From NCBI GenBank assembly GCA_000961845.1, contig LADZ01000005.1:1-47288 (forward strand): DNA of 47,288 nt. The letters run 5' to 3'. Origin of the DNA: Flavobacteriales bacterium BRH_c54. Its GTDB lineage: Bacteria > Bacteroidota > Bacteroidia > Flavobacteriales_E > Vicingaceae. Of the stretch, positions 1 through 47,288 are shown piece by piece. How positions within the stretch are numbered: the first letter of the stretch is position 1; every line of letters begins with the position of its first letter. A program made the translations under genes and the position numbers. Below the pieces are notes generated by a model. The model was not told where the DNA came from and made no database searches. It was given only the letters and a program-made list of their open reading frames with translations.

Positions 1-146
1 TTCCCCATGTAAGAAAGTGTCCCAAAATTAGCTCCAATAGAAGGAATATATTTTAACCCATCACCCTTTGACTCGCTCTGAGCAAGGGATTTCTGTGAGA
101 TTACACATGAAACTAATGCGGCAAAAAATGTAATTTTTCTAATCAT
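1..146 (-). CDS. Exported protein, N-terminal fragment (runs off window)
   Basis: An ATG at 146 on the minus strand opens a frame that is still open at the window edge. The visible residues start MIRKITFFAALVSCVISQ and continue to an Ala-Gln, which is a clear Sec signal peptide with likely cleavage after ...KSLA. The mature start (SESKGDGLKYIPSIGANFG...) resembles the first strand of an outer-membrane beta-barrel or other periplasmic protein, but too little is present to name a family. The next gene upstream, the LOG-family gene, is on the same strand about 170 bp away. Confidence 0.6.
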   Translation of the reverse strand, partial: MIRKITFFAALVSCVISQKSLAQSESKGDGLKYIPSIGANFGTLSYMG

Positions 147-320
147 AACTTATAATTTATTGCGATTCAGGCAATAAAAATATAACAAAAAATTGATATT
201 CCTAATTTTTTTCTAGAGTTATTAACAAAAAGTATAACTTTAGACAAAACAAACATAGCTTATTCTTTAAAAGAATTCTTAGGAAAATCTTTGTTTTTTC
301 AACTTAGAAATGTTAATAAA

Positions 321-1034
321 TTAGAAGTTGGGACGAAGCAAATAATCGTTATAGAAATCAATAATACACTTAACCGCTTCATCAGCAGTATCGCATATGT
401 TAATAAGTTTTAAATCCTCCGGACTAATATTTTTTTCAGACAAAACAGCCGTTTTTATCCACTCAAATAAACCTTGCCAGTAATCTTTACCAACTAAAAC
501 AATAGGAAACCTACCTATTTTTTTAGTTTGTATTAGTGTAATTGCTTCAAAAAGTTCATCTAATGTTCCAAAACCACCCGGTAAAACTATAAATCCTTGA
601 GAGTATTTTACAAACATCACTTTTCTTACAAAAAAGTAATCAAAAGTCATTAATTTATCAAGATCTATATAATCATTGTGTTTTTGCTCAAAAGGCAAGT
701 CTATATTTAATCCTACTGATTTTCCTTCAACGTTAAATGCCCCCTTATTACCAGCTTCCATAATTCCCGGACCACCTCCTGTTATAACACCATATCCATT
801 CTCGGCTAATTTAGCGGCAATTTCTTCTGCTATTTTATAATACTTATTATCGGGAGTTGTACGTGCCGAACCAAATATACTAACGCAAGGACCTATTTTT
901 GCTAATGTTTCAAAACCGTTTACCAATTCCGACATCATTTTAAATATTGCCCAAGAATCGTTAGCTTTTATTTCGTTCCAATCTTTATCGTGATGTATTT
1001 TATTATGTTCTTCGTTGTAATCTTTATTTCCCAT
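321..1034 (-). CDS. LOG-family protein (TIGR00730), putative nucleotide 5'-monophosphate phosphoribohydrolase
   Basis: The 237-residue product is a Rossmann-fold protein of the LOG/YgdH family. Both hallmark motifs are visible: ITGGGPGIMEAGNKGAF near residue 85 and the PGGFGTLDE motif near residue 152, which carries the Gly-rich phosphate loop and the catalytic Glu. Family members cleave the N-glycosidic bond of nucleoside or cytokinin-riboside monophosphates, releasing the base and ribose 5-phosphate, in the cytoplasm. The ATG start is followed by a polar leader of about 45 residues before the core, longer than in minimal LOG proteins. It is separated from uvrA by about 105 bp on the same strand. 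Family assignment is firm; the physiological substrate is unknown. Confidence 0.88.
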   Translation of the reverse strand: MGNKDYNEEHNKIHHDKDWNEIKANDSWAIFKMMSELVNGFETLAKIGPCVSIFGSARTTPDNKYYKIAEEIAAKLAENGYGVITGGGPGIMEAGNKGAFNVEGKSVGLNIDLPFEQKHNDYIDLDKLMTFDYFFVRKVMFVKYSQGFIVLPGGFGTLDELFEAITLIQTKKIGRFPIVLVGKDYWQGLFEWIKTAVLSEKNISPEDLKLINICDTADEAVKCIIDFYNDYLLRPNF

Positions 1035-1141
1035 GAATATTTTTTATTTGATAAGTCGGCAAATTTATGTTTTTTTATCTTTTAGTTAATGAAACTATTT
1101 AAAGTCCACTCTATAAATTCCAGTTTGAACAAATTTTCCAG

Positions 1142-3997
1142 TTAATTCAATTCTTCTTTTAAAAAACTAGCAGTATAACTCTTTTTATTTTTCACTAATT
1201 GTTCTGGTGTCCCTTCGGCAACAATCTTCCCTCCTTCTTGTCCACCTTCTGGACCAACATCTACAATATAATCTGCTACTTTAATAATATCTAAATTATG
1301 TTCTACCACCAATACCGTATTACCTATATCAACTAATTTATTTAGAACGTCCAACAATACTTTAATGTCTTCAAAATGCAAACCTGTTGATGGCTCATCT
1401 AAAATATACAATGTTTTACCCGTTTGTCGTTTAGCTAATTCAGCAGCTAATTTCACTCGTTGTGCCTCTCCACCCGAAAGTGTTGTTGATGGTTGCCCTA
1501 AATTTATATAACCCAAACCAACATCATTTAATGTTTTTATTTTCTGTAAAATATTAGGATGATTCTCAAAGAAAACTACTGCTTGTTCAATACTCATATT
1601 CAACACATCACTAATAGATTTTCCTTTATACCTTACTTCTAACGTTTCTCTGTTGTATCTTTTACCATTACACTCATCACACATTACATAAACATCAGGT
1701 AAAAAATTCATCTCTATGGTTTTTACTCCTGCTCCCTGACAACTCTCGCACCTTCCCCCTTTTACATTAAAAGAAAACCTGCCTGGTTTGTAACCTCGTA
1801 TTTTAGCTTCTGGCAAGTTGCTAAATAATAAACGTATATCTCCAAAAACATTTGAATACGTTGCAGGGTTTGAACGAGGTGTTCTTCCGATTGGTGTCTG
1901 ACTGATATCAATAATTTTATCAATGTGTTCCAGACCTTTTATTGTTTTATAAGGCAATGGTTTTTTTACAGCCTTATAAATATGTTGATTTATAATTGGA
2001 TATAAGGTCTCATTAATTAGTGTAGATTTTCCACTGCCTGAAACTCCTGTAATACAAACAAACATTCCTAACGGAAGTTTAAGATTTACATTTTTTAAGT
2101 TATTACCCGATGCTCCACTAAGCTCAATAAATTTGCCATTTCCTTTTCTTCGTTTTTTGGGAACATCAATATTTATTTGATGATTTAAAAATGCTGCCGT
2201 ATTAGTAGAAAGTTTTATAAACTCTTTTGGTGTAGCAGCTGCAACTACATACCCCCCATGTTTTCCTGCTTTTGGTCCAATATCTATAATATAATCGGAA
2301 GCCAACATAATGTCTTTATCATGTTCCACCACTATAATAGAATTACCAACATCTCTTAATCCTTTTAATGAGTTTATCAATCGCTGATTATCTCTTTGAT
2401 GCAAGCCTATACTTGGCTCATCTAAAATATACAATACATTTACCAATTGAGAACCTATTTGAGTAGCTAATCTAATTCGTTGAGCCTCTCCTCCTGAAAG
2501 TGTTGCAGCTGGTCTGTTTAATGTTAAATAATCTAACCCTACATCTAATAAAAATTGAAGTCGTTTATTTATTTCTTTTAAAATTTCCTCTGCTATTTCG
2601 TGCTTTTCGCCAAAAAACCGCTTACGGTTTTTATCAATCTTGGCAGTCCATTTGCCCAACTCACTTAAATCTTTTGTAGCAATTTCACCAATATTCTTAT
2701 CGTCAATTTTAAAATACAAAGCTTCTTTTTTCAATCTACTGCCACCACAGTCCGGACAATTAATTTTATTCATAAAACTACTTGCCCATCTAGTTAATGA
2801 TGGAGAAGATTTTTCTTCTAACTGACGTAATACAATATTAATTACTCCTTCAAAATCTAATTGGTAATTTTTAGTCTGGCCATCTACCTCATGAGTCATG
2901 TTAATAGGTTCTGAGGAGCCATAAAGCAAACAATCTAACGCTTCTTCTTCAATTTCACTTAAAGGTGTGTTTACGGTAAATCCATAATGAGCAGCTATAC
3001 CCTCAACTTGTTTAAAAGCCCAATTGTTTTTGTAACCTCCTAAAGGTGCAATGCCGCCTTTTTTAATACTCAGTTTGGAGTTGGGTATTACTTTTTTAAT
3101 GTCAATTTCAGAAATCTGACCTAAGCCACTACATTTTTTACATGCTCCATAAGGCGAGTTAAAAGAAAACAAATTTGGTTCAGGTTCGTTGTATGAAATT
3201 CCTGTAGTCGGACACATTAATTTCTTACTCAACAACCTAAAATTTGGAGAATTCTTTTTGTCTTCTTCCACCTGAAATTCATAAACCATTAAGCTATCAT
3301 CACCCAACTTAAGTGTAGTTTCTACGGAAGCTAATATGCGTTGGTAATCTTCATTTTTAACTTTAAGCTGATCTACCACTAATTCAATATCATGAATTTT
3401 ATACCTATCGAGTTGCATTTTAGGATGCATTTCCACTAGCTCGCCATCAATACGAACTTTTAAAAACCCTTGCTTCATAAATTGAGCAAACAATTCTTTA
3501 TAATGTCCTTTTCTACCTTTAATAATAGGTGCTAATAACAAAATTTTCTTTCCTTGGTATTGTTCTACAATTAAATCTACAATTTGGTTAGTGGTAAATT
3601 TTACCATTAATTCGCCTGTATTATACGAATAAGCATTAGCTACTCTAGCGTAAAGCAACCTAAAAAAATCATAAATTTCGGTAATAGTTCCTACTGTAGA
3701 ACGAGGGTTTTTACTGATGGTTTTTTGCTCAATGGCAATAACCGGACTTAGTCCGTTAATTTTATCCACATCAGGACGTTCCATTGTTCCTAAAAACTGA
3801 CGAGCATAAGCAGAGAAAGTCTCTAAGTATCTACGTTGTCCTTCCGCATAAATGGTATCAAAAGCTAAAGAAGATTTGCCGCTTCCACTTACTCCCGTCA
3901 TCACCACTAATTGGTTTCTGGGGATTTTTATAGAAACATCTTTAAGGTTATGTACCCTTGCTCCAATTACTTCAATTACCTCTTCATTTTCTATCAT
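1142..3997 (-). CDS. uvrA: UvrABC excinuclease subunit A
   Basis: The 951-residue protein is the DNA-damage sensor of nucleotide excision repair, a dimeric double-ABC ATPase that loads UvrB onto lesions. Visible features are the first Walker A (GVSGSGKSS, residues 35-43), the first signature LSGGEAQRIRLA, the second Walker A GVSGSGKSTLINETL, the second signature LSGGEAQRVKLA, and Zn modules. The insertion-domain Zn site CESCQGAG...CDECNGKR is intact. The first Zn site reads CPTTG...CKKC, so one usual Cys is Thr; I believe this is common in Bacteroidota UvrA. Length is normal for the family. The RidA gene lies 10 bp upstream on the same strand, so the two are probably cotranscribed. Confidence 0.98.
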   Translation of the reverse strand: MIENEEVIEVIGARVHNLKDVSIKIPRNQLVVMTGVSGSGKSSLAFDTIYAEGQRRYLETFSAYARQFLGTMERPDVDKINGLSPVIAIEQKTISKNPRSTVGTITEIYDFFRLLYARVANAYSYNTGELMVKFTTNQIVDLIVEQYQGKKILLLAPIIKGRKGHYKELFAQFMKQGFLKVRIDGELVEMHPKMQLDRYKIHDIELVVDQLKVKNEDYQRILASVETTLKLGDDSLMVYEFQVEEDKKNSPNFRLLSKKLMCPTTGISYNEPEPNLFSFNSPYGACKKCSGLGQISEIDIKKVIPNSKLSIKKGGIAPLGGYKNNWAFKQVEGIAAHYGFTVNTPLSEIEEEALDCLLYGSSEPINMTHEVDGQTKNYQLDFEGVINIVLRQLEEKSSPSLTRWASSFMNKINCPDCGGSRLKKEALYFKIDDKNIGEIATKDLSELGKWTAKIDKNRKRFFGEKHEIAEEILKEINKRLQFLLDVGLDYLTLNRPAATLSGGEAQRIRLATQIGSQLVNVLYILDEPSIGLHQRDNQRLINSLKGLRDVGNSIIVVEHDKDIMLASDYIIDIGPKAGKHGGYVVAAATPKEFIKLSTNTAAFLNHQINIDVPKKRRKGNGKFIELSGASGNNLKNVNLKLPLGMFVCITGVSGSGKSTLINETLYPIINQHIYKAVKKPLPYKTIKGLEHIDKIIDISQTPIGRTPRSNPATYSNVFGDIRLLFSNLPEAKIRGYKPGRFSFNVKGGRCESCQGAGVKTIEMNFLPDVYVMCDECNGKRYNRETLEVRYKGKSISDVLNMSIEQAVVFFENHPNILQKIKTLNDVGLGYINLGQPSTTLSGGEAQRVKLAAELAKRQTGKTLYILDEPSTGLHFEDIKVLLDVLNKLVDIGNTVLVVEHNLDIIKVADYIVDVGPEGGQEGGKIVAEGTPEQLVKNKKSYTASFLKEELN

Positions 3998-4007
3998 TAA
4001 ATAGCTT

Positions 4008-4385
4008 TTATTTAGCAGCGATAACAGAAATCTCTACATTCACATTTTTAGGCAAACAAGCTACCTCTACGGTTTCTCTTGCCGGAAAATCTGAAGTAAA
4101 GTAACTTCCATATACTTCATTAATTTGTGCAAAATTATCCATATTTGAAATGAATATACTTGTTTTTATTACATTTTCAAAACCCATTTCGGCAGCGGTC
4201 AACACTGCTTTTAAATTTTCCATCACCATTTTAGTTTCTTCTTTAATGTTGCTTAAAACTAACTCATTGGTTTCAGGATTAATAGCAATCTGTCCAGAAG
4301 TATAAAGCATGTTATTTAGTAAAACTGCCTGATTATAAGGACCTATTGGTGCCGGAGCTTTTGGTGTGTTGATTATTTTTTTCAT
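4008..4385 (-). CDS. ridA: RidA/YjgF family enamine/imine deaminase
   Basis: The 125-residue protein has the standard RidA length and sequence: start MKKIINTPKAPAPIGPYNQAV, central LYTSGQIAINPETNELV, and a VEVACLPKNVNVEISVIA C-terminus. The active-site Arg is the one in FPARETVEVACLP. RidA hydrolyses reactive 2-aminoacrylate-type enamines made by PLP enzymes, so it protects the cytoplasm; it is a homotrimer. The gene lies 10 bp upstream of uvrA on the same strand and probably starts that transcript. The ATG start agrees with the family N-terminus. Confidence 0.95.
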   Translation of the reverse strand: MKKIINTPKAPAPIGPYNQAVLLNNMLYTSGQIAINPETNELVLSNIKEETKMVMENLKAVLTAAEMGFENVIKTSIFISNMDNFAQINEVYGSYFTSDFPARETVEVACLPKNVNVEISVIAAK

Positions 4386-4647
4386 ATCGTTAAATTTTGT
4401 TTTTAATTATTATCTCGCAAAGACGCAAAGACGCTAAATTATTTTTAAAAGTCTACAGTCTTCAATCCTCAATTCTCAGCCATTAATCCCCAATCTCCAA
4501 TTTCTAATTTCTAATCTCCAATCAATAGAATTACTGCGTAAAATTAGGTACAGAGAAAGTTATTTTACATTTATTAAGCAATTTTTATAAAAAAATAACT
4601 TCATAAACTTTTTTAACCGTTAATTTCGCAACAAAAAGTTATAAAAA

Positions 4648-6051
4648 ATGAAGATTACTTATTTTGATTTAATTGACCAATCTTATTATTTTCCACAAGA
4701 GGGATTTAATATTGAGGATGGTAATTTATTTTTTAATGATACCTCAATTAAATACTTAATTGATAAATATCAGACTCCTTTTAAGATTTCTTTTCTACCA
4801 AAAATTGGAGATCAAATTAAAAAAGCAAAAAACCTTTTTAGCAAAGCTATTAAACAAAATAATTATAAGGGAACTTATAACTATTGTTATTGTACAAAAA
4901 GTAGTCATTTTAACTTTGTAATAGAAGAAACGCTAAGACACGGAATTAATTTAGAAACTTCTTCGAGTTATGATATCGACATTATCCTTAATCTTTACAA
5001 AAAAGGATTAATCAATAAAGACAAAAAAATTATCCATAACGGCTACAAAACAGATAGTTACATTAAGAAAATTGCTTTACTGCAAAAAGAAGGTTTTACC
5101 AACAGCTTTATTATTTTGGATAGTAAGAAAGAGTTAGAAAAACTTCAAAAAATTATTAAAACGCCTATTCGTATTGGTATCAGAATGGCTATTGATGAGG
5201 AGTCTCAATCTACCTACTATACTTCTCGTATGGGAATTAGAGCTTCAGAAATTATAGATTACTACAACAATGATATTAAGCCTAGAAAAAATGTAACCTT
5301 AGAAATGTTGCACTTTTTTGTGGATACTGGCATAAAAGACACCATGTATTATTGGAGTACTTTTATTAATGCAATGAAACTTTACGCCAACCTAAAAAAG
5401 AATTGCGATACGCTTAATGCTATTAATATTGGTGGAGGTTTGCCTATTAGAAACAACTTAGGTTTTGAATATGATTATAAATTTATCATTAACCAAATTG
5501 TAGCTAATATTAAAGATGTTTGTAGCTCTGAAGGTATTGATGATCCGGATATTTATACCGAATTCGGAAAATATACTGTGGGAGAAAGTGGTGCTATCGT
5601 TTTTGAAGTATTAGATTACAAACAACAAAATGATGCCGAGCTTTGGTACATCATTAACAATAGTTTAATGACTACCATTCCTGATAGTTGGAGTATGCAC
5701 GAAAAATTTATCTTGCTTCCTATTAATAAATGGAATAAAGAATATACCAAAGTAAATATTGGCGGTATCAGTTGCGACCACTCTGATTACTACAATTCGG
5801 AAGATTTAAACCAAGAGATTTATTTACCTAAAATTGATGATAAGGATAAAGAACCGCTTTATATTGGTTTTTTCCATACAGGAGCTTATCAGGATTCTAT
5901 TAGTGGTTACGGTGGAATTAAGCATTGTCTTATTCCTTCGCCAAAACACATTGTAATTAAACGAAATGAAAACGGTCAGTACGAAGATTATCTTTTTAAA
6001 GATGAACAAAATGCTGAAGTAATGTTGGATATTTTAGGGTATAATGACTAA
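4648..6051 (+). CDS. speA: Biosynthetic arginine decarboxylase, Bacteroidota type (PLP, fold III)
   Basis: The 467-residue protein matches the short arginine decarboxylases of Flavobacteriia, which convert arginine to agmatine and CO2 as the first step of polyamine synthesis. The PLP-binding Lys is in the CYCTKSSHFNF motif (K84). The Gly-rich phosphate-binding loop is seen in LNAINIGGGLPIRNNLGFEYDY, and the C-terminal active-site region includes YIGFFHTGAYQDSISGYGG. It is much shorter than the ~630-residue proteobacterial SpeA. It is followed about 100 bp downstream by a DHS-like gene in the same direction, and no agmatinase gene intervenes. Substrate assignment rests on family resemblance; a diaminopimelate or carboxynorspermidine decarboxylase is less likely. 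Confidence 0.85.
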   Translation: MKITYFDLIDQSYYFPQEGFNIEDGNLFFNDTSIKYLIDKYQTPFKISFLPKIGDQIKKAKNLFSKAIKQNNYKGTYNYCYCTKSSHFNFVIEETLRHGINLETSSSYDIDIILNLYKKGLINKDKKIIHNGYKTDSYIKKIALLQKEGFTNSFIILDSKKELEKLQKIIKTPIRIGIRMAIDEESQSTYYTSRMGIRASEIIDYYNNDIKPRKNVTLEMLHFFVDTGIKDTMYYWSTFINAMKLYANLKKNCDTLNAINIGGGLPIRNNLGFEYDYKFIINQIVANIKDVCSSEGIDDPDIYTEFGKYTVGESGAIVFEVLDYKQQNDAELWYIINNSLMTTIPDSWSMHEKFILLPINKWNKEYTKVNIGGISCDHSDYYNSEDLNQEIYLPKIDDKDKEPLYIGFFHTGAYQDSISGYGGIKHCLIPSPKHIVIKRNENGQYEDYLFKDEQNAEVMLDILGYND

Positions 6052-6065
6052 ATAATTAGAGATTG

Positions 6066-6120
6066 TCCCACCCCAACCCTCCCAAAGGGAGGGAGTCCTC
6101 CTCATTTGGAGGAGTTAGAG
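6066..6120. repeat. GC-rich palindromic intergenic repeat (CCCTCCC/GGGAGGG type)
   Basis: This GC-rich stretch between speA and the DHS-like gene holds two back-to-back inverted repeats. The first is CCCTCCC-AAA-GGGAGGG at 6077-6093 and the second is a CTCCT...AGGAG stem at about 6098-6114. It stands out sharply from the AT-rich surroundings and resembles the G/C-run dispersed repeats common in Bacteroidota genomes. A related block lies at 16380-16407. It may act as an attenuator between the two genes, but there is no T-run. Confidence 0.55.
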
Positions 6121-6151
6121 GAGAAACATAAATAACAATAAACTAACAAAC

Positions 6152-7117
6152 ATGACTATTACAGAATTTGCAGAAAAACATTACAAACATTTTAATGCTG
6201 CTACTTTGGTAGATGCCTCTAAAGCGTATATTAAGCACTTAGAAAGCGGACACAAAATGATGATTACCCTTGCCGGAGCAATGAGTACTGCCGAATTGGG
6301 TATTTCTTTGGCTGAAATGATTAGACAAGACAAAGTACAAATCATTACTTGTACGGGAGCTAACTTAGAGGAAGACATTTTTAATTTAGTAGCTCATACT
6401 TTTTACAAAAGAGTGCCTCATTACAGAGATTTATCTCCACAAGATGAACAAGATTTACTAGACCAACATTTCAACAGAGTTACCGATACTTGTATTCCTG
6501 AAGAGGAAGCCATGCGTAGAATTGAAAAACAATTGATTGAGGTGTGGACAAAAGCTAAAAATGAAGGTAAAAGATACTTTCCACACGAATACATTTACCA
6601 ATTGATTAGAAATGGTTCATTAGAACAATACCATGATATTGATCCTAAACACTCTTGGTTGATAGCTGCTGCTGAAAAGAACTTGCCTATTATTGTCCCG
6701 GGCTGGGAAGATTCTACTACAGGAAACATGTTTGCTGCTCACTGCTTAGAAGGTATGTTTGAACCAAGCATTGTAAAATCTGGTATTGAATACATGATGT
6801 ATTTAGCAAAATGGTACCAAGAAAATGCTGTTGACAAAGGAATTGGTTTTTACCAAATTGGCGGTGGTATTGCCGGAGATTTCCCTATTTGTGTAGTGCC
6901 TATGTTACACCAAGATTTACAATTAGATGGAATTCCTTGTTGGAGTTATTTTTGCCAAATTAGTGATTCTACCACCAGTTATGGTTCTTACTCAGGGGCT
7001 GTGCCTAATGAAAAAATTACTTGGGGGAAACTAGAAGTAGATACTCCAAAATTTGTAATTGAATCGGATGCTTCTATTGTAGCTCCACTGATGTTCCAGA
7101 TTATTTTAGAAGCTTAA
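6152..7117 (+). CDS. Deoxyhypusine synthase-like protein, probable polyamine (homospermidine/spermidine-type) synthase
   Basis: The 321-residue protein belongs to the DHS superfamily. These NAD-dependent enzymes transfer an aminobutyl group from spermidine or putrescine. The catalytic Lys that forms the enzyme-imine intermediate is conserved in the ITWGKLEV motif (K293), and NAD-site stretches such as TLAGAMSTAELG and IVPGWEDSTTGNMF are present. Bacteria lack eIF5A, so the eukaryotic reaction cannot apply. The cyanobacterial homologue SpeY makes homospermidine, and the position just downstream of arginine decarboxylase supports a polyamine role here. The ATG start agrees with the family N-terminus. 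A strong terminator follows 20 bp after the stop. Confidence 0.85.
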   Translation: MTITEFAEKHYKHFNAATLVDASKAYIKHLESGHKMMITLAGAMSTAELGISLAEMIRQDKVQIITCTGANLEEDIFNLVAHTFYKRVPHYRDLSPQDEQDLLDQHFNRVTDTCIPEEEAMRRIEKQLIEVWTKAKNEGKRYFPHEYIYQLIRNGSLEQYHDIDPKHSWLIAAAEKNLPIIVPGWEDSTTGNMFAAHCLEGMFEPSIVKSGIEYMMYLAKWYQENAVDKGIGFYQIGGGIAGDFPICVVPMLHQDLQLDGIPCWSYFCQISDSTTSYGSYSGAVPNEKITWGKLEVDTPKFVIESDASIVAPLMFQIILEA

Positions 7118-7135
7118 TAATTGCTTAACAACGAT

Positions 7136-7173
7136 AAACAACAAAGCCCGCAGAAATGTGGGCTTTGTTGTTT
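7136..7173 (+). terminator. Rho-independent terminator after the DHS-like gene
   Basis: A stem of about 17 bp (AACAACAAAGCCCGCA...TGTGGGCTTTGTTGTT) closes on a GAAA tetraloop with a single G-T wobble. It begins about 18 bp after the DHS-like stop codon. The downstream T-run is short (TTT) but the stem is very stable. It marks the end of the polyamine transcript and the left boundary of the cassette-like block. Confidence 0.85.
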
Positions 7174-7277
7174 GGTTTCAGTATTAATATGCTAGTGGAT
7201 AAATAGAGCTTAGAAAATTCTAGGCTTAGTGAGAAGTTGTTTTTATAGATAACTACAGAAAATTAAACTGTTATAAA

Positions 7278-7431
7278 TACCAACAACTTACAAAATAGTA
7301 AAAGTCCTTTTAATGATTTGTAAGGTTTTTAGTATATTTGAATAAATTATAAAACGAAACCTGAGCTTCGCTTATACAACTAAATTTAGATGTATAAGCG
7401 AAAGTTTATATCGGGTATATACAAGTTGGCA
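7278..7431 (+). other. Possible attC-like site 1 (left edge of cassette block)
   Basis: The candidate runs from TACCAAC (7278-7284) to GTTGGCA (7425-7431). The two ends match as inverse-core/core at 6 of 7 positions. Inside is a perfect 12-bp inverted repeat, TTCGCTTATACA at 7367-7378 and TGTATAAGCGAA at 7391-7402, with a 12-nt loop. Base pairing next to the ends is weak, so this is the least certain of the four sites. The rest of the 328-bp gene-free gap from 7118 holds only the terminator and AT-rich sequence. Confidence 0.25.
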
Positions 7432-7445
7432 ACAATTAAAACAAC

Positions 7446-8171
7446 ATGAGATTACTTTTCTGCATATTTATTATTTCACTTTTACTCGGCTCATGCAATT
7501 CAGGGGCTACAGGAGATAAAATTGAACTTCAAATTGAGAATTCTGAAAGCCAAAAAAGTCACCCCGATGCCTCAATGCAACCGACAGACACTTTTAGTAT
7601 TTACTTAGACACATTAAATCAAATTGAACAGAAAAGTTTAAACTCTGAGGCATTTAAATTTTCTCAGTTTTATGATAGCGAGAATTCTCACAATTTAATC
7701 TATCATGAAACAGGAAAAATCAAGATTGAAGATAAACAATATGGACTCTCGATTTTTTCTATAAACGACACTACGATTAGTGTTAAACTTCTAAAAAAGC
7801 ATCTCTCAAAATGGATTACTTGTGACTCTATCAATCTTTATGATATCCGCTTCTCACCAGCGATGTTCAATCCAGTTTACTCAGACTTTAATCAAAATAG
7901 TGTAAATGATATTTTGCTCATCTTTTATCAGTCTATGAGTGTTGCATATAACTATGGGTATCTTGTCCTATTCTCAAAGGAAACTGAAAAACTGATTCTA
8001 TTACAAAACTCAATAGACATACCTAATTTAGAAGTTTTAAATAAAAAAATTGTTTCAATAACACGTAATCACCCTGGACATGAACCAAAGGAGTATACAA
8101 AAACAGACGAATATGAAATCTCAGAAAATCAATTATTGCTTGTAAACTCAAATAAAAAATATAAAAAATAG
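7446..8171 (+). CDS. Putative lipoprotein of unknown function
   Basis: The 241-residue product starts with a lipoprotein signal: MRLLFCIFIISLLLGSC, with the lipobox LLGSC placing the acylated Cys at residue 17. It would be anchored in the inner or outer membrane facing the periplasm. The mature region is polar, with one Asp/Asn-rich stretch (YSDFNQNSVNDILLIFY near residue 145) that resembles FG-GAP/VCBS-like 'D-x-N-x-D' turns, but I cannot assign a family. The stop codon runs directly into the palindrome at 8170-8301. It is the first gene of the cassette-like block, and the ATG is at 7446. Confidence 0.65.
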   Translation: MRLLFCIFIISLLLGSCNSGATGDKIELQIENSESQKSHPDASMQPTDTFSIYLDTLNQIEQKSLNSEAFKFSQFYDSENSHNLIYHETGKIKIEDKQYGLSIFSINDTTISVKLLKKHLSKWITCDSINLYDIRFSPAMFNPVYSDFNQNSVNDILLIFYQSMSVAYNYGYLVLFSKETEKLILLQNSIDIPNLEVLNKKIVSITRNHPGHEPKEYTKTDEYEISENQLLLVNSNKKYKK

Positions 8172-8301
8172 CTAACAGCGTATATAACTTATGGCGGGGA
8201 AAGTGATAAATTTAGGTTTGGTACTTTTAAATAAGTTTGGTGCATGCCGACAGGAAAGTGCTTGGAAAACCGCCACAAGTCATATACGCAAACCGTTACC
8301 A
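8170..8301 (+). other. attC-like imperfect palindrome (site 2)
   Basis: This 132-bp intergenic element begins with AGCTAAC (8170-8176), overlapping the lipoprotein stop, and ends with GTTACCA (8295-8301). The arms are long and imperfectly complementary: TAACAGCGTATATAACTTAT then GGCGG on the left (8173-8197), and the complement CCGCC...CATATACGC...GTTA on the right (8270-8298), with unpaired bases on one arm. Size, TAAC/GTTA ends and asymmetric bulges fit integron attC sites. It sits 13 bp before the next start codon. Confidence 0.5.
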
Positions 8302-8314
8302 TTAATTAAACAGA

Positions 8315-9061
8315 ATGAATAAAGGATTACTCATTATATTCAATCTTCTAATTTCGATAAATATTTCTTATTCACAAGAAAGTAGATTAGATGTAACAGA
8401 TAGATTTTTAGCGTCTAATTTTAAGACATTTTATTCTGTTGATACTGAATTAGGATATTGCATGGCTCCAATTATCGAAGAAAGGGTCGTAACTGAACTT
8501 AAAGATTCAACGAGCTTCAATTATTCATACGATAGCTTATCGAGCTACATTAAAATAAGAACTTCAGAGGATAGCTTAATTAGAACATTTAGTTGGGATA
8601 GAAGAAGTGGAGGAAGTTGGCATGGCATGGCATCATATGCTCAATTCAAATCAAAATCGGGAAAGATAAATCACCAAAGACTTGATTCAGGAGATGAGGG
8701 CGGTACAGGTGAACCTACAGATGTATTAATTTATGATATTCATACAATTAATATCGAAAACAATTCATACTATTTGATGCTCGGATGGGGGACTCATGGA
8801 GGTGGCCAACATCATTCCCTAGCTAGGGTTTATAAAATAAATGGAGAAACACTAACTCTTTGTGATTCCATTTTTCAAGGACTGAAATATCTATTAGTAA
8901 GTGCGAATCGAGCAAATAAAATTGAACTTGAATATGACACGGAATTAATGACCATATCATATTACCGATATGAGTTTGACGAGAATACTGGGTTTTATAA
9001 AAGAGAAGGAATAAAAGAAAAATGGATTTTGAATGGTGGTATTTTTATTAAAAGTAACTAA
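8315..9061 (+). CDS. Secreted protein of unknown function
   Basis: The 248-residue protein starts MNKGLLIIFNLLISINISYSQES, a typical signal peptide cleaved near SYS-Q, so it should be periplasmic or secreted. The body has a Gly/His-rich motif (GWGTHGGGQHHSLARVY near residue 157) preceded by a VLIYDIHTINIENNSYYLML strand pattern, suggestive of a beta-rich fold. I do not recognise the family. The gene fills one complete cassette-like unit: it starts 13 bp after site 2 and its stop adjoins site 3. No T9SS C-terminal domain is present. Confidence 0.65.
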   Translation: MNKGLLIIFNLLISINISYSQESRLDVTDRFLASNFKTFYSVDTELGYCMAPIIEERVVTELKDSTSFNYSYDSLSSYIKIRTSEDSLIRTFSWDRRSGGSWHGMASYAQFKSKSGKINHQRLDSGDEGGTGEPTDVLIYDIHTINIENNSYYLMLGWGTHGGGQHHSLARVYKINGETLTLCDSIFQGLKYLLVSANRANKIELEYDTELMTISYYRYEFDENTGFYKREGIKEKWILNGGIFIKSN

Positions 9062-9193
9062 TGGTAACACTGTATATAGCAAATAGGCAAAATAGCAATA
9101 AAATCAATGTTTTTGGCTGGTATAAAACTTCGTGCATAGCTAAAAGTTTCGTGCTTCGTAATCGCCTACTTTTCATAGCCAAACACGTTGTGC
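9062..9193 (+). other. attC-like imperfect palindrome (site 3)
   Basis: The element is 132 bp, the same length as site 2, and runs from TGGTAAC (9062-9068) to GTTGTGC (9187-9193). The arms pair imperfectly: AAC-ACTGTATATAGCAAATAGGC on the left against the complement of GCCTACTTTTCATAGCC then AAACACGTT on the right. The left end TGGTAAC is the exact complement of GTTACCA, the right end of site 2. This is the relation expected when a cassette's own core and inverse core meet in its circular form. Confidence 0.55.
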
Positions 9194-9226
9194 AATCTTA
9201 ACGAACAACCGAAATAGAAGTAAAAT

Positions 9227-9754
9227 ATGACATTTGACAACTTTACAATCAGACTTTTGAATATTGAAGATTTGGACGCTTATTTCCATCTCGTTGAACG
9301 AAACCGGGAACGACTTGCAGACTTTTTTACCGGAACAGTTTCAAAAACAAAAACATTTGAAGATACACAGGGATTTTTATTAGATATTGTTCAACGCATT
9401 AAAGACAAAACTTATTTTCCATACATCATCCTTGACGGTTCAAACCAAAGAATAGCAGGCTTCATGGACTTGAAAAATATTGATTGGAACATTCCAAAAT
9501 CTGAAATGGGGCTCTACATTGATAAAGACTATGCCAATCAAGGAATTTCAACAAAGTCTTTTAGCCTATTTTGTGATTTTTGCTTTACTGAATACAAATT
9601 CCAAAAGCTGTTTTTAAGAACACATCATAACAACACATTTGCAAGGCGTGTTGCCGAAAAATGCGGATTTGAGATAGAAGGAACTATCAGGCGGGATTAT
9701 AAGACCACTTCTGGAGAAGTTGTTGACTTGATTTATTACGGAAGAATAAATTAG
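9227..9754 (+). CDS. GNAT-family N-acetyltransferase (RimJ/RimL type)
   Basis: The 175-residue protein has the GNAT layout of RimJ/RimL-like enzymes. The N-terminus is FTIRLLNIEDLDAYFHLV, followed by a central acetyl-CoA-binding strand and loop (EMGLYIDKDYANQGISTKSF, the Q-x-x-G-x-A-type loop here read as ANQGIST). The C-terminal part is RVAEKCGFEIEGTIRRD, the conserved 'N-x-x-S/A-x-x-V-x-E-K-x-G-F' block. Such enzymes acetylate protein N-termini or small amines in the cytoplasm. Acetyltransferases are frequent integron cargo. The ATG lies 34 bp after site 3, and a methyltransferase remnant follows 13 bp downstream. Confidence 0.88.
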   Translation: MTFDNFTIRLLNIEDLDAYFHLVERNRERLADFFTGTVSKTKTFEDTQGFLLDIVQRIKDKTYFPYIILDGSNQRIAGFMDLKNIDWNIPKSEMGLYIDKDYANQGISTKSFSLFCDFCFTEYKFQKLFLRTHHNNTFARRVAEKCGFEIEGTIRRDYKTTSGEVVDLIYYGRIN

Positions 9755-9767
9755 AAAACAAGACAAA

Positions 9768-10198
9768 ATGCAAGAGACTAAATACGACAAAATAGGAACT
9801 GGATATAATTCAACTAGACAGACTGCCCCTTACTTGACCGAAAGACTTCTGTATCACTTGCAAACACAAAATGACAGGCTTTATCTTGACATTGGCTGCG
9901 GAACGGGAAATTACAGATATTGAAAAATATTTTATCAAAGACGACCTTCAAGACTGTTTTTTATATGTTGGGAAAAATAATCCAAACCGCTACTTTGACG
10001 AAACAATCCGACACGAAATTTCATCGTTTTCATCATTAACAAACATTGAAGAAGTGAAACAAGGTTTATCAAAACTCAAAAATGACATAGACAACCAATC
10101 GTTTGACAAAATTAAAAGACCAATATGCAAACGAATTAGGCGACTACTTATTTATAACAATTGACAAAAAAGCAGCACATAACCGCGGTTTGGCTTAA
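9768..10198 (+). pseudogene. Class I SAM-dependent methyltransferase remnant (internal deletion plus frameshift)
   Basis: The ATG at 9768 starts MQETKYDKIGTGYNSTRQTA and reaches the SAM-binding motif LDIGCGTGNY, then stops at 9923. The C-terminal part continues in another frame (from about 9910: DIEKYFIKDDLQDCFLYVG...). A second shift of one base in an A-run near 10114 is needed to reach DQYANELGDYLFITIDKKAA and a stop at 10198. About 100 residues between motif I and the C-terminal region are missing compared with a ~250-residue methyltransferase. The remaining open frame at 9871-10164 is therefore not an independent gene. The 3' end runs into the palindrome at 10177. Confidence 0.8.
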
Positions 10199-10307
10199 TG
10201 GGGGCTAACGTTCTTCATATGAACATTCTTGCTAAATTTGAACTGTTTGCTTCATGTCAGGTGTTGTACTGAAAGCCCACACTACGCCAAGCCGCAAAAC
10301 GTTGAGT
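10177..10307 (+). other. attC-like imperfect palindrome (site 4)
   Basis: The element is 131 bp, from ACATAAC (10177-10183) to GTTGAGT (10301-10307). The left arm AACCGCGGTTTGGCTTAATG pairs with the complement of CACTACGCCAAGCCGC then AAAACGTT (13 of 16 core positions), and GGGGCT pairs further in with AGCCC. It overlaps the last codons of the methyltransferase remnant, as is usual for cassette genes. Downstream to 10490 there is only a short hairpin (CAAGCG-TGGT-CGCTTG, 10342-10357) and AT-rich sequence without a gene. Confidence 0.5.
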
Positions 10308-10490
10308 ATAGTTTCATGCAAGTAACCCTATATTAAAACTCCAAGCGTGGTCGCTTGAAGTAGTGGAGGCTAACTTAATCAATGTTTATCTGTCAAATCA
10401 GCGTTATTCGTATTCTATTAAACCAGATTTTCGATAATTTTTCCGTTGCACTCCTAAATTTCGGGAATGACGTAAAGATGGAGATTGGTT

Positions 10491-11027
10491 TTATTCGAGT
10501 ATTCTCTCCATCTGCTTTATATGTCGCTCATTGTGGAAAATAACAAAACGAAAAGTATCTCCTAGTTTAATTGTTAGCCATTGGGCGATACTTACCTTCA
10601 CTTTTACTTTGTTTAAGCTTACATTGTTTGCTTTTTGCAATAGTTCCAACAATTGTGTTTGTTGTTCCAAAAAAACGCTTATTACCGAGTTATCTAAATT
10701 GCTATTTAAAGGATTTTTATCCTTAAAGGTTTTCATCTTGTTTAGCTTCTCTTTGGGAAGCATACTATTTGCAAAATAATTGCCCAACCAACCGCTTTTA
10801 AAAGTCGCTTCACTTGTTGTGTTGGAAGTGGTTATGGCTTTTTCTATCTCAGGGATATAATAATCGCCATATCGGTTTAAATGCTCTAAACATTCTAAAA
10901 CATTCCAGCTTTCGGGTGATTTTCTGTGAGTAAGCACCTCCTGAGGTAGGTGTTCTATTGATTTAACATAATTGATGTGTTGTTCAGTTTTAGCTGCTAA
11001 TTCCTGTAGTAATGTTGCTGATTTCAT
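10491..11027 (-). CDS. DinB-like four-helix-bundle protein
   Basis: The product resembles the DinB_2 superfamily of putative metal-dependent thiol transferases. Visible features are a helical start (MKSATLLQELAAKTEQHINY), the family 'SPESWNVLECLEHLNRY' motif with a candidate metal His, and the C-terminal 'FHNERHIKQMERIL' motif carrying two more His. The three-His pattern suggests a bound divalent metal. I chose the ATG at 11027 over the TTG at 11048, which would add seven Lys-rich residues. It is the last gene of an apparent operon with the Crp/Fnr gene (58 bp upstream) and a membrane protein. The substrate is unknown. Confidence 0.75.
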   Translation of the reverse strand: MKSATLLQELAAKTEQHINYVKSIEHLPQEVLTHRKSPESWNVLECLEHLNRYGDYYIPEIEKAITTSNTTSEATFKSGWLGNYFANSMLPKEKLNKMKTFKDKNPLNSNLDNSVISVFLEQQTQLLELLQKANNVSLNKVKVKVSIAQWLTIKLGDTFRFVIFHNERHIKQMERILE

Positions 11028-11085
11028 TGTCTTCTGTTTTTTAGACAAAATTGCTCTCTTTTCCCTTTATAAAAATTGATTGAAA

Positions 11086-11610
11086 TCAAGATTTTTTCAA
11101 TCTGGATAAGGTTTCGGGAGTCATTCTTAAATAATTGGCAATGTATTTATTGGGAATTTCTTGAAACAACTGCGGACTTCTCTTCAGCACCCTGTTATAT
11201 CTTTCTTTGGGCGAATTGGTAAGGATGTCTTTTTCTCTTTCTATTTGCTGAAGTACCAACTCTTCAAGCATGGAAATCCACATTTGTTGGTTCTCACTGC
11301 TCTCATTAACAAAATCTATAAATTGCTGTTTAGGAATTAGCCTAATCTTCGACTTTTTTATTGCTTGTATATAAAAATCGGAAGCTTGTTCTGTTAGAAA
11401 AGAATCTAAAGAAACAATTAAATCATTGTTATAGCCAAAGCGAATAATTTGTTCTTCATCTTCGTCCATAACAAAAACGCAGAGACTTCCACTTTCTACA
11501 AAATAAATGTTGGTATCTGTAGTTCCACCAAGCTTTAAAAAATCATTTTTTAGTAAAGTAATTTGTTTACCGTTTTTTACTGTGGAATGAATAAACTCCT
11601 CGAAACTCAT
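11086..11610 (-). CDS. Crp/Fnr-family transcriptional regulator
   Basis: The 174-residue protein has a cyclic-nucleotide-binding-like beta-roll (YFVESGSLCVFVMDEDEEQI near residues 36-55) followed by a long dimerisation helix and a short C-terminal HTH (EIPNKYIANYLRMTPETLSRLKKS). This matches the compact Bacteroidota Crp-like regulators, which often lack the residues for cAMP binding. Its start abuts the stop of the upstream membrane-protein gene and the DinB-like gene follows, so it probably controls or senses conditions for this small operon. The ligand cannot be told from the sequence. Confidence 0.88.
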   Translation of the reverse strand: MSFEEFIHSTVKNGKQITLLKNDFLKLGGTTDTNIYFVESGSLCVFVMDEDEEQIIRFGYNNDLIVSLDSFLTEQASDFYIQAIKKSKIRLIPKQQFIDFVNESSENQQMWISMLEELVLQQIEREKDILTNSPKERYNRVLKRSPQLFQEIPNKYIANYLRMTPETLSRLKKS

Positions 11611-12015
11611 TTATTTAGCTAATTTTTTGCCTAAATAAGCCATAGGAAAATAAGCTCCTGCTAAATCTAAAATTAAAAACCAAGTTGGTGCAGGCAACAT
11701 GTAAGCATTTATGGCTCCTCCTAAAAAGAAGAAAGCTCCAATAGCTAAAGCAAATTTAATTTTATTGGTTGCTGCAATTTTAGCAGCCACAAATGCTCCC
11801 ACTAAAGTACCTAAGGCATGAGCTAAAAACGGAAAGATATAATGTTCCGGACCAAATAAGTGCATGGTACTTTTTAAACCTTCCATAGTGGTAATATCTG
11901 CTCCGTTTGGTGGTGGAATAATAGAGCCGCTTATCATAATAATTCCCATATTGACAGCACTACCCACTACTAAACCAAGTACTACAGCTAAAACATTTCT
12001 AAGAACAGGATGCAT
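11611..12015 (-). CDS. Small membrane protein, four predicted TM segments
   Basis: The 134-residue protein is very hydrophobic, with about four TM segments: VLRNVLAVVLGLVVGSAVN, a helix around YIFPFLAHALGTLVGAFVAA, FALAIGAFFFLGGAINAY, and WFLILDLAGAYFPMAYLG. Gly-rich packing faces suggest an integral inner-membrane protein of a 'hypothetical' Bacteroidota family. It is immediately upstream of, and abuts, the Crp/Fnr gene, so the two are likely cotranslated. Function unknown. A TATATTTG box lies 23 bp upstream of the ATG. Confidence 0.7.
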   Translation of the reverse strand: MHPVLRNVLAVVLGLVVGSAVNMGIIMISGSIIPPPNGADITTMEGLKSTMHLFGPEHYIFPFLAHALGTLVGAFVAAKIAATNKIKFALAIGAFFFLGGAINAYMLPAPTWFLILDLAGAYFPMAYLGKKLAK

Positions 12016-12037
12016 AATTTTTATTTTAAATTAGATA

Positions 12038-12045
12038 CAAATATA
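12038..12045 (-). promoter_or_regulatory. Candidate -7 box for the membrane protein/Crp/DinB operon
   Basis: The minus strand reads TATATTTG, an exact match to the Bacteroidota -7 consensus TAnnTTTG, 23 bp upstream of the ATG at 12015. No TTG at the -33 position is visible at the usual spacing, so the call rests on the -7 box and location only. Confidence 0.35.
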
Positions 12046-12093
12046 TTGATTAATTTTTTCTAATTTAAAGAAGTTATTTGGTGTAATTATTAT

Positions 12094-12402
12094 TTAAAGC
12101 CGTCCCATTGAATATGAAAAGAACAACATCATAAACGAAAACCCTAATGGAATACCAATAAGTAAGGATAACAACATACTTTTTGTACTTTTTAGGTATT
12201 GAAATAAAATGTACAGCAAACAACTTAACACATAGGTTGGAATAAAGTAAAAAACTAACACCACTAAATTGCCTGTTTGAAATAAATCTGCAACGCTATG
12301 TGTTTCTCTATCTAAATAAAAGAGTCCGAAGCAAGACAATACAACAATTAATGCACTAAAAAAATAATAGTAACGAGCGAATGAGAGATTTATACTATTC
12401 AT
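12094..12402 (-). CDS. Small membrane protein, three predicted TM segments
   Basis: The 102-residue protein has three hydrophobic segments: YYFFSALIVVLSCFGLFYL, LVVLVFYFIPTYVLSCLLYI, and MLLSLLIGIPLGFSFMMLFF. There are no recognisable catalytic motifs and I do not recognise a family. It lies between ssb and the next membrane-protein gene on the same strand, but with about 80 bp on the downstream side and a terminator on the upstream side, so it probably has its own promoter. Confidence 0.6.
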   Translation of the reverse strand: MNSINLSFARYYYFFSALIVVLSCFGLFYLDRETHSVADLFQTGNLVVLVFYFIPTYVLSCLLYILFQYLKSTKSMLLSLLIGIPLGFSFMMLFFSYSMGRL

Positions 12403-12490
12403 GGAGTTAATTTTTTTTCACTCAAACGAAAATATTACTTTTTTTATTGCTGATGATTAAAACAATATCAAATTTTGATTGTCCTTAATC

Positions 12491-12532
12491 AAACAAAAAA
12501 AAGACGGAACACCTGTCCGTCTTTTTTTGTTT
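12491..12532 (-). terminator. Rho-independent terminator after ssb
   Basis: A GACGGA...TCCGTC stem is extended by an A-run on one side and a T-run on the other (AAAC-A8-GACGGA, loop ACACCTG, TCCGTC-T7-GTTT). It lies just beyond the ssb stop on the minus strand. The symmetrical A/T tails would allow termination from either direction. Confidence 0.85.
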
Positions 12533-12545
12533 AGGTTGTAAAAAA

Positions 12546-12884
12546 TTATTTCTTTCCGCCTAACATGAGTAATTCATTTACTACTACTTCGGTAATGTAT
12601 TTTTTATTACCTTCTTTATCTTCGTAACTTCTGCTGGTTAACTTACCTTCAATAGCAACTTCGTTTCCTTTAGTAAGGTATTTTTCTACTATTTCAGCAG
12701 TTTTTCCCCAAGCTACTAAGTTGTGCCATTGCGTTTCTTTAACTGTTTCACCTTTAGCATTTTTATACGATTCATTGGTGGCAATAGCAAATTTGGCTAA
12801 TTTTTTACCGCTTTCTAAGTTAATAATTTCAGGTGCATTACCTAAATTTCCGATTAATTGTACTTTGTTTCTTAAATTGTTCAT
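12546..12884 (-). CDS. ssb: Short single-stranded DNA-binding protein
   Basis: The 112-residue protein is an OB-fold SSB: start MNNLRNKVQLIGNLGNAPEI, central KFAIATNESYKNAKGETVKE, then TQWHNLVAWGKTAEIVEKYL and an 'AIEGKLTSRSYEDKEGNK' strand. It binds ssDNA during replication, repair or recombination. It ends ELLMLGGKK, so it lacks both the disordered linker and the acidic tip (usually D-D-x-I-P-F) that recruits partner proteins. That suggests an accessory SSB rather than the sole housekeeping copy. The gene stands alone with its own terminator. Confidence 0.93.
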   Translation of the reverse strand: MNNLRNKVQLIGNLGNAPEIINLESGKKLAKFAIATNESYKNAKGETVKETQWHNLVAWGKTAEIVEKYLTKGNEVAIEGKLTSRSYEDKEGNKKYITEVVVNELLMLGGKK

Positions 12885-13213
12885 AATACTAAAATTTAAA
12901 TGGTTTATAAAAAGTTTTATTTAGTAATCCTGATTCGTTCAGAATTGATGGTGCAAAGTAAAGACGGTTCTAAAAAAACACTCGGTTTCTAATTAGTTAC
13001 TTTCGCTTATTATCAATTGTAGTCGTTTGTAAATGATTTTTATTATTGATTAACAATAAGTTAGTTATTTTTTTTAGATTATGTTATTTTTTTGAATTAA
13101 AAACTATGTAGTTAATAAACTGTCTTAACATTTGTAACAAATGTTACTGTAGGTTTAAATATTCTTGTTGAACTTTGTATCATAAAAAAATATAAACTTT
13201 TAAATTTATAACT
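12885..13213. other. Divergent intergenic region, no gene
   Basis: This 329-bp very AT-rich gap separates the divergent ssb and DUF302 genes, so it must carry both promoters. I see no clear paired -33/-7 boxes, no strong hairpin and no open frame of note. The stretch from 13020 to 13110 is mostly T-runs. Confidence 0.5.
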
Positions 13214-13600
13214 ATGAGTTACTACTATACAAAGATTACTGATTATGGTTTTGATGAAGCCATAGAAAAAGTTACCGAAGAATTACAAAAAGAAGGTTTT
13301 GGCGTGCTTACCGAAATTGATGTTACTGCTACTTTTAAAAAAAAAATTAATGTTGATTTTAGACCTTATCGAATTTTAGGAGCATGTAACCCTCATTTTG
13401 CTCATCAGGCGATACAAGCCGAAGAGAAAATAGGTACTATGCTACCCTGTAATGTAATTGTCCAGCAATTAGATAATGGAAAAGTAGAAGTATCAGCAGT
13501 TAACCCAATGGCTTCTATGATGGCTGTAAAAAATGATGCCTTAGAAGATATTGCCACGCAAGTAAGTAATAAACTAGAAAACGTAATAAAACAACTTTAA
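13214..13600 (+). CDS. DUF302 domain protein
   Basis: The 128-residue protein is a single DUF302 domain. Recognisable parts are YYYTKITDYGFDEAIEKVTEEL, the GFGVLTEIDVTATFKKKINVDF strand pair, the YRILGACNPHFAHQAI motif, and the IGTMLPCNVIVQQ core. The fold is an alpha/beta swapped dimer; the conserved Cys in LGACNP and LPCNV may bind a ligand or sulfur species. The biochemical role of the family is unknown. It starts a tight operon with two rhodanese genes (12 bp, then 3 bp gaps), which argues for a part in sulfane-sulfur or thiol handling. Confidence 0.88.
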   Translation: MSYYYTKITDYGFDEAIEKVTEELQKEGFGVLTEIDVTATFKKKINVDFRPYRILGACNPHFAHQAIQAEEKIGTMLPCNVIVQQLDNGKVEVSAVNPMASMMAVKNDALEDIATQVSNKLENVIKQL

Positions 13601-13612
13601 AACCCAACTGCT

Positions 13613-13900
13613 ATGAACATCGAGCAATTAATTTCAGAAAATAAAGGTACCATTATAGACGTACGTACCCCTGAAGAATTTATGTCAGGAAATCCTGTAG
13701 GTTCTATCAATATTCCGCTACAAGAGGTAGTAAGCAGAATAGACGAAGTAAAAAGCTTACCTCAACCATTAATTTTATGTTGTGCCTCCGGTAACCGAAG
13801 TGGCATGGTAGAACAATTTTTATCTCAAAACGGTATTGAATGTTGTAATGCCGGTTCTTGGTTAGATGTAAATTATTATCAATCTAAAAACGTTAAATAA
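13613..13900 (+). CDS. Single-domain rhodanese
   Basis: The 95-residue protein is one rhodanese domain: TIIDVRTPEEFMSGNPVGSI at the N-terminus and the active-site loop CCASGNRSG, whose catalytic Cys starts the six-residue CASGNR loop. Such proteins carry a persulfide and transfer sulfane sulfur in the cytoplasm; there is no signal peptide. A second Cys adjoins the catalytic one and two more occur near the end (IECCNAGSW). It sits between the DUF302 gene and a second rhodanese. Confidence 0.92.
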   Translation: MNIEQLISENKGTIIDVRTPEEFMSGNPVGSINIPLQEVVSRIDEVKSLPQPLILCCASGNRSGMVEQFLSQNGIECCNAGSWLDVNYYQSKNVK

Positions 13901-13903
13901 GTT

Positions 13904-14218
13904 ATGCTAAATACATTAAAACAGTTGTTGGGCTTCGGCCCGGCAACAGATTATGCTGATTTAATCAGGCAAAATGCCATTATTCTTGATGTAAGAACAA
14001 AAAATGAATTTAAATCGGGCAACATTAAAAAATCTATTAACATTCCTGTAGATGTATTACATAATAACTTAAAACACCTTAAAGATAAAAACAGACCCAT
14101 TATTACTTGCTGTGCTTCCGGAGCAAGAAGTGCTATGGCAAAACGTATTTTAAAATCGCAAGGTTATACACAAGTTTATAATGGCGGTGGTTGGCATAGG
14201 TTGCAGTCTAAAATTTAA
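13904..14218 (+). CDS. Single-domain rhodanese (second copy)
   Basis: The 104-residue protein is a rhodanese domain with a 15-residue N-terminal extension (MLNTLKQLLGFGPATDY). The motif NAIILDVRTKNEFKSGNIKK and the active-site loop CCASGARSAM are intact, with the catalytic Cys in CASGAR. It ends in YNGGGWHRLQ. It is diverged from, but clearly related to, the preceding gene, from which it is separated by 3 bp, so it looks like an old tandem duplication. The downstream neighbour miaA is convergent. Confidence 0.92.
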   Translation: MLNTLKQLLGFGPATDYADLIRQNAIILDVRTKNEFKSGNIKKSINIPVDVLHNNLKHLKDKNRPIITCCASGARSAMAKRILKSQGYTQVYNGGGWHRLQSKI

Positions 14219-14251
14219 AGTCTCAATTAAGGATTTTTTCTACACATAACC

Positions 14252-15166
14252 TTATAACCTACCCAGCACTTCATTCACTTTTTCATCTAGGCTTAAATTA
14301 CCATCTATCCAATTAATTTTAAAGCCATTTTTTTCCATTTTTCTATACCAAGTTGCTTGCCGTTTAGCAAACTGGTGTATGGCAATATTTAACTGATTGA
14401 ATAGTTCTTCTTTACTTATTTCGTTCAACAAATAAGCGGTTATCAATTTATATTCTAATCCGTAAAACTTAAGTTTTTCTGTAGAAACTCCTGCTTTTAT
14501 CAACCCTTCTACCTCTCCTATCATATCTTCATTTTCAAGTCGTTGTTTTAAACGGGTGGTGATTCTTTCTCTTATAATTGGTCTTTCAAAATGAATTCCA
14601 AATAAATGGTAATTAAATCTAGGAAAATCTCTTATCAAAGCTTCATTTTCTTGCTGAAAAACAGCAATTTCAATAGCTTTAATTAATCGCTCTTTATCTT
14701 CTGTATCTGTGGTATTATGTAGTTGTTTGTATTTTTTAAGAATTTCCACCAATTCTTCATTGGTTTTTAATACTAATTCACTTTTAAGTTCAGTATTTTC
14801 AGGGATAGCCAGCATTCTATAACCTTTTAAAACAGCTTCGAGATACAAACCTGTTCCTCCACATAAAATAGCTTGTTTATTTCTACTTTTTATATCCTCA
14901 AAAGCAGCTAAAAAATCCTTCTGAAACTCAAACACATTATACTCTTCTCCTGCATTTTTTATATCAATTAAATGATAAGGTATAGATTTTCCGTTTACTA
15001 TAAAATCATTCAGATCCTTTCCTGAACCTATATCCATACCTCTGTAAACCTGACGAGAATCTGCACTAATAATTTCTCCATCAAGCTTTTCGGCTAAATG
15101 AGCTGCTAACTTGGTTTTTCCGGTAGCAGTAATGCCTAATATCACAATAAGGTCGGTTTTATTCAT
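14252..15166 (-). CDS. miaA: tRNA dimethylallyltransferase
   Basis: The 304-residue protein adds a dimethylallyl group to N6 of A37 in tRNAs reading UNN codons. The P-loop GITATGKT (residues 11-18), the DSRQVYRGMDIGSGK motif, the LCGGTGLYLEAVLKG motif, and the tRNA-binding FHFERPIIRERI/RQATWYRKMEK blocks are all present. Length is normal. Its start overlaps the stop of the upstream glycosyltransferase gene by 4 nt (ATGA), so translation is probably coupled to that gene. Confidence 0.97.
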   Translation of the reverse strand: MNKTDLIVILGITATGKTKLAAHLAEKLDGEIISADSRQVYRGMDIGSGKDLNDFIVNGKSIPYHLIDIKNAGEEYNVFEFQKDFLAAFEDIKSRNKQAILCGGTGLYLEAVLKGYRMLAIPENTELKSELVLKTNEELVEILKKYKQLHNTTDTEDKERLIKAIEIAVFQQENEALIRDFPRFNYHLFGIHFERPIIRERITTRLKQRLENEDMIGEVEGLIKAGVSTEKLKFYGLEYKLITAYLLNEISKEELFNQLNIAIHQFAKRQATWYRKMEKNGFKINWIDGNLSLDEKVNEVLGRL

Positions 15167-16362
15167 TTTTTTAATTGTAATGCTCTATATTTCAACAGCA
15201 AATCTTTCATCGATTGCTGTTCTTCCAAGATAATTGATTTTAAAAGTACATTGGCAGCTTCATTTATTGGTTGATTTTGGTAAAAATTATCTCTACAAAA
15301 ATGTAAAAATTTTAAGGTTTTAAAAGCATTAAACCATTTAAAAAGTAATTCTTTAAAGCGTTTTGAATTGGTAGCATTCGCTCTAATTTTCTTTAAATTA
15401 CTTTCAAAATCATTCTCTTTTAAAAATGCTAATATGCTCTTTGGTAAAGGAATTTCATCATCGAAAAAGAGTAATTCACTAGTATCAAAAAATATTTTCA
15501 ACTCTTTAAAAGAATTAAAATTATAGGTAAATAAAGTTTCATCATTATTATTTGTCCATTGCTGCATGGCTCTTCCTGTCCCGAAAGGTACTCGCTCCGA
15601 AATTCTGGGAGAGGGAAAAACTGTGGTAGTATTTATTTCTGTAAAATTTCCCAATGGGATTACTTTTTGCAAAAAATAAAAATCCTCTCCGGCTTTCCGT
15701 TTGTTCATCCCACCTTGTTTATGATAAATAGCTGCTCTAACCGCCATGCTTGAGCCAACAGTATGAAAGGCATAAGGCAGCCCAACATAATGCAGTGCTT
15801 CTTTGTAATAACGCAAATGAAGTTCATACTGGATAATTCCATCATAAATTCGCTGCGGAAACTCATCTCCATCTATGGGATGCTCGTAATAAATGGAGCA
15901 ACCTACACTTTTAGAGTGTTGATTAAAATGTGTTTCTATCGCTAAAAGGTAATTTTTAGCACACGTAGCATCAGCATCAAAGCAAACAATAATTCCATCT
16001 TTATTGCCAATAGAATCCAATCTGTTGTATGCCTCATCCATTCCTATTTTTCGAGCTAAGCCAACACCTGCGTCTTTTTTTGGTAAACCTGTTGCTTCAA
16101 TAAATGAAAAATGAATTTTATCTCGTTGATGAGTGGATGACCAAGCTAAAGCTTCATTTAAGCTATATTGATTTTGTTCTAAAACTTCTTTTGAGTCTGT
16201 TTCTGAAGAATTGATTACTGTAATTACCTCCACAATTAATTGTGTCGGTTCACAATCGTAAAGACTTTGAAGACTTTTAACCAAATTAGGTTCGTTGTAG
16301 CAAGGTATTACAACTATTATTGTTGTTGATAGGTGAATAGAAATGTTATTGTGATGTTGCAC
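15163..16362 (-). CDS. Family 2 glycosyltransferase
   Basis: The product is a GT-A glycosyltransferase. It has the N-terminal TIIVVIPCYNEPNLVKSLQSLYD strand-loop, a GIIVCFDADATCAKNYL metal-binding DxD-like motif (DAD), and a later AGEDFYFLQKV catalytic-base region. I chose the GTG at 16362, giving 399 residues beginning QHHNNISIHLSTTI. The longer 416-residue reading from a TTG at 16413 would translate the G-rich repeat at 16380-16407. The 3' end overlaps miaA by 4 nt. HisF/HisH-like genes lie upstream on the same strand. Acceptor unknown. Confidence 0.85.
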   Translation of the reverse strand: MQHHNNISIHLSTTIIVVIPCYNEPNLVKSLQSLYDCEPTQLIVEVITVINSSETDSKEVLEQNQYSLNEALAWSSTHQRDKIHFSFIEATGLPKKDAGVGLARKIGMDEAYNRLDSIGNKDGIIVCFDADATCAKNYLLAIETHFNQHSKSVGCSIYYEHPIDGDEFPQRIYDGIIQYELHLRYYKEALHYVGLPYAFHTVGSSMAVRAAIYHKQGGMNKRKAGEDFYFLQKVIPLGNFTEINTTTVFPSPRISERVPFGTGRAMQQWTNNNDETLFTYNFNSFKELKIFFDTSELLFFDDEIPLPKSILAFLKENDFESNLKKIRANATNSKRFKELLFKWFNAFKTLKFLHFCRDNFYQNQPINEAANVLLKSIILEEQQSMKDLLLKYRALQLKK

Positions 16363-16379
16363 TTTTATTTTTATTATTA

Positions 16380-16407
16380 GCCCCCTAAATCCCCCGAAGG
16401 GGGACTT
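16380..16407. repeat. GC-rich palindromic intergenic repeat
   Basis: The plus strand reads CCCCCTAAATCCCCC-GAA-GGGGGAC, forming a CCCCC/GGGGG hairpin with flanking C-run. It is the same general type as the block at 6066-6120 and is sharply GC-rich against an AT-rich background. It lies just upstream of the glycosyltransferase start, and extending that gene through it would give a spurious N-terminus. Confidence 0.6.
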
Positions 16408-16545
16408 TGCCAACGCACAAAGCCTATTTAGTTATTTGTTATTTGTTATTTTCTCGCAAAGTCTCTAATAAATGTTTATCGTTAATAGTTAATTTGTAAT
16501 ATATAAATCTTGTCAAACCTCAAACCTTGAACTTTTGCCATTAAC

Positions 16546-17313
16546 CTAAATATGCTGATACACTTCTGCTACAAGCTTCTCTTGCGAGGGATAACTTATT
16601 AAAATTCCTTTCTGAGCTCCTTGGTAAACAAACATACTACTTGCTGCGACAGCACTTGCTCCATGTTGTACTGCTGTTAAAAAATCTGACGCTTGTTTCG
16701 CTCCTCCACAAATAACTAAAGGTAATGAGCTTGCTTCTGATATTTTTGAAATTAGTGAATAATCATATCCTGAAAAAGTGCCATCTAAATCAATAGAGTT
16801 GATAAATAACTCTCCTGCTCCACTTTCTTCTATTTGTTGTACAAATGCTAATAATGGCATTTTTACTTTTTTACTTCCTGAAACGGTATAAGCATGTTGT
16901 TTGCCTAACCAATCTTTTTTTACATCTATAGAAGCAACAATACTTTGCGAACCAAATATGTTAGCTGCCTCAGTAATTAAATTTAAATTAGTTGAAAGTG
17001 CCGAGTTAATAACTACTTTTTCTATACCCAATTTAAAAAGCTTTTCTATTTGGGTTAAAGAATTTATTCCTCCACCGTAAGCAAAGGGCATAAAAGCTTC
17101 TTCAGCAATTTCTTCAATTTTTTTATAGTTGGGGGTTCTTTTTTCTTTAGTAGCAGTAATGTCTAAAATTACAATTTCATCAACTTCTTTTTCATTAAAA
17201 ATTTTAACGGCATTAATTGGATCACCAATATAGTTAGGGTTTTTAAAACGAATGGTTTTTACTAACTTTTCGTTTTGCAAGGTAAGCACCGGTATAACTC
17301 TAATTCTTCGCAT
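16546..17313 (-). CDS. HisF-like (WbuZ-type) ammonia-channel subunit for sugar amidination
   Basis: The protein is a HisF-type (beta/alpha)8 barrel of 255 residues from the ATG at 17313; the TTG at 17331 would add six residues. In true HisF the acid-base pair is Asp11 and Asp130. Here position 11 is Thr (RVIPVLTLQN), while Asp130 (VASIDVKKDW) remains. Loss of Asp11 with the 'IPVLTL..EKLVKT' start is the signature of the WbuZ/HisF2 group, which works with a HisH-like glutaminase to deliver ammonia to a WbpG-type sugar amidotransferase. The HisH-like gene is 4 bp upstream and no other his genes are present. The matching amidotransferase is at 43039-44178. Confidence 0.85.
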   Translation of the reverse strand: MRRIRVIPVLTLQNEKLVKTIRFKNPNYIGDPINAVKIFNEKEVDEIVILDITATKEKRTPNYKKIEEIAEEAFMPFAYGGGINSLTQIEKLFKLGIEKVVINSALSTNLNLITEAANIFGSQSIVASIDVKKDWLGKQHAYTVSGSKKVKMPLLAFVQQIEESGAGELFINSIDLDGTFSGYDYSLISKISEASSLPLVICGGAKQASDFLTAVQHGASAVAASSMFVYQGAQKGILISYPSQEKLVAEVYQHI

Positions 17314-17317
17314 TGGT

Positions 17318-17932
17318 TTATAGGTTAACAAAGTTTTGTAATAACCTCATACCAAATTTATGGCTTTTTTCAGGATGAAATTGTACACCAAAAATATTTT
17401 CTTTTTCTACTACCGAAACAAATTCGTAACCATAATTAGATTTGGTTAACACATCATTTTCATTTTTAGGTTGCATGTGGTACTTATGTACAAAGTAAAA
17501 TCTAGCTTCATCTTCAAGTCCTTCCATTAGCATCGATTTTTTACTAACAACAACTTCATTCCAACTCATATGAGGAATTTTTAGTTGCTCGGTCATTTTA
17601 GATTTGTTAAACTTAACAATATCCATATCTATCCAACCCAACCCTTTTTCTATTCCTTCTTCACTATTATTTCCTAACAACTGAGCTCCCAAACAAATGC
17701 CTAATATAGGCGTTTTATTATTAATAACTTTTTCATTGAGTATCTCAATTAAGCCGGATTGTTGTAGATTCTTCATGCCATAGTCAAAACTACCTACTCC
17801 AGGTAATATGAGCTTATCAGCTTGAGCAATTTCTTCAGCAGAAGAACTGATAATTGATTTAGCTCCAATACGCTTTAGCATATTTTGAATAGACTTAATA
17901 TTTCCAGCGTTGTAGTTAATAATAGTAATCAT
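17318..17932 (-). CDS. HisH-like (WbuY-type) glutamine amidotransferase subunit
   Basis: The 204-residue class I glutaminase hydrolyses glutamine and passes NH3 to its synthase partner. The catalytic triad is present: Cys80 in GICLGAQLL, His186 and Glu188 in VQFHPEKS. The oxyanion-strand PGVGSFDYGM is also seen. I chose the ATG at 17932 (MITIINYN), which matches HisH N-termini, over the TTG at 17938. It is 4 bp upstream of the HisF-like gene. With no histidine operon nearby and a HisF partner lacking Asp11, a role in acetamidino-sugar synthesis is more likely than histidine biosynthesis. Confidence 0.88.
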   Translation of the reverse strand: MITIINYNAGNIKSIQNMLKRIGAKSIISSSAEEIAQADKLILPGVGSFDYGMKNLQQSGLIEILNEKVINNKTPILGICLGAQLLGNNSEEGIEKGLGWIDMDIVKFNKSKMTEQLKIPHMSWNEVVVSKKSMLMEGLEDEARFYFVHKYHMQPKNENDVLTKSNYGYEFVSVVEKENIFGVQFHPEKSHKFGMRLLQNFVNL

Positions 17933-18002
17933 GAACAAAATCTCTTAGAATGCTGCAAATGTACATGGATTTATTCAAATTAGATGGTAGACTCACTATA
18001 AA

Positions 18003-19202
18003 TTAACGTACTACTATCTTATCAGATAAAATGGTAGTAGGAAGTTCTATTCGATAGATGTAGATTCCTTTGCTTAAAAAAGATAAATCAATATTATTTT
18101 TTTGAAGTTGTTCATTACTATACACCACTCTTCCTGCTAAATCAACCACCTGAACGCTAACATTTTCAGTGCTTGCCGATAAATTCAAAAAATTTTCATG
18201 ATAATACACCCCTACTCCATTACTTTCATTCTTAATAGCAATAATATCAGAATAACTATAGGTTCCGTCAAAATCTGTTTGTTTTAACCTATAATAATTT
18301 ATTCCTTTATGAGGATATTCATCAACAAAACCATAATCTAATACACTATTACTATTCCCTGCTCCTTTAACTTTTCCGATAACTTGAAAAAACTGTGCAT
18401 CCATACTTCTTTCTATCGTAAAAAAGTCGTTGTTAATTTCTGATGAGGTTACCCACTCTAGTAAATTAGCATTGTTAGTTAATTTATTTCCTGTAAAAGA
18501 TAATAAATCAATAGGTGTTGGAATACTTGTACTCAACGTAATGTCATCTACAGCAAAAGAAGGGTCGCTGGCAGAACCATTTCCATCATTCACCCATCTA
18601 AAACCTATCCTAACATTAGGATTATTATCAGCCGAAGCGGGCAATAATCCAGAAAAGGCAGTCCACAACCCTTGACCACCTCCACAAGTTGATGTTTTGG
18701 GTAATGCATTAATATTATTCCAACCAGCTCCATCAAAATACCACAAAGTAGCATCATCATTCGTCCCTTCACCATTTTCAATGTAATTAAAGTCTATGGT
18801 AATACCAGATTGCCCTGTGCAATTAATAATTGGAGATTCACACCTAATGTTAGTTGCTTCATCGGGACCGGAATCATCATAAGCTGCTCCACAATCTCCT
18901 GAAGGACAAAAAAGAAATGCTGCAGCAGAAGTTGAAACATTTCCAAGATGAAGAGATTGATCAGCACCACAACCGCCACCACAAACACCCGCTGCATTTC
19001 CATTTTCTTGACAAGAAACGTAAAATTTATTAGCATTAATGCCATTTACACCAACATTGGTAGTTGTCCAAGCAACAAAACTAGGATCGCAACCTGACCC
19101 TGCTATACAAACAGAACCATCAAATGTTTCTGTATAAAATATTTGAGCATTTGCTATAGTTACCAAAAAAAGAAAAAATAATATCAGAACTATCTTCTTC
19201 AT
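18003..19202 (-). CDS. T9SS type A cargo protein with Cys-rich N-terminal domain
   Basis: The 399-residue protein has a signal peptide (MKKIVLILFFLFLVTIANAQ), then a Cys/Gly-rich beta-sandwich region of about 210 residues (FYTETFDGS...CGGGCGADQ...FAVDDITLS) resembling jelly-roll/MAM-like anchor domains of Bacteroidota. A linker module (LLEWVTSSEINNDFFTIERS) follows, and the C-terminal ~75 residues form a type A T9SS sorting domain (VVDLAGRVVYSN...LSKGIYIYRIEL...DKIVVR). It should be exported through the outer membrane and anchored or released. The C-terminal coding DNA is nearly duplicated in the next gene at 19296. Confidence 0.88.
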   Translation of the reverse strand: MKKIVLILFFLFLVTIANAQIFYTETFDGSVCIAGSGCDPSFVAWTTTNVGVNGINANKFYVSCQENGNAAGVCGGGCGADQSLHLGNVSTSAAAFLFCPSGDCGAAYDDSGPDEATNIRCESPIINCTGQSGITIDFNYIENGEGTNDDATLWYFDGAGWNNINALPKTSTCGGGQGLWTAFSGLLPASADNNPNVRIGFRWVNDGNGSASDPSFAVDDITLSTSIPTPIDLLSFTGNKLTNNANLLEWVTSSEINNDFFTIERSMDAQFFQVIGKVKGAGNSNSVLDYGFVDEYPHKGINYYRLKQTDFDGTYSYSDIIAIKNESNGVGVYYHENFLNLSASTENVSVQVVDLAGRVVYSNEQLQKNNIDLSFLSKGIYIYRIELPTTILSDKIVVR

Positions 19203-19218
19203 AACTCAAAGTTTAACC

Positions 19219-19226
19219 CAAAGTTA
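19219..19226 (-). promoter_or_regulatory. Candidate -7 box for the T9SS cargo gene at 18003-19202
   Basis: The minus strand reads TAACTTTG, matching TAnnTTTG, about 17 bp upstream of the ATG. No convincing -33 TTG is seen at standard spacing. Confidence 0.3.
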
Positions 19227-19295
19227 ATCAATAAGTTACTTGTTTCTATTTCTATTTTTTTGAATTATTTCAGTTCTAAACTTAAAAATAGTTAG

Positions 19296-20339
19296 CTACT
19301 GTACTATAATTTTATCTGAGAAAACAGTATTGGAAAGTTCTATTCGATATATATATATTCCTTTACTTAAAAAAGATAAATCAATATTATTTTCTTGAGA
19401 TTTGTTATTATATACAATTCTTCCTGTTAAATCTAAAATTTTTATAGTGTAAGGTTCTTCTGACTGAATGGTAAGTTGTTTATTATAAACAAAAGCACTT
19501 AAGGTATTATCTTTTTTTCTTGATATGGCGACAATATCAAAATATTCAGACTTACCATTGAAATCAGTTTGTTTTAATCTATAATAATAAGTTAGTATTT
19601 GCTCCTTAGGAAGAATATCTATAAAATTATAATTCATTATAGTAGAAGAGTTTCCTGAACCGGAAATAATGGCTATAATTTCAAAATTGATGGCGTCAGT
19701 ACTTCTTTCCAACGTAAAATAATCGTTATTTATTTCAGTTAACGTAGCCCATTTCAACACATTGGAATTCTCATCATATATTTCACCTGAAAAATCCAAT
19801 AATTCTATAGGTAATATTTGACTGCAATTACAAGAACCTACATCTTCAATGGTATAAGTAATAATTTCATCACTTCTGTTGGCAGCTCCTTCAATAATAA
19901 TAGTTGCCGGACCTGTAACAGTCATTTGATCGAATAAACTTGCATTACTTCCACCTATTTGCCACGGAGGTGTTCCTCCGGCAGCATTTCTAATTCTAAG
20001 TCTATCTCCACTTGTTGAACTCCCATCAGCACCAGAGGCTGTACATGGACTTGTTCTATTTTTCATTTCAGCAGTAATTCTTACATCACACCCTCCAGGG
20101 ACTTCAAATGTTGTTGACATAGTTTGATGTCCAGCGTCACAATTCCCACTAGTTCCACTTCCACAATTTGGACCGCCTAAAGCTGTTAAATCACAACTTC
20201 CAATACATCCACAGCCTGATCCACTTACATAAATAGCTCCTGATGAACATACTTGTGCCGATAAATTTATAGTGAACAAAGTAAGCACTAAAGTTAAAGT
20301 GAAGTTTGATAAGTTATATTTTAAGTTATAGAAAAACAT
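19296..20339 (-). CDS. T9SS type A cargo protein, Cys-rich
   Basis: The 347-residue protein has a signal segment (LTLVLTLFTINLSAQ), then a Cys/Gly-rich domain (CSSGAIYVSGSGCGCIGSC...VPGGCDVRITAEMKN...GDRLRIRNAAGG...IIIEGAANRSDEIITYTIEDVG). The shared 'ILPIELLDFSGEIYDENSN' linker and a type A T9SS sorting domain complete it. The N-terminal domain looks like a CUB-like beta-sandwich sensed from 'GDRLRI' and 'DEIITY' patterns, but this is tentative. The last ~65 residues are closely similar to those of the preceding protein, down to LSFLSKGIYIYRIEL. Function unknown; probably surface-exposed. Confidence 0.85.
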   Translation of the reverse strand: MFFYNLKYNLSNFTLTLVLTLFTINLSAQVCSSGAIYVSGSGCGCIGSCDLTALGGPNCGSGTSGNCDAGHQTMSTTFEVPGGCDVRITAEMKNRTSPCTASGADGSSTSGDRLRIRNAAGGTPPWQIGGSNASLFDQMTVTGPATIIIEGAANRSDEIITYTIEDVGSCNCSQILPIELLDFSGEIYDENSNVLKWATLTEINNDYFTLERSTDAINFEIIAIISGSGNSSTIMNYNFIDILPKEQILTYYYRLKQTDFNGKSEYFDIVAISRKKDNTLSAFVYNKQLTIQSEEPYTIKILDLTGRIVYNNKSQENNIDLSFLSKGIYIYRIELSNTVFSDKIIVQ

Positions 20340-20403
20340 TTTACAATTCTGTTATTCTTGTTATATGCTAAAACTTTAAAAATCAATTAAGTGTTGCTTT
20401 TTT

Positions 20404-22308
20404 TTACCTAAGCAATGTAACCGAGCCTTTAATAAATTCTCTTTTTCCTCCTAAAAAAGTGACATCAATCAAGTAAAAATAAGTACCTGTTGGCACAACA
20501 CTTCCTTGATAAGTTCCATCCCAACCTTCATTTATTTCTTTCCATGAAAACAACTGCTCTCCCCACCTATTAAAAATAGTTGCTTCAAAAAAATCAAATT
20601 CACTTCCTTTTATCATAAAGACATCATTATTATTATCATTATTAGGCGTAAAAGTATTTGGAACAAAAATAGTTGGCACTAAACATTCGTCTCTAGTAAT
20701 TCCTATTTGATCTTCAGATAAACACCCATTATCCATTGATGTAACGGTATAAATTCCTTCGGTAAAAACAATTATAGAATCAACTCCTGTTTCTCCTGAA
20801 CTCCAAACTAAATTAGCTCCTCCAACCGCATTTATAATAAAACCTGTTAGTAATTCATCTCTGCAAATCGTAATGTTATTTTGCACTATATTCACTTGGC
20901 TCGTTGCAATAATAGTTAAGTTGGTTTCAACAATACTATCACATCCTAAGGAAGTGGTAAGTATATCTGTATAAATCCCAGTTGAGGCATAAACATTCCC
21001 TCCAACAGTTATACTAAATCCAGGACATTCAGTAAAACTTTGAGAGCTAAATTTGGTAGGATTGATGTTTAACGTAGTTGTAATAATGCTGTCACAACCT
21101 GCACTGCTTCCGCCAACAAGTGTGTCTATATAATTTCCAGCTGTAGTTTGAAAAACTCCTCCTAACAAAATACTATCCCCTTGACAAATTGAAATACTTG
21201 TTGAACCTGTGGTAAAATTATTTATCGCAAGGTTAGTGGTAATTATACTGTCACAACCTGATGCTGCTCCACCAATAAGTGTGTCAATATATGTTCCTTG
21301 TGTATTTACCTGACTTCCTCCCGGTAAGGTATAACTTTGTCCTTGACAGATACTTGCATTTTGAGTAGCAGTAGCTGGTGGATTAATAGTAATTAAAATA
21401 CTATCCGTAATAGTTCCACAAGCTGCCGAACCTTCTACATAAATATAAAAATTTGATGTATCGTTTATTGAAGAAGAATAAGTAGTGTTATTGCTAGTTG
21501 TTGAGCTAAAAGATCCATTACCACCGCTCCAAAGTAAATTTTGTAGTGAACTACTAGCATTTACTGTTAATTGAACATTATCTCCCGGACAAATATTAGT
21601 TGGTGACAACGCAGTAATACTAACATTAGCAGGAACAAAAGGGGCTTGACAAGCAAAATTATCATACGTTGCATTACCTTGCCAATCGAAATTAGCTAAT
21701 GCTCCATCTCTTATTGCTGAAGCTCCACCAATAGTTCCGTTTTGATTAACCAATAATGTTCTATCATAGGTAACTACATCCGAACAGCCACTTGGCGATG
21801 AAAACGAAATAGATAAGGTTCTCATTCCAGGAGAAGTACTCCAATTAGCAAAATGCCCTGAGGTGTTTCCCGCACATTGAAAAATAACGTACATCGTATC
21901 AGCCAAATTGGCAAAAGAATTGGCATTTACATCAATAGCGGTACTTGTTATAAGCAATACTCTAACTCCTGCCGGTAAAATACCATTAGTTGGTTCGAGT
22001 AATAATCCGCATCCCTGTACGGTAGCATTTAAAGCACTAACAGCATTTGCTGTAGTAATATTCTGACAAATGTTTAACCAAGGATTGGTCGAGTTTGGCC
22101 AACTCACATTCATATTGGCAACATTAAGAGGAGTATTACCCACAACAAAACGAACCATTTCATTTTCTCCTTCAGGAGAACCACAGGCGTCTACAAGGAT
22201 ACTTTCTATTTCGAAACAGGTGGTTGGAATTTGTGCTTTAACATGTAAAGCCAGAAGAATTATTGTTATTAAAAATAAAGTTTTTAATCCATTAACTTTA
22301 AAAATCAT
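20404..22308 (-). CDS. T9SS type B / gliding-motility-associated C-terminal domain protein
   Basis: The 634-residue secreted protein starts with a signal peptide (LFLITIILLALHVKAQ). Its N-terminal domain (IESILVDACGSPEGENEMVRF...) is common in Bacteroidota adhesin-like proteins. Then come three ~60-residue repeats with the pattern C-x-G/GG-x-Y-x-DTL-x-GCDSI-x-T-x-L-x-I (roughly residues 320-470). It ends with a CHU_C type B sorting domain (VPNTFTPNNDNNNDVF...FNRWGEQLFSWKE...GWDGTYQGSVVPTGTYFYLIDV). This domain targets proteins through T9SS and is typical of large adhesins. Likely an extracellular surface protein. Confidence 0.9.
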   Translation of the reverse strand: MIFKVNGLKTLFLITIILLALHVKAQIPTTCFEIESILVDACGSPEGENEMVRFVVGNTPLNVANMNVSWPNSTNPWLNICQNITTANAVSALNATVQGCGLLLEPTNGILPAGVRVLLITSTAIDVNANSFANLADTMYVIFQCAGNTSGHFANWSTSPGMRTLSISFSSPSGCSDVVTYDRTLLVNQNGTIGGASAIRDGALANFDWQGNATYDNFACQAPFVPANVSITALSPTNICPGDNVQLTVNASSSLQNLLWSGGNGSFSSTTSNNTTYSSSINDTSNFYIYVEGSAACGTITDSILITINPPATATQNASICQGQSYTLPGGSQVNTQGTYIDTLIGGAASGCDSIITTNLAINNFTTGSTSISICQGDSILLGGVFQTTAGNYIDTLVGGSSAGCDSIITTTLNINPTKFSSQSFTECPGFSITVGGNVYASTGIYTDILTTSLGCDSIVETNLTIIATSQVNIVQNNITICRDELLTGFIINAVGGANLVWSSGETGVDSIIVFTEGIYTVTSMDNGCLSEDQIGITRDECLVPTIFVPNTFTPNNDNNNDVFMIKGSEFDFFEATIFNRWGEQLFSWKEINEGWDGTYQGSVVPTGTYFYLIDVTFLGGKREFIKGSVTLLR

Positions 22309-22376
22309 TACTCATAAGGGTTGAATTTAAAATGGTTTAGGAAAATCCATGTAGGTAATCACTTTAAATTTCAATA

Positions 22377-22384
22377 CAAAAATA
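22377..22384 (-). promoter_or_regulatory. Candidate -7 box for the CHU_C gene
   Basis: The minus strand reads TATTTTTG, an exact TAnnTTTG match, about 70 bp upstream of the ATG at 22308. No standard-spaced TTG is visible; treat as tentative. Confidence 0.28.
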
Positions 22385-22519
22385 AATCTAATCTTTTGAT
22401 TAAATTCAGTTTAAAAGTTATGAAAATGTTAACCTTTCAACAGTTATTTAACAAAAAAGAAAATTGTTATCCGTTATGCATTATTGACTCACAAATAAAT
22501 ATCCACCATTCACCATTGA

Positions 22520-23194
22520 CTAACCTACCTTACCTTCTACAACAATAACAATCTCTCCTTTTAAGGTATTTTCTGTAAAATACAGAATCAGTTCACCGGC
22601 AGTTCCTCTTACTGTTTCTTCATGAATTTTAGTTAATTCTCTTGAAACAGAGATTTTTCTATCTTCTCCAAAAAACTCATCAAATTGTGTAAGTGTTTTT
22701 ATTAATCGATGAGGCGATTCATAAAAAACAATGGTTCTGGTTTCTTCTTGCAAGAACTTTAATCGGGTTTGTCGGCCTTTTTTGTGAGGCAAAAAACCTT
22801 CAAAAACAAACTTATCACAAGGAAACCCTGAGTTTACTATAGCAGGAACAAAGGCTGTAGCTCCGGGTAAACATTCTACTTCAATATCGTTTTCCACACA
22901 AGCTCTTACTAATAAAAATCCCGGATCAGAAATAGCAGGTGTGCCGGCATCACTAACTAAGGCTATGGTTATTCCTGATTTTAATTTATCTATTACTTTA
23001 TCTAAATTTTTGTGTTCGTTATGTTGATGAAAAGCAATCAATTGCTGATTAATATCGTAATGTTTTAACAATTTGGAAGAAGTTCTGGTATCCTCTGCTA
23101 ATATTAAGTCAACAGTTTTTAGTACTTCTATCGCTCTAAAAGTAATATCTTTTAAATTACCAATAGGAGTTGGAATAAGGTATAGTTTTGACAT
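22520..23194 (-). CDS. rsmI: 16S rRNA (cytidine-1402 2'-O) methyltransferase
   Basis: The 224-residue protein is a tetrapyrrole-methylase-fold RNA methyltransferase that modifies C1402 in the ribosomal P site. Hallmarks seen are the N-terminal LYLIPTPIGNLKDITFRA, AEDTRTSSKLLKHYDI, the SAM-site loop VSDAGTPAISDPGFLLV, and YESPHRLIKTL. It ends at FTENTLKGEIVIVVEG; the ~50-residue C-terminal extension of the E. coli enzyme is absent, as in many Bacteroidota. It stands alone between secreted-protein genes. Confidence 0.96.
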   Translation of the reverse strand: MSKLYLIPTPIGNLKDITFRAIEVLKTVDLILAEDTRTSSKLLKHYDINQQLIAFHQHNEHKNLDKVIDKLKSGITIALVSDAGTPAISDPGFLLVRACVENDIEVECLPGATAFVPAIVNSGFPCDKFVFEGFLPHKKGRQTRLKFLQEETRTIVFYESPHRLIKTLTQFDEFFGEDRKISVSRELTKIHEETVRGTAGELILYFTENTLKGEIVIVVEGKVG

Positions 23195-23279
23195 CTTTAA
23201 ATAAAAAAGCTAAGTTACGGAGATTATATTTATATAGATAGTTAAGAAAAAAAGATATTAAGATATCCCTAATAAAAAC

Positions 23280-23308
23280 AAAAAAGCTGAAGGTTACTCA
23301 GCTTTTTT
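23280..23308 (-). terminator. Rho-independent terminator overlapping the end of the small PIDGG protein gene
   Basis: An 11-bp perfect stem, AAAAAAGCTGA at 23280-23290 and TCAGCTTTTTT at 23298-23308, encloses a 7-nt loop. On the minus strand it is followed by a U-rich tract. Its right arm covers the last codons of the small gene, so terminator and coding end are superimposed. Confidence 0.85.
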
Positions 23309-23518
23309 GGATATATCATAAACTTTCTTTCCTCCGTAAATTACTCCTAATGCCAATAGATAAGAGATTCCACCATCAATCGGTACACAAGGTGGTGGCC
23401 AACATGATGGACCGCCTCCACCTCCAGGAGGACCCGGAGGACCTGCTGCAAAAACATCTATTCCGCTGAGAGCTAAAAATAAAACAATTGTAATTAAAAC
23501 TAACTTTGTAATTCTCAT
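23294..23518 (-). CDS. Small Gly/Pro-rich protein with PIDGG-type C-terminal sorting tail
   Basis: From the ATG at 23518 the product is 74 residues; the upstream ATG would add 11 residues before the signal peptide. It has a signal peptide (MRITKLVLITIVLFLALSG...VFA), a very short mature linker made of Gly, Pro and two Cys (AGPPGPPGGGGGPSCWPPPC), then PIDGGISYLLALGVIYGGKK and a Lys-rich end. A PID(G) motif, one TM helix and a basic tail form the layout of 'PID-CTERM' sorting signals in Bacteroidota. Such signals resemble exosortase or rhombosortase substrates. An exosortase-family gene lies at 40842. A terminator overlaps its 3' end. Confidence 0.7.
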   Translation of the reverse strand: MRITKLVLITIVLFLALSGIDVFAAGPPGPPGGGGGPSCWPPPCVPIDGGISYLLALGVIYGGKKVYDISKKAE

Positions 23519-23601
23519 TAGGTTATTTTCTAATAGGGGCAAATTTACCATTTAATTTAATATCTGCAACAAAAACGTTTCAAAGTATTAAATGGTTGTT
23601 T

Positions 23602-26592
23602 TTAATAAGTTAATTTCTGAACTATTTCGCCTTTACTTGAACTGACCTTAATGATAACCAAACCTTTATCAATTAATGAATTTTGTAATTCAAATCTATT
23701 GGTGTTACTTACCATTTGATCTTCAATAATTTTTTGACCTAAGGCATTGTAAACAGATACCACATAATTTTGTTCTACATCATCAAACTCTATTACCGTA
23801 ACTTCATTTGCTTTGTAAATAGCTATTTGTTGCTCCATTCCACTAACAATATTACTTACTTGATTTGACAACCTTAATGAAAAACGTTCTCCTCTTTCAT
23901 ATTCATCTATCATTACTTCTACTTCTTTAATTGAAGTTAAATCATAGATCTTACCTGTTTTGGTATCGGTTAGCTCCATTATTTTATACTCATGAGCAAA
24001 CTCTTCAAAATTAATAGCTTCAATTATATAGCTTCCTGAAACTCCAACCTCAACGGCTATAGGCAATACTAATTCATCATTATAATTAAATGAATTAATA
24101 GCTAGCTTTTTATTATTGTTAGCACTATAACTTGTAATACTAGGTGCCTCTAAAACTCTACTTGGTAAAAACGATCCATCATGATAATCATAATTTAAAG
24201 TTGCTAAATTATTTAACCTTAATTTTAAGGTATGGCTGTAAGGAGATTTTACACTCTTCACTTTCAACTGTGCTTCAGTAAAAACATAAGGCTCTTCTGA
24301 CAACTCTCCATTCGTTCTATAAAATGTACTTGAACCACTTCCTAATTTAGATGACTCCATAAAGGTTAACGTTCCAGCACCAACACTTTCTACCCAAAAA
24401 CCTTGATTAGGTGGAATTGACCCTGTAGTTGATGCATCATAAGTACCATTATTGGTATTCCAAATATAGAAAGTACCATTTAATGTAGGCCTTGATAAAC
24501 TCCCCCACTTTATCCATGATTGGTACGGGTTCCCTACTAAGTTCCAAGAATTAGCAACCGGCATGGCAACATTTCCAAAATTAGGTGTACCTCTGGTATC
24601 AAAAGTTTTTGCTTCCCAAACAGAATTAGAATCTTCTAACCAAATTTCAAAACCTCTAGCTGGTGTCAGTGCTTGGGTAGTATCTGTCACAGCAACAAAA
24701 CTTTGCGTATTCTCATCATAATAATATACAGACTGGAATGAAATGGCATTACCATCTACCCCACCTACTCCAGACATGTATATTTCTGTTACAGTACCTG
24801 AAGGATCTGAATCCCACTCTCCTAAGGTTGCATTAGATACAGGTGAACTTAAATCTCCCCAACCCGCATTTCTTTGAGAAACATGACGTTGTACGATAAA
24901 CGTACCGGTAAACCCACCACTTGAATTTAATATAACTGCTGTACCGGAAGCATTTGACCTAAGAATAAATATACCACCAACATTGTTTAAGGGTCCATTA
25001 GGTACTTGCATAGAACCGGTAACACTAAAACTACCCGATTGAACATTTACTCCATTGGAATTATTTACAATTAATGTAGAAAAATCAACAGCTGTGCTAG
25101 AGTTATTTGTCATATTTTGTGCCACAACACCATTAAATTTAATAGTCTTAGATATTAAACTACCCGAGGCATTAACTATTAAATCTCCTTTTATATTAAA
25201 TTCTCCTGTTTGTTGCGTATTTAATGTACCATCAATTGTGACAGTATTAACATTGGTAGTAGTGGTTGCTGAAACAGTATGTCCTAATGAAACAGTAACA
25301 TCATCTACTGCTCCCGGAATACAATTACAGTTCCAAGTACTTGCTGTACTCCAAGTACCTGTTTTTACTGAAACTATTGCTGAGCTAGCTCCTGAGGCCA
25401 AGGTGTAATAATCTCCATCTGCGAATGAAACTCCCGTAAAAGTTACTAATCCTCCTACATCAGAAAATGGTCCGTAAGATACTACACCTCCATCATTAAA
25501 AACACCATTGTTTGATTCTACTAAAAGATAATAACCTCCTGCACTTGGCAATGTTAAACCTGAAACATCATAAACCACATCTATGGTATTAGTAGTTCCC
25601 GTTACATCTACTCTCCATGTTCTCGTTAATCTTGCTCCTCCTGCTAGACTGGCTGGAACATCATTAGTGAAATTAGTTAACCCCACATTGTTATGACCTG
25701 AAATAATATAATCTCCATTATTTAAGAATGCGGCTGATAGCTGAACTATCCCTCTACCTTGAGCAACTAAATTATTACCATCTGCTTCTTGCCCTATACC
25801 TATTACACCAAAACGATGAGTTAACCCACCATCATAAGCGTACATATCATTGGCTATTGCTATGTTAAATTTAGAGGATAAATAATTATCTACGATGTTA
25901 CGTTGTGCTGAACTTAATACCGTATTGTATAAAATTACTTCCCCCATATCGCCATCAAACCCTGCTGTATTAGTTATAGACGCTCCAATAGTATTTCTAA
26001 AATTACCTGTAGGACTTCCATTTGCTGCAGATTGAGAGTTATATAAACTACCGTTTTTATACCCATCAAAAGTTGTTGCAGAACCATCCCAAATAGAGTT
26101 AATAATTTGAAATGAAGATGAATTAGACGTTATATTGGTTAAAGGAGTTCCTCCATTATCTCTTATGTAACTATTTACATTACCATTATTACGATAAGAA
26201 CCATAAAAATTTGCTTGATCAAATTCGCTTACAAAAAGAGCTCCAACATGATTAGGTCTATAGCCATTATAAACTACATAGTGTGTAACAGAGTTAGTAT
26301 TTAGTGCGGAAACCCCTCCTCTTCTTAGCCAATCAGTGCCATCAAAACGAAGTCCATTAAATCCATAATAGGTAACAATAGTTGGTTGATTGGTAGAAGT
26401 TCCTTGAGTAAAATCATTACCATTCCCGGACTGATCGGGCCAAGTAGCAATATTAGGATGAGTTCCTGTTGTTACAATATCTCCATCTAACCAAACTACA
26501 TTGTTAGAGGAGTTACCTACACCGCCCGGTCCGGTTTGTGCCATTAATGAAAAAGTGCTAGCAAGGAATAAAAAAGTGAAAAAATTTTTCAT
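23602..26592 (-). CDS. Large T9SS type A cargo protein with LamG-like and DUF8202-like regions
   Basis: The 996-residue protein has a signal peptide (MKNFFTFLFLASTFSLMAQ), a LamG/concanavalin-like region (WPDQSGNGNDFTQG...LRFDGTDWLRRGG...GEVILYNTVLSSAQRNIVDNYL, residues ~30-245), and a segment I associate with DUF8202 (YDGGLTHRFGVIGIGQEADG...). A 'TGTWSTASTWNCNCIPGAVDDV' G8-like repeat start follows, then a long beta-rich stretch and a type A T9SS sorting domain at the end (VVSVYNALGQKIIEDQ...LVIIKVSSSKGEIVQKL). It is a probable surface-anchored carbohydrate-binding or adhesive protein. No catalytic motif is seen. Confidence 0.88.
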   Translation of the reverse strand: MKNFFTFLFLASTFSLMAQTGPGGVGNSSNNVVWLDGDIVTTGTHPNIATWPDQSGNGNDFTQGTSTNQPTIVTYYGFNGLRFDGTDWLRRGGVSALNTNSVTHYVVYNGYRPNHVGALFVSEFDQANFYGSYRNNGNVNSYIRDNGGTPLTNITSNSSSFQIINSIWDGSATTFDGYKNGSLYNSQSAANGSPTGNFRNTIGASITNTAGFDGDMGEVILYNTVLSSAQRNIVDNYLSSKFNIAIANDMYAYDGGLTHRFGVIGIGQEADGNNLVAQGRGIVQLSAAFLNNGDYIISGHNNVGLTNFTNDVPASLAGGARLTRTWRVDVTGTTNTIDVVYDVSGLTLPSAGGYYLLVESNNGVFNDGGVVSYGPFSDVGGLVTFTGVSFADGDYYTLASGASSAIVSVKTGTWSTASTWNCNCIPGAVDDVTVSLGHTVSATTTTNVNTVTIDGTLNTQQTGEFNIKGDLIVNASGSLISKTIKFNGVVAQNMTNNSSTAVDFSTLIVNNSNGVNVQSGSFSVTGSMQVPNGPLNNVGGIFILRSNASGTAVILNSSGGFTGTFIVQRHVSQRNAGWGDLSSPVSNATLGEWDSDPSGTVTEIYMSGVGGVDGNAISFQSVYYYDENTQSFVAVTDTTQALTPARGFEIWLEDSNSVWEAKTFDTRGTPNFGNVAMPVANSWNLVGNPYQSWIKWGSLSRPTLNGTFYIWNTNNGTYDASTTGSIPPNQGFWVESVGAGTLTFMESSKLGSGSSTFYRTNGELSEEPYVFTEAQLKVKSVKSPYSHTLKLRLNNLATLNYDYHDGSFLPSRVLEAPSITSYSANNNKKLAINSFNYNDELVLPIAVEVGVSGSYIIEAINFEEFAHEYKIMELTDTKTGKIYDLTSIKEVEVMIDEYERGERFSLRLSNQVSNIVSGMEQQIAIYKANEVTVIEFDDVEQNYVVSVYNALGQKIIEDQMVSNTNRFELQNSLIDKGLVIIKVSSSKGEIVQKLTY

Positions 26593-26627
26593 ACATTCAT
26601 AGTTTAATGGTTATGTGTCTTGTAACG

Positions 26628-26635
26628 CAAATCTA
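26628..26635 (-). promoter_or_regulatory. Candidate -7 box for the large T9SS cargo gene
   Basis: The minus strand reads TAGATTTG, a TAnnTTTG match about 36 bp upstream of the ATG at 26592. A -33 TTG is not obvious. Confidence 0.3.
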
Positions 26636-26794
26636 AGCTAAAAGGTTGTATGTTTGAACTCTTTTTATTAGTTTTTTTGAAATTTACGTATTGTTACGGA
26701 TAAGTATTGGTAAAAATACTTAGGGAGGAAATCCCATACTTTTTGTTCGGAATTTTATTGCGAAGCTTTTCCTGACCGTCATTGCCCGTCCCTA

Positions 26795-26875
26795 CCGTCA
26801 TTGCGAACGACCATAGGGAGTGAAGCAATCTTTCATTTGATTAGACAGATTGCTTCGCTTTGCTCGCAATGACGG
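26795..26875. repeat. REP-like inverted pair (unit A)
   Basis: Two inverted arms, each with outer motif CCGTCATTGCGA and inner motif GAAGCAATCT, flank a 15-nt loop: left arm 26795-26831 and right arm 26847-26875. The arms differ in length between the two motifs. It is the most complete of several copies around the GIY-YIG gene. Confidence 0.8.
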
Positions 26876-26886
26876 CAACATTAGGC

Positions 26887-26925
26887 AGATTGCTTCGTTC
26901 CGTTGCACTTCACTAGCAATGACGG
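26887..26925. repeat. REP-like single arm (unit B)
   Basis: One right arm with AGATTGCTTCG at its start and AGCAATGACGG at its end, in the same orientation as the right arm of unit A, which lies 11 bp to its left. It lies 25 bp before the GIY-YIG stop. Confidence 0.75.
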
Positions 26926-26949
26926 TGACAATGGACAATAACAGTAAGA

Positions 26950-27240
26950 TTATAAATCATCAAACAAATCCTTCCATTCTGGATTAAATGAATTGATTAA
27001 ATCCAATTTCTTTTGTCGGGAACCTGCTATTAATTGCTTTTCTCTTGCTATGGCTTCTTCTATTGAACTATAATATTCATAATAAACCAATTTGTTCAAA
27101 TTGTATTTTGCAGAAAAGCTGGTTTTGAAATGTTTGATTTTGTGTTGGTAAACTCTGTCCTTTAAATCACTGGTAACACCAATGTACAAAACCTTATTAT
27201 TTTTGTTAGTTATGATACAAATACATCCACCTCTTTCCAT
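26950..27240 (-). CDS. Small GIY-YIG nuclease-family protein, GIY tyrosine replaced
   Basis: The 96-residue protein is a stand-alone GIY-YIG domain of the UPF0213-like group that is multi-copy in many Bacteroidota. The start reads MERGGCICIITNKNNKVLYIG. The YIG part is intact (Y19-G21), the conserved Arg is R29 (SDLKDRVYQHK), and the Glu-containing helix is EEAIAREKQL (62-67). At the GIY position, where relatives have a Val/Ile-Tyr pair, residue 8 is Cys, so a catalytic Tyr is missing. It ends INSFNPEWKDLFDDL as usual. It lies within a cluster of REP-like palindromes on both sides. It may be inactive or altered. Confidence 0.85.
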   Translation of the reverse strand: MERGGCICIITNKNNKVLYIGVTSDLKDRVYQHKIKHFKTSFSAKYNLNKLVYYEYYSSIEEAIAREKQLIAGSRQKKLDLINSFNPEWKDLFDDL

Positions 27241-27290
27241 AGAGCTAAAATAGTATTTTTTTATTTATGTTATTGTTAAGCTAATTATGA

Positions 27291-27375
27291 CCGTCATTGC
27301 GAAGCCATAGCGTGGAGTTGAGTGTAGGAGCTGAAGCAATCTTTTGGTTTTTAGTCCTGATTAAACAGGTTGCTT
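27291..27375. repeat. REP-like unit C, right arm truncated
   Basis: The left arm CCGTCATTGCGAAG...CTGAAGCAATCTTTT (27291-27344) is complete and long. The inverted partner shrinks to ACAGGTTGCTTAA after a short loop. The interior of the left arm (GCGTGGAGTTGAGTGTAGGAG) closely matches, in inverse orientation, the right arm of the unit at 37312-37420. Confidence 0.7.
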
Positions 27376-27383
27376 AATATGTT

Positions 27384-27483
27384 CGTCATTGCGAGGTTTG
27401 GGTGGAGATAGCAGTAAAGAAACCGAAGCAACCTCTCTAATCGAAGAACAGATTGCTTCGGTCGTACCTCTCTCGCAATGACG
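27384..27483. repeat. REP-like inverted pair (unit D)
   Basis: CGTCATTGCGAGG (27384) and CTCGCAATGACG (ending 27483) form the outer ends. Inside are CCGAAGCAACCT and AGATTGCTTCGG with a short loop. Whole element about 100 bp. Confidence 0.75.
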
Positions 27484-27494
27484 ATAACGATGGG

Positions 27495-27533
27495 CAGACT
27501 GCTTCATTCCGTTACACTTCATTCGCAATGACG
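27495..27533. repeat. REP-like single arm (unit E)
   Basis: A right arm with CAGACTGCTTC at the start and CGCAATGACG at the end, arranged after unit D as unit B is after unit A. It ends 8 bp before the stop of the next glycosyltransferase gene. Confidence 0.7.
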
Positions 27534-27540
27534 ATAACGA

Positions 27541-28791
27541 CTAAACAGACTTATAAATCTCCATTATACGTTTATAAAAAGCTTCTTTACCATATAGGTT
27601 GATTACACTTTCTCGTAGTTGTTCTTTATTGTAATTGTTGTGTTCATGGTACATCTTTAACATAGCTTGAGCCAATTCATCTACATTTTTAGGTTGTACT
27701 AAAATACCATTACTATCATTAACAATACATTCGGGACCTCCACAATAGGTTGAGACAACTGGAACTCCTCTAGAAAGTGCTTCAATTAATACCACTCCAA
27801 ATGTTTCGTAATGACTAGGTAAAACAAAAACATCACAATTATCTAATTGATTGATTACTTCTTCACGAGAAATTAATCCTATTAATTTTACTTTATCATT
27901 CAAGTGTAGCGTATCTATTAAATGTATTAGCTTTTCCTTCAACTCCCCTTCACCTGCAATTATCAACTCTATATTATCCTTATCTTTAGATAATTTAGCA
28001 AATGCTTTTATTAATTCTGCTTGCCCTTTAAGTTTAATTAAATTAGCTATATTTAAAAACCGAACTTTTTGCCTTTGATTTTTACCAATAGTTAATGGCT
28101 TGCTTTCAATAAAATCATCCAACACATTGGGGAGCCATTTTATCTTATTGATAGGTAACGAGAACTGTTGTTCAAGCTGTTTAATTAACTCGGGACTAAC
28201 TGCATAAAAATTGTTTGAAGCATTAAAAGTGTTACTTAATTTTAGCTTTAATTCGTTATTTACTTCTCCCATAATATATTGAGAGCTATGCTCTGTAATA
28301 ACAACAGGGATATTGTATTTTTGCCCTAACTCAATAAAACATAGTCCTGCATAAATCATATTATGAGCATGTATTAGATCCGGCTTGCCATATTTCTCAA
28401 TGTAGATACTTAATGCAATGTCACCGTACTTCATCCACACTTCATACTTACTCAATGGTAAATTACTTTTTTTACCCCCCCAAAAACCATCGCAACGAAT
28501 TACATCTATTTGGTCTTTTATTTCATAGTGAAATGCTGACTGAAATGGAGTAAACATTTTCTTGATTATGGTAGTTAGTAGTGCTACAATACCTAAATTT
28601 TTAGTATGTTTATTCTTTTTGCCTATCAAGGCATTTAACAAACTCGAAAAAGAATATTTGAAAGTGAAGGACAATACGCCTACTTGGTGTCCTTTCTGTT
28701 GTATAATTTTGGCTTGGTCGTGCTGAAAAATTCCTGCCATAGGAGCATATTCAGGAACGTATTCTTCTGATGGTATAATGAGGATGTGCAT
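27541..28791 (-). CDS. Family 4 glycosyltransferase
   Basis: The 416-residue protein is a GT-B retaining glycosyltransferase. The C-terminal nucleotide-sugar half contains IANLIKLKGQAELIKAF, ELIIAGEGELKEKL, VKLIGLISREEVINQL, and the hallmark 'DVFVLPSHYETFGVVLIEALSRGVPVV' region with the E-x7-E pair. The N-terminal half has the HAHNMIYAGLCF and EHSSQY motifs of acceptor-side GT4 proteins. It is the last gene of the minus-strand polysaccharide run, 20 bp after a GT2 gene. Confidence 0.93.
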   Translation of the reverse strand: MHILIIPSEEYVPEYAPMAGIFQHDQAKIIQQKGHQVGVLSFTFKYSFSSLLNALIGKKNKHTKNLGIVALLTTIIKKMFTPFQSAFHYEIKDQIDVIRCDGFWGGKKSNLPLSKYEVWMKYGDIALSIYIEKYGKPDLIHAHNMIYAGLCFIELGQKYNIPVVITEHSSQYIMGEVNNELKLKLSNTFNASNNFYAVSPELIKQLEQQFSLPINKIKWLPNVLDDFIESKPLTIGKNQRQKVRFLNIANLIKLKGQAELIKAFAKLSKDKDNIELIIAGEGELKEKLIHLIDTLHLNDKVKLIGLISREEVINQLDNCDVFVLPSHYETFGVVLIEALSRGVPVVSTYCGGPECIVNDSNGILVQPKNVDELAQAMLKMYHEHNNYNKEQLRESVINLYGKEAFYKRIMEIYKSV

Positions 28792-28811
28792 AAATAGATA
28801 AAAATAACTTT

Positions 28812-29825
28812 TTAAACTGACTTTAAGGTTATTATATTCACAATTGCTTTTTTATATAAGTGCCTATTTTTTAGAACCGACATTAGAAATCCTTTCTTTT
28901 TTATGTACAACAATTCATTCCTATCTCCTACAACACTTTTATTCATAGATTTTTTTATCCTTAATATTAAAAGTTGTTTAAAGGTAGCCAACAACAACCT
29001 TAAAACGATAGGGTTTTTTCGTTTTTTAAAATAATTAGCATAAGGATAAAGCACAAAATCTGCCATACCAAATCCAAACCATAGTTTTTTAAGGTACTTC
29101 CAATTTATTCTTGCTGCAGGCATGTAATGCTTAAAGGTCATTTTTGAGTTGTAGTACAATTTCCCTCCTATTAACCTTAATGCATACATTAACTCTGTAT
29201 CTTCTCCTGCCACCAAAGTTTTGCCATCTCTTCCTTGTAAAGTAGATTCGAAACCCAAGGTATATAATTTATCTAACCATTTTAAATCGATAATAGCTCC
29301 AGCTGTGTATAAACATCCCTTAACATTCGTTGTATCTCCATCTTTTTCACCTTGAGCTCCGGTGCCAAAATTGTGTTCATAATCTTTCATCCAGTCAGGC
29401 ACTTTAAAGCCTAGCTCATATTCCATAATACCCTTGCCACCAATAGCTGCTATTTGGTTATCTTGAGATATGATATGATATGCTGTACTTACATAATCTT
29501 CAGATAGCCAATTGTCATCATCACAATACAACATATAACGATATTGAGACTCGAGAATACCTTTTTTTCTGGCATACATAGTCCCAGGTTGTTTTTCATT
29601 AACTATGCGTAATGTAAATGGAGATTTTAGTTCATCCCATAATTGCTGAGCTTTTTTACTAGTACCATCATTACTGTTGTTATCCACTAAAATAATTTCA
29701 ACATCAAAGTCAATATTCTTTTGTTGTGCCAAGTGAGACAAAGTAGGTAATAACCTATTACTTCCGTTGTAAGTTACTATCACAATCGAAACACCATTTA
29801 AGTATTTTTTGTTTGTTACGCTCAT
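28812..29825 (-). CDS. Family 2 glycosyltransferase
   Basis: The 337-residue GT-A enzyme has the N-terminal GVSIVIVTYNGSNRLLPTL strand, a VDNNSNDGTSKKA loop, the metal-binding motif MLYCDDDNWLSEDYV (DDD in the DxD position), and a catalytic-base segment VAGEDTELMYALRLIGGK. The C-terminal part has hydrophobic and Lys-rich segments that may associate with the membrane. Its start abuts the stop of the upstream GT2 gene. It belongs to the polysaccharide assembly operon; linkage and sugar unknown. Confidence 0.92.
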   Translation of the reverse strand: MSVTNKKYLNGVSIVIVTYNGSNRLLPTLSHLAQQKNIDFDVEIILVDNNSNDGTSKKAQQLWDELKSPFTLRIVNEKQPGTMYARKKGILESQYRYMLYCDDDNWLSEDYVSTAYHIISQDNQIAAIGGKGIMEYELGFKVPDWMKDYEHNFGTGAQGEKDGDTTNVKGCLYTAGAIIDLKWLDKLYTLGFESTLQGRDGKTLVAGEDTELMYALRLIGGKLYYNSKMTFKHYMPAARINWKYLKKLWFGFGMADFVLYPYANYFKKRKNPIVLRLLLATFKQLLILRIKKSMNKSVVGDRNELLYIKKKGFLMSVLKNRHLYKKAIVNIITLKSV

Positions 29826-30644
29826 TTATTTGGCGAATATACTTAGTAGTTTTAACCAAGCATAATTTAGTTTTCGGATAAATTTACTTTGATCAATTTT
29901 TAAAAACAACTTCATCCTTGGATTGTTCAGTAGTTGTTTAAACTCAACAAATACCAAACCATCTTCATAAAAATGAGAAAAGTATTTTTTATAGGTGTTT
30001 TCTCTTTCTAGGGAGTATTTTTTTTGTGTAGAAGCATCACTTGAAATTCCACCCATGTCATAATTAGCTACCACTAACCCTAAATGTTTATACGGTACAT
30101 TATATTTACAAATAGCACATACAAAAAATTCCCAATCGGCAAAAACTTTATAGTTTTCGTTAAAATAAAATACATCATCAAACAAGGTTTTTTTTATAAT
30201 TGCTGATTGATGAGCTATGGCTGAATCAACAAAGAAACTGAATTTTAATATTTTTGGATACGTTTTTATGGTTGTTACGCGATTATTAAAAACACGTTGT
30301 ACATCTCCATAATAAATTTGATGCTCATTAGAAATTTGCTGCACAGCTTGTTGCAACACCTCATAGTTATAAAAGGTATCTCCACTATTTAAAAACAATA
30401 GGTAATCTCCTTTGGCTGCTTTTATTCCTTTGTTCATGGCATTAAAAATACCGGTATCTTTTTCGCTTACCCAATAATCAATTTTATCGGCATATTGCTC
30501 TATTAATGCTTTACTTCCATCTGTACTACCTCCATCTATCACCACATACTCAAACTGCTGATGCGTTTGAGCAAAAACGCTTTTAAAAGTGTCTTCCAAC
30601 CCTTTTTGGTCGTTATAGTTGATAGTAATGATGGAGAGTTGCAT
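29826..30644 (-). CDS. Family 2 glycosyltransferase
   Basis: The 272-residue enzyme shows the standard GT2 start LSIITINYNDQKGLEDTFKSV, the YVVIDGGSTDGSKALIEQ loop, FNAMNKGIKAAKGDYLLFLNSGD (DxD-equivalent NSGD), and an IYYGDVQRV segment. These features match WcaA/colanic-acid-type glycosyltransferases that use UDP- or GDP-sugars. It is adjacent to other GT genes with 1-2 bp spacing on both sides, so it is cotranscribed. Confidence 0.93.
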   Translation of the reverse strand: MQLSIITINYNDQKGLEDTFKSVFAQTHQQFEYVVIDGGSTDGSKALIEQYADKIDYWVSEKDTGIFNAMNKGIKAAKGDYLLFLNSGDTFYNYEVLQQAVQQISNEHQIYYGDVQRVFNNRVTTIKTYPKILKFSFFVDSAIAHQSAIIKKTLFDDVFYFNENYKVFADWEFFVCAICKYNVPYKHLGLVVANYDMGGISSDASTQKKYSLERENTYKKYFSHFYEDGLVFVEFKQLLNNPRMKLFLKIDQSKFIRKLNYAWLKLLSIFAK

Positions 30645-30645
30645 T

Positions 30646-31917
30646 TTATTTGTTTAATATTCTTTGATATAGTTCAATATAATTTTTTGCTTGTATATTT
30701 GATGCATATTTACTTTTAGAAATTGCAGCAATTTTTTCTCTATCAAAAATATCAGGATTTATCAAAAATTTTTCAATGGTTTCCTTTAGGGACTGTACAC
30801 TTATTTCAGGACATAAATACCCTGTTGTTTGGTCTATTACTACGTCAGGAATACCTCCAATATTAAAACCAATAACTGGTGTACCACAAAGTAATGACTC
30901 TATCATGGTATTAGGAAGATTGTCATACAAAGATGGAATTACAAATAAATCACTTGCAGAATATACCATAGCCATTAATTTTTCATCATTTATTCTACCT
31001 AGTTCAATTATATTTTCATTTAAGTTAACTTCAAGATTACTACCCACAGCACATAAAAATAAGTCATTTTTGTATTCATTTGATATATTTTCAAAAGCTT
31101 TTTTTAAATAACCAAAGCCTTTTCTTGAATTTTTTATAGAATCGGAAACAAATAATATTACCCGTTTGTCTATCGGAATATCTAATATTTCTCTACAAAG
31201 AGATTTATTATAAGGTTTGAAAATACCTACAGGATACCCATATGGTATATAATAATGAGGGTACTTACTAAATAATTCACTATTTTTAGATGAATTGAGC
31301 AACCATAATGATGGTGAAACAATGTGAATGTTAGAAATATTTTTTAAAATTTCCTTTTTATAATTAAGCTGTCTAGAAATTTCTTTTTTCTCAAAATCTG
31401 AATAAACCCTTTCTATTGGTAGACCACCATCATCAATACCAAAATACTTTTCATTATAATGTTCGCCACCCAAGTAAGGATTTTCATCATGGAGTGTCCA
31501 TACTACTGGTTTTGTGTTTTTTTTGAAAAAAGTTTTCCAGTCTAAAAAATCAGCAACCCAATGAAGGTTGATAATATCTGCTGATTTATATAAATCGGTT
31601 TTAGTAATATCATAATTTGTTTCAGGAAAACTAAAATAGTCTAAACCACTAGATCTATTCTTTAAAACCATTTTTTTATTTTGTTCTTTTTCTGAGAAAA
31701 AAAAATTTGAGATAATTTTTTTAAGTTTGTTTTTAATCTTAATTAAACGTGAAGTTTTAGGTAAATTTTTATAGTAAGTAAAAGATGATGGAACATGATT
31801 AGTTTTATTTTTCAGAAGTAAAGATGAATTATTATTAATTAACAATTCATTATGTAGTCTAACACATGAATTTGCTGCACCACCTTTATCAAAGGTATTA
31901 ACTAGTAGTATTTTCAT
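30646..31917 (-). CDS. Family 4 glycosyltransferase
   Basis: The 423-residue GT-B enzyme starts with KILLVNTFDKGGAANSCVRL and contains DIINLHWVADFLDW and WTLHDENPYLGGEHYN in its N-terminal half. In the C-terminal half are RVILFVSDSIKNSRKGF and YSASDLFVIPSLYDNLPNTM followed by ESLLCGTPVIGFNIGGIPDVV, the donor-binding E-x7-E region. The 'WTxHDxxPxxGGxHY' stretch is typical of GT4 proteins found with mycobacterial-like or polysaccharide loci in Bacteroidota. Its start overlaps the upstream methyltransferase stop by 4 nt. Confidence 0.92.
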   Translation of the reverse strand: MKILLVNTFDKGGAANSCVRLHNELLINNNSSLLLKNKTNHVPSSFTYYKNLPKTSRLIKIKNKLKKIISNFFFSEKEQNKKMVLKNRSSGLDYFSFPETNYDITKTDLYKSADIINLHWVADFLDWKTFFKKNTKPVVWTLHDENPYLGGEHYNEKYFGIDDGGLPIERVYSDFEKKEISRQLNYKKEILKNISNIHIVSPSLWLLNSSKNSELFSKYPHYYIPYGYPVGIFKPYNKSLCREILDIPIDKRVILFVSDSIKNSRKGFGYLKKAFENISNEYKNDLFLCAVGSNLEVNLNENIIELGRINDEKLMAMVYSASDLFVIPSLYDNLPNTMIESLLCGTPVIGFNIGGIPDVVIDQTTGYLCPEISVQSLKETIEKFLINPDIFDREKIAAISKSKYASNIQAKNYIELYQRILNK

Positions 31918-32747
31918 TTTTTAATTGCTTCTATAATCAATGAATCTGGTTTATATATTGTTTGGTTTTCACTTTCTAATTTAAATTTTTCCCAGTTGGG
32001 TATATTACTCTCGAAAACCGTTTTTATTTCAATATTCTTAAACCCAACTTCCGTTAGTAATTTATTTAAAGAATATCTATCATACATCCATTGATGTATT
32101 TCGCCACTTGACCTAAACTTACCTATATTACTGTATTTAATGTCAACATTACTACGTTTACATATTAATTTTATTATTCTTTTCTTTATACTATTTATTT
32201 TTACTTTAACTTTATTTAAAATATTCTTGTTATGTTCTTGCTTCTTATTATTTATATTATTCAAATAATCATTTCTTAAAATTCTGGCTTCTTCACCTAT
32301 ACGTTTATAAACATATTGCTCATTTGGTATTTTTGCTTGATAAAGATACTGAGCCATATCGCCACCAGTTTTATTTCTTAAAACTTGGTCATACATTTCT
32401 AACATAATCCAGTCGTAATTATATTTTGATTGTTGATTACCTGATAAAGCTAATTCTAAATTAGTTAAATATTCTCTAACTATTTGTTCTAAATCTGGAA
32501 CTGCTATTCTAATAATACCATTTTTCTTTAATACTCTATAACATTCTTCAATAAATTTTCTGCCTTCTGACTTTGTAAAGTGTTCTAAAACATGTGAATG
32601 ATAAACAACTTCAAATTTACAGTCTTGAAAAGGTATACCATTAAGTAAATTACACTCAATTACATTATCACTATTACTTTTAAAATCAACATTTGTCCAT
32701 TCCTTATGGTATCTTTTACCACAGCCTAAATTTAAATATATTTTCAT
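31914..32747 (-). CDS. Class I SAM-dependent methyltransferase
   Basis: The protein has motif I as IYLNLGCGKRYHKEWTNVD, then the VVYHSHVLEHFTKSEGRKF segment and the GIIRIAVPDLEQIVREYL motif of type-11 methyltransferases. Between residues ~170 and ~215 there is an unusually Lys/Asn-rich insertion (NNKKQEHNKNILNKVKVKIN...). I chose the ATG at 32747, giving 277 residues, since the longer start at 32753 is TTG. It lies within the GT operon and probably methylates a sugar or a nascent glycan; the substrate is unknown. Confidence 0.85.
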   Translation of the reverse strand: MKIYLNLGCGKRYHKEWTNVDFKSNSDNVIECNLLNGIPFQDCKFEVVYHSHVLEHFTKSEGRKFIEECYRVLKKNGIIRIAVPDLEQIVREYLTNLELALSGNQQSKYNYDWIMLEMYDQVLRNKTGGDMAQYLYQAKIPNEQYVYKRIGEEARILRNDYLNNINNKKQEHNKNILNKVKVKINSIKKRIIKLICKRSNVDIKYSNIGKFRSSGEIHQWMYDRYSLNKLLTEVGFKNIEIKTVFESNIPNWEKFKLESENQTIYKPDSLIIEAIKK

Positions 32748-32780
32748 TTTCAAGTTTTTCTTTCAACGATATTTTTATTG

Positions 32781-33680
32781 TTATTTTTTACTATTAAATT
32801 TCCGTAAAAAACTTAATGTTCTTCTTCTAAACCCTGATTTTTCAAAAATTTTAATTAAAGAAGTAAAAAAAGGAGTTCTTTCTTCTACTAAAATTTCAAT
32901 ATAGTGTTTCATTAAATAATCCACTCCTTTATAATAATTAGTATTATTTTTTTTATGCTTTTTTAAAATATTAAAACAATCTTCTACATATTTAACAGAA
33001 ATATTTAACGACATATTTTTAGAATGTTGCCTGTAGTAAAACAAAGGCTGTGAGATGTATCCTATTTCATATTTTTCACTCACTCTTAGGTAATAATCCC
33101 AATCTTCAATACCAACTTGTTCATCAAATTTACCAATACTATCAAAAATGGTTGTCCTTAAAATAGTTCCGATAGAAAAAACAAAATTTCTTTTTATTAA
33201 ATCATCATAAACCCTACCACCTTTAAGTTCCATCTTTTCGGAAATCAAAGAAGTTTCTTTTGTGTCTTCATAAAGGTAGTATCCATTAGAATAAACCATA
33301 GGGATTTCAGCATGTTGATTTAAAAAATTTATTTTTTGTTCAAAATTTTCAGGATGCAAGTAATCATCGGCAGATATTAACCCAATAAAATCCTCATTTT
33401 CTTTTTTAGATAACAGAAAATTTAAGTTTGTAGGAATGTTTGCTCCTTCTTTATTTTTGTAAACTTCATGATTAATTTCTGCTTTTTTTAATAGCTTTTC
33501 AGCCAATTCAGCAGACAAATCTGTTGATGCATTATCTATCCAATAAACTTTAAAATTAGAGAAGGTTTGTTTTTGTAAGGAATCAACTAAATCAGGAATG
33601 AACTTTTCATGGTTCATGCATAGCACAAAAAAAGCCAATTTAGGTGTAATATTTTCATTTAATGAACTTTGTGATTTCAT
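32781..33680 (-). CDS. Family 2 glycosyltransferase
   Basis: The 299-residue GT-A enzyme has LAFFVLCMNHEKFIPDLVDSL as its N-terminal strand, YWIDNASTDLSAELAEKLL, FIGLISADDYLHPENFEQ (the ADD metal site), and the IGKFDEQVGIEDWDYYLRVSE catalytic-base region. The 'RQHSKNMS' segment near the end is common in rhamnosyl- or galactosyl-type GT2 enzymes. It is a mid-operon gene with short gaps to the methyltransferase and the acyltransferase. Confidence 0.92.
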   Translation of the reverse strand: MKSQSSLNENITPKLAFFVLCMNHEKFIPDLVDSLQKQTFSNFKVYWIDNASTDLSAELAEKLLKKAEINHEVYKNKEGANIPTNLNFLLSKKENEDFIGLISADDYLHPENFEQKINFLNQHAEIPMVYSNGYYLYEDTKETSLISEKMELKGGRVYDDLIKRNFVFSIGTILRTTIFDSIGKFDEQVGIEDWDYYLRVSEKYEIGYISQPLFYYRQHSKNMSLNISVKYVEDCFNILKKHKKNNTNYYKGVDYLMKHYIEILVEERTPFFTSLIKIFEKSGFRRRTLSFLRKFNSKK

Positions 33681-33721
33681 TTATATGAATTTATTTACAT
33701 ACTGAATATCAAAAAACTTAA

Positions 33722-34270
33722 TCATTTTATTTTTAAAATTAATTCATTTTCAACCATCTCATATTCATTCCCATTTATGTCTTTTAAATTAAGATTTAAT
33801 TTAACCCCATTTTTAGTAATATAACCTTTTAGTATAGCAGGGTTACCATAGTACAAGCCAAAAGGAAGAACATCTTTTGTAACTACACTTCCAGCACCTA
33901 TCATGCTATATTTTCCAATTGTAACACCTCCAACTATTGTTGTGTTAGCACCTAAAGAAGCACCTGTATTAATAATTGTCTTCAAATATTCTTGTGGATA
34001 ATTTTTAGATTTAGGATAATTGTCATTTGTAAAAGTAACATTAGGACCTACAAATACCTCATCTTTTATAGTAATATTATCCCAAATTTGCACACCATTT
34101 TTTATAGTAACATTATTACCAATAACAACATTGTTTTCAATAAATACATTTGAACATATATTGCAATTTTCGCCTATTATAGCTTTTGGTAATACAACAA
34201 CAAATTGCCAAATTTTTGTGTCTTTACCAATTTTTTTAGATTGCACATCCGCTAATTTATGTATAAACAT
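33722..34270 (-). CDS. Left-handed beta-helix acyltransferase (FdtC/WbbJ/WlbB-like)
   Basis: The 182-residue protein consists of hexapeptide repeats (I-x-x-N-V-x and similar) from residue 25 to 135: CNICSNVFIENNVVIGNNVT, then IKNGVQIWDNITIKDEVFVG and the loop TFTNDNYPKSKNYPQEYLKT, then GASLGANTTIVGGVTIGKYS. This pattern and loop are those of dTDP-3-amino-3,6-dideoxyhexose N-acetyltransferases. It lies 1 bp after an FdtA-like ketoisomerase gene, as in fdt/qdt clusters. It would acetylate or acylate the 3-amino group of a dTDP-sugar using acyl-CoA. Confidence 0.85.
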   Translation of the reverse strand: MFIHKLADVQSKKIGKDTKIWQFVVVLPKAIIGENCNICSNVFIENNVVIGNNVTIKNGVQIWDNITIKDEVFVGPNVTFTNDNYPKSKNYPQEYLKTIINTGASLGANTTIVGGVTIGKYSMIGAGSVVTKDVLPFGLYYGNPAILKGYITKNGVKLNLNLKDINGNEYEMVENELILKIK

Positions 34271-34271
34271 T

Positions 34272-34682
34272 TTATTTAAATTTTAAATAATCATTATAAT
34301 CTCTAATGTAATCATTTTCATCATATAGGTGAGAAGCCAATACTAAACATATACTGCCCGAAGAAAAATTAATTTCGGAAGCCCAAATACCTGGTGGTAT
34401 ATGTAACCCAATATAAGGTCGGTTTAATTGCACCACTCTTTTAGCTGTTCCATCATCTAACAATACTTCAAAAGCTCCACTGGCAGCTATTAAAAATTGA
34501 TGGCATGCTTTGTGAGCATGTGCACCTCTTGATTCTCCACCAGGCACATCATACAAATAAAATACGCGATTTACATCAAAAGGTATTTCCTTACTATTAT
34601 GTACAGGGGTTAAATTTCCCTGCTGGTTATACACTTTGGGCAATTCTATTATACTGCAATTATAGATGTTGTTTTTTTTCAT
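34272..34682 (-). CDS. FdtA/QdtA-like dTDP-keto sugar 3,4-ketoisomerase (copy 1)
   Basis: The 136-residue cupin has the family pattern YNQQGNLTPVHNSKEIPFDV, YDVPGGESRGAHAHKACHQF and PPGIWASEINFSSGSICLVL. The two active-site His (HAH in RGAHAHK) are both present. FdtA-type enzymes convert dTDP-4-keto-6-deoxyglucose to the 3-keto isomer, the step before 3-amination. It overlaps copy 2 by 4 nt and is followed by the beta-helix acyltransferase. The stereochemistry (FdtA versus QdtA) cannot be told. Confidence 0.88.
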   Translation of the reverse strand: MKKNNIYNCSIIELPKVYNQQGNLTPVHNSKEIPFDVNRVFYLYDVPGGESRGAHAHKACHQFLIAASGAFEVLLDDGTAKRVVQLNRPYIGLHIPPGIWASEINFSSGSICLVLASHLYDENDYIRDYNDYLKFK

Positions 34683-35077
34683 TTCAGGTTGATAAACTTA
34701 GTAAAATCATCAAAATTTCTAATATAATCTTCTTCACTGTAATCTGTATCTGTAACAATTAAAGCCAATGAGTTGGTAGAGAAATTTCGCATTTGACGCC
34801 AAATTTTATTCGGAATATAAAGTCCTGTATAAGATCTATTCAATAAAAAAACTTCTTCCTTATTTCCATTATTCACTACCACTTCAAAACTACCAGACAA
34901 AGCTACAATAAATTCTTTTTGTTGCTTAAAAGCGTGTCCACCTCTGGTTTCTCCGCCTGGCACATCATAAATCCAATAGGTTCTTTTTATAGCGAAAGGG
35001 ATTTGATTATTTTCTTCAAAAAATGATAAATTACCTCTGGGATCGGCTATTTTTGGTAAATTAATTAATTTAGGCAT
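34679..35077 (-). CDS. FdtA/QdtA-like cupin (copy 2), second active-site His replaced
   Basis: This cupin is 132 residues from the ATG at 35077 and begins PKLINLPKIADPRGNLSFFE. The longer reading starts at a TTG. It parallels copy 1: WIYDVPGGETRGGHAFKQQKEF, then LNRSYTGLYIPNKIWRQ. The active-site dyad reads HAF rather than HAH, so the second His is Phe. It may have shifted specificity, be a non-catalytic partner, or act on a different keto sugar. It follows the sulfotransferase gene by about 13 bp. Confidence 0.85.
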   Translation of the reverse strand: MPKLINLPKIADPRGNLSFFEENNQIPFAIKRTYWIYDVPGGETRGGHAFKQQKEFIVALSGSFEVVVNNGNKEEVFLLNRSYTGLYIPNKIWRQMRNFSTNSLALIVTDTDYSEEDYIRNFDDFTKFINLK

Positions 35078-35090
35078 GGTCAACAGTTTT

Positions 35091-35990
35091 CTAATTAAAA
35101 TATTTCCACTCGGTAAAATTATATTGAGATAATTGCTTAAACAAATTTATATCATCCCTTAAAATAGTTTTAAGCCAAGTAATTTCTTTTTCATTTAGTT
35201 CTTTGATAGGTTTTATTTTTTCTTGTATCTCATATTTCTGAGCAAAATTTTCTTTCAATTTTCTTTTTAATGTTAGAGGTAAAATGGACTTTAAAAGAGA
35301 ATATTTTTTAGGTATATCGTATTTTTTTTCTTTGGTTTTTGTTTGATTTGTTACAACAGTATTAATTTTTATGTTTTGGTCAACCCCTAAAAAAGCGAAA
35401 CATTTTTTAAGCTCAACTTCAGGTTGCATTTTTAAATTTTCGGCACTCAAAAAATGAAAATTTTTAATATCAAAAAACGATAGGTAATTTTTAAGCTGAG
35501 AACCATATAAGCTATGGTCTGTATAATATTTATATCCGTAATCCACATGGTTATTAATATCGAATTTTTTATTCAACCAATCTTCTATTTCTGAGCAAAA
35601 ATCTTTTTCTACTTTACCAAAAGACAACAACCAATTGTAATGTGAGCGTATTCTTTCAATAGGATCTCTGGCAATAAAAATAAACTTCATGTTTGGGTTA
35701 TCATCATAAATCAATTTTGGGGAATAATCGCATACCGAATAAGAAGTACTCGATTCTCCTAATAAAATAGTTGTATTAAATTTTTCATGGTTAAATAAGT
35801 TTGGGAAAGACCTTTCTGCTTCGGGTTTATACCTTTGTACATAATACTCCATATTAGAGTAATTGTGAGGCTCTTTTATGGTTGACATTAAAATTTCTGG
35901 GTGTTGATTTAAGTATTCATGTAAACTGGACGTGCCTGATTTAGCAAAACCAGGTATAAGGAAATCGGGGGTATTTAAATTTGTTTTCAT
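35091..35990 (-). CDS. PAPS-dependent sulfotransferase
   Basis: The 299-residue protein has the 5'-phosphosulfate binding loop PGFAKSGTSSLHEYL (residues ~13-27) and the 3'-phosphate binding motif FIFIARDPIERIRSHYNWLL (~128-147). A catalytic-site stretch with EPHNYSNMEYY precedes it. These are the Sulfotransfer family hallmarks for transfer of sulfate from PAPS to a sugar hydroxyl. Its ATG overlaps the wzt stop by 4 nt, so it is translationally coupled to the exporter ATPase. The probable substrate is the exported glycan. Confidence 0.88.
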   Translation of the reverse strand: MKTNLNTPDFLIPGFAKSGTSSLHEYLNQHPEILMSTIKEPHNYSNMEYYVQRYKPEAERSFPNLFNHEKFNTTILLGESSTSYSVCDYSPKLIYDDNPNMKFIFIARDPIERIRSHYNWLLSFGKVEKDFCSEIEDWLNKKFDINNHVDYGYKYYTDHSLYGSQLKNYLSFFDIKNFHFLSAENLKMQPEVELKKCFAFLGVDQNIKINTVVTNQTKTKEKKYDIPKKYSLLKSILPLTLKRKLKENFAQKYEIQEKIKPIKELNEKEITWLKTILRDDINLFKQLSQYNFTEWKYFN

Positions 35991-37255
35991 AACAACTGTG
36001 TACTAAAGTTCAGCTTTGGTTTAATAATTCCTGGTAATTTAAGTGAGTTTAATTTATTTGTAGAATTTTCAATTTCAAAAAATAAGATATCTGTAATTTG
36101 ATAAAGCAAATACTTACTATTTTCACCAAAAATTAATTTTAGTTTATATTTTCCACAATTTAAAAGGTTAGCTGGTATTTCTAGTTTTACTTGATATGTA
36201 CCATATTTAGAATCTTTATTAGGAGTTATTTGGCATCCAGCATGAAAAACAACTACTTCTTCAATAGTAGATAGTTCCACAGTTGAACTTAAAAGTGTAT
36301 TTTCTTTAAAATGTTCAAATTCATATGTTAAATTTATACCAGATTCAACATCAATAACCCCACTATTAATAGGTTCAACCCTTACATTATTAATTTTTAA
36401 AAACTCGTTCCCAGGTCTATTATCTCCAGACCATTCTTTAAAGCTCATATTATCTTCCACTAAATTATCTTGATAATATTTTATAACATCTATAACCTTT
36501 CCCTCATAAGTAACAGTTCCATTTTCTAATAAAATTGCTCTTGTACACAAACTTTTAACACTCGCCATATTATGGCTAACAAAAAGCACTGTTCTACCCT
36601 GCCCTTTACTCACATCTTGCATTTTACCTATGGCTTTTTTTTGGAACTCGGCATCGCCTACTGCCAACACTTCATCTACAATTAAAATTTCGGGCTCGAG
36701 GTGGGCGGCTATGGAAAATCCTAAACGTACAGTCATCCCGGAAGAATAACGTTTTACAGGAGTATCTATATATCTGGAAACACCCGCAAATTCTACTATT
36801 TCATCTAGTTTAGCACTTATTTCTTGCCGGCTCATCCCCATTATGGTTCCATTCATGTAAATGTTTTCCCTTCCTGTCATTTCAGGATGAAAACCTGTTC
36901 CTACTTCTAATAAAGAAGCTATTCTCCCCTTAGTTTTTATTGCTCCTGTTGTAGGACTAGTAACTTTAGAAAGTAATTTTAACAAGGTAGATTTTCCTGC
37001 TCCATTTTTTCCAATAATTCCAAGTACTTCGCCTTTTTCTACTTCAAAATTAATGTCTCTTAATGCCCAAACATATTCAGAATTTCCTTTGCTTGTTCTA
37101 TCGTTGCTTTCTCCAATTTTTAAATAAGGATCTTCTTTACCTCTCATCAAATGCCACCATCGGTTAATATCGTGGCTTATGGTGCCTGTCCCAACCTGTC
37201 CAAGCCTATATTGCTTAGATAAGTTTTCAACTTTTATGGCTATATTTTTACTCAT
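35987..37255 (-). CDS. wzt: Polysaccharide ABC exporter ATPase with C-terminal glycan-binding domain
   Basis: The 422-residue Wzt has a Walker A at GKNGAGKST (82-90), signature SSGMTVRLGF, Walker B ILIVDEVLAVGD, and an H-loop 'LFVSHNM'. Residues ~270-422 form an extra beta-sandwich domain (Wzt_C) that in E. coli O9a binds the capped end of the chain to start export. The N-terminal 60 residues include the RWWHLMRGKEDPYLKIGE linker typical of Bacteroidota Wzt. It is transcribed after wzm, with a REP-like unit in the 207-bp gap between them. It energises export of the polysaccharide across the inner membrane. Confidence 0.95.
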   Translation of the reverse strand: MSKNIAIKVENLSKQYRLGQVGTGTISHDINRWWHLMRGKEDPYLKIGESNDRTSKGNSEYVWALRDINFEVEKGEVLGIIGKNGAGKSTLLKLLSKVTSPTTGAIKTKGRIASLLEVGTGFHPEMTGRENIYMNGTIMGMSRQEISAKLDEIVEFAGVSRYIDTPVKRYSSGMTVRLGFSIAAHLEPEILIVDEVLAVGDAEFQKKAIGKMQDVSKGQGRTVLFVSHNMASVKSLCTRAILLENGTVTYEGKVIDVIKYYQDNLVEDNMSFKEWSGDNRPGNEFLKINNVRVEPINSGVIDVESGINLTYEFEHFKENTLLSSTVELSTIEEVVVFHAGCQITPNKDSKYGTYQVKLEIPANLLNCGKYKLKLIFGENSKYLLYQITDILFFEIENSTNKLNSLKLPGIIKPKLNFSTQLL

Positions 37256-37311
37256 TTATTTATTAATCGTTATTTGTTAATAGTTCCTTCATTGCGAGCT
37301 TTCCATCATGT

Positions 37312-37420
37312 CCGTCATTGCGAGTGAGGCACGAACGAAGCAATCTGTTTATTCTGAACTCCCAACCAACAGATTGCTTCAGCTTCTACACTCATCCCAA
37401 CGCAAGGCTTCGCAATGACG
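37312..37420. repeat. REP-like inverted pair (unit F) between wzm and wzt
   Basis: The outer ends are CCGTCATTGCGAG (37312) and CTTCGCAATGACG (ending 37420). Inner ends are GAAGCAATCTGTT and AACAGATTGCTTC around a short loop. The right arm interior (CTTCTACACTCATCCCAACG) is a near copy, inverted, of the left arm of the unit at 27291-27344. It interrupts the wzm-wzt operon. Confidence 0.8.
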
Positions 37421-37462
37421 ATATGGAGAGGCTTTGGTCTTCCAACCTCAAACTTCTATCCC

Positions 37463-38314
37463 TTACACTGTATCCATAAATTTTCTTTCCGTTTTATTAA
37501 AAACCAATGTGCCTATACTCACAATAAAAAAAGCAAATACTGTTGTATAAATTAAATTATTCCAGCTAAAACTACCCGAACCTAAGATTCCATACCTAAA
37601 AGTTTCTATTATAGATGTCATAGGATTTAATTCTATAATCCAACGATATTTATCGGGCAAAGAAGACAGCGGATAAATTACCGGTGTGGCATACATTAAT
37701 AACTGCACTCCAAATTGTAATAAAAAAACTAAATCTCTATATTTAGTTGTTAAAGAAGTAATGATTAACCCAAACCCTAAACTTATTGCTGCCATTAATA
37801 AAATAAGCAATGGTAATAGTAATAATTGAATATTGATATCTATTTGGTAAGATAGAAATAAAACATAGTAGGCTAAAATAACCAAAAAAAGCAAAAACTG
37901 AATACTTAATTTAAGTAAGCTAGAAGTTATTATAGACAATGGTGTTATTAACCTTGGAAAATATACTTTACCGAATATATTTTGATTATCTTTAAAAACA
38001 GTTGCCGTTTTATTAAAACATTCTGCAAAGTAATTCCATAAAATTATACCCGACATGTAAAAAAGAATTTTAGGAGACCCATCGGTAGATAATTTGGCTA
38101 CATTACCAAAAACAAACACATAAATGGTGGTAGTAAAAATAGGTTGAAGAAAAAACCAGATTGGTCCTAAAATAGTTTGTTTGTAAAGTGTAACAAAATC
38201 TCGCTTAACAAACATAATAAGCAAATCTCTATATTTCCAGATTTCTTTGAAATCTATAGCAAACAAGCTTTTTTTAGGTGAAATTATATTATCCCAGTTC
38301 TCCTCGCTATGCAT
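37463..38314 (-). CDS. wzm: Polysaccharide ABC exporter permease
   Basis: The 283-residue protein is an ABC-2-type permease of the Wzm/KpsM family with about six TM segments: LGPIWFFLQPIFTTTIYVFVF, a central pair around LSIQFLLFLVILAYYVLFL, LLLLPLLILLMAAISLGFG, the LLMYATPVIYPL loop, and a last segment near TVFAFFIVSIGTLVF. The N-terminal RDFVTLYKQTILGP is the characteristic cytoplasmic start. It forms the transmembrane part of the Wzt/Wzm exporter. It lies 12 bp after the Wzc-like gene. Confidence 0.95.
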   Translation of the reverse strand: MHSEENWDNIISPKKSLFAIDFKEIWKYRDLLIMFVKRDFVTLYKQTILGPIWFFLQPIFTTTIYVFVFGNVAKLSTDGSPKILFYMSGIILWNYFAECFNKTATVFKDNQNIFGKVYFPRLITPLSIITSSLLKLSIQFLLFLVILAYYVLFLSYQIDINIQLLLLPLLILLMAAISLGFGLIITSLTTKYRDLVFLLQFGVQLLMYATPVIYPLSSLPDKYRWIIELNPMTSIIETFRYGILGSGSFSWNNLIYTTVFAFFIVSIGTLVFNKTERKFMDTV

Positions 38315-38326
38315 ACTTTCAACTAA

Positions 38327-40717
38327 TTATTTTTTAAATTTATTAAAAAATGTTTTTTTTCTAACCTCATCATCACCATAATAAGCTCCCCCACCATAAC
38401 CGTAACCATAACCGTAACCATAGCCATAACCATAATTATAACCATACCTGTAGCCTATACGCTGTTCTTTTAAATCATTTACAACAATTCCAACATTAGC
38501 CACTTTTTTATCTACATACAATTGATTAATTAATTCTAACTGACTTTTGTTGGTATATCGTTGTCTTACAACGTACAAGTTCACATCAGAATACTGCGTT
38601 AAAATCATAGCATCGGTAACTAAACCAATTGGAGGGGTGTCAATTATAATAATGTCATAAAGTTGCTGTGCTTCTTTAAAGAATTCAGCCATTTTATCCG
38701 TTTCTATTAATTCAGAAGGGTTAGGTGGTATTGGACCCGATGAAATTAAATATAGGTTTTCTTGTTCTGTTTCTTGAATCACCTCTTGTAAAGAAGCTTT
38801 ACCTATTAAGTAGGTAGATAAGCCTAAGGAGTTTTTAAGGTTGAAATCATTAAAGATTTTAGGCCTACGTAAATCCGCACCAATTATTAATGTTTTCTTA
38901 CCGGAAACAGCATAAGCAGAGGCTAAATTAATAGAACAAAAAGTTTTTCCTTCACCACTAATAGATGAAGTAATAAGTATGGTAAATGTTTGTTGTTGTT
39001 TAGTAATGTAATTAATATTGGTTCTCAACGACCTAAATGATTCTGCCACAATAGATTTAGGATGGTCTATCAACACTAAATTACCAGCTGTTTTGGTGTG
39101 TCCAATGGTAGCAAAAATAGGAATAGTAGTTACCGATTCAATATCACCTTTTTCCATTATCTTAGTATTAAAAAGAAAAAGTAACAATACAATTAAAAAA
39201 GGTATAACTAAAGCTACACCAATATTTAAGGTATAAACACTACTACTATTAATACCGGCATAAGAAACAGTGTATTTACTCGCAGGCTCCAACACTTTTG
39301 CTTTGGGCACATTAGAGGCTTCTGCCATAGCAGCTTCACTTCTTTTTTGTAATAAATAGTTGTAAAAATCATTATTCAAATTGTATATCCTATTGATTCT
39401 AGTATATTCTGACTCAATAGTTGGTAATTCACCAAGTTTATTATCAATAGTTAGTAATTGTTCTTTTAATTGATCTAAGGTAAACTTGGTTTGCATCAAT
39501 TTCGATTCAATATTAGCCGCAAGAATTTGTTTGGTAACTTTAATTTGCCCAAGTAATAACTTATAAGCTGTACTGCTATCACTTGCTTGGGTTTCCATGC
39601 GTGTTTTCCTAGTATATAAGGACATCAATTCTGTAATGGAAACATACAGTGGATCTCTAATCCCTACACCTATCACATTTGGGATAAACATTTTACTTTC
39701 ATCTGAGCTTTCTAAGTTTTTTATTAACTCTGTATAAAAATTATACTCAAACTGGGTTTCTAAAAACTTTTGTTCTAAAGCATTAGATTGAGGTATATAA
39801 GTATTGGAATTAATTTGAAGTTTTTCATTGTTATTACCTAATTTAAAAGACTCCATTTTGTTTTCGGTAGCTCTTAAATCACTAGAAATGTCCTTTAATT
39901 GTTCATCAACAAACCTAATTGTATTAGTAGCAATTTCACTACTCTCTTTCTTTCCATTTTCTATGTAATATTTCATCAATGCATTAATAAAATCAACTTC
40001 TTTATCTATAGTTGGTCCTACTAAACTGAATTTCAAAATAGACGACTCCATAGGTTCTGTTTCTAACCCAATACTGCTTTGATACACTTTTGCCAAAGAA
40101 TTCAAATCATTAATGGTAAAATAAAGTAATTTCTCTTCTGTTCTGCCTTGTTGATAGTTTTCTGTTAAAGTAATCCTAATTTTAATACCATTTAAATCCA
40201 CCCATTGATTAAAAGGAAAATTTTGCTTGTTTTCAAACTCTTCGTTGTTGGCTACAGAAAAAGTAGATTGGCCTTCTACTTTTAAATAATATGCAGCTCT
40301 CAACTGGTCTACTACATTTGAATCTAATTCAACCTTAAATGGCGAAGATTTATATAATTCAGTAGTTTTAATATTACCTATGTCATAATAAAAAACTCTA
40401 AAATCAAGTTCATCTAAAACGGCACGCATCAAGTTATATGAGGAAATAATACCAACTTCATTAACCAGTCTATTCCTGGCACTAACCAATTCCATCCCTT
40501 TAATAAAATATTCTTCTCCCCAAGCAGAATACTCATCTTTTAATAAAGTTTTTCCATACGTTTTATATACAGGAACACTATACCTTACAGTATAATAACT
40601 TACCACCCAACCGATAAGTAATGATACAACAAACAAATACCAATACTTCAGCATTCTTGCTCCTAAAGCTTTAAAATCGAAGCTTTCTATTACATTTTTA
40701 GGTTGGTTATTTTCCAT
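38327..40717 (-). CDS. Wzc/GumC-type chain-length determinant fused to a BY-kinase with tyrosine-rich tail
   Basis: The 796-residue protein has an N-terminal Wzz domain bounded by two TM segments (YWYLFVVSLLIGWVVSYYTV near the start and VALVIPFLIVLLLFLFN around residue 500), a long periplasmic coiled-coil region, and a cytoplasmic kinase. The kinase has Walker A SSISGEGKT near 587, Walker A' LIIGADLRRPK and Walker B IIIIDTPPIG. The tail from residue 756 alternates Gly and Tyr, with about a dozen Tyr as autophosphorylation sites. The gene heads the minus-strand exporter operon. Confidence 0.93.
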   Translation of the reverse strand: MENNQPKNVIESFDFKALGARMLKYWYLFVVSLLIGWVVSYYTVRYSVPVYKTYGKTLLKDEYSAWGEEYFIKGMELVSARNRLVNEVGIISSYNLMRAVLDELDFRVFYYDIGNIKTTELYKSSPFKVELDSNVVDQLRAAYYLKVEGQSTFSVANNEEFENKQNFPFNQWVDLNGIKIRITLTENYQQGRTEEKLLYFTINDLNSLAKVYQSSIGLETEPMESSILKFSLVGPTIDKEVDFINALMKYYIENGKKESSEIATNTIRFVDEQLKDISSDLRATENKMESFKLGNNNEKLQINSNTYIPQSNALEQKFLETQFEYNFYTELIKNLESSDESKMFIPNVIGVGIRDPLYVSITELMSLYTRKTRMETQASDSSTAYKLLLGQIKVTKQILAANIESKLMQTKFTLDQLKEQLLTIDNKLGELPTIESEYTRINRIYNLNNDFYNYLLQKRSEAAMAEASNVPKAKVLEPASKYTVSYAGINSSSVYTLNIGVALVIPFLIVLLLFLFNTKIMEKGDIESVTTIPIFATIGHTKTAGNLVLIDHPKSIVAESFRSLRTNINYITKQQQTFTILITSSISGEGKTFCSINLASAYAVSGKKTLIIGADLRRPKIFNDFNLKNSLGLSTYLIGKASLQEVIQETEQENLYLISSGPIPPNPSELIETDKMAEFFKEAQQLYDIIIIDTPPIGLVTDAMILTQYSDVNLYVVRQRYTNKSQLELINQLYVDKKVANVGIVVNDLKEQRIGYRYGYNYGYGYGYGYGYGYGGGAYYGDDEVRKKTFFNKFKK
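38393..38446. repeat. Hexanucleotide tandem repeat encoding the tyrosine cluster
   Basis: On the coding strand this is about nine imperfect copies of GGTTAC/GGTTAT/GGCTAT (Gly-Tyr units), read here as CCATAACCGTAAC on the plus strand. Copy-number change would add or remove Gly-Tyr pairs without a frameshift. Confidence 0.8.
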
Positions 40718-40749
40718 TCTTTATTACAGTCTGCTTTTTAATAGGTTGA

Positions 40750-40757
40750 CAAAAATA
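40750..40757 (-). promoter_or_regulatory. Candidate -7 box for the exporter operon
   Basis: The minus strand reads TATTTTTG (TAnnTTTG), about 33 bp upstream of the ATG at 40717. A TTG 14 bp further upstream is closer than the usual spacing. Confidence 0.32.
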
Positions 40758-40810
40758 GTTTTTTATTCGTACAAACTAAATGTTAAATCAACAAACTGAG
40801 TTAATTTTAA

Positions 40811-40818
40811 TAATTTTG
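40811..40818 (+). promoter_or_regulatory. Candidate -7 box for the exosortase operon
   Basis: TAATTTTG matches TAnnTTTG exactly, 23 bp upstream of the ATG at 40842, in the divergent gap with the exporter operon. No clean -33 TTG is visible. Confidence 0.35.
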
Positions 40819-40841
40819 TTCTCTATTAAAGTAAATTTATT

Positions 40842-41363
40842 ATGTCCATTCTTAAAAATATATCTAAACAAGACCAGTTTATAGCTTTGTTTTTACTCAA
40901 AGCTATTATCTTATATCTTGTATGGTTTCTTGTTTACGATAATTGGCTACTAAAGGATGGTTTGGTAGATGATTTTTTAATTAGTCATTTAGTTAGTGCT
41001 ACTGAATTTATTTTAAACCTAATGGGGTATGAAGTATTTACCTACAATGATGCTGTTGGTGTTGATGGTACTCATGGTGTATTAATTGGGGCGCCTTGTA
41101 ATGGCTTAAGTTTATTTGCGCTTTTTGCCGGATTTATTATTATCTTTCCTGGTAAATTAAAATATAAATTAATTTACATTCCACTTGGTTTATTGGCCAT
41201 TCATATACTTAACATACTTAGGTTAGTAGCATTGGCTATTGTGGTTGTTTATAAACCTGAAAGTTTAGAGTTTAATCATAAATATACTTTTACTGTAATT
41301 GTTTATGCTTTCATCTTTGCCTTTTGGATGATATGGGTAAAGAAATTTGCTCAAAGAAAATAA
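40842..41363 (+). CDS. Exosortase-family membrane transpeptidase/protease (Bacteroidota type)
   Basis: The 173-residue protein has five or six TM helices and the exosortase catalytic triad: Cys86 in GAPCNGLSLF, Arg127 in ILNILRLVAL, and His146 in EFNHKYTF. Exosortases cleave C-terminal sorting tails (a short motif, TM helix and basic end) and link cargo to the surface. The protein lacks the extra C-terminal domain of the larger XrtA type and resembles the small XrtF/XrtX forms. It is next to a small membrane protein and the polysaccharide locus, as expected for exosortases. The PIDGG-tailed protein at 23294 is a candidate substrate. Confidence 0.88.
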   Translation: MSILKNISKQDQFIALFLLKAIILYLVWFLVYDNWLLKDGLVDDFLISHLVSATEFILNLMGYEVFTYNDAVGVDGTHGVLIGAPCNGLSLFALFAGFIIIFPGKLKYKLIYIPLGLLAIHILNILRLVALAIVVVYKPESLEFNHKYTFTVIVYAFIFAFWMIWVKKFAQRK

Positions 41364-41376
41364 TTATCACTTCTAA

Positions 41377-41865
41377 ATGCAAGCAAAAAAAACATATCAA
41401 CAATTCATAACAGGTTTGTTCTTATTGTTTATTTTTCTTATTGGATATCTCAGAGAAGCTATGTTTTTGGTTATTAATGCTGTTTATGAGAAAAAAGAAT
41501 TTCCTTATAATTCTGCTTATATAACTCCTCCAGATTTTTTATATCAATGGAGTGATACTACATTGCTTTATTTAAAATGGGGATTAACACTGTTCTTTTC
41601 CCTTATTTTCACAGGACTTACATTATGGTTAATCCATTATTATTTTAAAATAAAAAAATATAATCAATTCACAATACTAATTTATGGAACACTTATCCTT
41701 TTTGCTGCGACAATCAGTATCATTGGTATTATCATCAACAGCTTTGACAATGTTTATACCCTTAGTCGTTTTGTGATAGGATTGGTGCAATCCCCTTTAG
41801 TTTCTTTAGTATTATTTACCTTATTTTATTTTATTTCAAGTCAGCATAAAACTAAGCACGCTTAA
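41377..41865 (+). CDS. Exosortase-associated membrane protein
   Basis: The 162-residue protein has about four TM segments (FITGLFLLFIFLIGYLREAM, YLKWGLTLFFSLIFTGLTLW, ILIYGTLILFAATISIIGII, SPLVSLVLFTLFYFI) and a periplasmic loop YEKKEFPYNSAYITPPDFLY. It begins 13 bp after the exosortase gene and resembles the small partner membrane proteins found beside Bacteroidota exosortases. Its role is unknown; it may help fold or regulate the protease. No catalytic residues are evident. Confidence 0.72.
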   Translation: MQAKKTYQQFITGLFLLFIFLIGYLREAMFLVINAVYEKKEFPYNSAYITPPDFLYQWSDTTLLYLKWGLTLFFSLIFTGLTLWLIHYYFKIKKYNQFTILIYGTLILFAATISIIGIIINSFDNVYTLSRFVIGLVQSPLVSLVLFTLFYFISSQHKTKHA

Positions 41866-42152
41866 AAAATTATTCAATGTTATCATATAAAGAAGTATTT
41901 ATTTTTTTATATTCATCTCTATGATTTAAAATATTTACTTTTTCAGTTGTAAAATCGTAGGATTAATAGTTAATTTGTTTTTAAGTTAAATCACTATTTT
42001 ATTACCTTGATGAAACCACTATGAGGAAACTCTTATCACACAAAAAAGATGATTCTTCAGGGAGTTTTATCCAACCTACAAAAAAATAATCAGATAAAAC
42101 GACCATAAGTAAAAGTTTCTCACAAAGGAAAATGATTATAAAGGAGTTACAT
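41866..42152. other. Gene-free region before the FkbM gene
   Basis: About 290 bp of AT-rich DNA between the exosortase pair and the FkbM gene. I see no clear hairpin terminator and no convincing open frame; the 60-residue minus-strand frame here is hydrophobic but has no family resemblance. A new transcript likely starts within it. Confidence 0.45.
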
Positions 42153-42188
42153 ATGACAGATAAAAAAACAATAAATATAAACATATGA
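42153..42188 (+). CDS. Possible 11-codon leader peptide overlapping the FkbM start
   Basis: An ATG at 42153 encodes MTDKKTININI and stops at 42188 in an ATATGA overlap with the FkbM ATG at 42185. It is preceded by AAAGGAG with a 6-nt spacer, a strong Shine-Dalgarno that is unusual in this phylum, where initiation rarely depends on it. It may serve translational coupling to the methyltransferase gene. Chance occurrence is possible. Confidence 0.3.
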   Translation: MTDKKTININI

Positions 42189-43042
42189 AATTATTCCTAA
42201 TACGTTTACTGAATAAAGTTGGACTACTTCAATATTTGATATTCAATGTTACTACTCAAATTTATTCAATAAAATTCACTATCCCATTAATTAAAGGAAT
42301 AGGTCTTAAAAATATTATTACCACCGAACCATGGATGGTCAATTTATTACAAAAACTACTGCCTATTACTAATGATGACGTTTTTATTGATATTGGGGTA
42401 AACATAGGACAAACCTTATTAAAATTAAAAGCAGTTAACAAAGAAATGACTTATGTTGGTTTTGAACCCAATCCTTCCGCAGTATTTTATACTAACGAAC
42501 TAATAAAAGCTAATCGTTTTAAAAACACCTCCTTAATTCCTGTTGGATTGAATAATAAAACTGAAGTGTTAACACTCAATATATACAACAGTAGCGATGT
42601 AGATCCCTCAGCATCTATTTTAACCGAATTTAGACCTTCTCAGAAGGTTGTTCAAGAAGTAAACATTCCAGTTTTTAATGTAAATGAATTAAGTAATTTA
42701 AAACCAACACTTGAAAAAGTAAGTATCTTAAAAATAGATGTTGAAGGAGCTGAATTAGAAGTACTTCAGAGTTTAGAAACAATTATAAAAACTGCTACTC
42801 CTTTTATTCTCATGGAAATTCTTCCTGTTTATAATACTGAGAATAGGTATAGAATTGAACGTCAAGAAAAAATAGAAATACTACTTTCTCAACTTGATTA
42901 TAGTATTTATAGAATAATTAAGTCTAAATCTATTAGCTTTGAAAGAATTGAATCAATAGAAGTTCATAGTGATATAGATAAATGTGATTATATTTTTGTT
43001 CCTAATAACAAAGTAACAGCTTTTAGCAACTTACCAAAATGA
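42185..43042 (+). CDS. FkbM-family methyltransferase
   Basis: The 285-residue protein has SAM motif I as DVFIDIGVNIGQTLLKLK, the VGFEPNPSAVFYTNELI acidic strand, and the KIDVEGAELEVLQSLE motif that defines FkbM O-methyltransferases. FkbM enzymes methylate hydroxyls of polyketides or sugars. The N-terminal ~50 residues (FNVTTQIYSIKFTIPLIKG) form a short extension. Its stop overlaps the amidotransferase start by 4 nt, so both act in the same polysaccharide pathway. Confidence 0.9.
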   Translation: MKLFLIRLLNKVGLLQYLIFNVTTQIYSIKFTIPLIKGIGLKNIITTEPWMVNLLQKLLPITNDDVFIDIGVNIGQTLLKLKAVNKEMTYVGFEPNPSAVFYTNELIKANRFKNTSLIPVGLNNKTEVLTLNIYNSSDVDPSASILTEFRPSQKVVQEVNIPVFNVNELSNLKPTLEKVSILKIDVEGAELEVLQSLETIIKTATPFILMEILPVYNTENRYRIERQEKIEILLSQLDYSIYRIIKSKSISFERIESIEVHSDIDKCDYIFVPNNKVTAFSNLPK

Positions 43043-44178
43043 GTGATTTAAAATTTCAACAATGTAGCAAAACAGTAATGGATAATATTGCTGATCCATA
43101 CATCACTTTTGATGAGAAAGGAATTTGTAATTATTACTATGAATATTTTGAATTAGAAAAAAAACATGTAAAAAAAGGAGAAGAAGGAAAGGTTTTTTTT
43201 AATCAAAAAATAAATACTATCAAAGAGTCTGGAAAAAACAAACCATATGATTGCATTTTAGGTTTAAGTGGGGGAGTTGACAGTTCTTATTTAGCTTATT
43301 TAGCAAAAAAAGAAGGATTAAAACCTCTAATAGTACATTTTGATAATGGTTGGAATTCTGAATTAGCCGTTAAAAACATTGAAAATATTGTTTCCATTTT
43401 AGGTTTCGACTTATACACGTATGTTATTAATTGGGAAGAATTTCGTGATTTGCAGATTGCCTATTTAAAAGCATCTGTAATTGATATTGAAGCTATTACC
43501 GACCATGCGATTAGAGCCACATTGTTTAAATTAGCAGCCAAACATAAAATCAATTACTTTTTAAGTGGATTTAACATTGTGACTGAAGCTATTTTACCAA
43601 AGGCATGGGTTTTTAATAAATCTGATGCTAAGAATATTAAAGATATTCATAAAAAATTTGGTACCATACCTTTAAAAACCTTTCCCTTCTTAACTGCTTT
43701 TGACAAGCGCTATTATTCTATGGCATTGAAAATAGAATCTGTTCCTTTATTAAATTATATTGAGTATAATAAAGAAAAAGTTAAAGAGATTTTAATAAAG
43801 GAATTAAACTGGAAAGATTATGGTGGTAAGCACTACGAATCAGTTTGGACAAGATTTTATCAAGGATATATTTTACCCGAAAAATTTAAGGTAGATAAAC
43901 GTAAAGCTCACCTTTCTACCCTTATTTGTTCTGGTCAAATTACAAAAGAAAAAGCTTTAGAAGAACTAAATCAACCTATTTATGATAAAGAACAGTTAAT
44001 TATTGATAAAGAGTTTGTTTTAAAAAAATTAGATTTAGATGAAAGTAGTTTTAACCAACTAATGAAACTACCGATTAGAAAACATACAGATTTTGAAACA
44101 GAATCTTATTCTTTTTTTGATAAATATCCTTTATTAAAGCCTTTTAAAGGAATTTATAATACTATTAAAAAGAAATAA
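43039..44178 (+). CDS. N-acetyl sugar amidotransferase (WbpG-like), altered N-terminal Cys motif
   Basis: The 379-residue protein is an adenylating sugar amidotransferase of the WbpG group. The PP-loop SGGVDSS is at residues 77-83, followed by LIVHFDNGWNSELAVKNI and FFLSGFNIVTEAILP-type segments. The N-terminal Zn-binding pair in relatives is CxxC...CxxC; here it reads QCSKTVMD (C9, T12) and GICNYYYE (C30, Y33), so the second Cys of each pair is lost. It needs ammonia from HisH/HisF-like partners, which are at 16546-17932. The product would be an acetamidino sugar. Gene overlaps FkbM by 4 nt. Confidence 0.88.
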   Translation: MSDLKFQQCSKTVMDNIADPYITFDEKGICNYYYEYFELEKKHVKKGEEGKVFFNQKINTIKESGKNKPYDCILGLSGGVDSSYLAYLAKKEGLKPLIVHFDNGWNSELAVKNIENIVSILGFDLYTYVINWEEFRDLQIAYLKASVIDIEAITDHAIRATLFKLAAKHKINYFLSGFNIVTEAILPKAWVFNKSDAKNIKDIHKKFGTIPLKTFPFLTAFDKRYYSMALKIESVPLLNYIEYNKEKVKEILIKELNWKDYGGKHYESVWTRFYQGYILPEKFKVDKRKAHLSTLICSGQITKEKALEELNQPIYDKEQLIIDKEFVLKKLDLDESSFNQLMKLPIRKHTDFETESYSFFDKYPLLKPFKGIYNTIKKK

Positions 44179-44181
44179 ATC

Positions 44182-45300
44182 TTGAGTCGATTTAAATTTG
44201 AAAATAAAACCATTCTTATCCTTTCACAACAAGATTGGGGCATCAACATGCTTTCCAAACATCTTTATGCTAAAGAGTTAAGCAAAAACAATAATGTTTA
44301 TTTTATATTTACCATTCCTCAAAAACATCAAACTGAAAATGTTATCATAAAAACTTTATCCTCCACCCTTCACTTAGTTTATCTTAAGAAAAAAGTAGTT
44401 GGAGTAACTCGTCTTCCAAGCTTTATAATTGACATCCAAACAAAAATAATTATTAAAGAAATTCTAGCAACATTAAAAATAAAACAACCTGATATTGTTT
44501 GGAGTTTTGAGCAATCAAGATTTCAAAATTTGAAACAATTCAAAGCAAAATATAGTATTTTTCATCCAGTAGATTACATTTTACAAGCTAAACAATTTTT
44601 ACCTAAAATTGCTAATAGTGCTAATATTGTCCTTTCTGTTTCAGAAAAAATATTAGATTCTATTCAAACAAGTACACCAAAATATTTTATCAATCATGGC
44701 GTTGACGAATCTTTTTTTTCTAAAACAAAACTAACTTCTCCTCCCCCATTTATTAAGAAAGATAAAACTAACGTGGGATATGTTGGCAATCTCCAAATGA
44801 AATTTATTGATTGGAAAAACTTAATCAAAACAGTTGAGGAAAATGCTACACTAAATTTTATCTTTATAGGTCCTCATAGTAATTCAAATTTAGGAGGGAA
44901 AATAGAACATGCTGAACTTATTAAATTAAAATCACTTAAAAACACTCACTTTACAGGAGCTATGGATAAAAAATCTTTAATAGAAATTTTATCTTTTTTT
45001 GATGTTTTTTTGTTGTGTTATGACCATATTAAATTTCCCATAGAAGTTTCTAACAGTCATAAAATTTTAGAATATCTAAGTACCGGAAAGGTGGTAGTGT
45101 CAAACTTTATTTCAACTTATAAAAACTCTGATTTACTAGAAATGATTGATGATAATGAAAAGTTTTCGCAAAAATTAAAAGAAGTAACTTCGCAGTTAGA
45201 ATTTTATAATTCACCTAAAAAAACTAAACAAAGAATAACTTTTGCAAAACAAAACAGCTATAAAAAACTATTACAAGCTATAGAAGAAAAATTATCTTAA
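44182..45300 (+). CDS. Glycosyltransferase (GT-B type)
   Basis: The 372-residue protein starts with TTG at 44182, 3 bp after the amidotransferase stop; no nearby ATG precedes the conserved KTILILSQQDWGINMLSKHL strand. It has the N-terminal WSFEQSRFQNLKQFKAKYSI segment, a VGYVGNLQMKFIDWKNLIKTV donor-domain start, FIFIGPHSNSN, and KILEYLSTGKVVVSNF near the end, which fits GT4/TuaH-like enzymes. Assumed role is adding a sugar to the polysaccharide repeat. Confidence 0.85.
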   Translation: MSRFKFENKTILILSQQDWGINMLSKHLYAKELSKNNNVYFIFTIPQKHQTENVIIKTLSSTLHLVYLKKKVVGVTRLPSFIIDIQTKIIIKEILATLKIKQPDIVWSFEQSRFQNLKQFKAKYSIFHPVDYILQAKQFLPKIANSANIVLSVSEKILDSIQTSTPKYFINHGVDESFFSKTKLTSPPPFIKKDKTNVGYVGNLQMKFIDWKNLIKTVEENATLNFIFIGPHSNSNLGGKIEHAELIKLKSLKNTHFTGAMDKKSLIEILSFFDVFLLCYDHIKFPIEVSNSHKILEYLSTGKVVVSNFISTYKNSDLLEMIDDNEKFSQKLKEVTSQLEFYNSPKKTKQRITFAKQNSYKKLLQAIEEKLS

Positions 45301-45301
45301 A

Positions 45302-46429
45302 ATGACTAAGAAAAGAATTTTAATTATATTTGGAACACGTCCTGAAGCAATAAAACTTGCTCCATTAATTTACGAGCTAAAAAAAAATACATCTCAATTT
45401 GAAACTACTATTTGTGTTACGGGTCAGCATCGTGAGATGCTTGACCAAGTGCTACATTTTTTTAATATTGAACCTGATATTGATTTAAAGTTAATGACTC
45501 ATAACCAGTCTTTAGCTGAATTAAATGCTAAAATTCTTTTAGAAATAGATAACTTATTAAAAAATAATAGTTTTGACTATGTAATTATACAAGGGGATAC
45601 TACAACAGTGTATTCCTCAGCTGTGGCAGCTTTTTATAATAAAGTAAAAATAATACATATAGAAGCGGGTTTGAGAAGTTATAATTTTGAACATCCTTTT
45701 CCTGAAGAATTTAACAGAAGATCCATTTCTTCATTTACAGACTTCAATTTCGTTCCCTCTAAACAGGCTGAACAAAATTTACTCAAGGAAAATATTTCAA
45801 AGAATAAAATTTGGAATGTTGGAAATACTGTTATTGATGCTTTAAAATTCACTTTGAATGTAGTATCTAAAGAAGAAAATACTTTTTATCAAACCTTCAA
45901 AGAAATAAATTTTGATAAAAAAATCATACTTGTAACAGGACATCGTAGAGAGAACTTTGGCACCCCATTACAAAACATATGTGAAGCTTTTATTGAAATT
46001 ACTGACAACCATGAAGATGTTCAAATTGTGTATCCAGTTCATTTAAACCCTAATGTACAAGGGATAGTTCAGTCTATGCTTAAAGATAAAAAAAATATTG
46101 TTTTAATTCCTCCTCTTCCTTACCAACAAATGATATGGTTAATGAATAAATCAAGCTTTATCATTACAGATTCAGGAGGAATTCAAGAAGAAGCTCCTGC
46201 TTTAGGAAAACCAGTTTTAGTTACAAGAGAAACTACCGAACGAAAAGAAGTAGTTGAAAGTGGAAATGCTATTATGGTAGGATATGACAAAGAAAAAATT
46301 ATTCATTATTCTAAATTACTTATTGAAAACAAAGAATTTTATAATAAGATGAGTTCTTCTTCAAATCCATATGGTAATGGAACTACTGCTAAACAAATTG
46401 TAGAAATCTTAACCCAATATGACAAATAA
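45302..46429 (+). CDS. wecB: UDP-N-acetylglucosamine 2-epimerase (non-hydrolysing)
   Basis: The 375-residue protein converts UDP-GlcNAc to UDP-ManNAc. Visible motifs are IIFGTRPEAIKLAPLIYEL, CVTGQHREMLDQVLHFF, IIQGDTTTVYSSAVAAFY, HIEAGLRSYNFEHPFPEEFN, the GHRRENFGTPLQNI substrate loop and ITDSGGIQEEAPALGKPVL. Length is normal. It starts 1 bp after the preceding glycosyltransferase stop and overlaps the next gene, so it supplies a ManNAc-derived precursor for this locus. Confidence 0.96.
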   Translation: MTKKRILIIFGTRPEAIKLAPLIYELKKNTSQFETTICVTGQHREMLDQVLHFFNIEPDIDLKLMTHNQSLAELNAKILLEIDNLLKNNSFDYVIIQGDTTTVYSSAVAAFYNKVKIIHIEAGLRSYNFEHPFPEEFNRRSISSFTDFNFVPSKQAEQNLLKENISKNKIWNVGNTVIDALKFTLNVVSKEENTFYQTFKEINFDKKIILVTGHRRENFGTPLQNICEAFIEITDNHEDVQIVYPVHLNPNVQGIVQSMLKDKKNIVLIPPLPYQQMIWLMNKSSFIITDSGGIQEEAPALGKPVLVTRETTERKEVVESGNAIMVGYDKEKIIHYSKLLIENKEFYNKMSSSSNPYGNGTTAKQIVEILTQYDK

Positions 46430-47288
46430 AAAGCTAAAAATTTTATTCATTCCTGCTGATAATATTAAAGCAAATATTTCCAGATCATATTATTTTGCTA
46501 AAGGTTTAGCTAAATATAGTGATTTGTATTTTTTAACATGGAACGATTATAGATCTATAGAATGGCTAGGAGGAAAAAAATCAAAGTTAAATACCATTAA
46601 ATGTTTTTTAAGTTCTTTTTTTGTCAGTTATAAACTATATAAAAATAATAACGAAGATTTTCAACGAGTAAAAAGTTCTGTTTTTATTGATGCAATAATT
46701 GGAAGATTAATTGGAAAAGTTAACGCCAAAAAAATTATGCGAAAACATAATTCAAAGTCATTAAAAAAAATTATTAATAGAATTAATCCTGATGTTGTAT
46801 TTTATTCTGATGCTTGCTATTTTTTTCCTGCTTTTGACAATGCTAATTTCACTCAGGTGATAGATATTCAAGATGATATAGATTGGAGTAAACTTCCTGT
46901 CAATCTTCAAGAATATGAAAAAAATTATAGGTTAAACCAATACAAAAAAGTTGACATTCACTATATAGTTAGTAAAAATGCATTAGAGAATGTTACAAAA
47001 AATATTGGTTCCTTTCCCTTTAAGGTAATTTATAATGGTTCTGATTTTAAAGAGATTCAAAAAGATTTTTCAAAAGAAATTAATGATGTTAAAAATAAAC
47101 TCAATCTTCATGACAAATACATTATAACCCATATAGGAAGTGCTACATGGGTTGATCCTGTTTTTACTGAAAAATTATTTAGTGCAATTTGGGAAAAAGA
47201 TAAATCAATAGTTTTAATACTTGTAGGTAGTATGAAAAAAATAAACTTACCAAATGTTATAAATGTTGGGATGGTTTCTGCAAATAAT
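46419..47288 (+). CDS. Glycosyltransferase, 5' part (runs off window)
   Basis: The ATG at 46419 overlaps the end of wecB by 11 nt. The frame stays open to the window edge (290 codons). The visible sequence begins KKLKILFIPADNIKANISRS, then has INRIINRINPDVVFYSDACY in the acceptor half and IDIQDDIDWSKLPVNLQEYE. At its end are YIITHIGSATWVDPVFTEKL and IVLILVGSMKKINLPNVINV, which look like the donor-binding half of a GT4-type enzyme. The C-terminus lies beyond the window. Confidence 0.8.
   Translation, partial: MTNKKLKILFIPADNIKANISRSYYFAKGLAKYSDLYFLTWNDYRSIEWLGGKKSKLNTIKCFLSSFFVSYKLYKNNNEDFQRVKSSVFIDAIIGRLIGKVNAKKIMRKHNSKSLKKIINRINPDVVFYSDACYFFPAFDNANFTQVIDIQDDIDWSKLPVNLQEYEKNYRLNQYKKVDIHYIVSKNALENVTKNIGSFPFKVIYNGSDFKEIQKDFSKEINDVKNKLNLHDKYIITHIGSATWVDPVFTEKLFSAIWEKDKSIVLILVGSMKKINLPNVINVGMVSANN

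Follow-up and report, generated by a model that had tools for sequence, protein, structure and literature searches.

The block at positions 7234-10486 of the window, the whole analyzed stretch of 47,288 nucleotides from Flavobacteriales bacterium BRH_c54, probably represents a satellite array of a genuine integron-type cassette system. Judged from the sequence, its likely enzyme is a tyrosine recombinase that lacks the I2 insertion of IntI integrases, is encoded on a different contig (C28) and would act in trans. An integron-type array was observed, with recombination sites, attI copies, matching cassette ends, presence, absence and differing content in congeners, and co-location of integrase, attI and array. 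The following features were identified.

6152-7117 (+), left flank, gene resembling deoxyhypusine synthase, conserved across five congeners
7234-10486, whole block, absent from congener G002
7278-7427 (+), solo attI copy with the GTT core 7425-7427 at its end; attI profile, E 3.3e-17; aligned with the attI regions of C28 and C57
7279-7323 (+), 3'-terminal remnant of an integrase gene, TNNLQNSKSPFNDL plus stop, compared with the C28 integrase C-terminus TKNLQNIKSPFDDL
7446-8171 (+), cassette 1, ORF for a 241-aa protein with a lipoprotein-like N-terminus
8170-8301 (-), attC-like site S1, 132 bp, bottom strand presumably functional; R1 match 8164-8307, 96.3 bits, E 8.9e-24
8315-9061 (+), cassette 2, ORF for a 248-aa protein
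9062-9193 (-), attC-like site S2, 132 bp; R1 match 9056-9199, 42.6 bits, E 2e-9
9227-9754 (+), cassette 3, GNAT acetyltransferase, 175 aa; PF13302, 67 bits
9768-10164 (+), decayed remainder of cassette 3: N-terminal fragment of a methyltransferase (9768-9923) and overlapping ORF (9871-10164), with methyltransferase matches below cut-off
10177-10307 (-), attC-like site S3, 131 bp, final site of the array; R1 match 10171-10313, 78.1 bits, E 6.4e-19
10491-11048 (-), right flank, DinB-family gene, adjoining the left flank in congener G002
C28, 253-1386, candidate integrase, tyrosine recombinase of 377 aa; Phage_integrase, 147.8 bits; own attI adjoining

A covariance model, R1, was purpose-built from 24 sites, all taken from genomes other than BRH_c54. 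All three palindromes that a preliminary description had pointed out (S1 to S3) were matched, on the minus strand only, and the next best match in the window reached 13.2 bits. The matches, with R''/R' boxes and the imperfect palindrome of attC, indicate that these are real cassette recombination sites. Each begins with xxxxAAC and ends with GTTxxxx, and the extra bases noticed on one arm are real. An Rfam search of 6800-11000 yielded only three matches, all below the gathering score and located on a hairpin region at 7106-7281. Folding of the bottom strands had been suggested as a check. Folded alone as DNA, S1 was better than its shuffles (z -2.81; 2/200), S3 not clearly so (z -1.17), and S2 no better (z 0.68). 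Support for S2 comes from its R1 match and the complementarity of cassette ends, not from lone folding. The sites had also been placed directly after stop codons, with an ATG 13-34 bp downstream. S2 directly adjoins a stop codon and S1 overlaps one, but S3 begins 12 bp past one; it is followed by no plus-strand ORF of annotated size, the next clear gene being that of DinB on the minus strand.

The stretch 7278-7431, proposed as a possible fourth palindrome, proved to be the solo attI copy instead, with no R1 match up to E 5. It matched a profile derived from 57 integrase loci and is of the type of the I2-less integrase family described below. Three co-oriented cassette units follow as described earlier, except that the third is partly decayed, with the methyltransferase fragment behind the GNAT gene. 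The protein of cassette 1 gave no Pfam family over cut-off, and its NCBIfam match XAC2610_fam (21.5 bits) lay below the cut-off of 35; that of cassette 2 had no Pfam or NCBIfam match and, in a search of the 59 other genomes, no homologues at E 1e-8. With PADLOC, no cassette protein was assigned to a defence family; the methyltransferase fragment alone gave a match, a weak one of 14 bits. The ends of cassette 2 (8295-8308 and 9055-9068) are complementary at 13/14 positions, whereas those of cassettes 1 and 3, at 8/14 and 7/14 with GTT counted, are little above chance.

The block contains no recombinase ORF, and the absence of an integrase stated earlier holds for the window. It does not hold for the genome, where a recombinase gene with an attI of its own lies on C28. 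No IntI over cut-off was obtained when the genome was searched as had been recommended, although this is a draft (69 contigs, 95.24% complete) from which an I2-type IntI could therefore be missing; the tyrosine recombinase of C28 was found instead and provides the same-genome integrase expected of an integron. Its score against TIGR02249 was 214.1 bits, below the cut-off of 265, and its best NCBIfam match was NF040815 with 223.6 bits (cut-off 220). An integrase without I2, the most surprising part, could not be foreseen from the window. According to two sources, the additional IntI-specific domain (I2) is the criterion of an integron integrase (PMC9668308, PMC2426708). The corresponding insertion of about 40 residues was present in 18/18 IntI rows and missing from 25/25 aligned rows of the C28 family, and from 32/32 further relatives as judged by span. 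The C28 integrase belongs to a large Bacteroidota family without I2, which this definition leaves outside the integron integrases. Of 20 I2-type reference loci fetched, L181, L184 and L185 gave no protein under the length filter.

At the loci of this family, an attI-like core was located about 100 nt past the integrase stop codon in 58/71 genes with enough downstream sequence, the C28 attI likewise adjoining its gene, and in 35/1592 control windows. At many loci different genes separated by sites of about 132 bp come after attI. The sites at 80 family loci lay downstream, 81 on the coding strand and 7 on the other, and upstream control stretches contained 0. Integron mechanics predict matching cassette ends; accordingly, R' of attI was the reverse complement of R'' of the first site in 27/32 cases (permuted mean 2.2, maximum 9) and R' and R'' matched from one site to the next in 25/45 (permuted mean 2.9, maximum 9). 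Such agreement is clear in the window for cassette 2 only.

We propose that the attI copy at 7278-7427 would receive cassettes consisting of about one gene and one attC of about 132 bp, with the C28 recombinase as the likely enzyme acting in trans. The bottom strand of attC would fold into a hairpin serving as single-stranded substrate, and the folded attC would recombine with attI or another attC at the GTT core, the putative position of cutting. As a result, cassettes would insert in one orientation. In the 24 model sites, pairing was found at 551/576 cells for the bottom strand versus 493 for the top strand, an overall level inflated, like the covariation, by a site detector requiring complementary arms. 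G.T wobbles numbered 63 on the bottom and 5 on the top strand; bottom-strand-only G.T pairs occurred at two positions in 22/24 sites and at a third in 13/24. Together with a one-sided loop present in the sites, these pairs indicate selection on one folded strand. They also argue against the strongest alternative, namely the same system with a recombinase that uses double-stranded sites like Xer, the palindrome being an inverted pair of binding sites. This alternative, which we consider rather unlikely, would fit the lack of the I2 helix, the palindromic nature of the attI regions themselves, and the occurrence of XerA and XerH among the nearest solved folds of the integrase in the VIA-align list, where the N-terminal region was barely tested.

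Extrahelical bases of attC are the docking point for I2. One source describes their location on the R''-L'' arm as an attC feature (PMC2727003). No conserved bulge was detected on this arm across the 24 model sites, and among the 16 BRH_c54 sites the stem was readable in 13, with a bulge in one (L230); in this reading the boxes were misplaced for L235 and L236, and only the inner stem was captured for L233 (S2). Most sites lack such bases. Classical attC sites were sought at the 20 I2-type loci and in R751, and only L180 gave chained sites, two in number and each read on both strands; the contrast in extrahelical bases therefore has a one-locus positive control.

The suggested genome search for more such sites was productive: 16 R1 matches were found over 10 contigs, many of them singletons. 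An apparent cassette duplication (end of C15, start of C48) was rejected because the two contig ends share 518 identical bp; the 16 sites may therefore be 15. Of 60 genomes searched (BRH_c54 and relatives), 54 had at least one site, the maximum being 51, and 6 had no R1 site at E 0.01. Genomes with a close I2-less integrase contained a median of 11.5 sites (n=16) versus 2.0 in those with only Xer-like matches (n=22; one-sided p 5.7e-5); several had many sites without a close integrase (G043, 19; G040, 20).

The preliminary description had regarded the block as CALIN-like, i.e. at least two attC without an adjoining integrase. The three sites and the absence of an integrase in the window agree with this, but an attI copy stands at the head of the array, and the genome encodes a candidate integrase on another contig. 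Because of this attI copy and the recombinase beside its own attI on C28, the block is better named a satellite array, probably served in trans. A plain CALIN would imply that the attC sites stem from ordinary integrons, as leftovers or by acquisition, that an I2-containing IntI was lost, resides in other cells or was missed in the assembly, and that the I2-less recombinase is unrelated. The scattering over 10 contigs, genomes such as G043 and the frequency of I2-type IntI in other classes of the phylum (84/296 sampled genomes over cut-off) would be compatible with it. We nevertheless regard it as improbable: attI and arrays with cassette ends matching attI accompany the I2-less genes themselves, the attI copy in the window is of their type, and G095 was the only genome of the class of BRH_c54 in the phylum sample with an IntI over cut-off.

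The locus was compared with that of congeners. G002 lacks the block, and G004 carries a different single cassette at the same position, together with the non-cassette sequence corresponding to 10308-10486. The site of this cassette gave no R1 match at E 0.01, and no integrase of the family reached E 1e-36 in G004 despite the cassette. A block kept constant between the same genes in related strains, as expected of dispersed palindromes, was thus not found, and the variable content of the locus and the R1 matches to all three sites bear out the earlier interpretation as an integron-type cassette array. Dispersed intergenic palindromes (a repeat family or terminators) unrelated to site-specific recombination would suit the many singletons, but are highly implausible in view of the orientation and clustering of sites downstream of integrases, the matching cassette ends, attI, the empty locus and the changed content.

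The satellite array and its family resemble sedentary chromosomal integrons in the attI adjoining the integrase gene, cassette arrays, AAC/GTT R boxes, cassette-end complementarity and bottom-strand fold. They differ in an integrase without the I2 insertion, in sites mostly without extrahelical bases on the R''-L'' arm, in the position of attI, about 100 nt past the integrase 3' end, and in the occurrence elsewhere in the BRH_c54 genome of solo attI copies that retain an integrase tail. NF040815 (XerA) is named 'site-specific tyrosine recombinase/integron integrase', a name also given by NCBI annotation to the Chryseobacterium plasmid homologue H2; unlike XerA, the C28 family has an extra N-terminal region. 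The name is an automatic annotation, which in the records and open-licence papers searched came with no account of attI, of attC or of the absent insertion. Integrons elsewhere spread resistance genes. In standard integron surveys, the IntI-specific domain is required for calling an integrase, so that the I2-less family would not be counted. For Bacteroidetes proper, IntegronFinder 2.0 lists In0 elements together with a single complete integron, that of Salinibacter ruber (PMC9024848). A natural I2-less system would suggest that a major phylum contains a large pool of cassettes that has been little mapped.

In a first tree of 65 sequences, IntI fell within the I2-less group next to L079, a weakly supported placement (66.9/76). 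A second tree of 82 sequences, which left out two short family proteins (L255 and L274), gave a monophyletic I2-less group (SH-aLRT 72.6, FastTree 0.87); therefore, an origin of IntI from within this group was dropped. The sister status of the I2-less group and IntI depends on a root of 12 XerC/D-like Bacteroidota proteins. In the study of I2, its helix is held to have made single-strand cassette recombination possible and its deletion to abolish IntI1 function, and the lack of a phylogenetically inferred ancestor is acknowledged there (PMC7790495). With chances a little short of even, the I2 helix may be dispensable for recombination of folded bottom-strand attC, and Bacteroidota may harbour a large clade, sister to IntI and devoid of I2, that runs full attI/attC/cassette systems with a site code of its own, in which extrahelical bases are absent and the strand is chosen through a one-sided loop together with G.T wobbles. 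Should the sister relation prove right, the recombination of cassettes may predate I2, against the view that acquisition of I2 enabled single-strand recombination; a natural I2-less system would make this role of I2 directly testable. Among phage records, the integrase additionally gave 47 matches, which were weaker and partial.

A covariance model, R1, was built from 24 bottom-strand attC-like sites, all taken from other genomes so that circularity was avoided. It matched the three palindromes of the preliminary description at the positions claimed.

Attachment sites of the window and their R1 matches
8170-8301, bottom strand, attC-like site S1 (96.3 bits, E 8.9e-24)
9062-9193, bottom strand, attC-like site S2 (42.6 bits, E 2e-9)
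10177-10307, bottom strand, attC-like site S3 (78.1 bits, E 6.4e-19)

The best R1 score elsewhere in the 47 kb was 13.2 bits. Folded singly, S2 and S3 gave no significant fold. The first and last 14 bases of cassette 2 (8295-8308 and 9055-9068) can pair at 13 of their 14 positions, a match predicted for R' and R'' derived from one circular cassette; this is the strongest single anatomical evidence inside the window. The ends of the other two units matched near chance (8/14 and 7/14, fixed GTT included). The block is a genuine cassette array, integron-like in its working.

A fourth palindromic site had also been suspected; instead, 7278-7427 was identified as an attI by a profile based on 57 integrase loci (E 3.3e-17; all E values of this profile are relative to the set of loci searched). 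This stretch could be aligned to the region immediately 3' of the recombinase gene on contig C28 (profile E 1.3e-20) and to a stretch of C57 preceding another cassette; weak profile matches were obtained on C29 (E 1.2e-4) and C57 (E 1.3e-3). The window copy starts within the final integrase codons (TNNLQNSKSPFNDL plus stop) and is limited 3' by the GTT at 7425-7427. Isolated integrase 3' ends were found in other genomes (G027:C1:28200-28388 and 43144-43332, G048:C31:33256-33459, G051:C25:13333-13629), and the profile also matched in loci L064 and L077. Because of the window copy and the isolated 3' ends elsewhere, we conclude that satellite arrays are seeded by attI copies carrying an integrase-gene tail.

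The same locus was compared in five congeners (G001-G005), all of which possess gene 6152-7117. Its product is deoxyhypusine-synthase-like (PF01916, 136.9 bits), here in a bacterium, with 97-100% identity across the five. In G002, the DinB gene of the right flank immediately follows the homologue; therefore, window stretch 7234-10486 is absent there. At this place G004 has a single cassette, different from those of the window, together with a remnant of an attI, and its right flank is that of the window; the G004 site gave no R1 match at E 0.01 and was identified by eye (ends GTTAGGC and GCCTAAC). G001 and G003 contain other sequence without an R1 match at E 0.01, and the G005 contig stops about 255 bases past the gene. 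The alternative of palindromes fixed beside syntenic genes was thus contradicted by the empty locus of G002 and the different cassette of G004. The empty G002 locus shares the ten bases CGTTGAGTAT with the stretch beyond the last site in the window (10300-10309); this one case suggests that insertion may have occurred at a GTT. A terminator-like hairpin with 17-bp arms lies 3' of gene 6152-7117 (7136-7173), overlain by weak, sub-threshold Rfam leader matches.

The sole candidate integrase of the genome is a 377-residue protein (C28:253-1386, minus strand); two shorter Xer-like proteins are encoded on C50 and C21, and none of the three reached the IntI cut-off in the genome search. The C28 protein contains Phage_integrase and Phage_int_SAM_4 domains. 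Its top NCBIfam match was NF040815, 'site-specific tyrosine recombinase/integron integrase' (223.6 bits, cut-off 220), and it scored 214.1 bits against the IntI model TIGR02249, below the cut-off of 265. Model positions 179-236 were skipped, the protein having 17 residues there. An insertion of about 40 residues, located after the first catalytic arginine motif and before HxxR, was present in 18/18 aligned IntI proteins and absent from 25/25 aligned family members (of 83 extracted); 32 further relatives showed the same short span of 96-101 residues. This insertion, I2, is the feature by which surveys recognise IntI (PMC9668308, PMC2426708). The structure predicted for a homologue from Flavobacterium (mean pLDDT 82.5, pTM 0.51) has as its nearest folds XerA (Z 23.4, rmsd 12.9, 257 aligned), XerH (Z 20.1, rmsd 4.7, 253 aligned) and the integron integrase 2a3v (Z 20.1, rmsd 5.5, 259 aligned); the N-terminal region before the core was modelled as a small strand-strand-helix-strand-strand unit. 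Tyrosine recombinases on Klebsiella, Aeromonas and Acinetobacter plasmids (H10-H20), one of them named TnpF, share 49-51% identity with the C28 catalytic part.

The I2-less family was then considered as a whole. The scan of named-species genomes kept 80 relatives of 498 among the matches listed, and listed members came from Flavobacterium, Pedobacter, Cyclobacterium and many Bacteroidota metagenome bins; two bins stand under other names (L145, L150). Among the matches listed, 71 loci extended 140 nt or more past the stop codon, and 58 of these contained an attI-like core (35/1592 control windows), 49 of them 92-109 nt 3' of the stop. Downstream of many listed integrases lie different genes with sites between them, 81 on the coding strand and 7 on the opposite strand; upstream stretches of at most equal length contained none among these matches. 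The length was 130-136 bp for 69 of these 81 listed sites. In 27/32 listed loci, the R' that follows attI matched the first R'', read as its reverse complement, at 4/4 bases (permuted mean 2.2, maximum 9), and R' matched the next site's R'' in 25/45 listed cases (permuted mean 2.9, maximum 9); within one site, the two agreed in 7/81. Readable arrays include L071, L072 and L097, the last with ten sites. Judged from these sequences, the I2-less family displays a full integron plan. In draft genomes, the contig often ends no more than about 260 bp beyond the integrase gene on its 3' side (G000:C28, G024:C31, G035:C98, G048:C132, G050:C16, G051:C24), so arrays are probably under-counted.

Over the 24 sites, standard pairs filled 551/576 cells on the bottom strand versus 493 on the top strand, and 18/24 pairs had changed on both sides (controls run), both pairing and covariation being raised by how the detector selected sites. 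G.T wobbles numbered 63 on the bottom versus 5 on the top strand. They occurred at two positions in 22/24 sites and at a third in 13/24, and the top strand has A.C mismatches at these positions. This bias is not a product of site selection, because the detector scored the top strand. In classical attC sites, extrahelical bases on the R''-L'' arm direct strand choice (PMC2727003) and are docked by I2 (PMC7790495). Family sites, in contrast, have no conserved bulge on that arm and leave four or five bases unpaired near the R box on the other arm. The stem was readable in 13/16 sites of this genome, with an R''-L'' bulge in one (L230), and both sites found at the I2-type locus L180 of this phylum carry two single-base bulges on this arm; the detector's gap penalty works against bulged sites. 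A link between the missing I2 and the missing extrahelical bases is attractive, but has a single locus as its control.

At least one R1 site at E 0.01 was found in 54/60 genomes (maximum 51). This genome has 16 over 10 contigs; the end of C15 and the start of C48 share an identical 518 bp with one attC site. Median site number was 11.5 with a close I2-less integrase (16 genomes), 4.5 with distant family members (22 genomes) and 2.0 with at most Xer-like matches (22 genomes; one-sided p 5.7e-5 against the first group). G040 and G043 hold 20 and 19 sites although neither yielded a close family integrase of full length, which argues against a strict link. Among 296 genomes sampled across the phylum, 84 exceeded the IntI cut-off, G095 being the only one among those with matches that is of this genome's class (whose share of the sample is unstated), and 75 matched an I2-less query at E 1e-55.

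In a tree with Xer-like proteins as outgroup, the 18 I2-type IntI formed one clade (support 100) and the 52 I2-less proteins a separate one (SH-aLRT 72.6, FastTree 0.87); a smaller earlier tree had a different topology. The sister placement is compatible both with a shared integron ancestor predating I2 and with I2 having been lost. The C28 enzyme is the likely actor on the window array. Because this likely integrase has no I2 domain, the array is not an integron by the accepted definition, from which it also differs in sites mostly without extrahelical bases. The titles and abstracts listed by literature searches of open-licence PubMed Central papers contained no description of I2-less integrons or of integrons widespread in Bacteroidia; novelty of the system is provisional.

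A second I2-less integrase type was found at L053, L057, L059, L078, L080, L081 and L082, with a near-perfect, attI-like palindrome and GTT about 100 nt or less 3' of the gene, followed by different genes; L081 has attC-like sites of about 52 bp at 7241 and 8931. The GC-rich I2-less locus L079 (G044:C3) has the attI-like end GTTATGGGTC and its counterpart GACCCATAAC at the first site. Elsewhere in the window, a DUF302 gene is followed by two rhodanese-like genes (13214-14218), and 20404-22308 encodes a 634-residue protein with a CHU_C type IX secretion signal domain.
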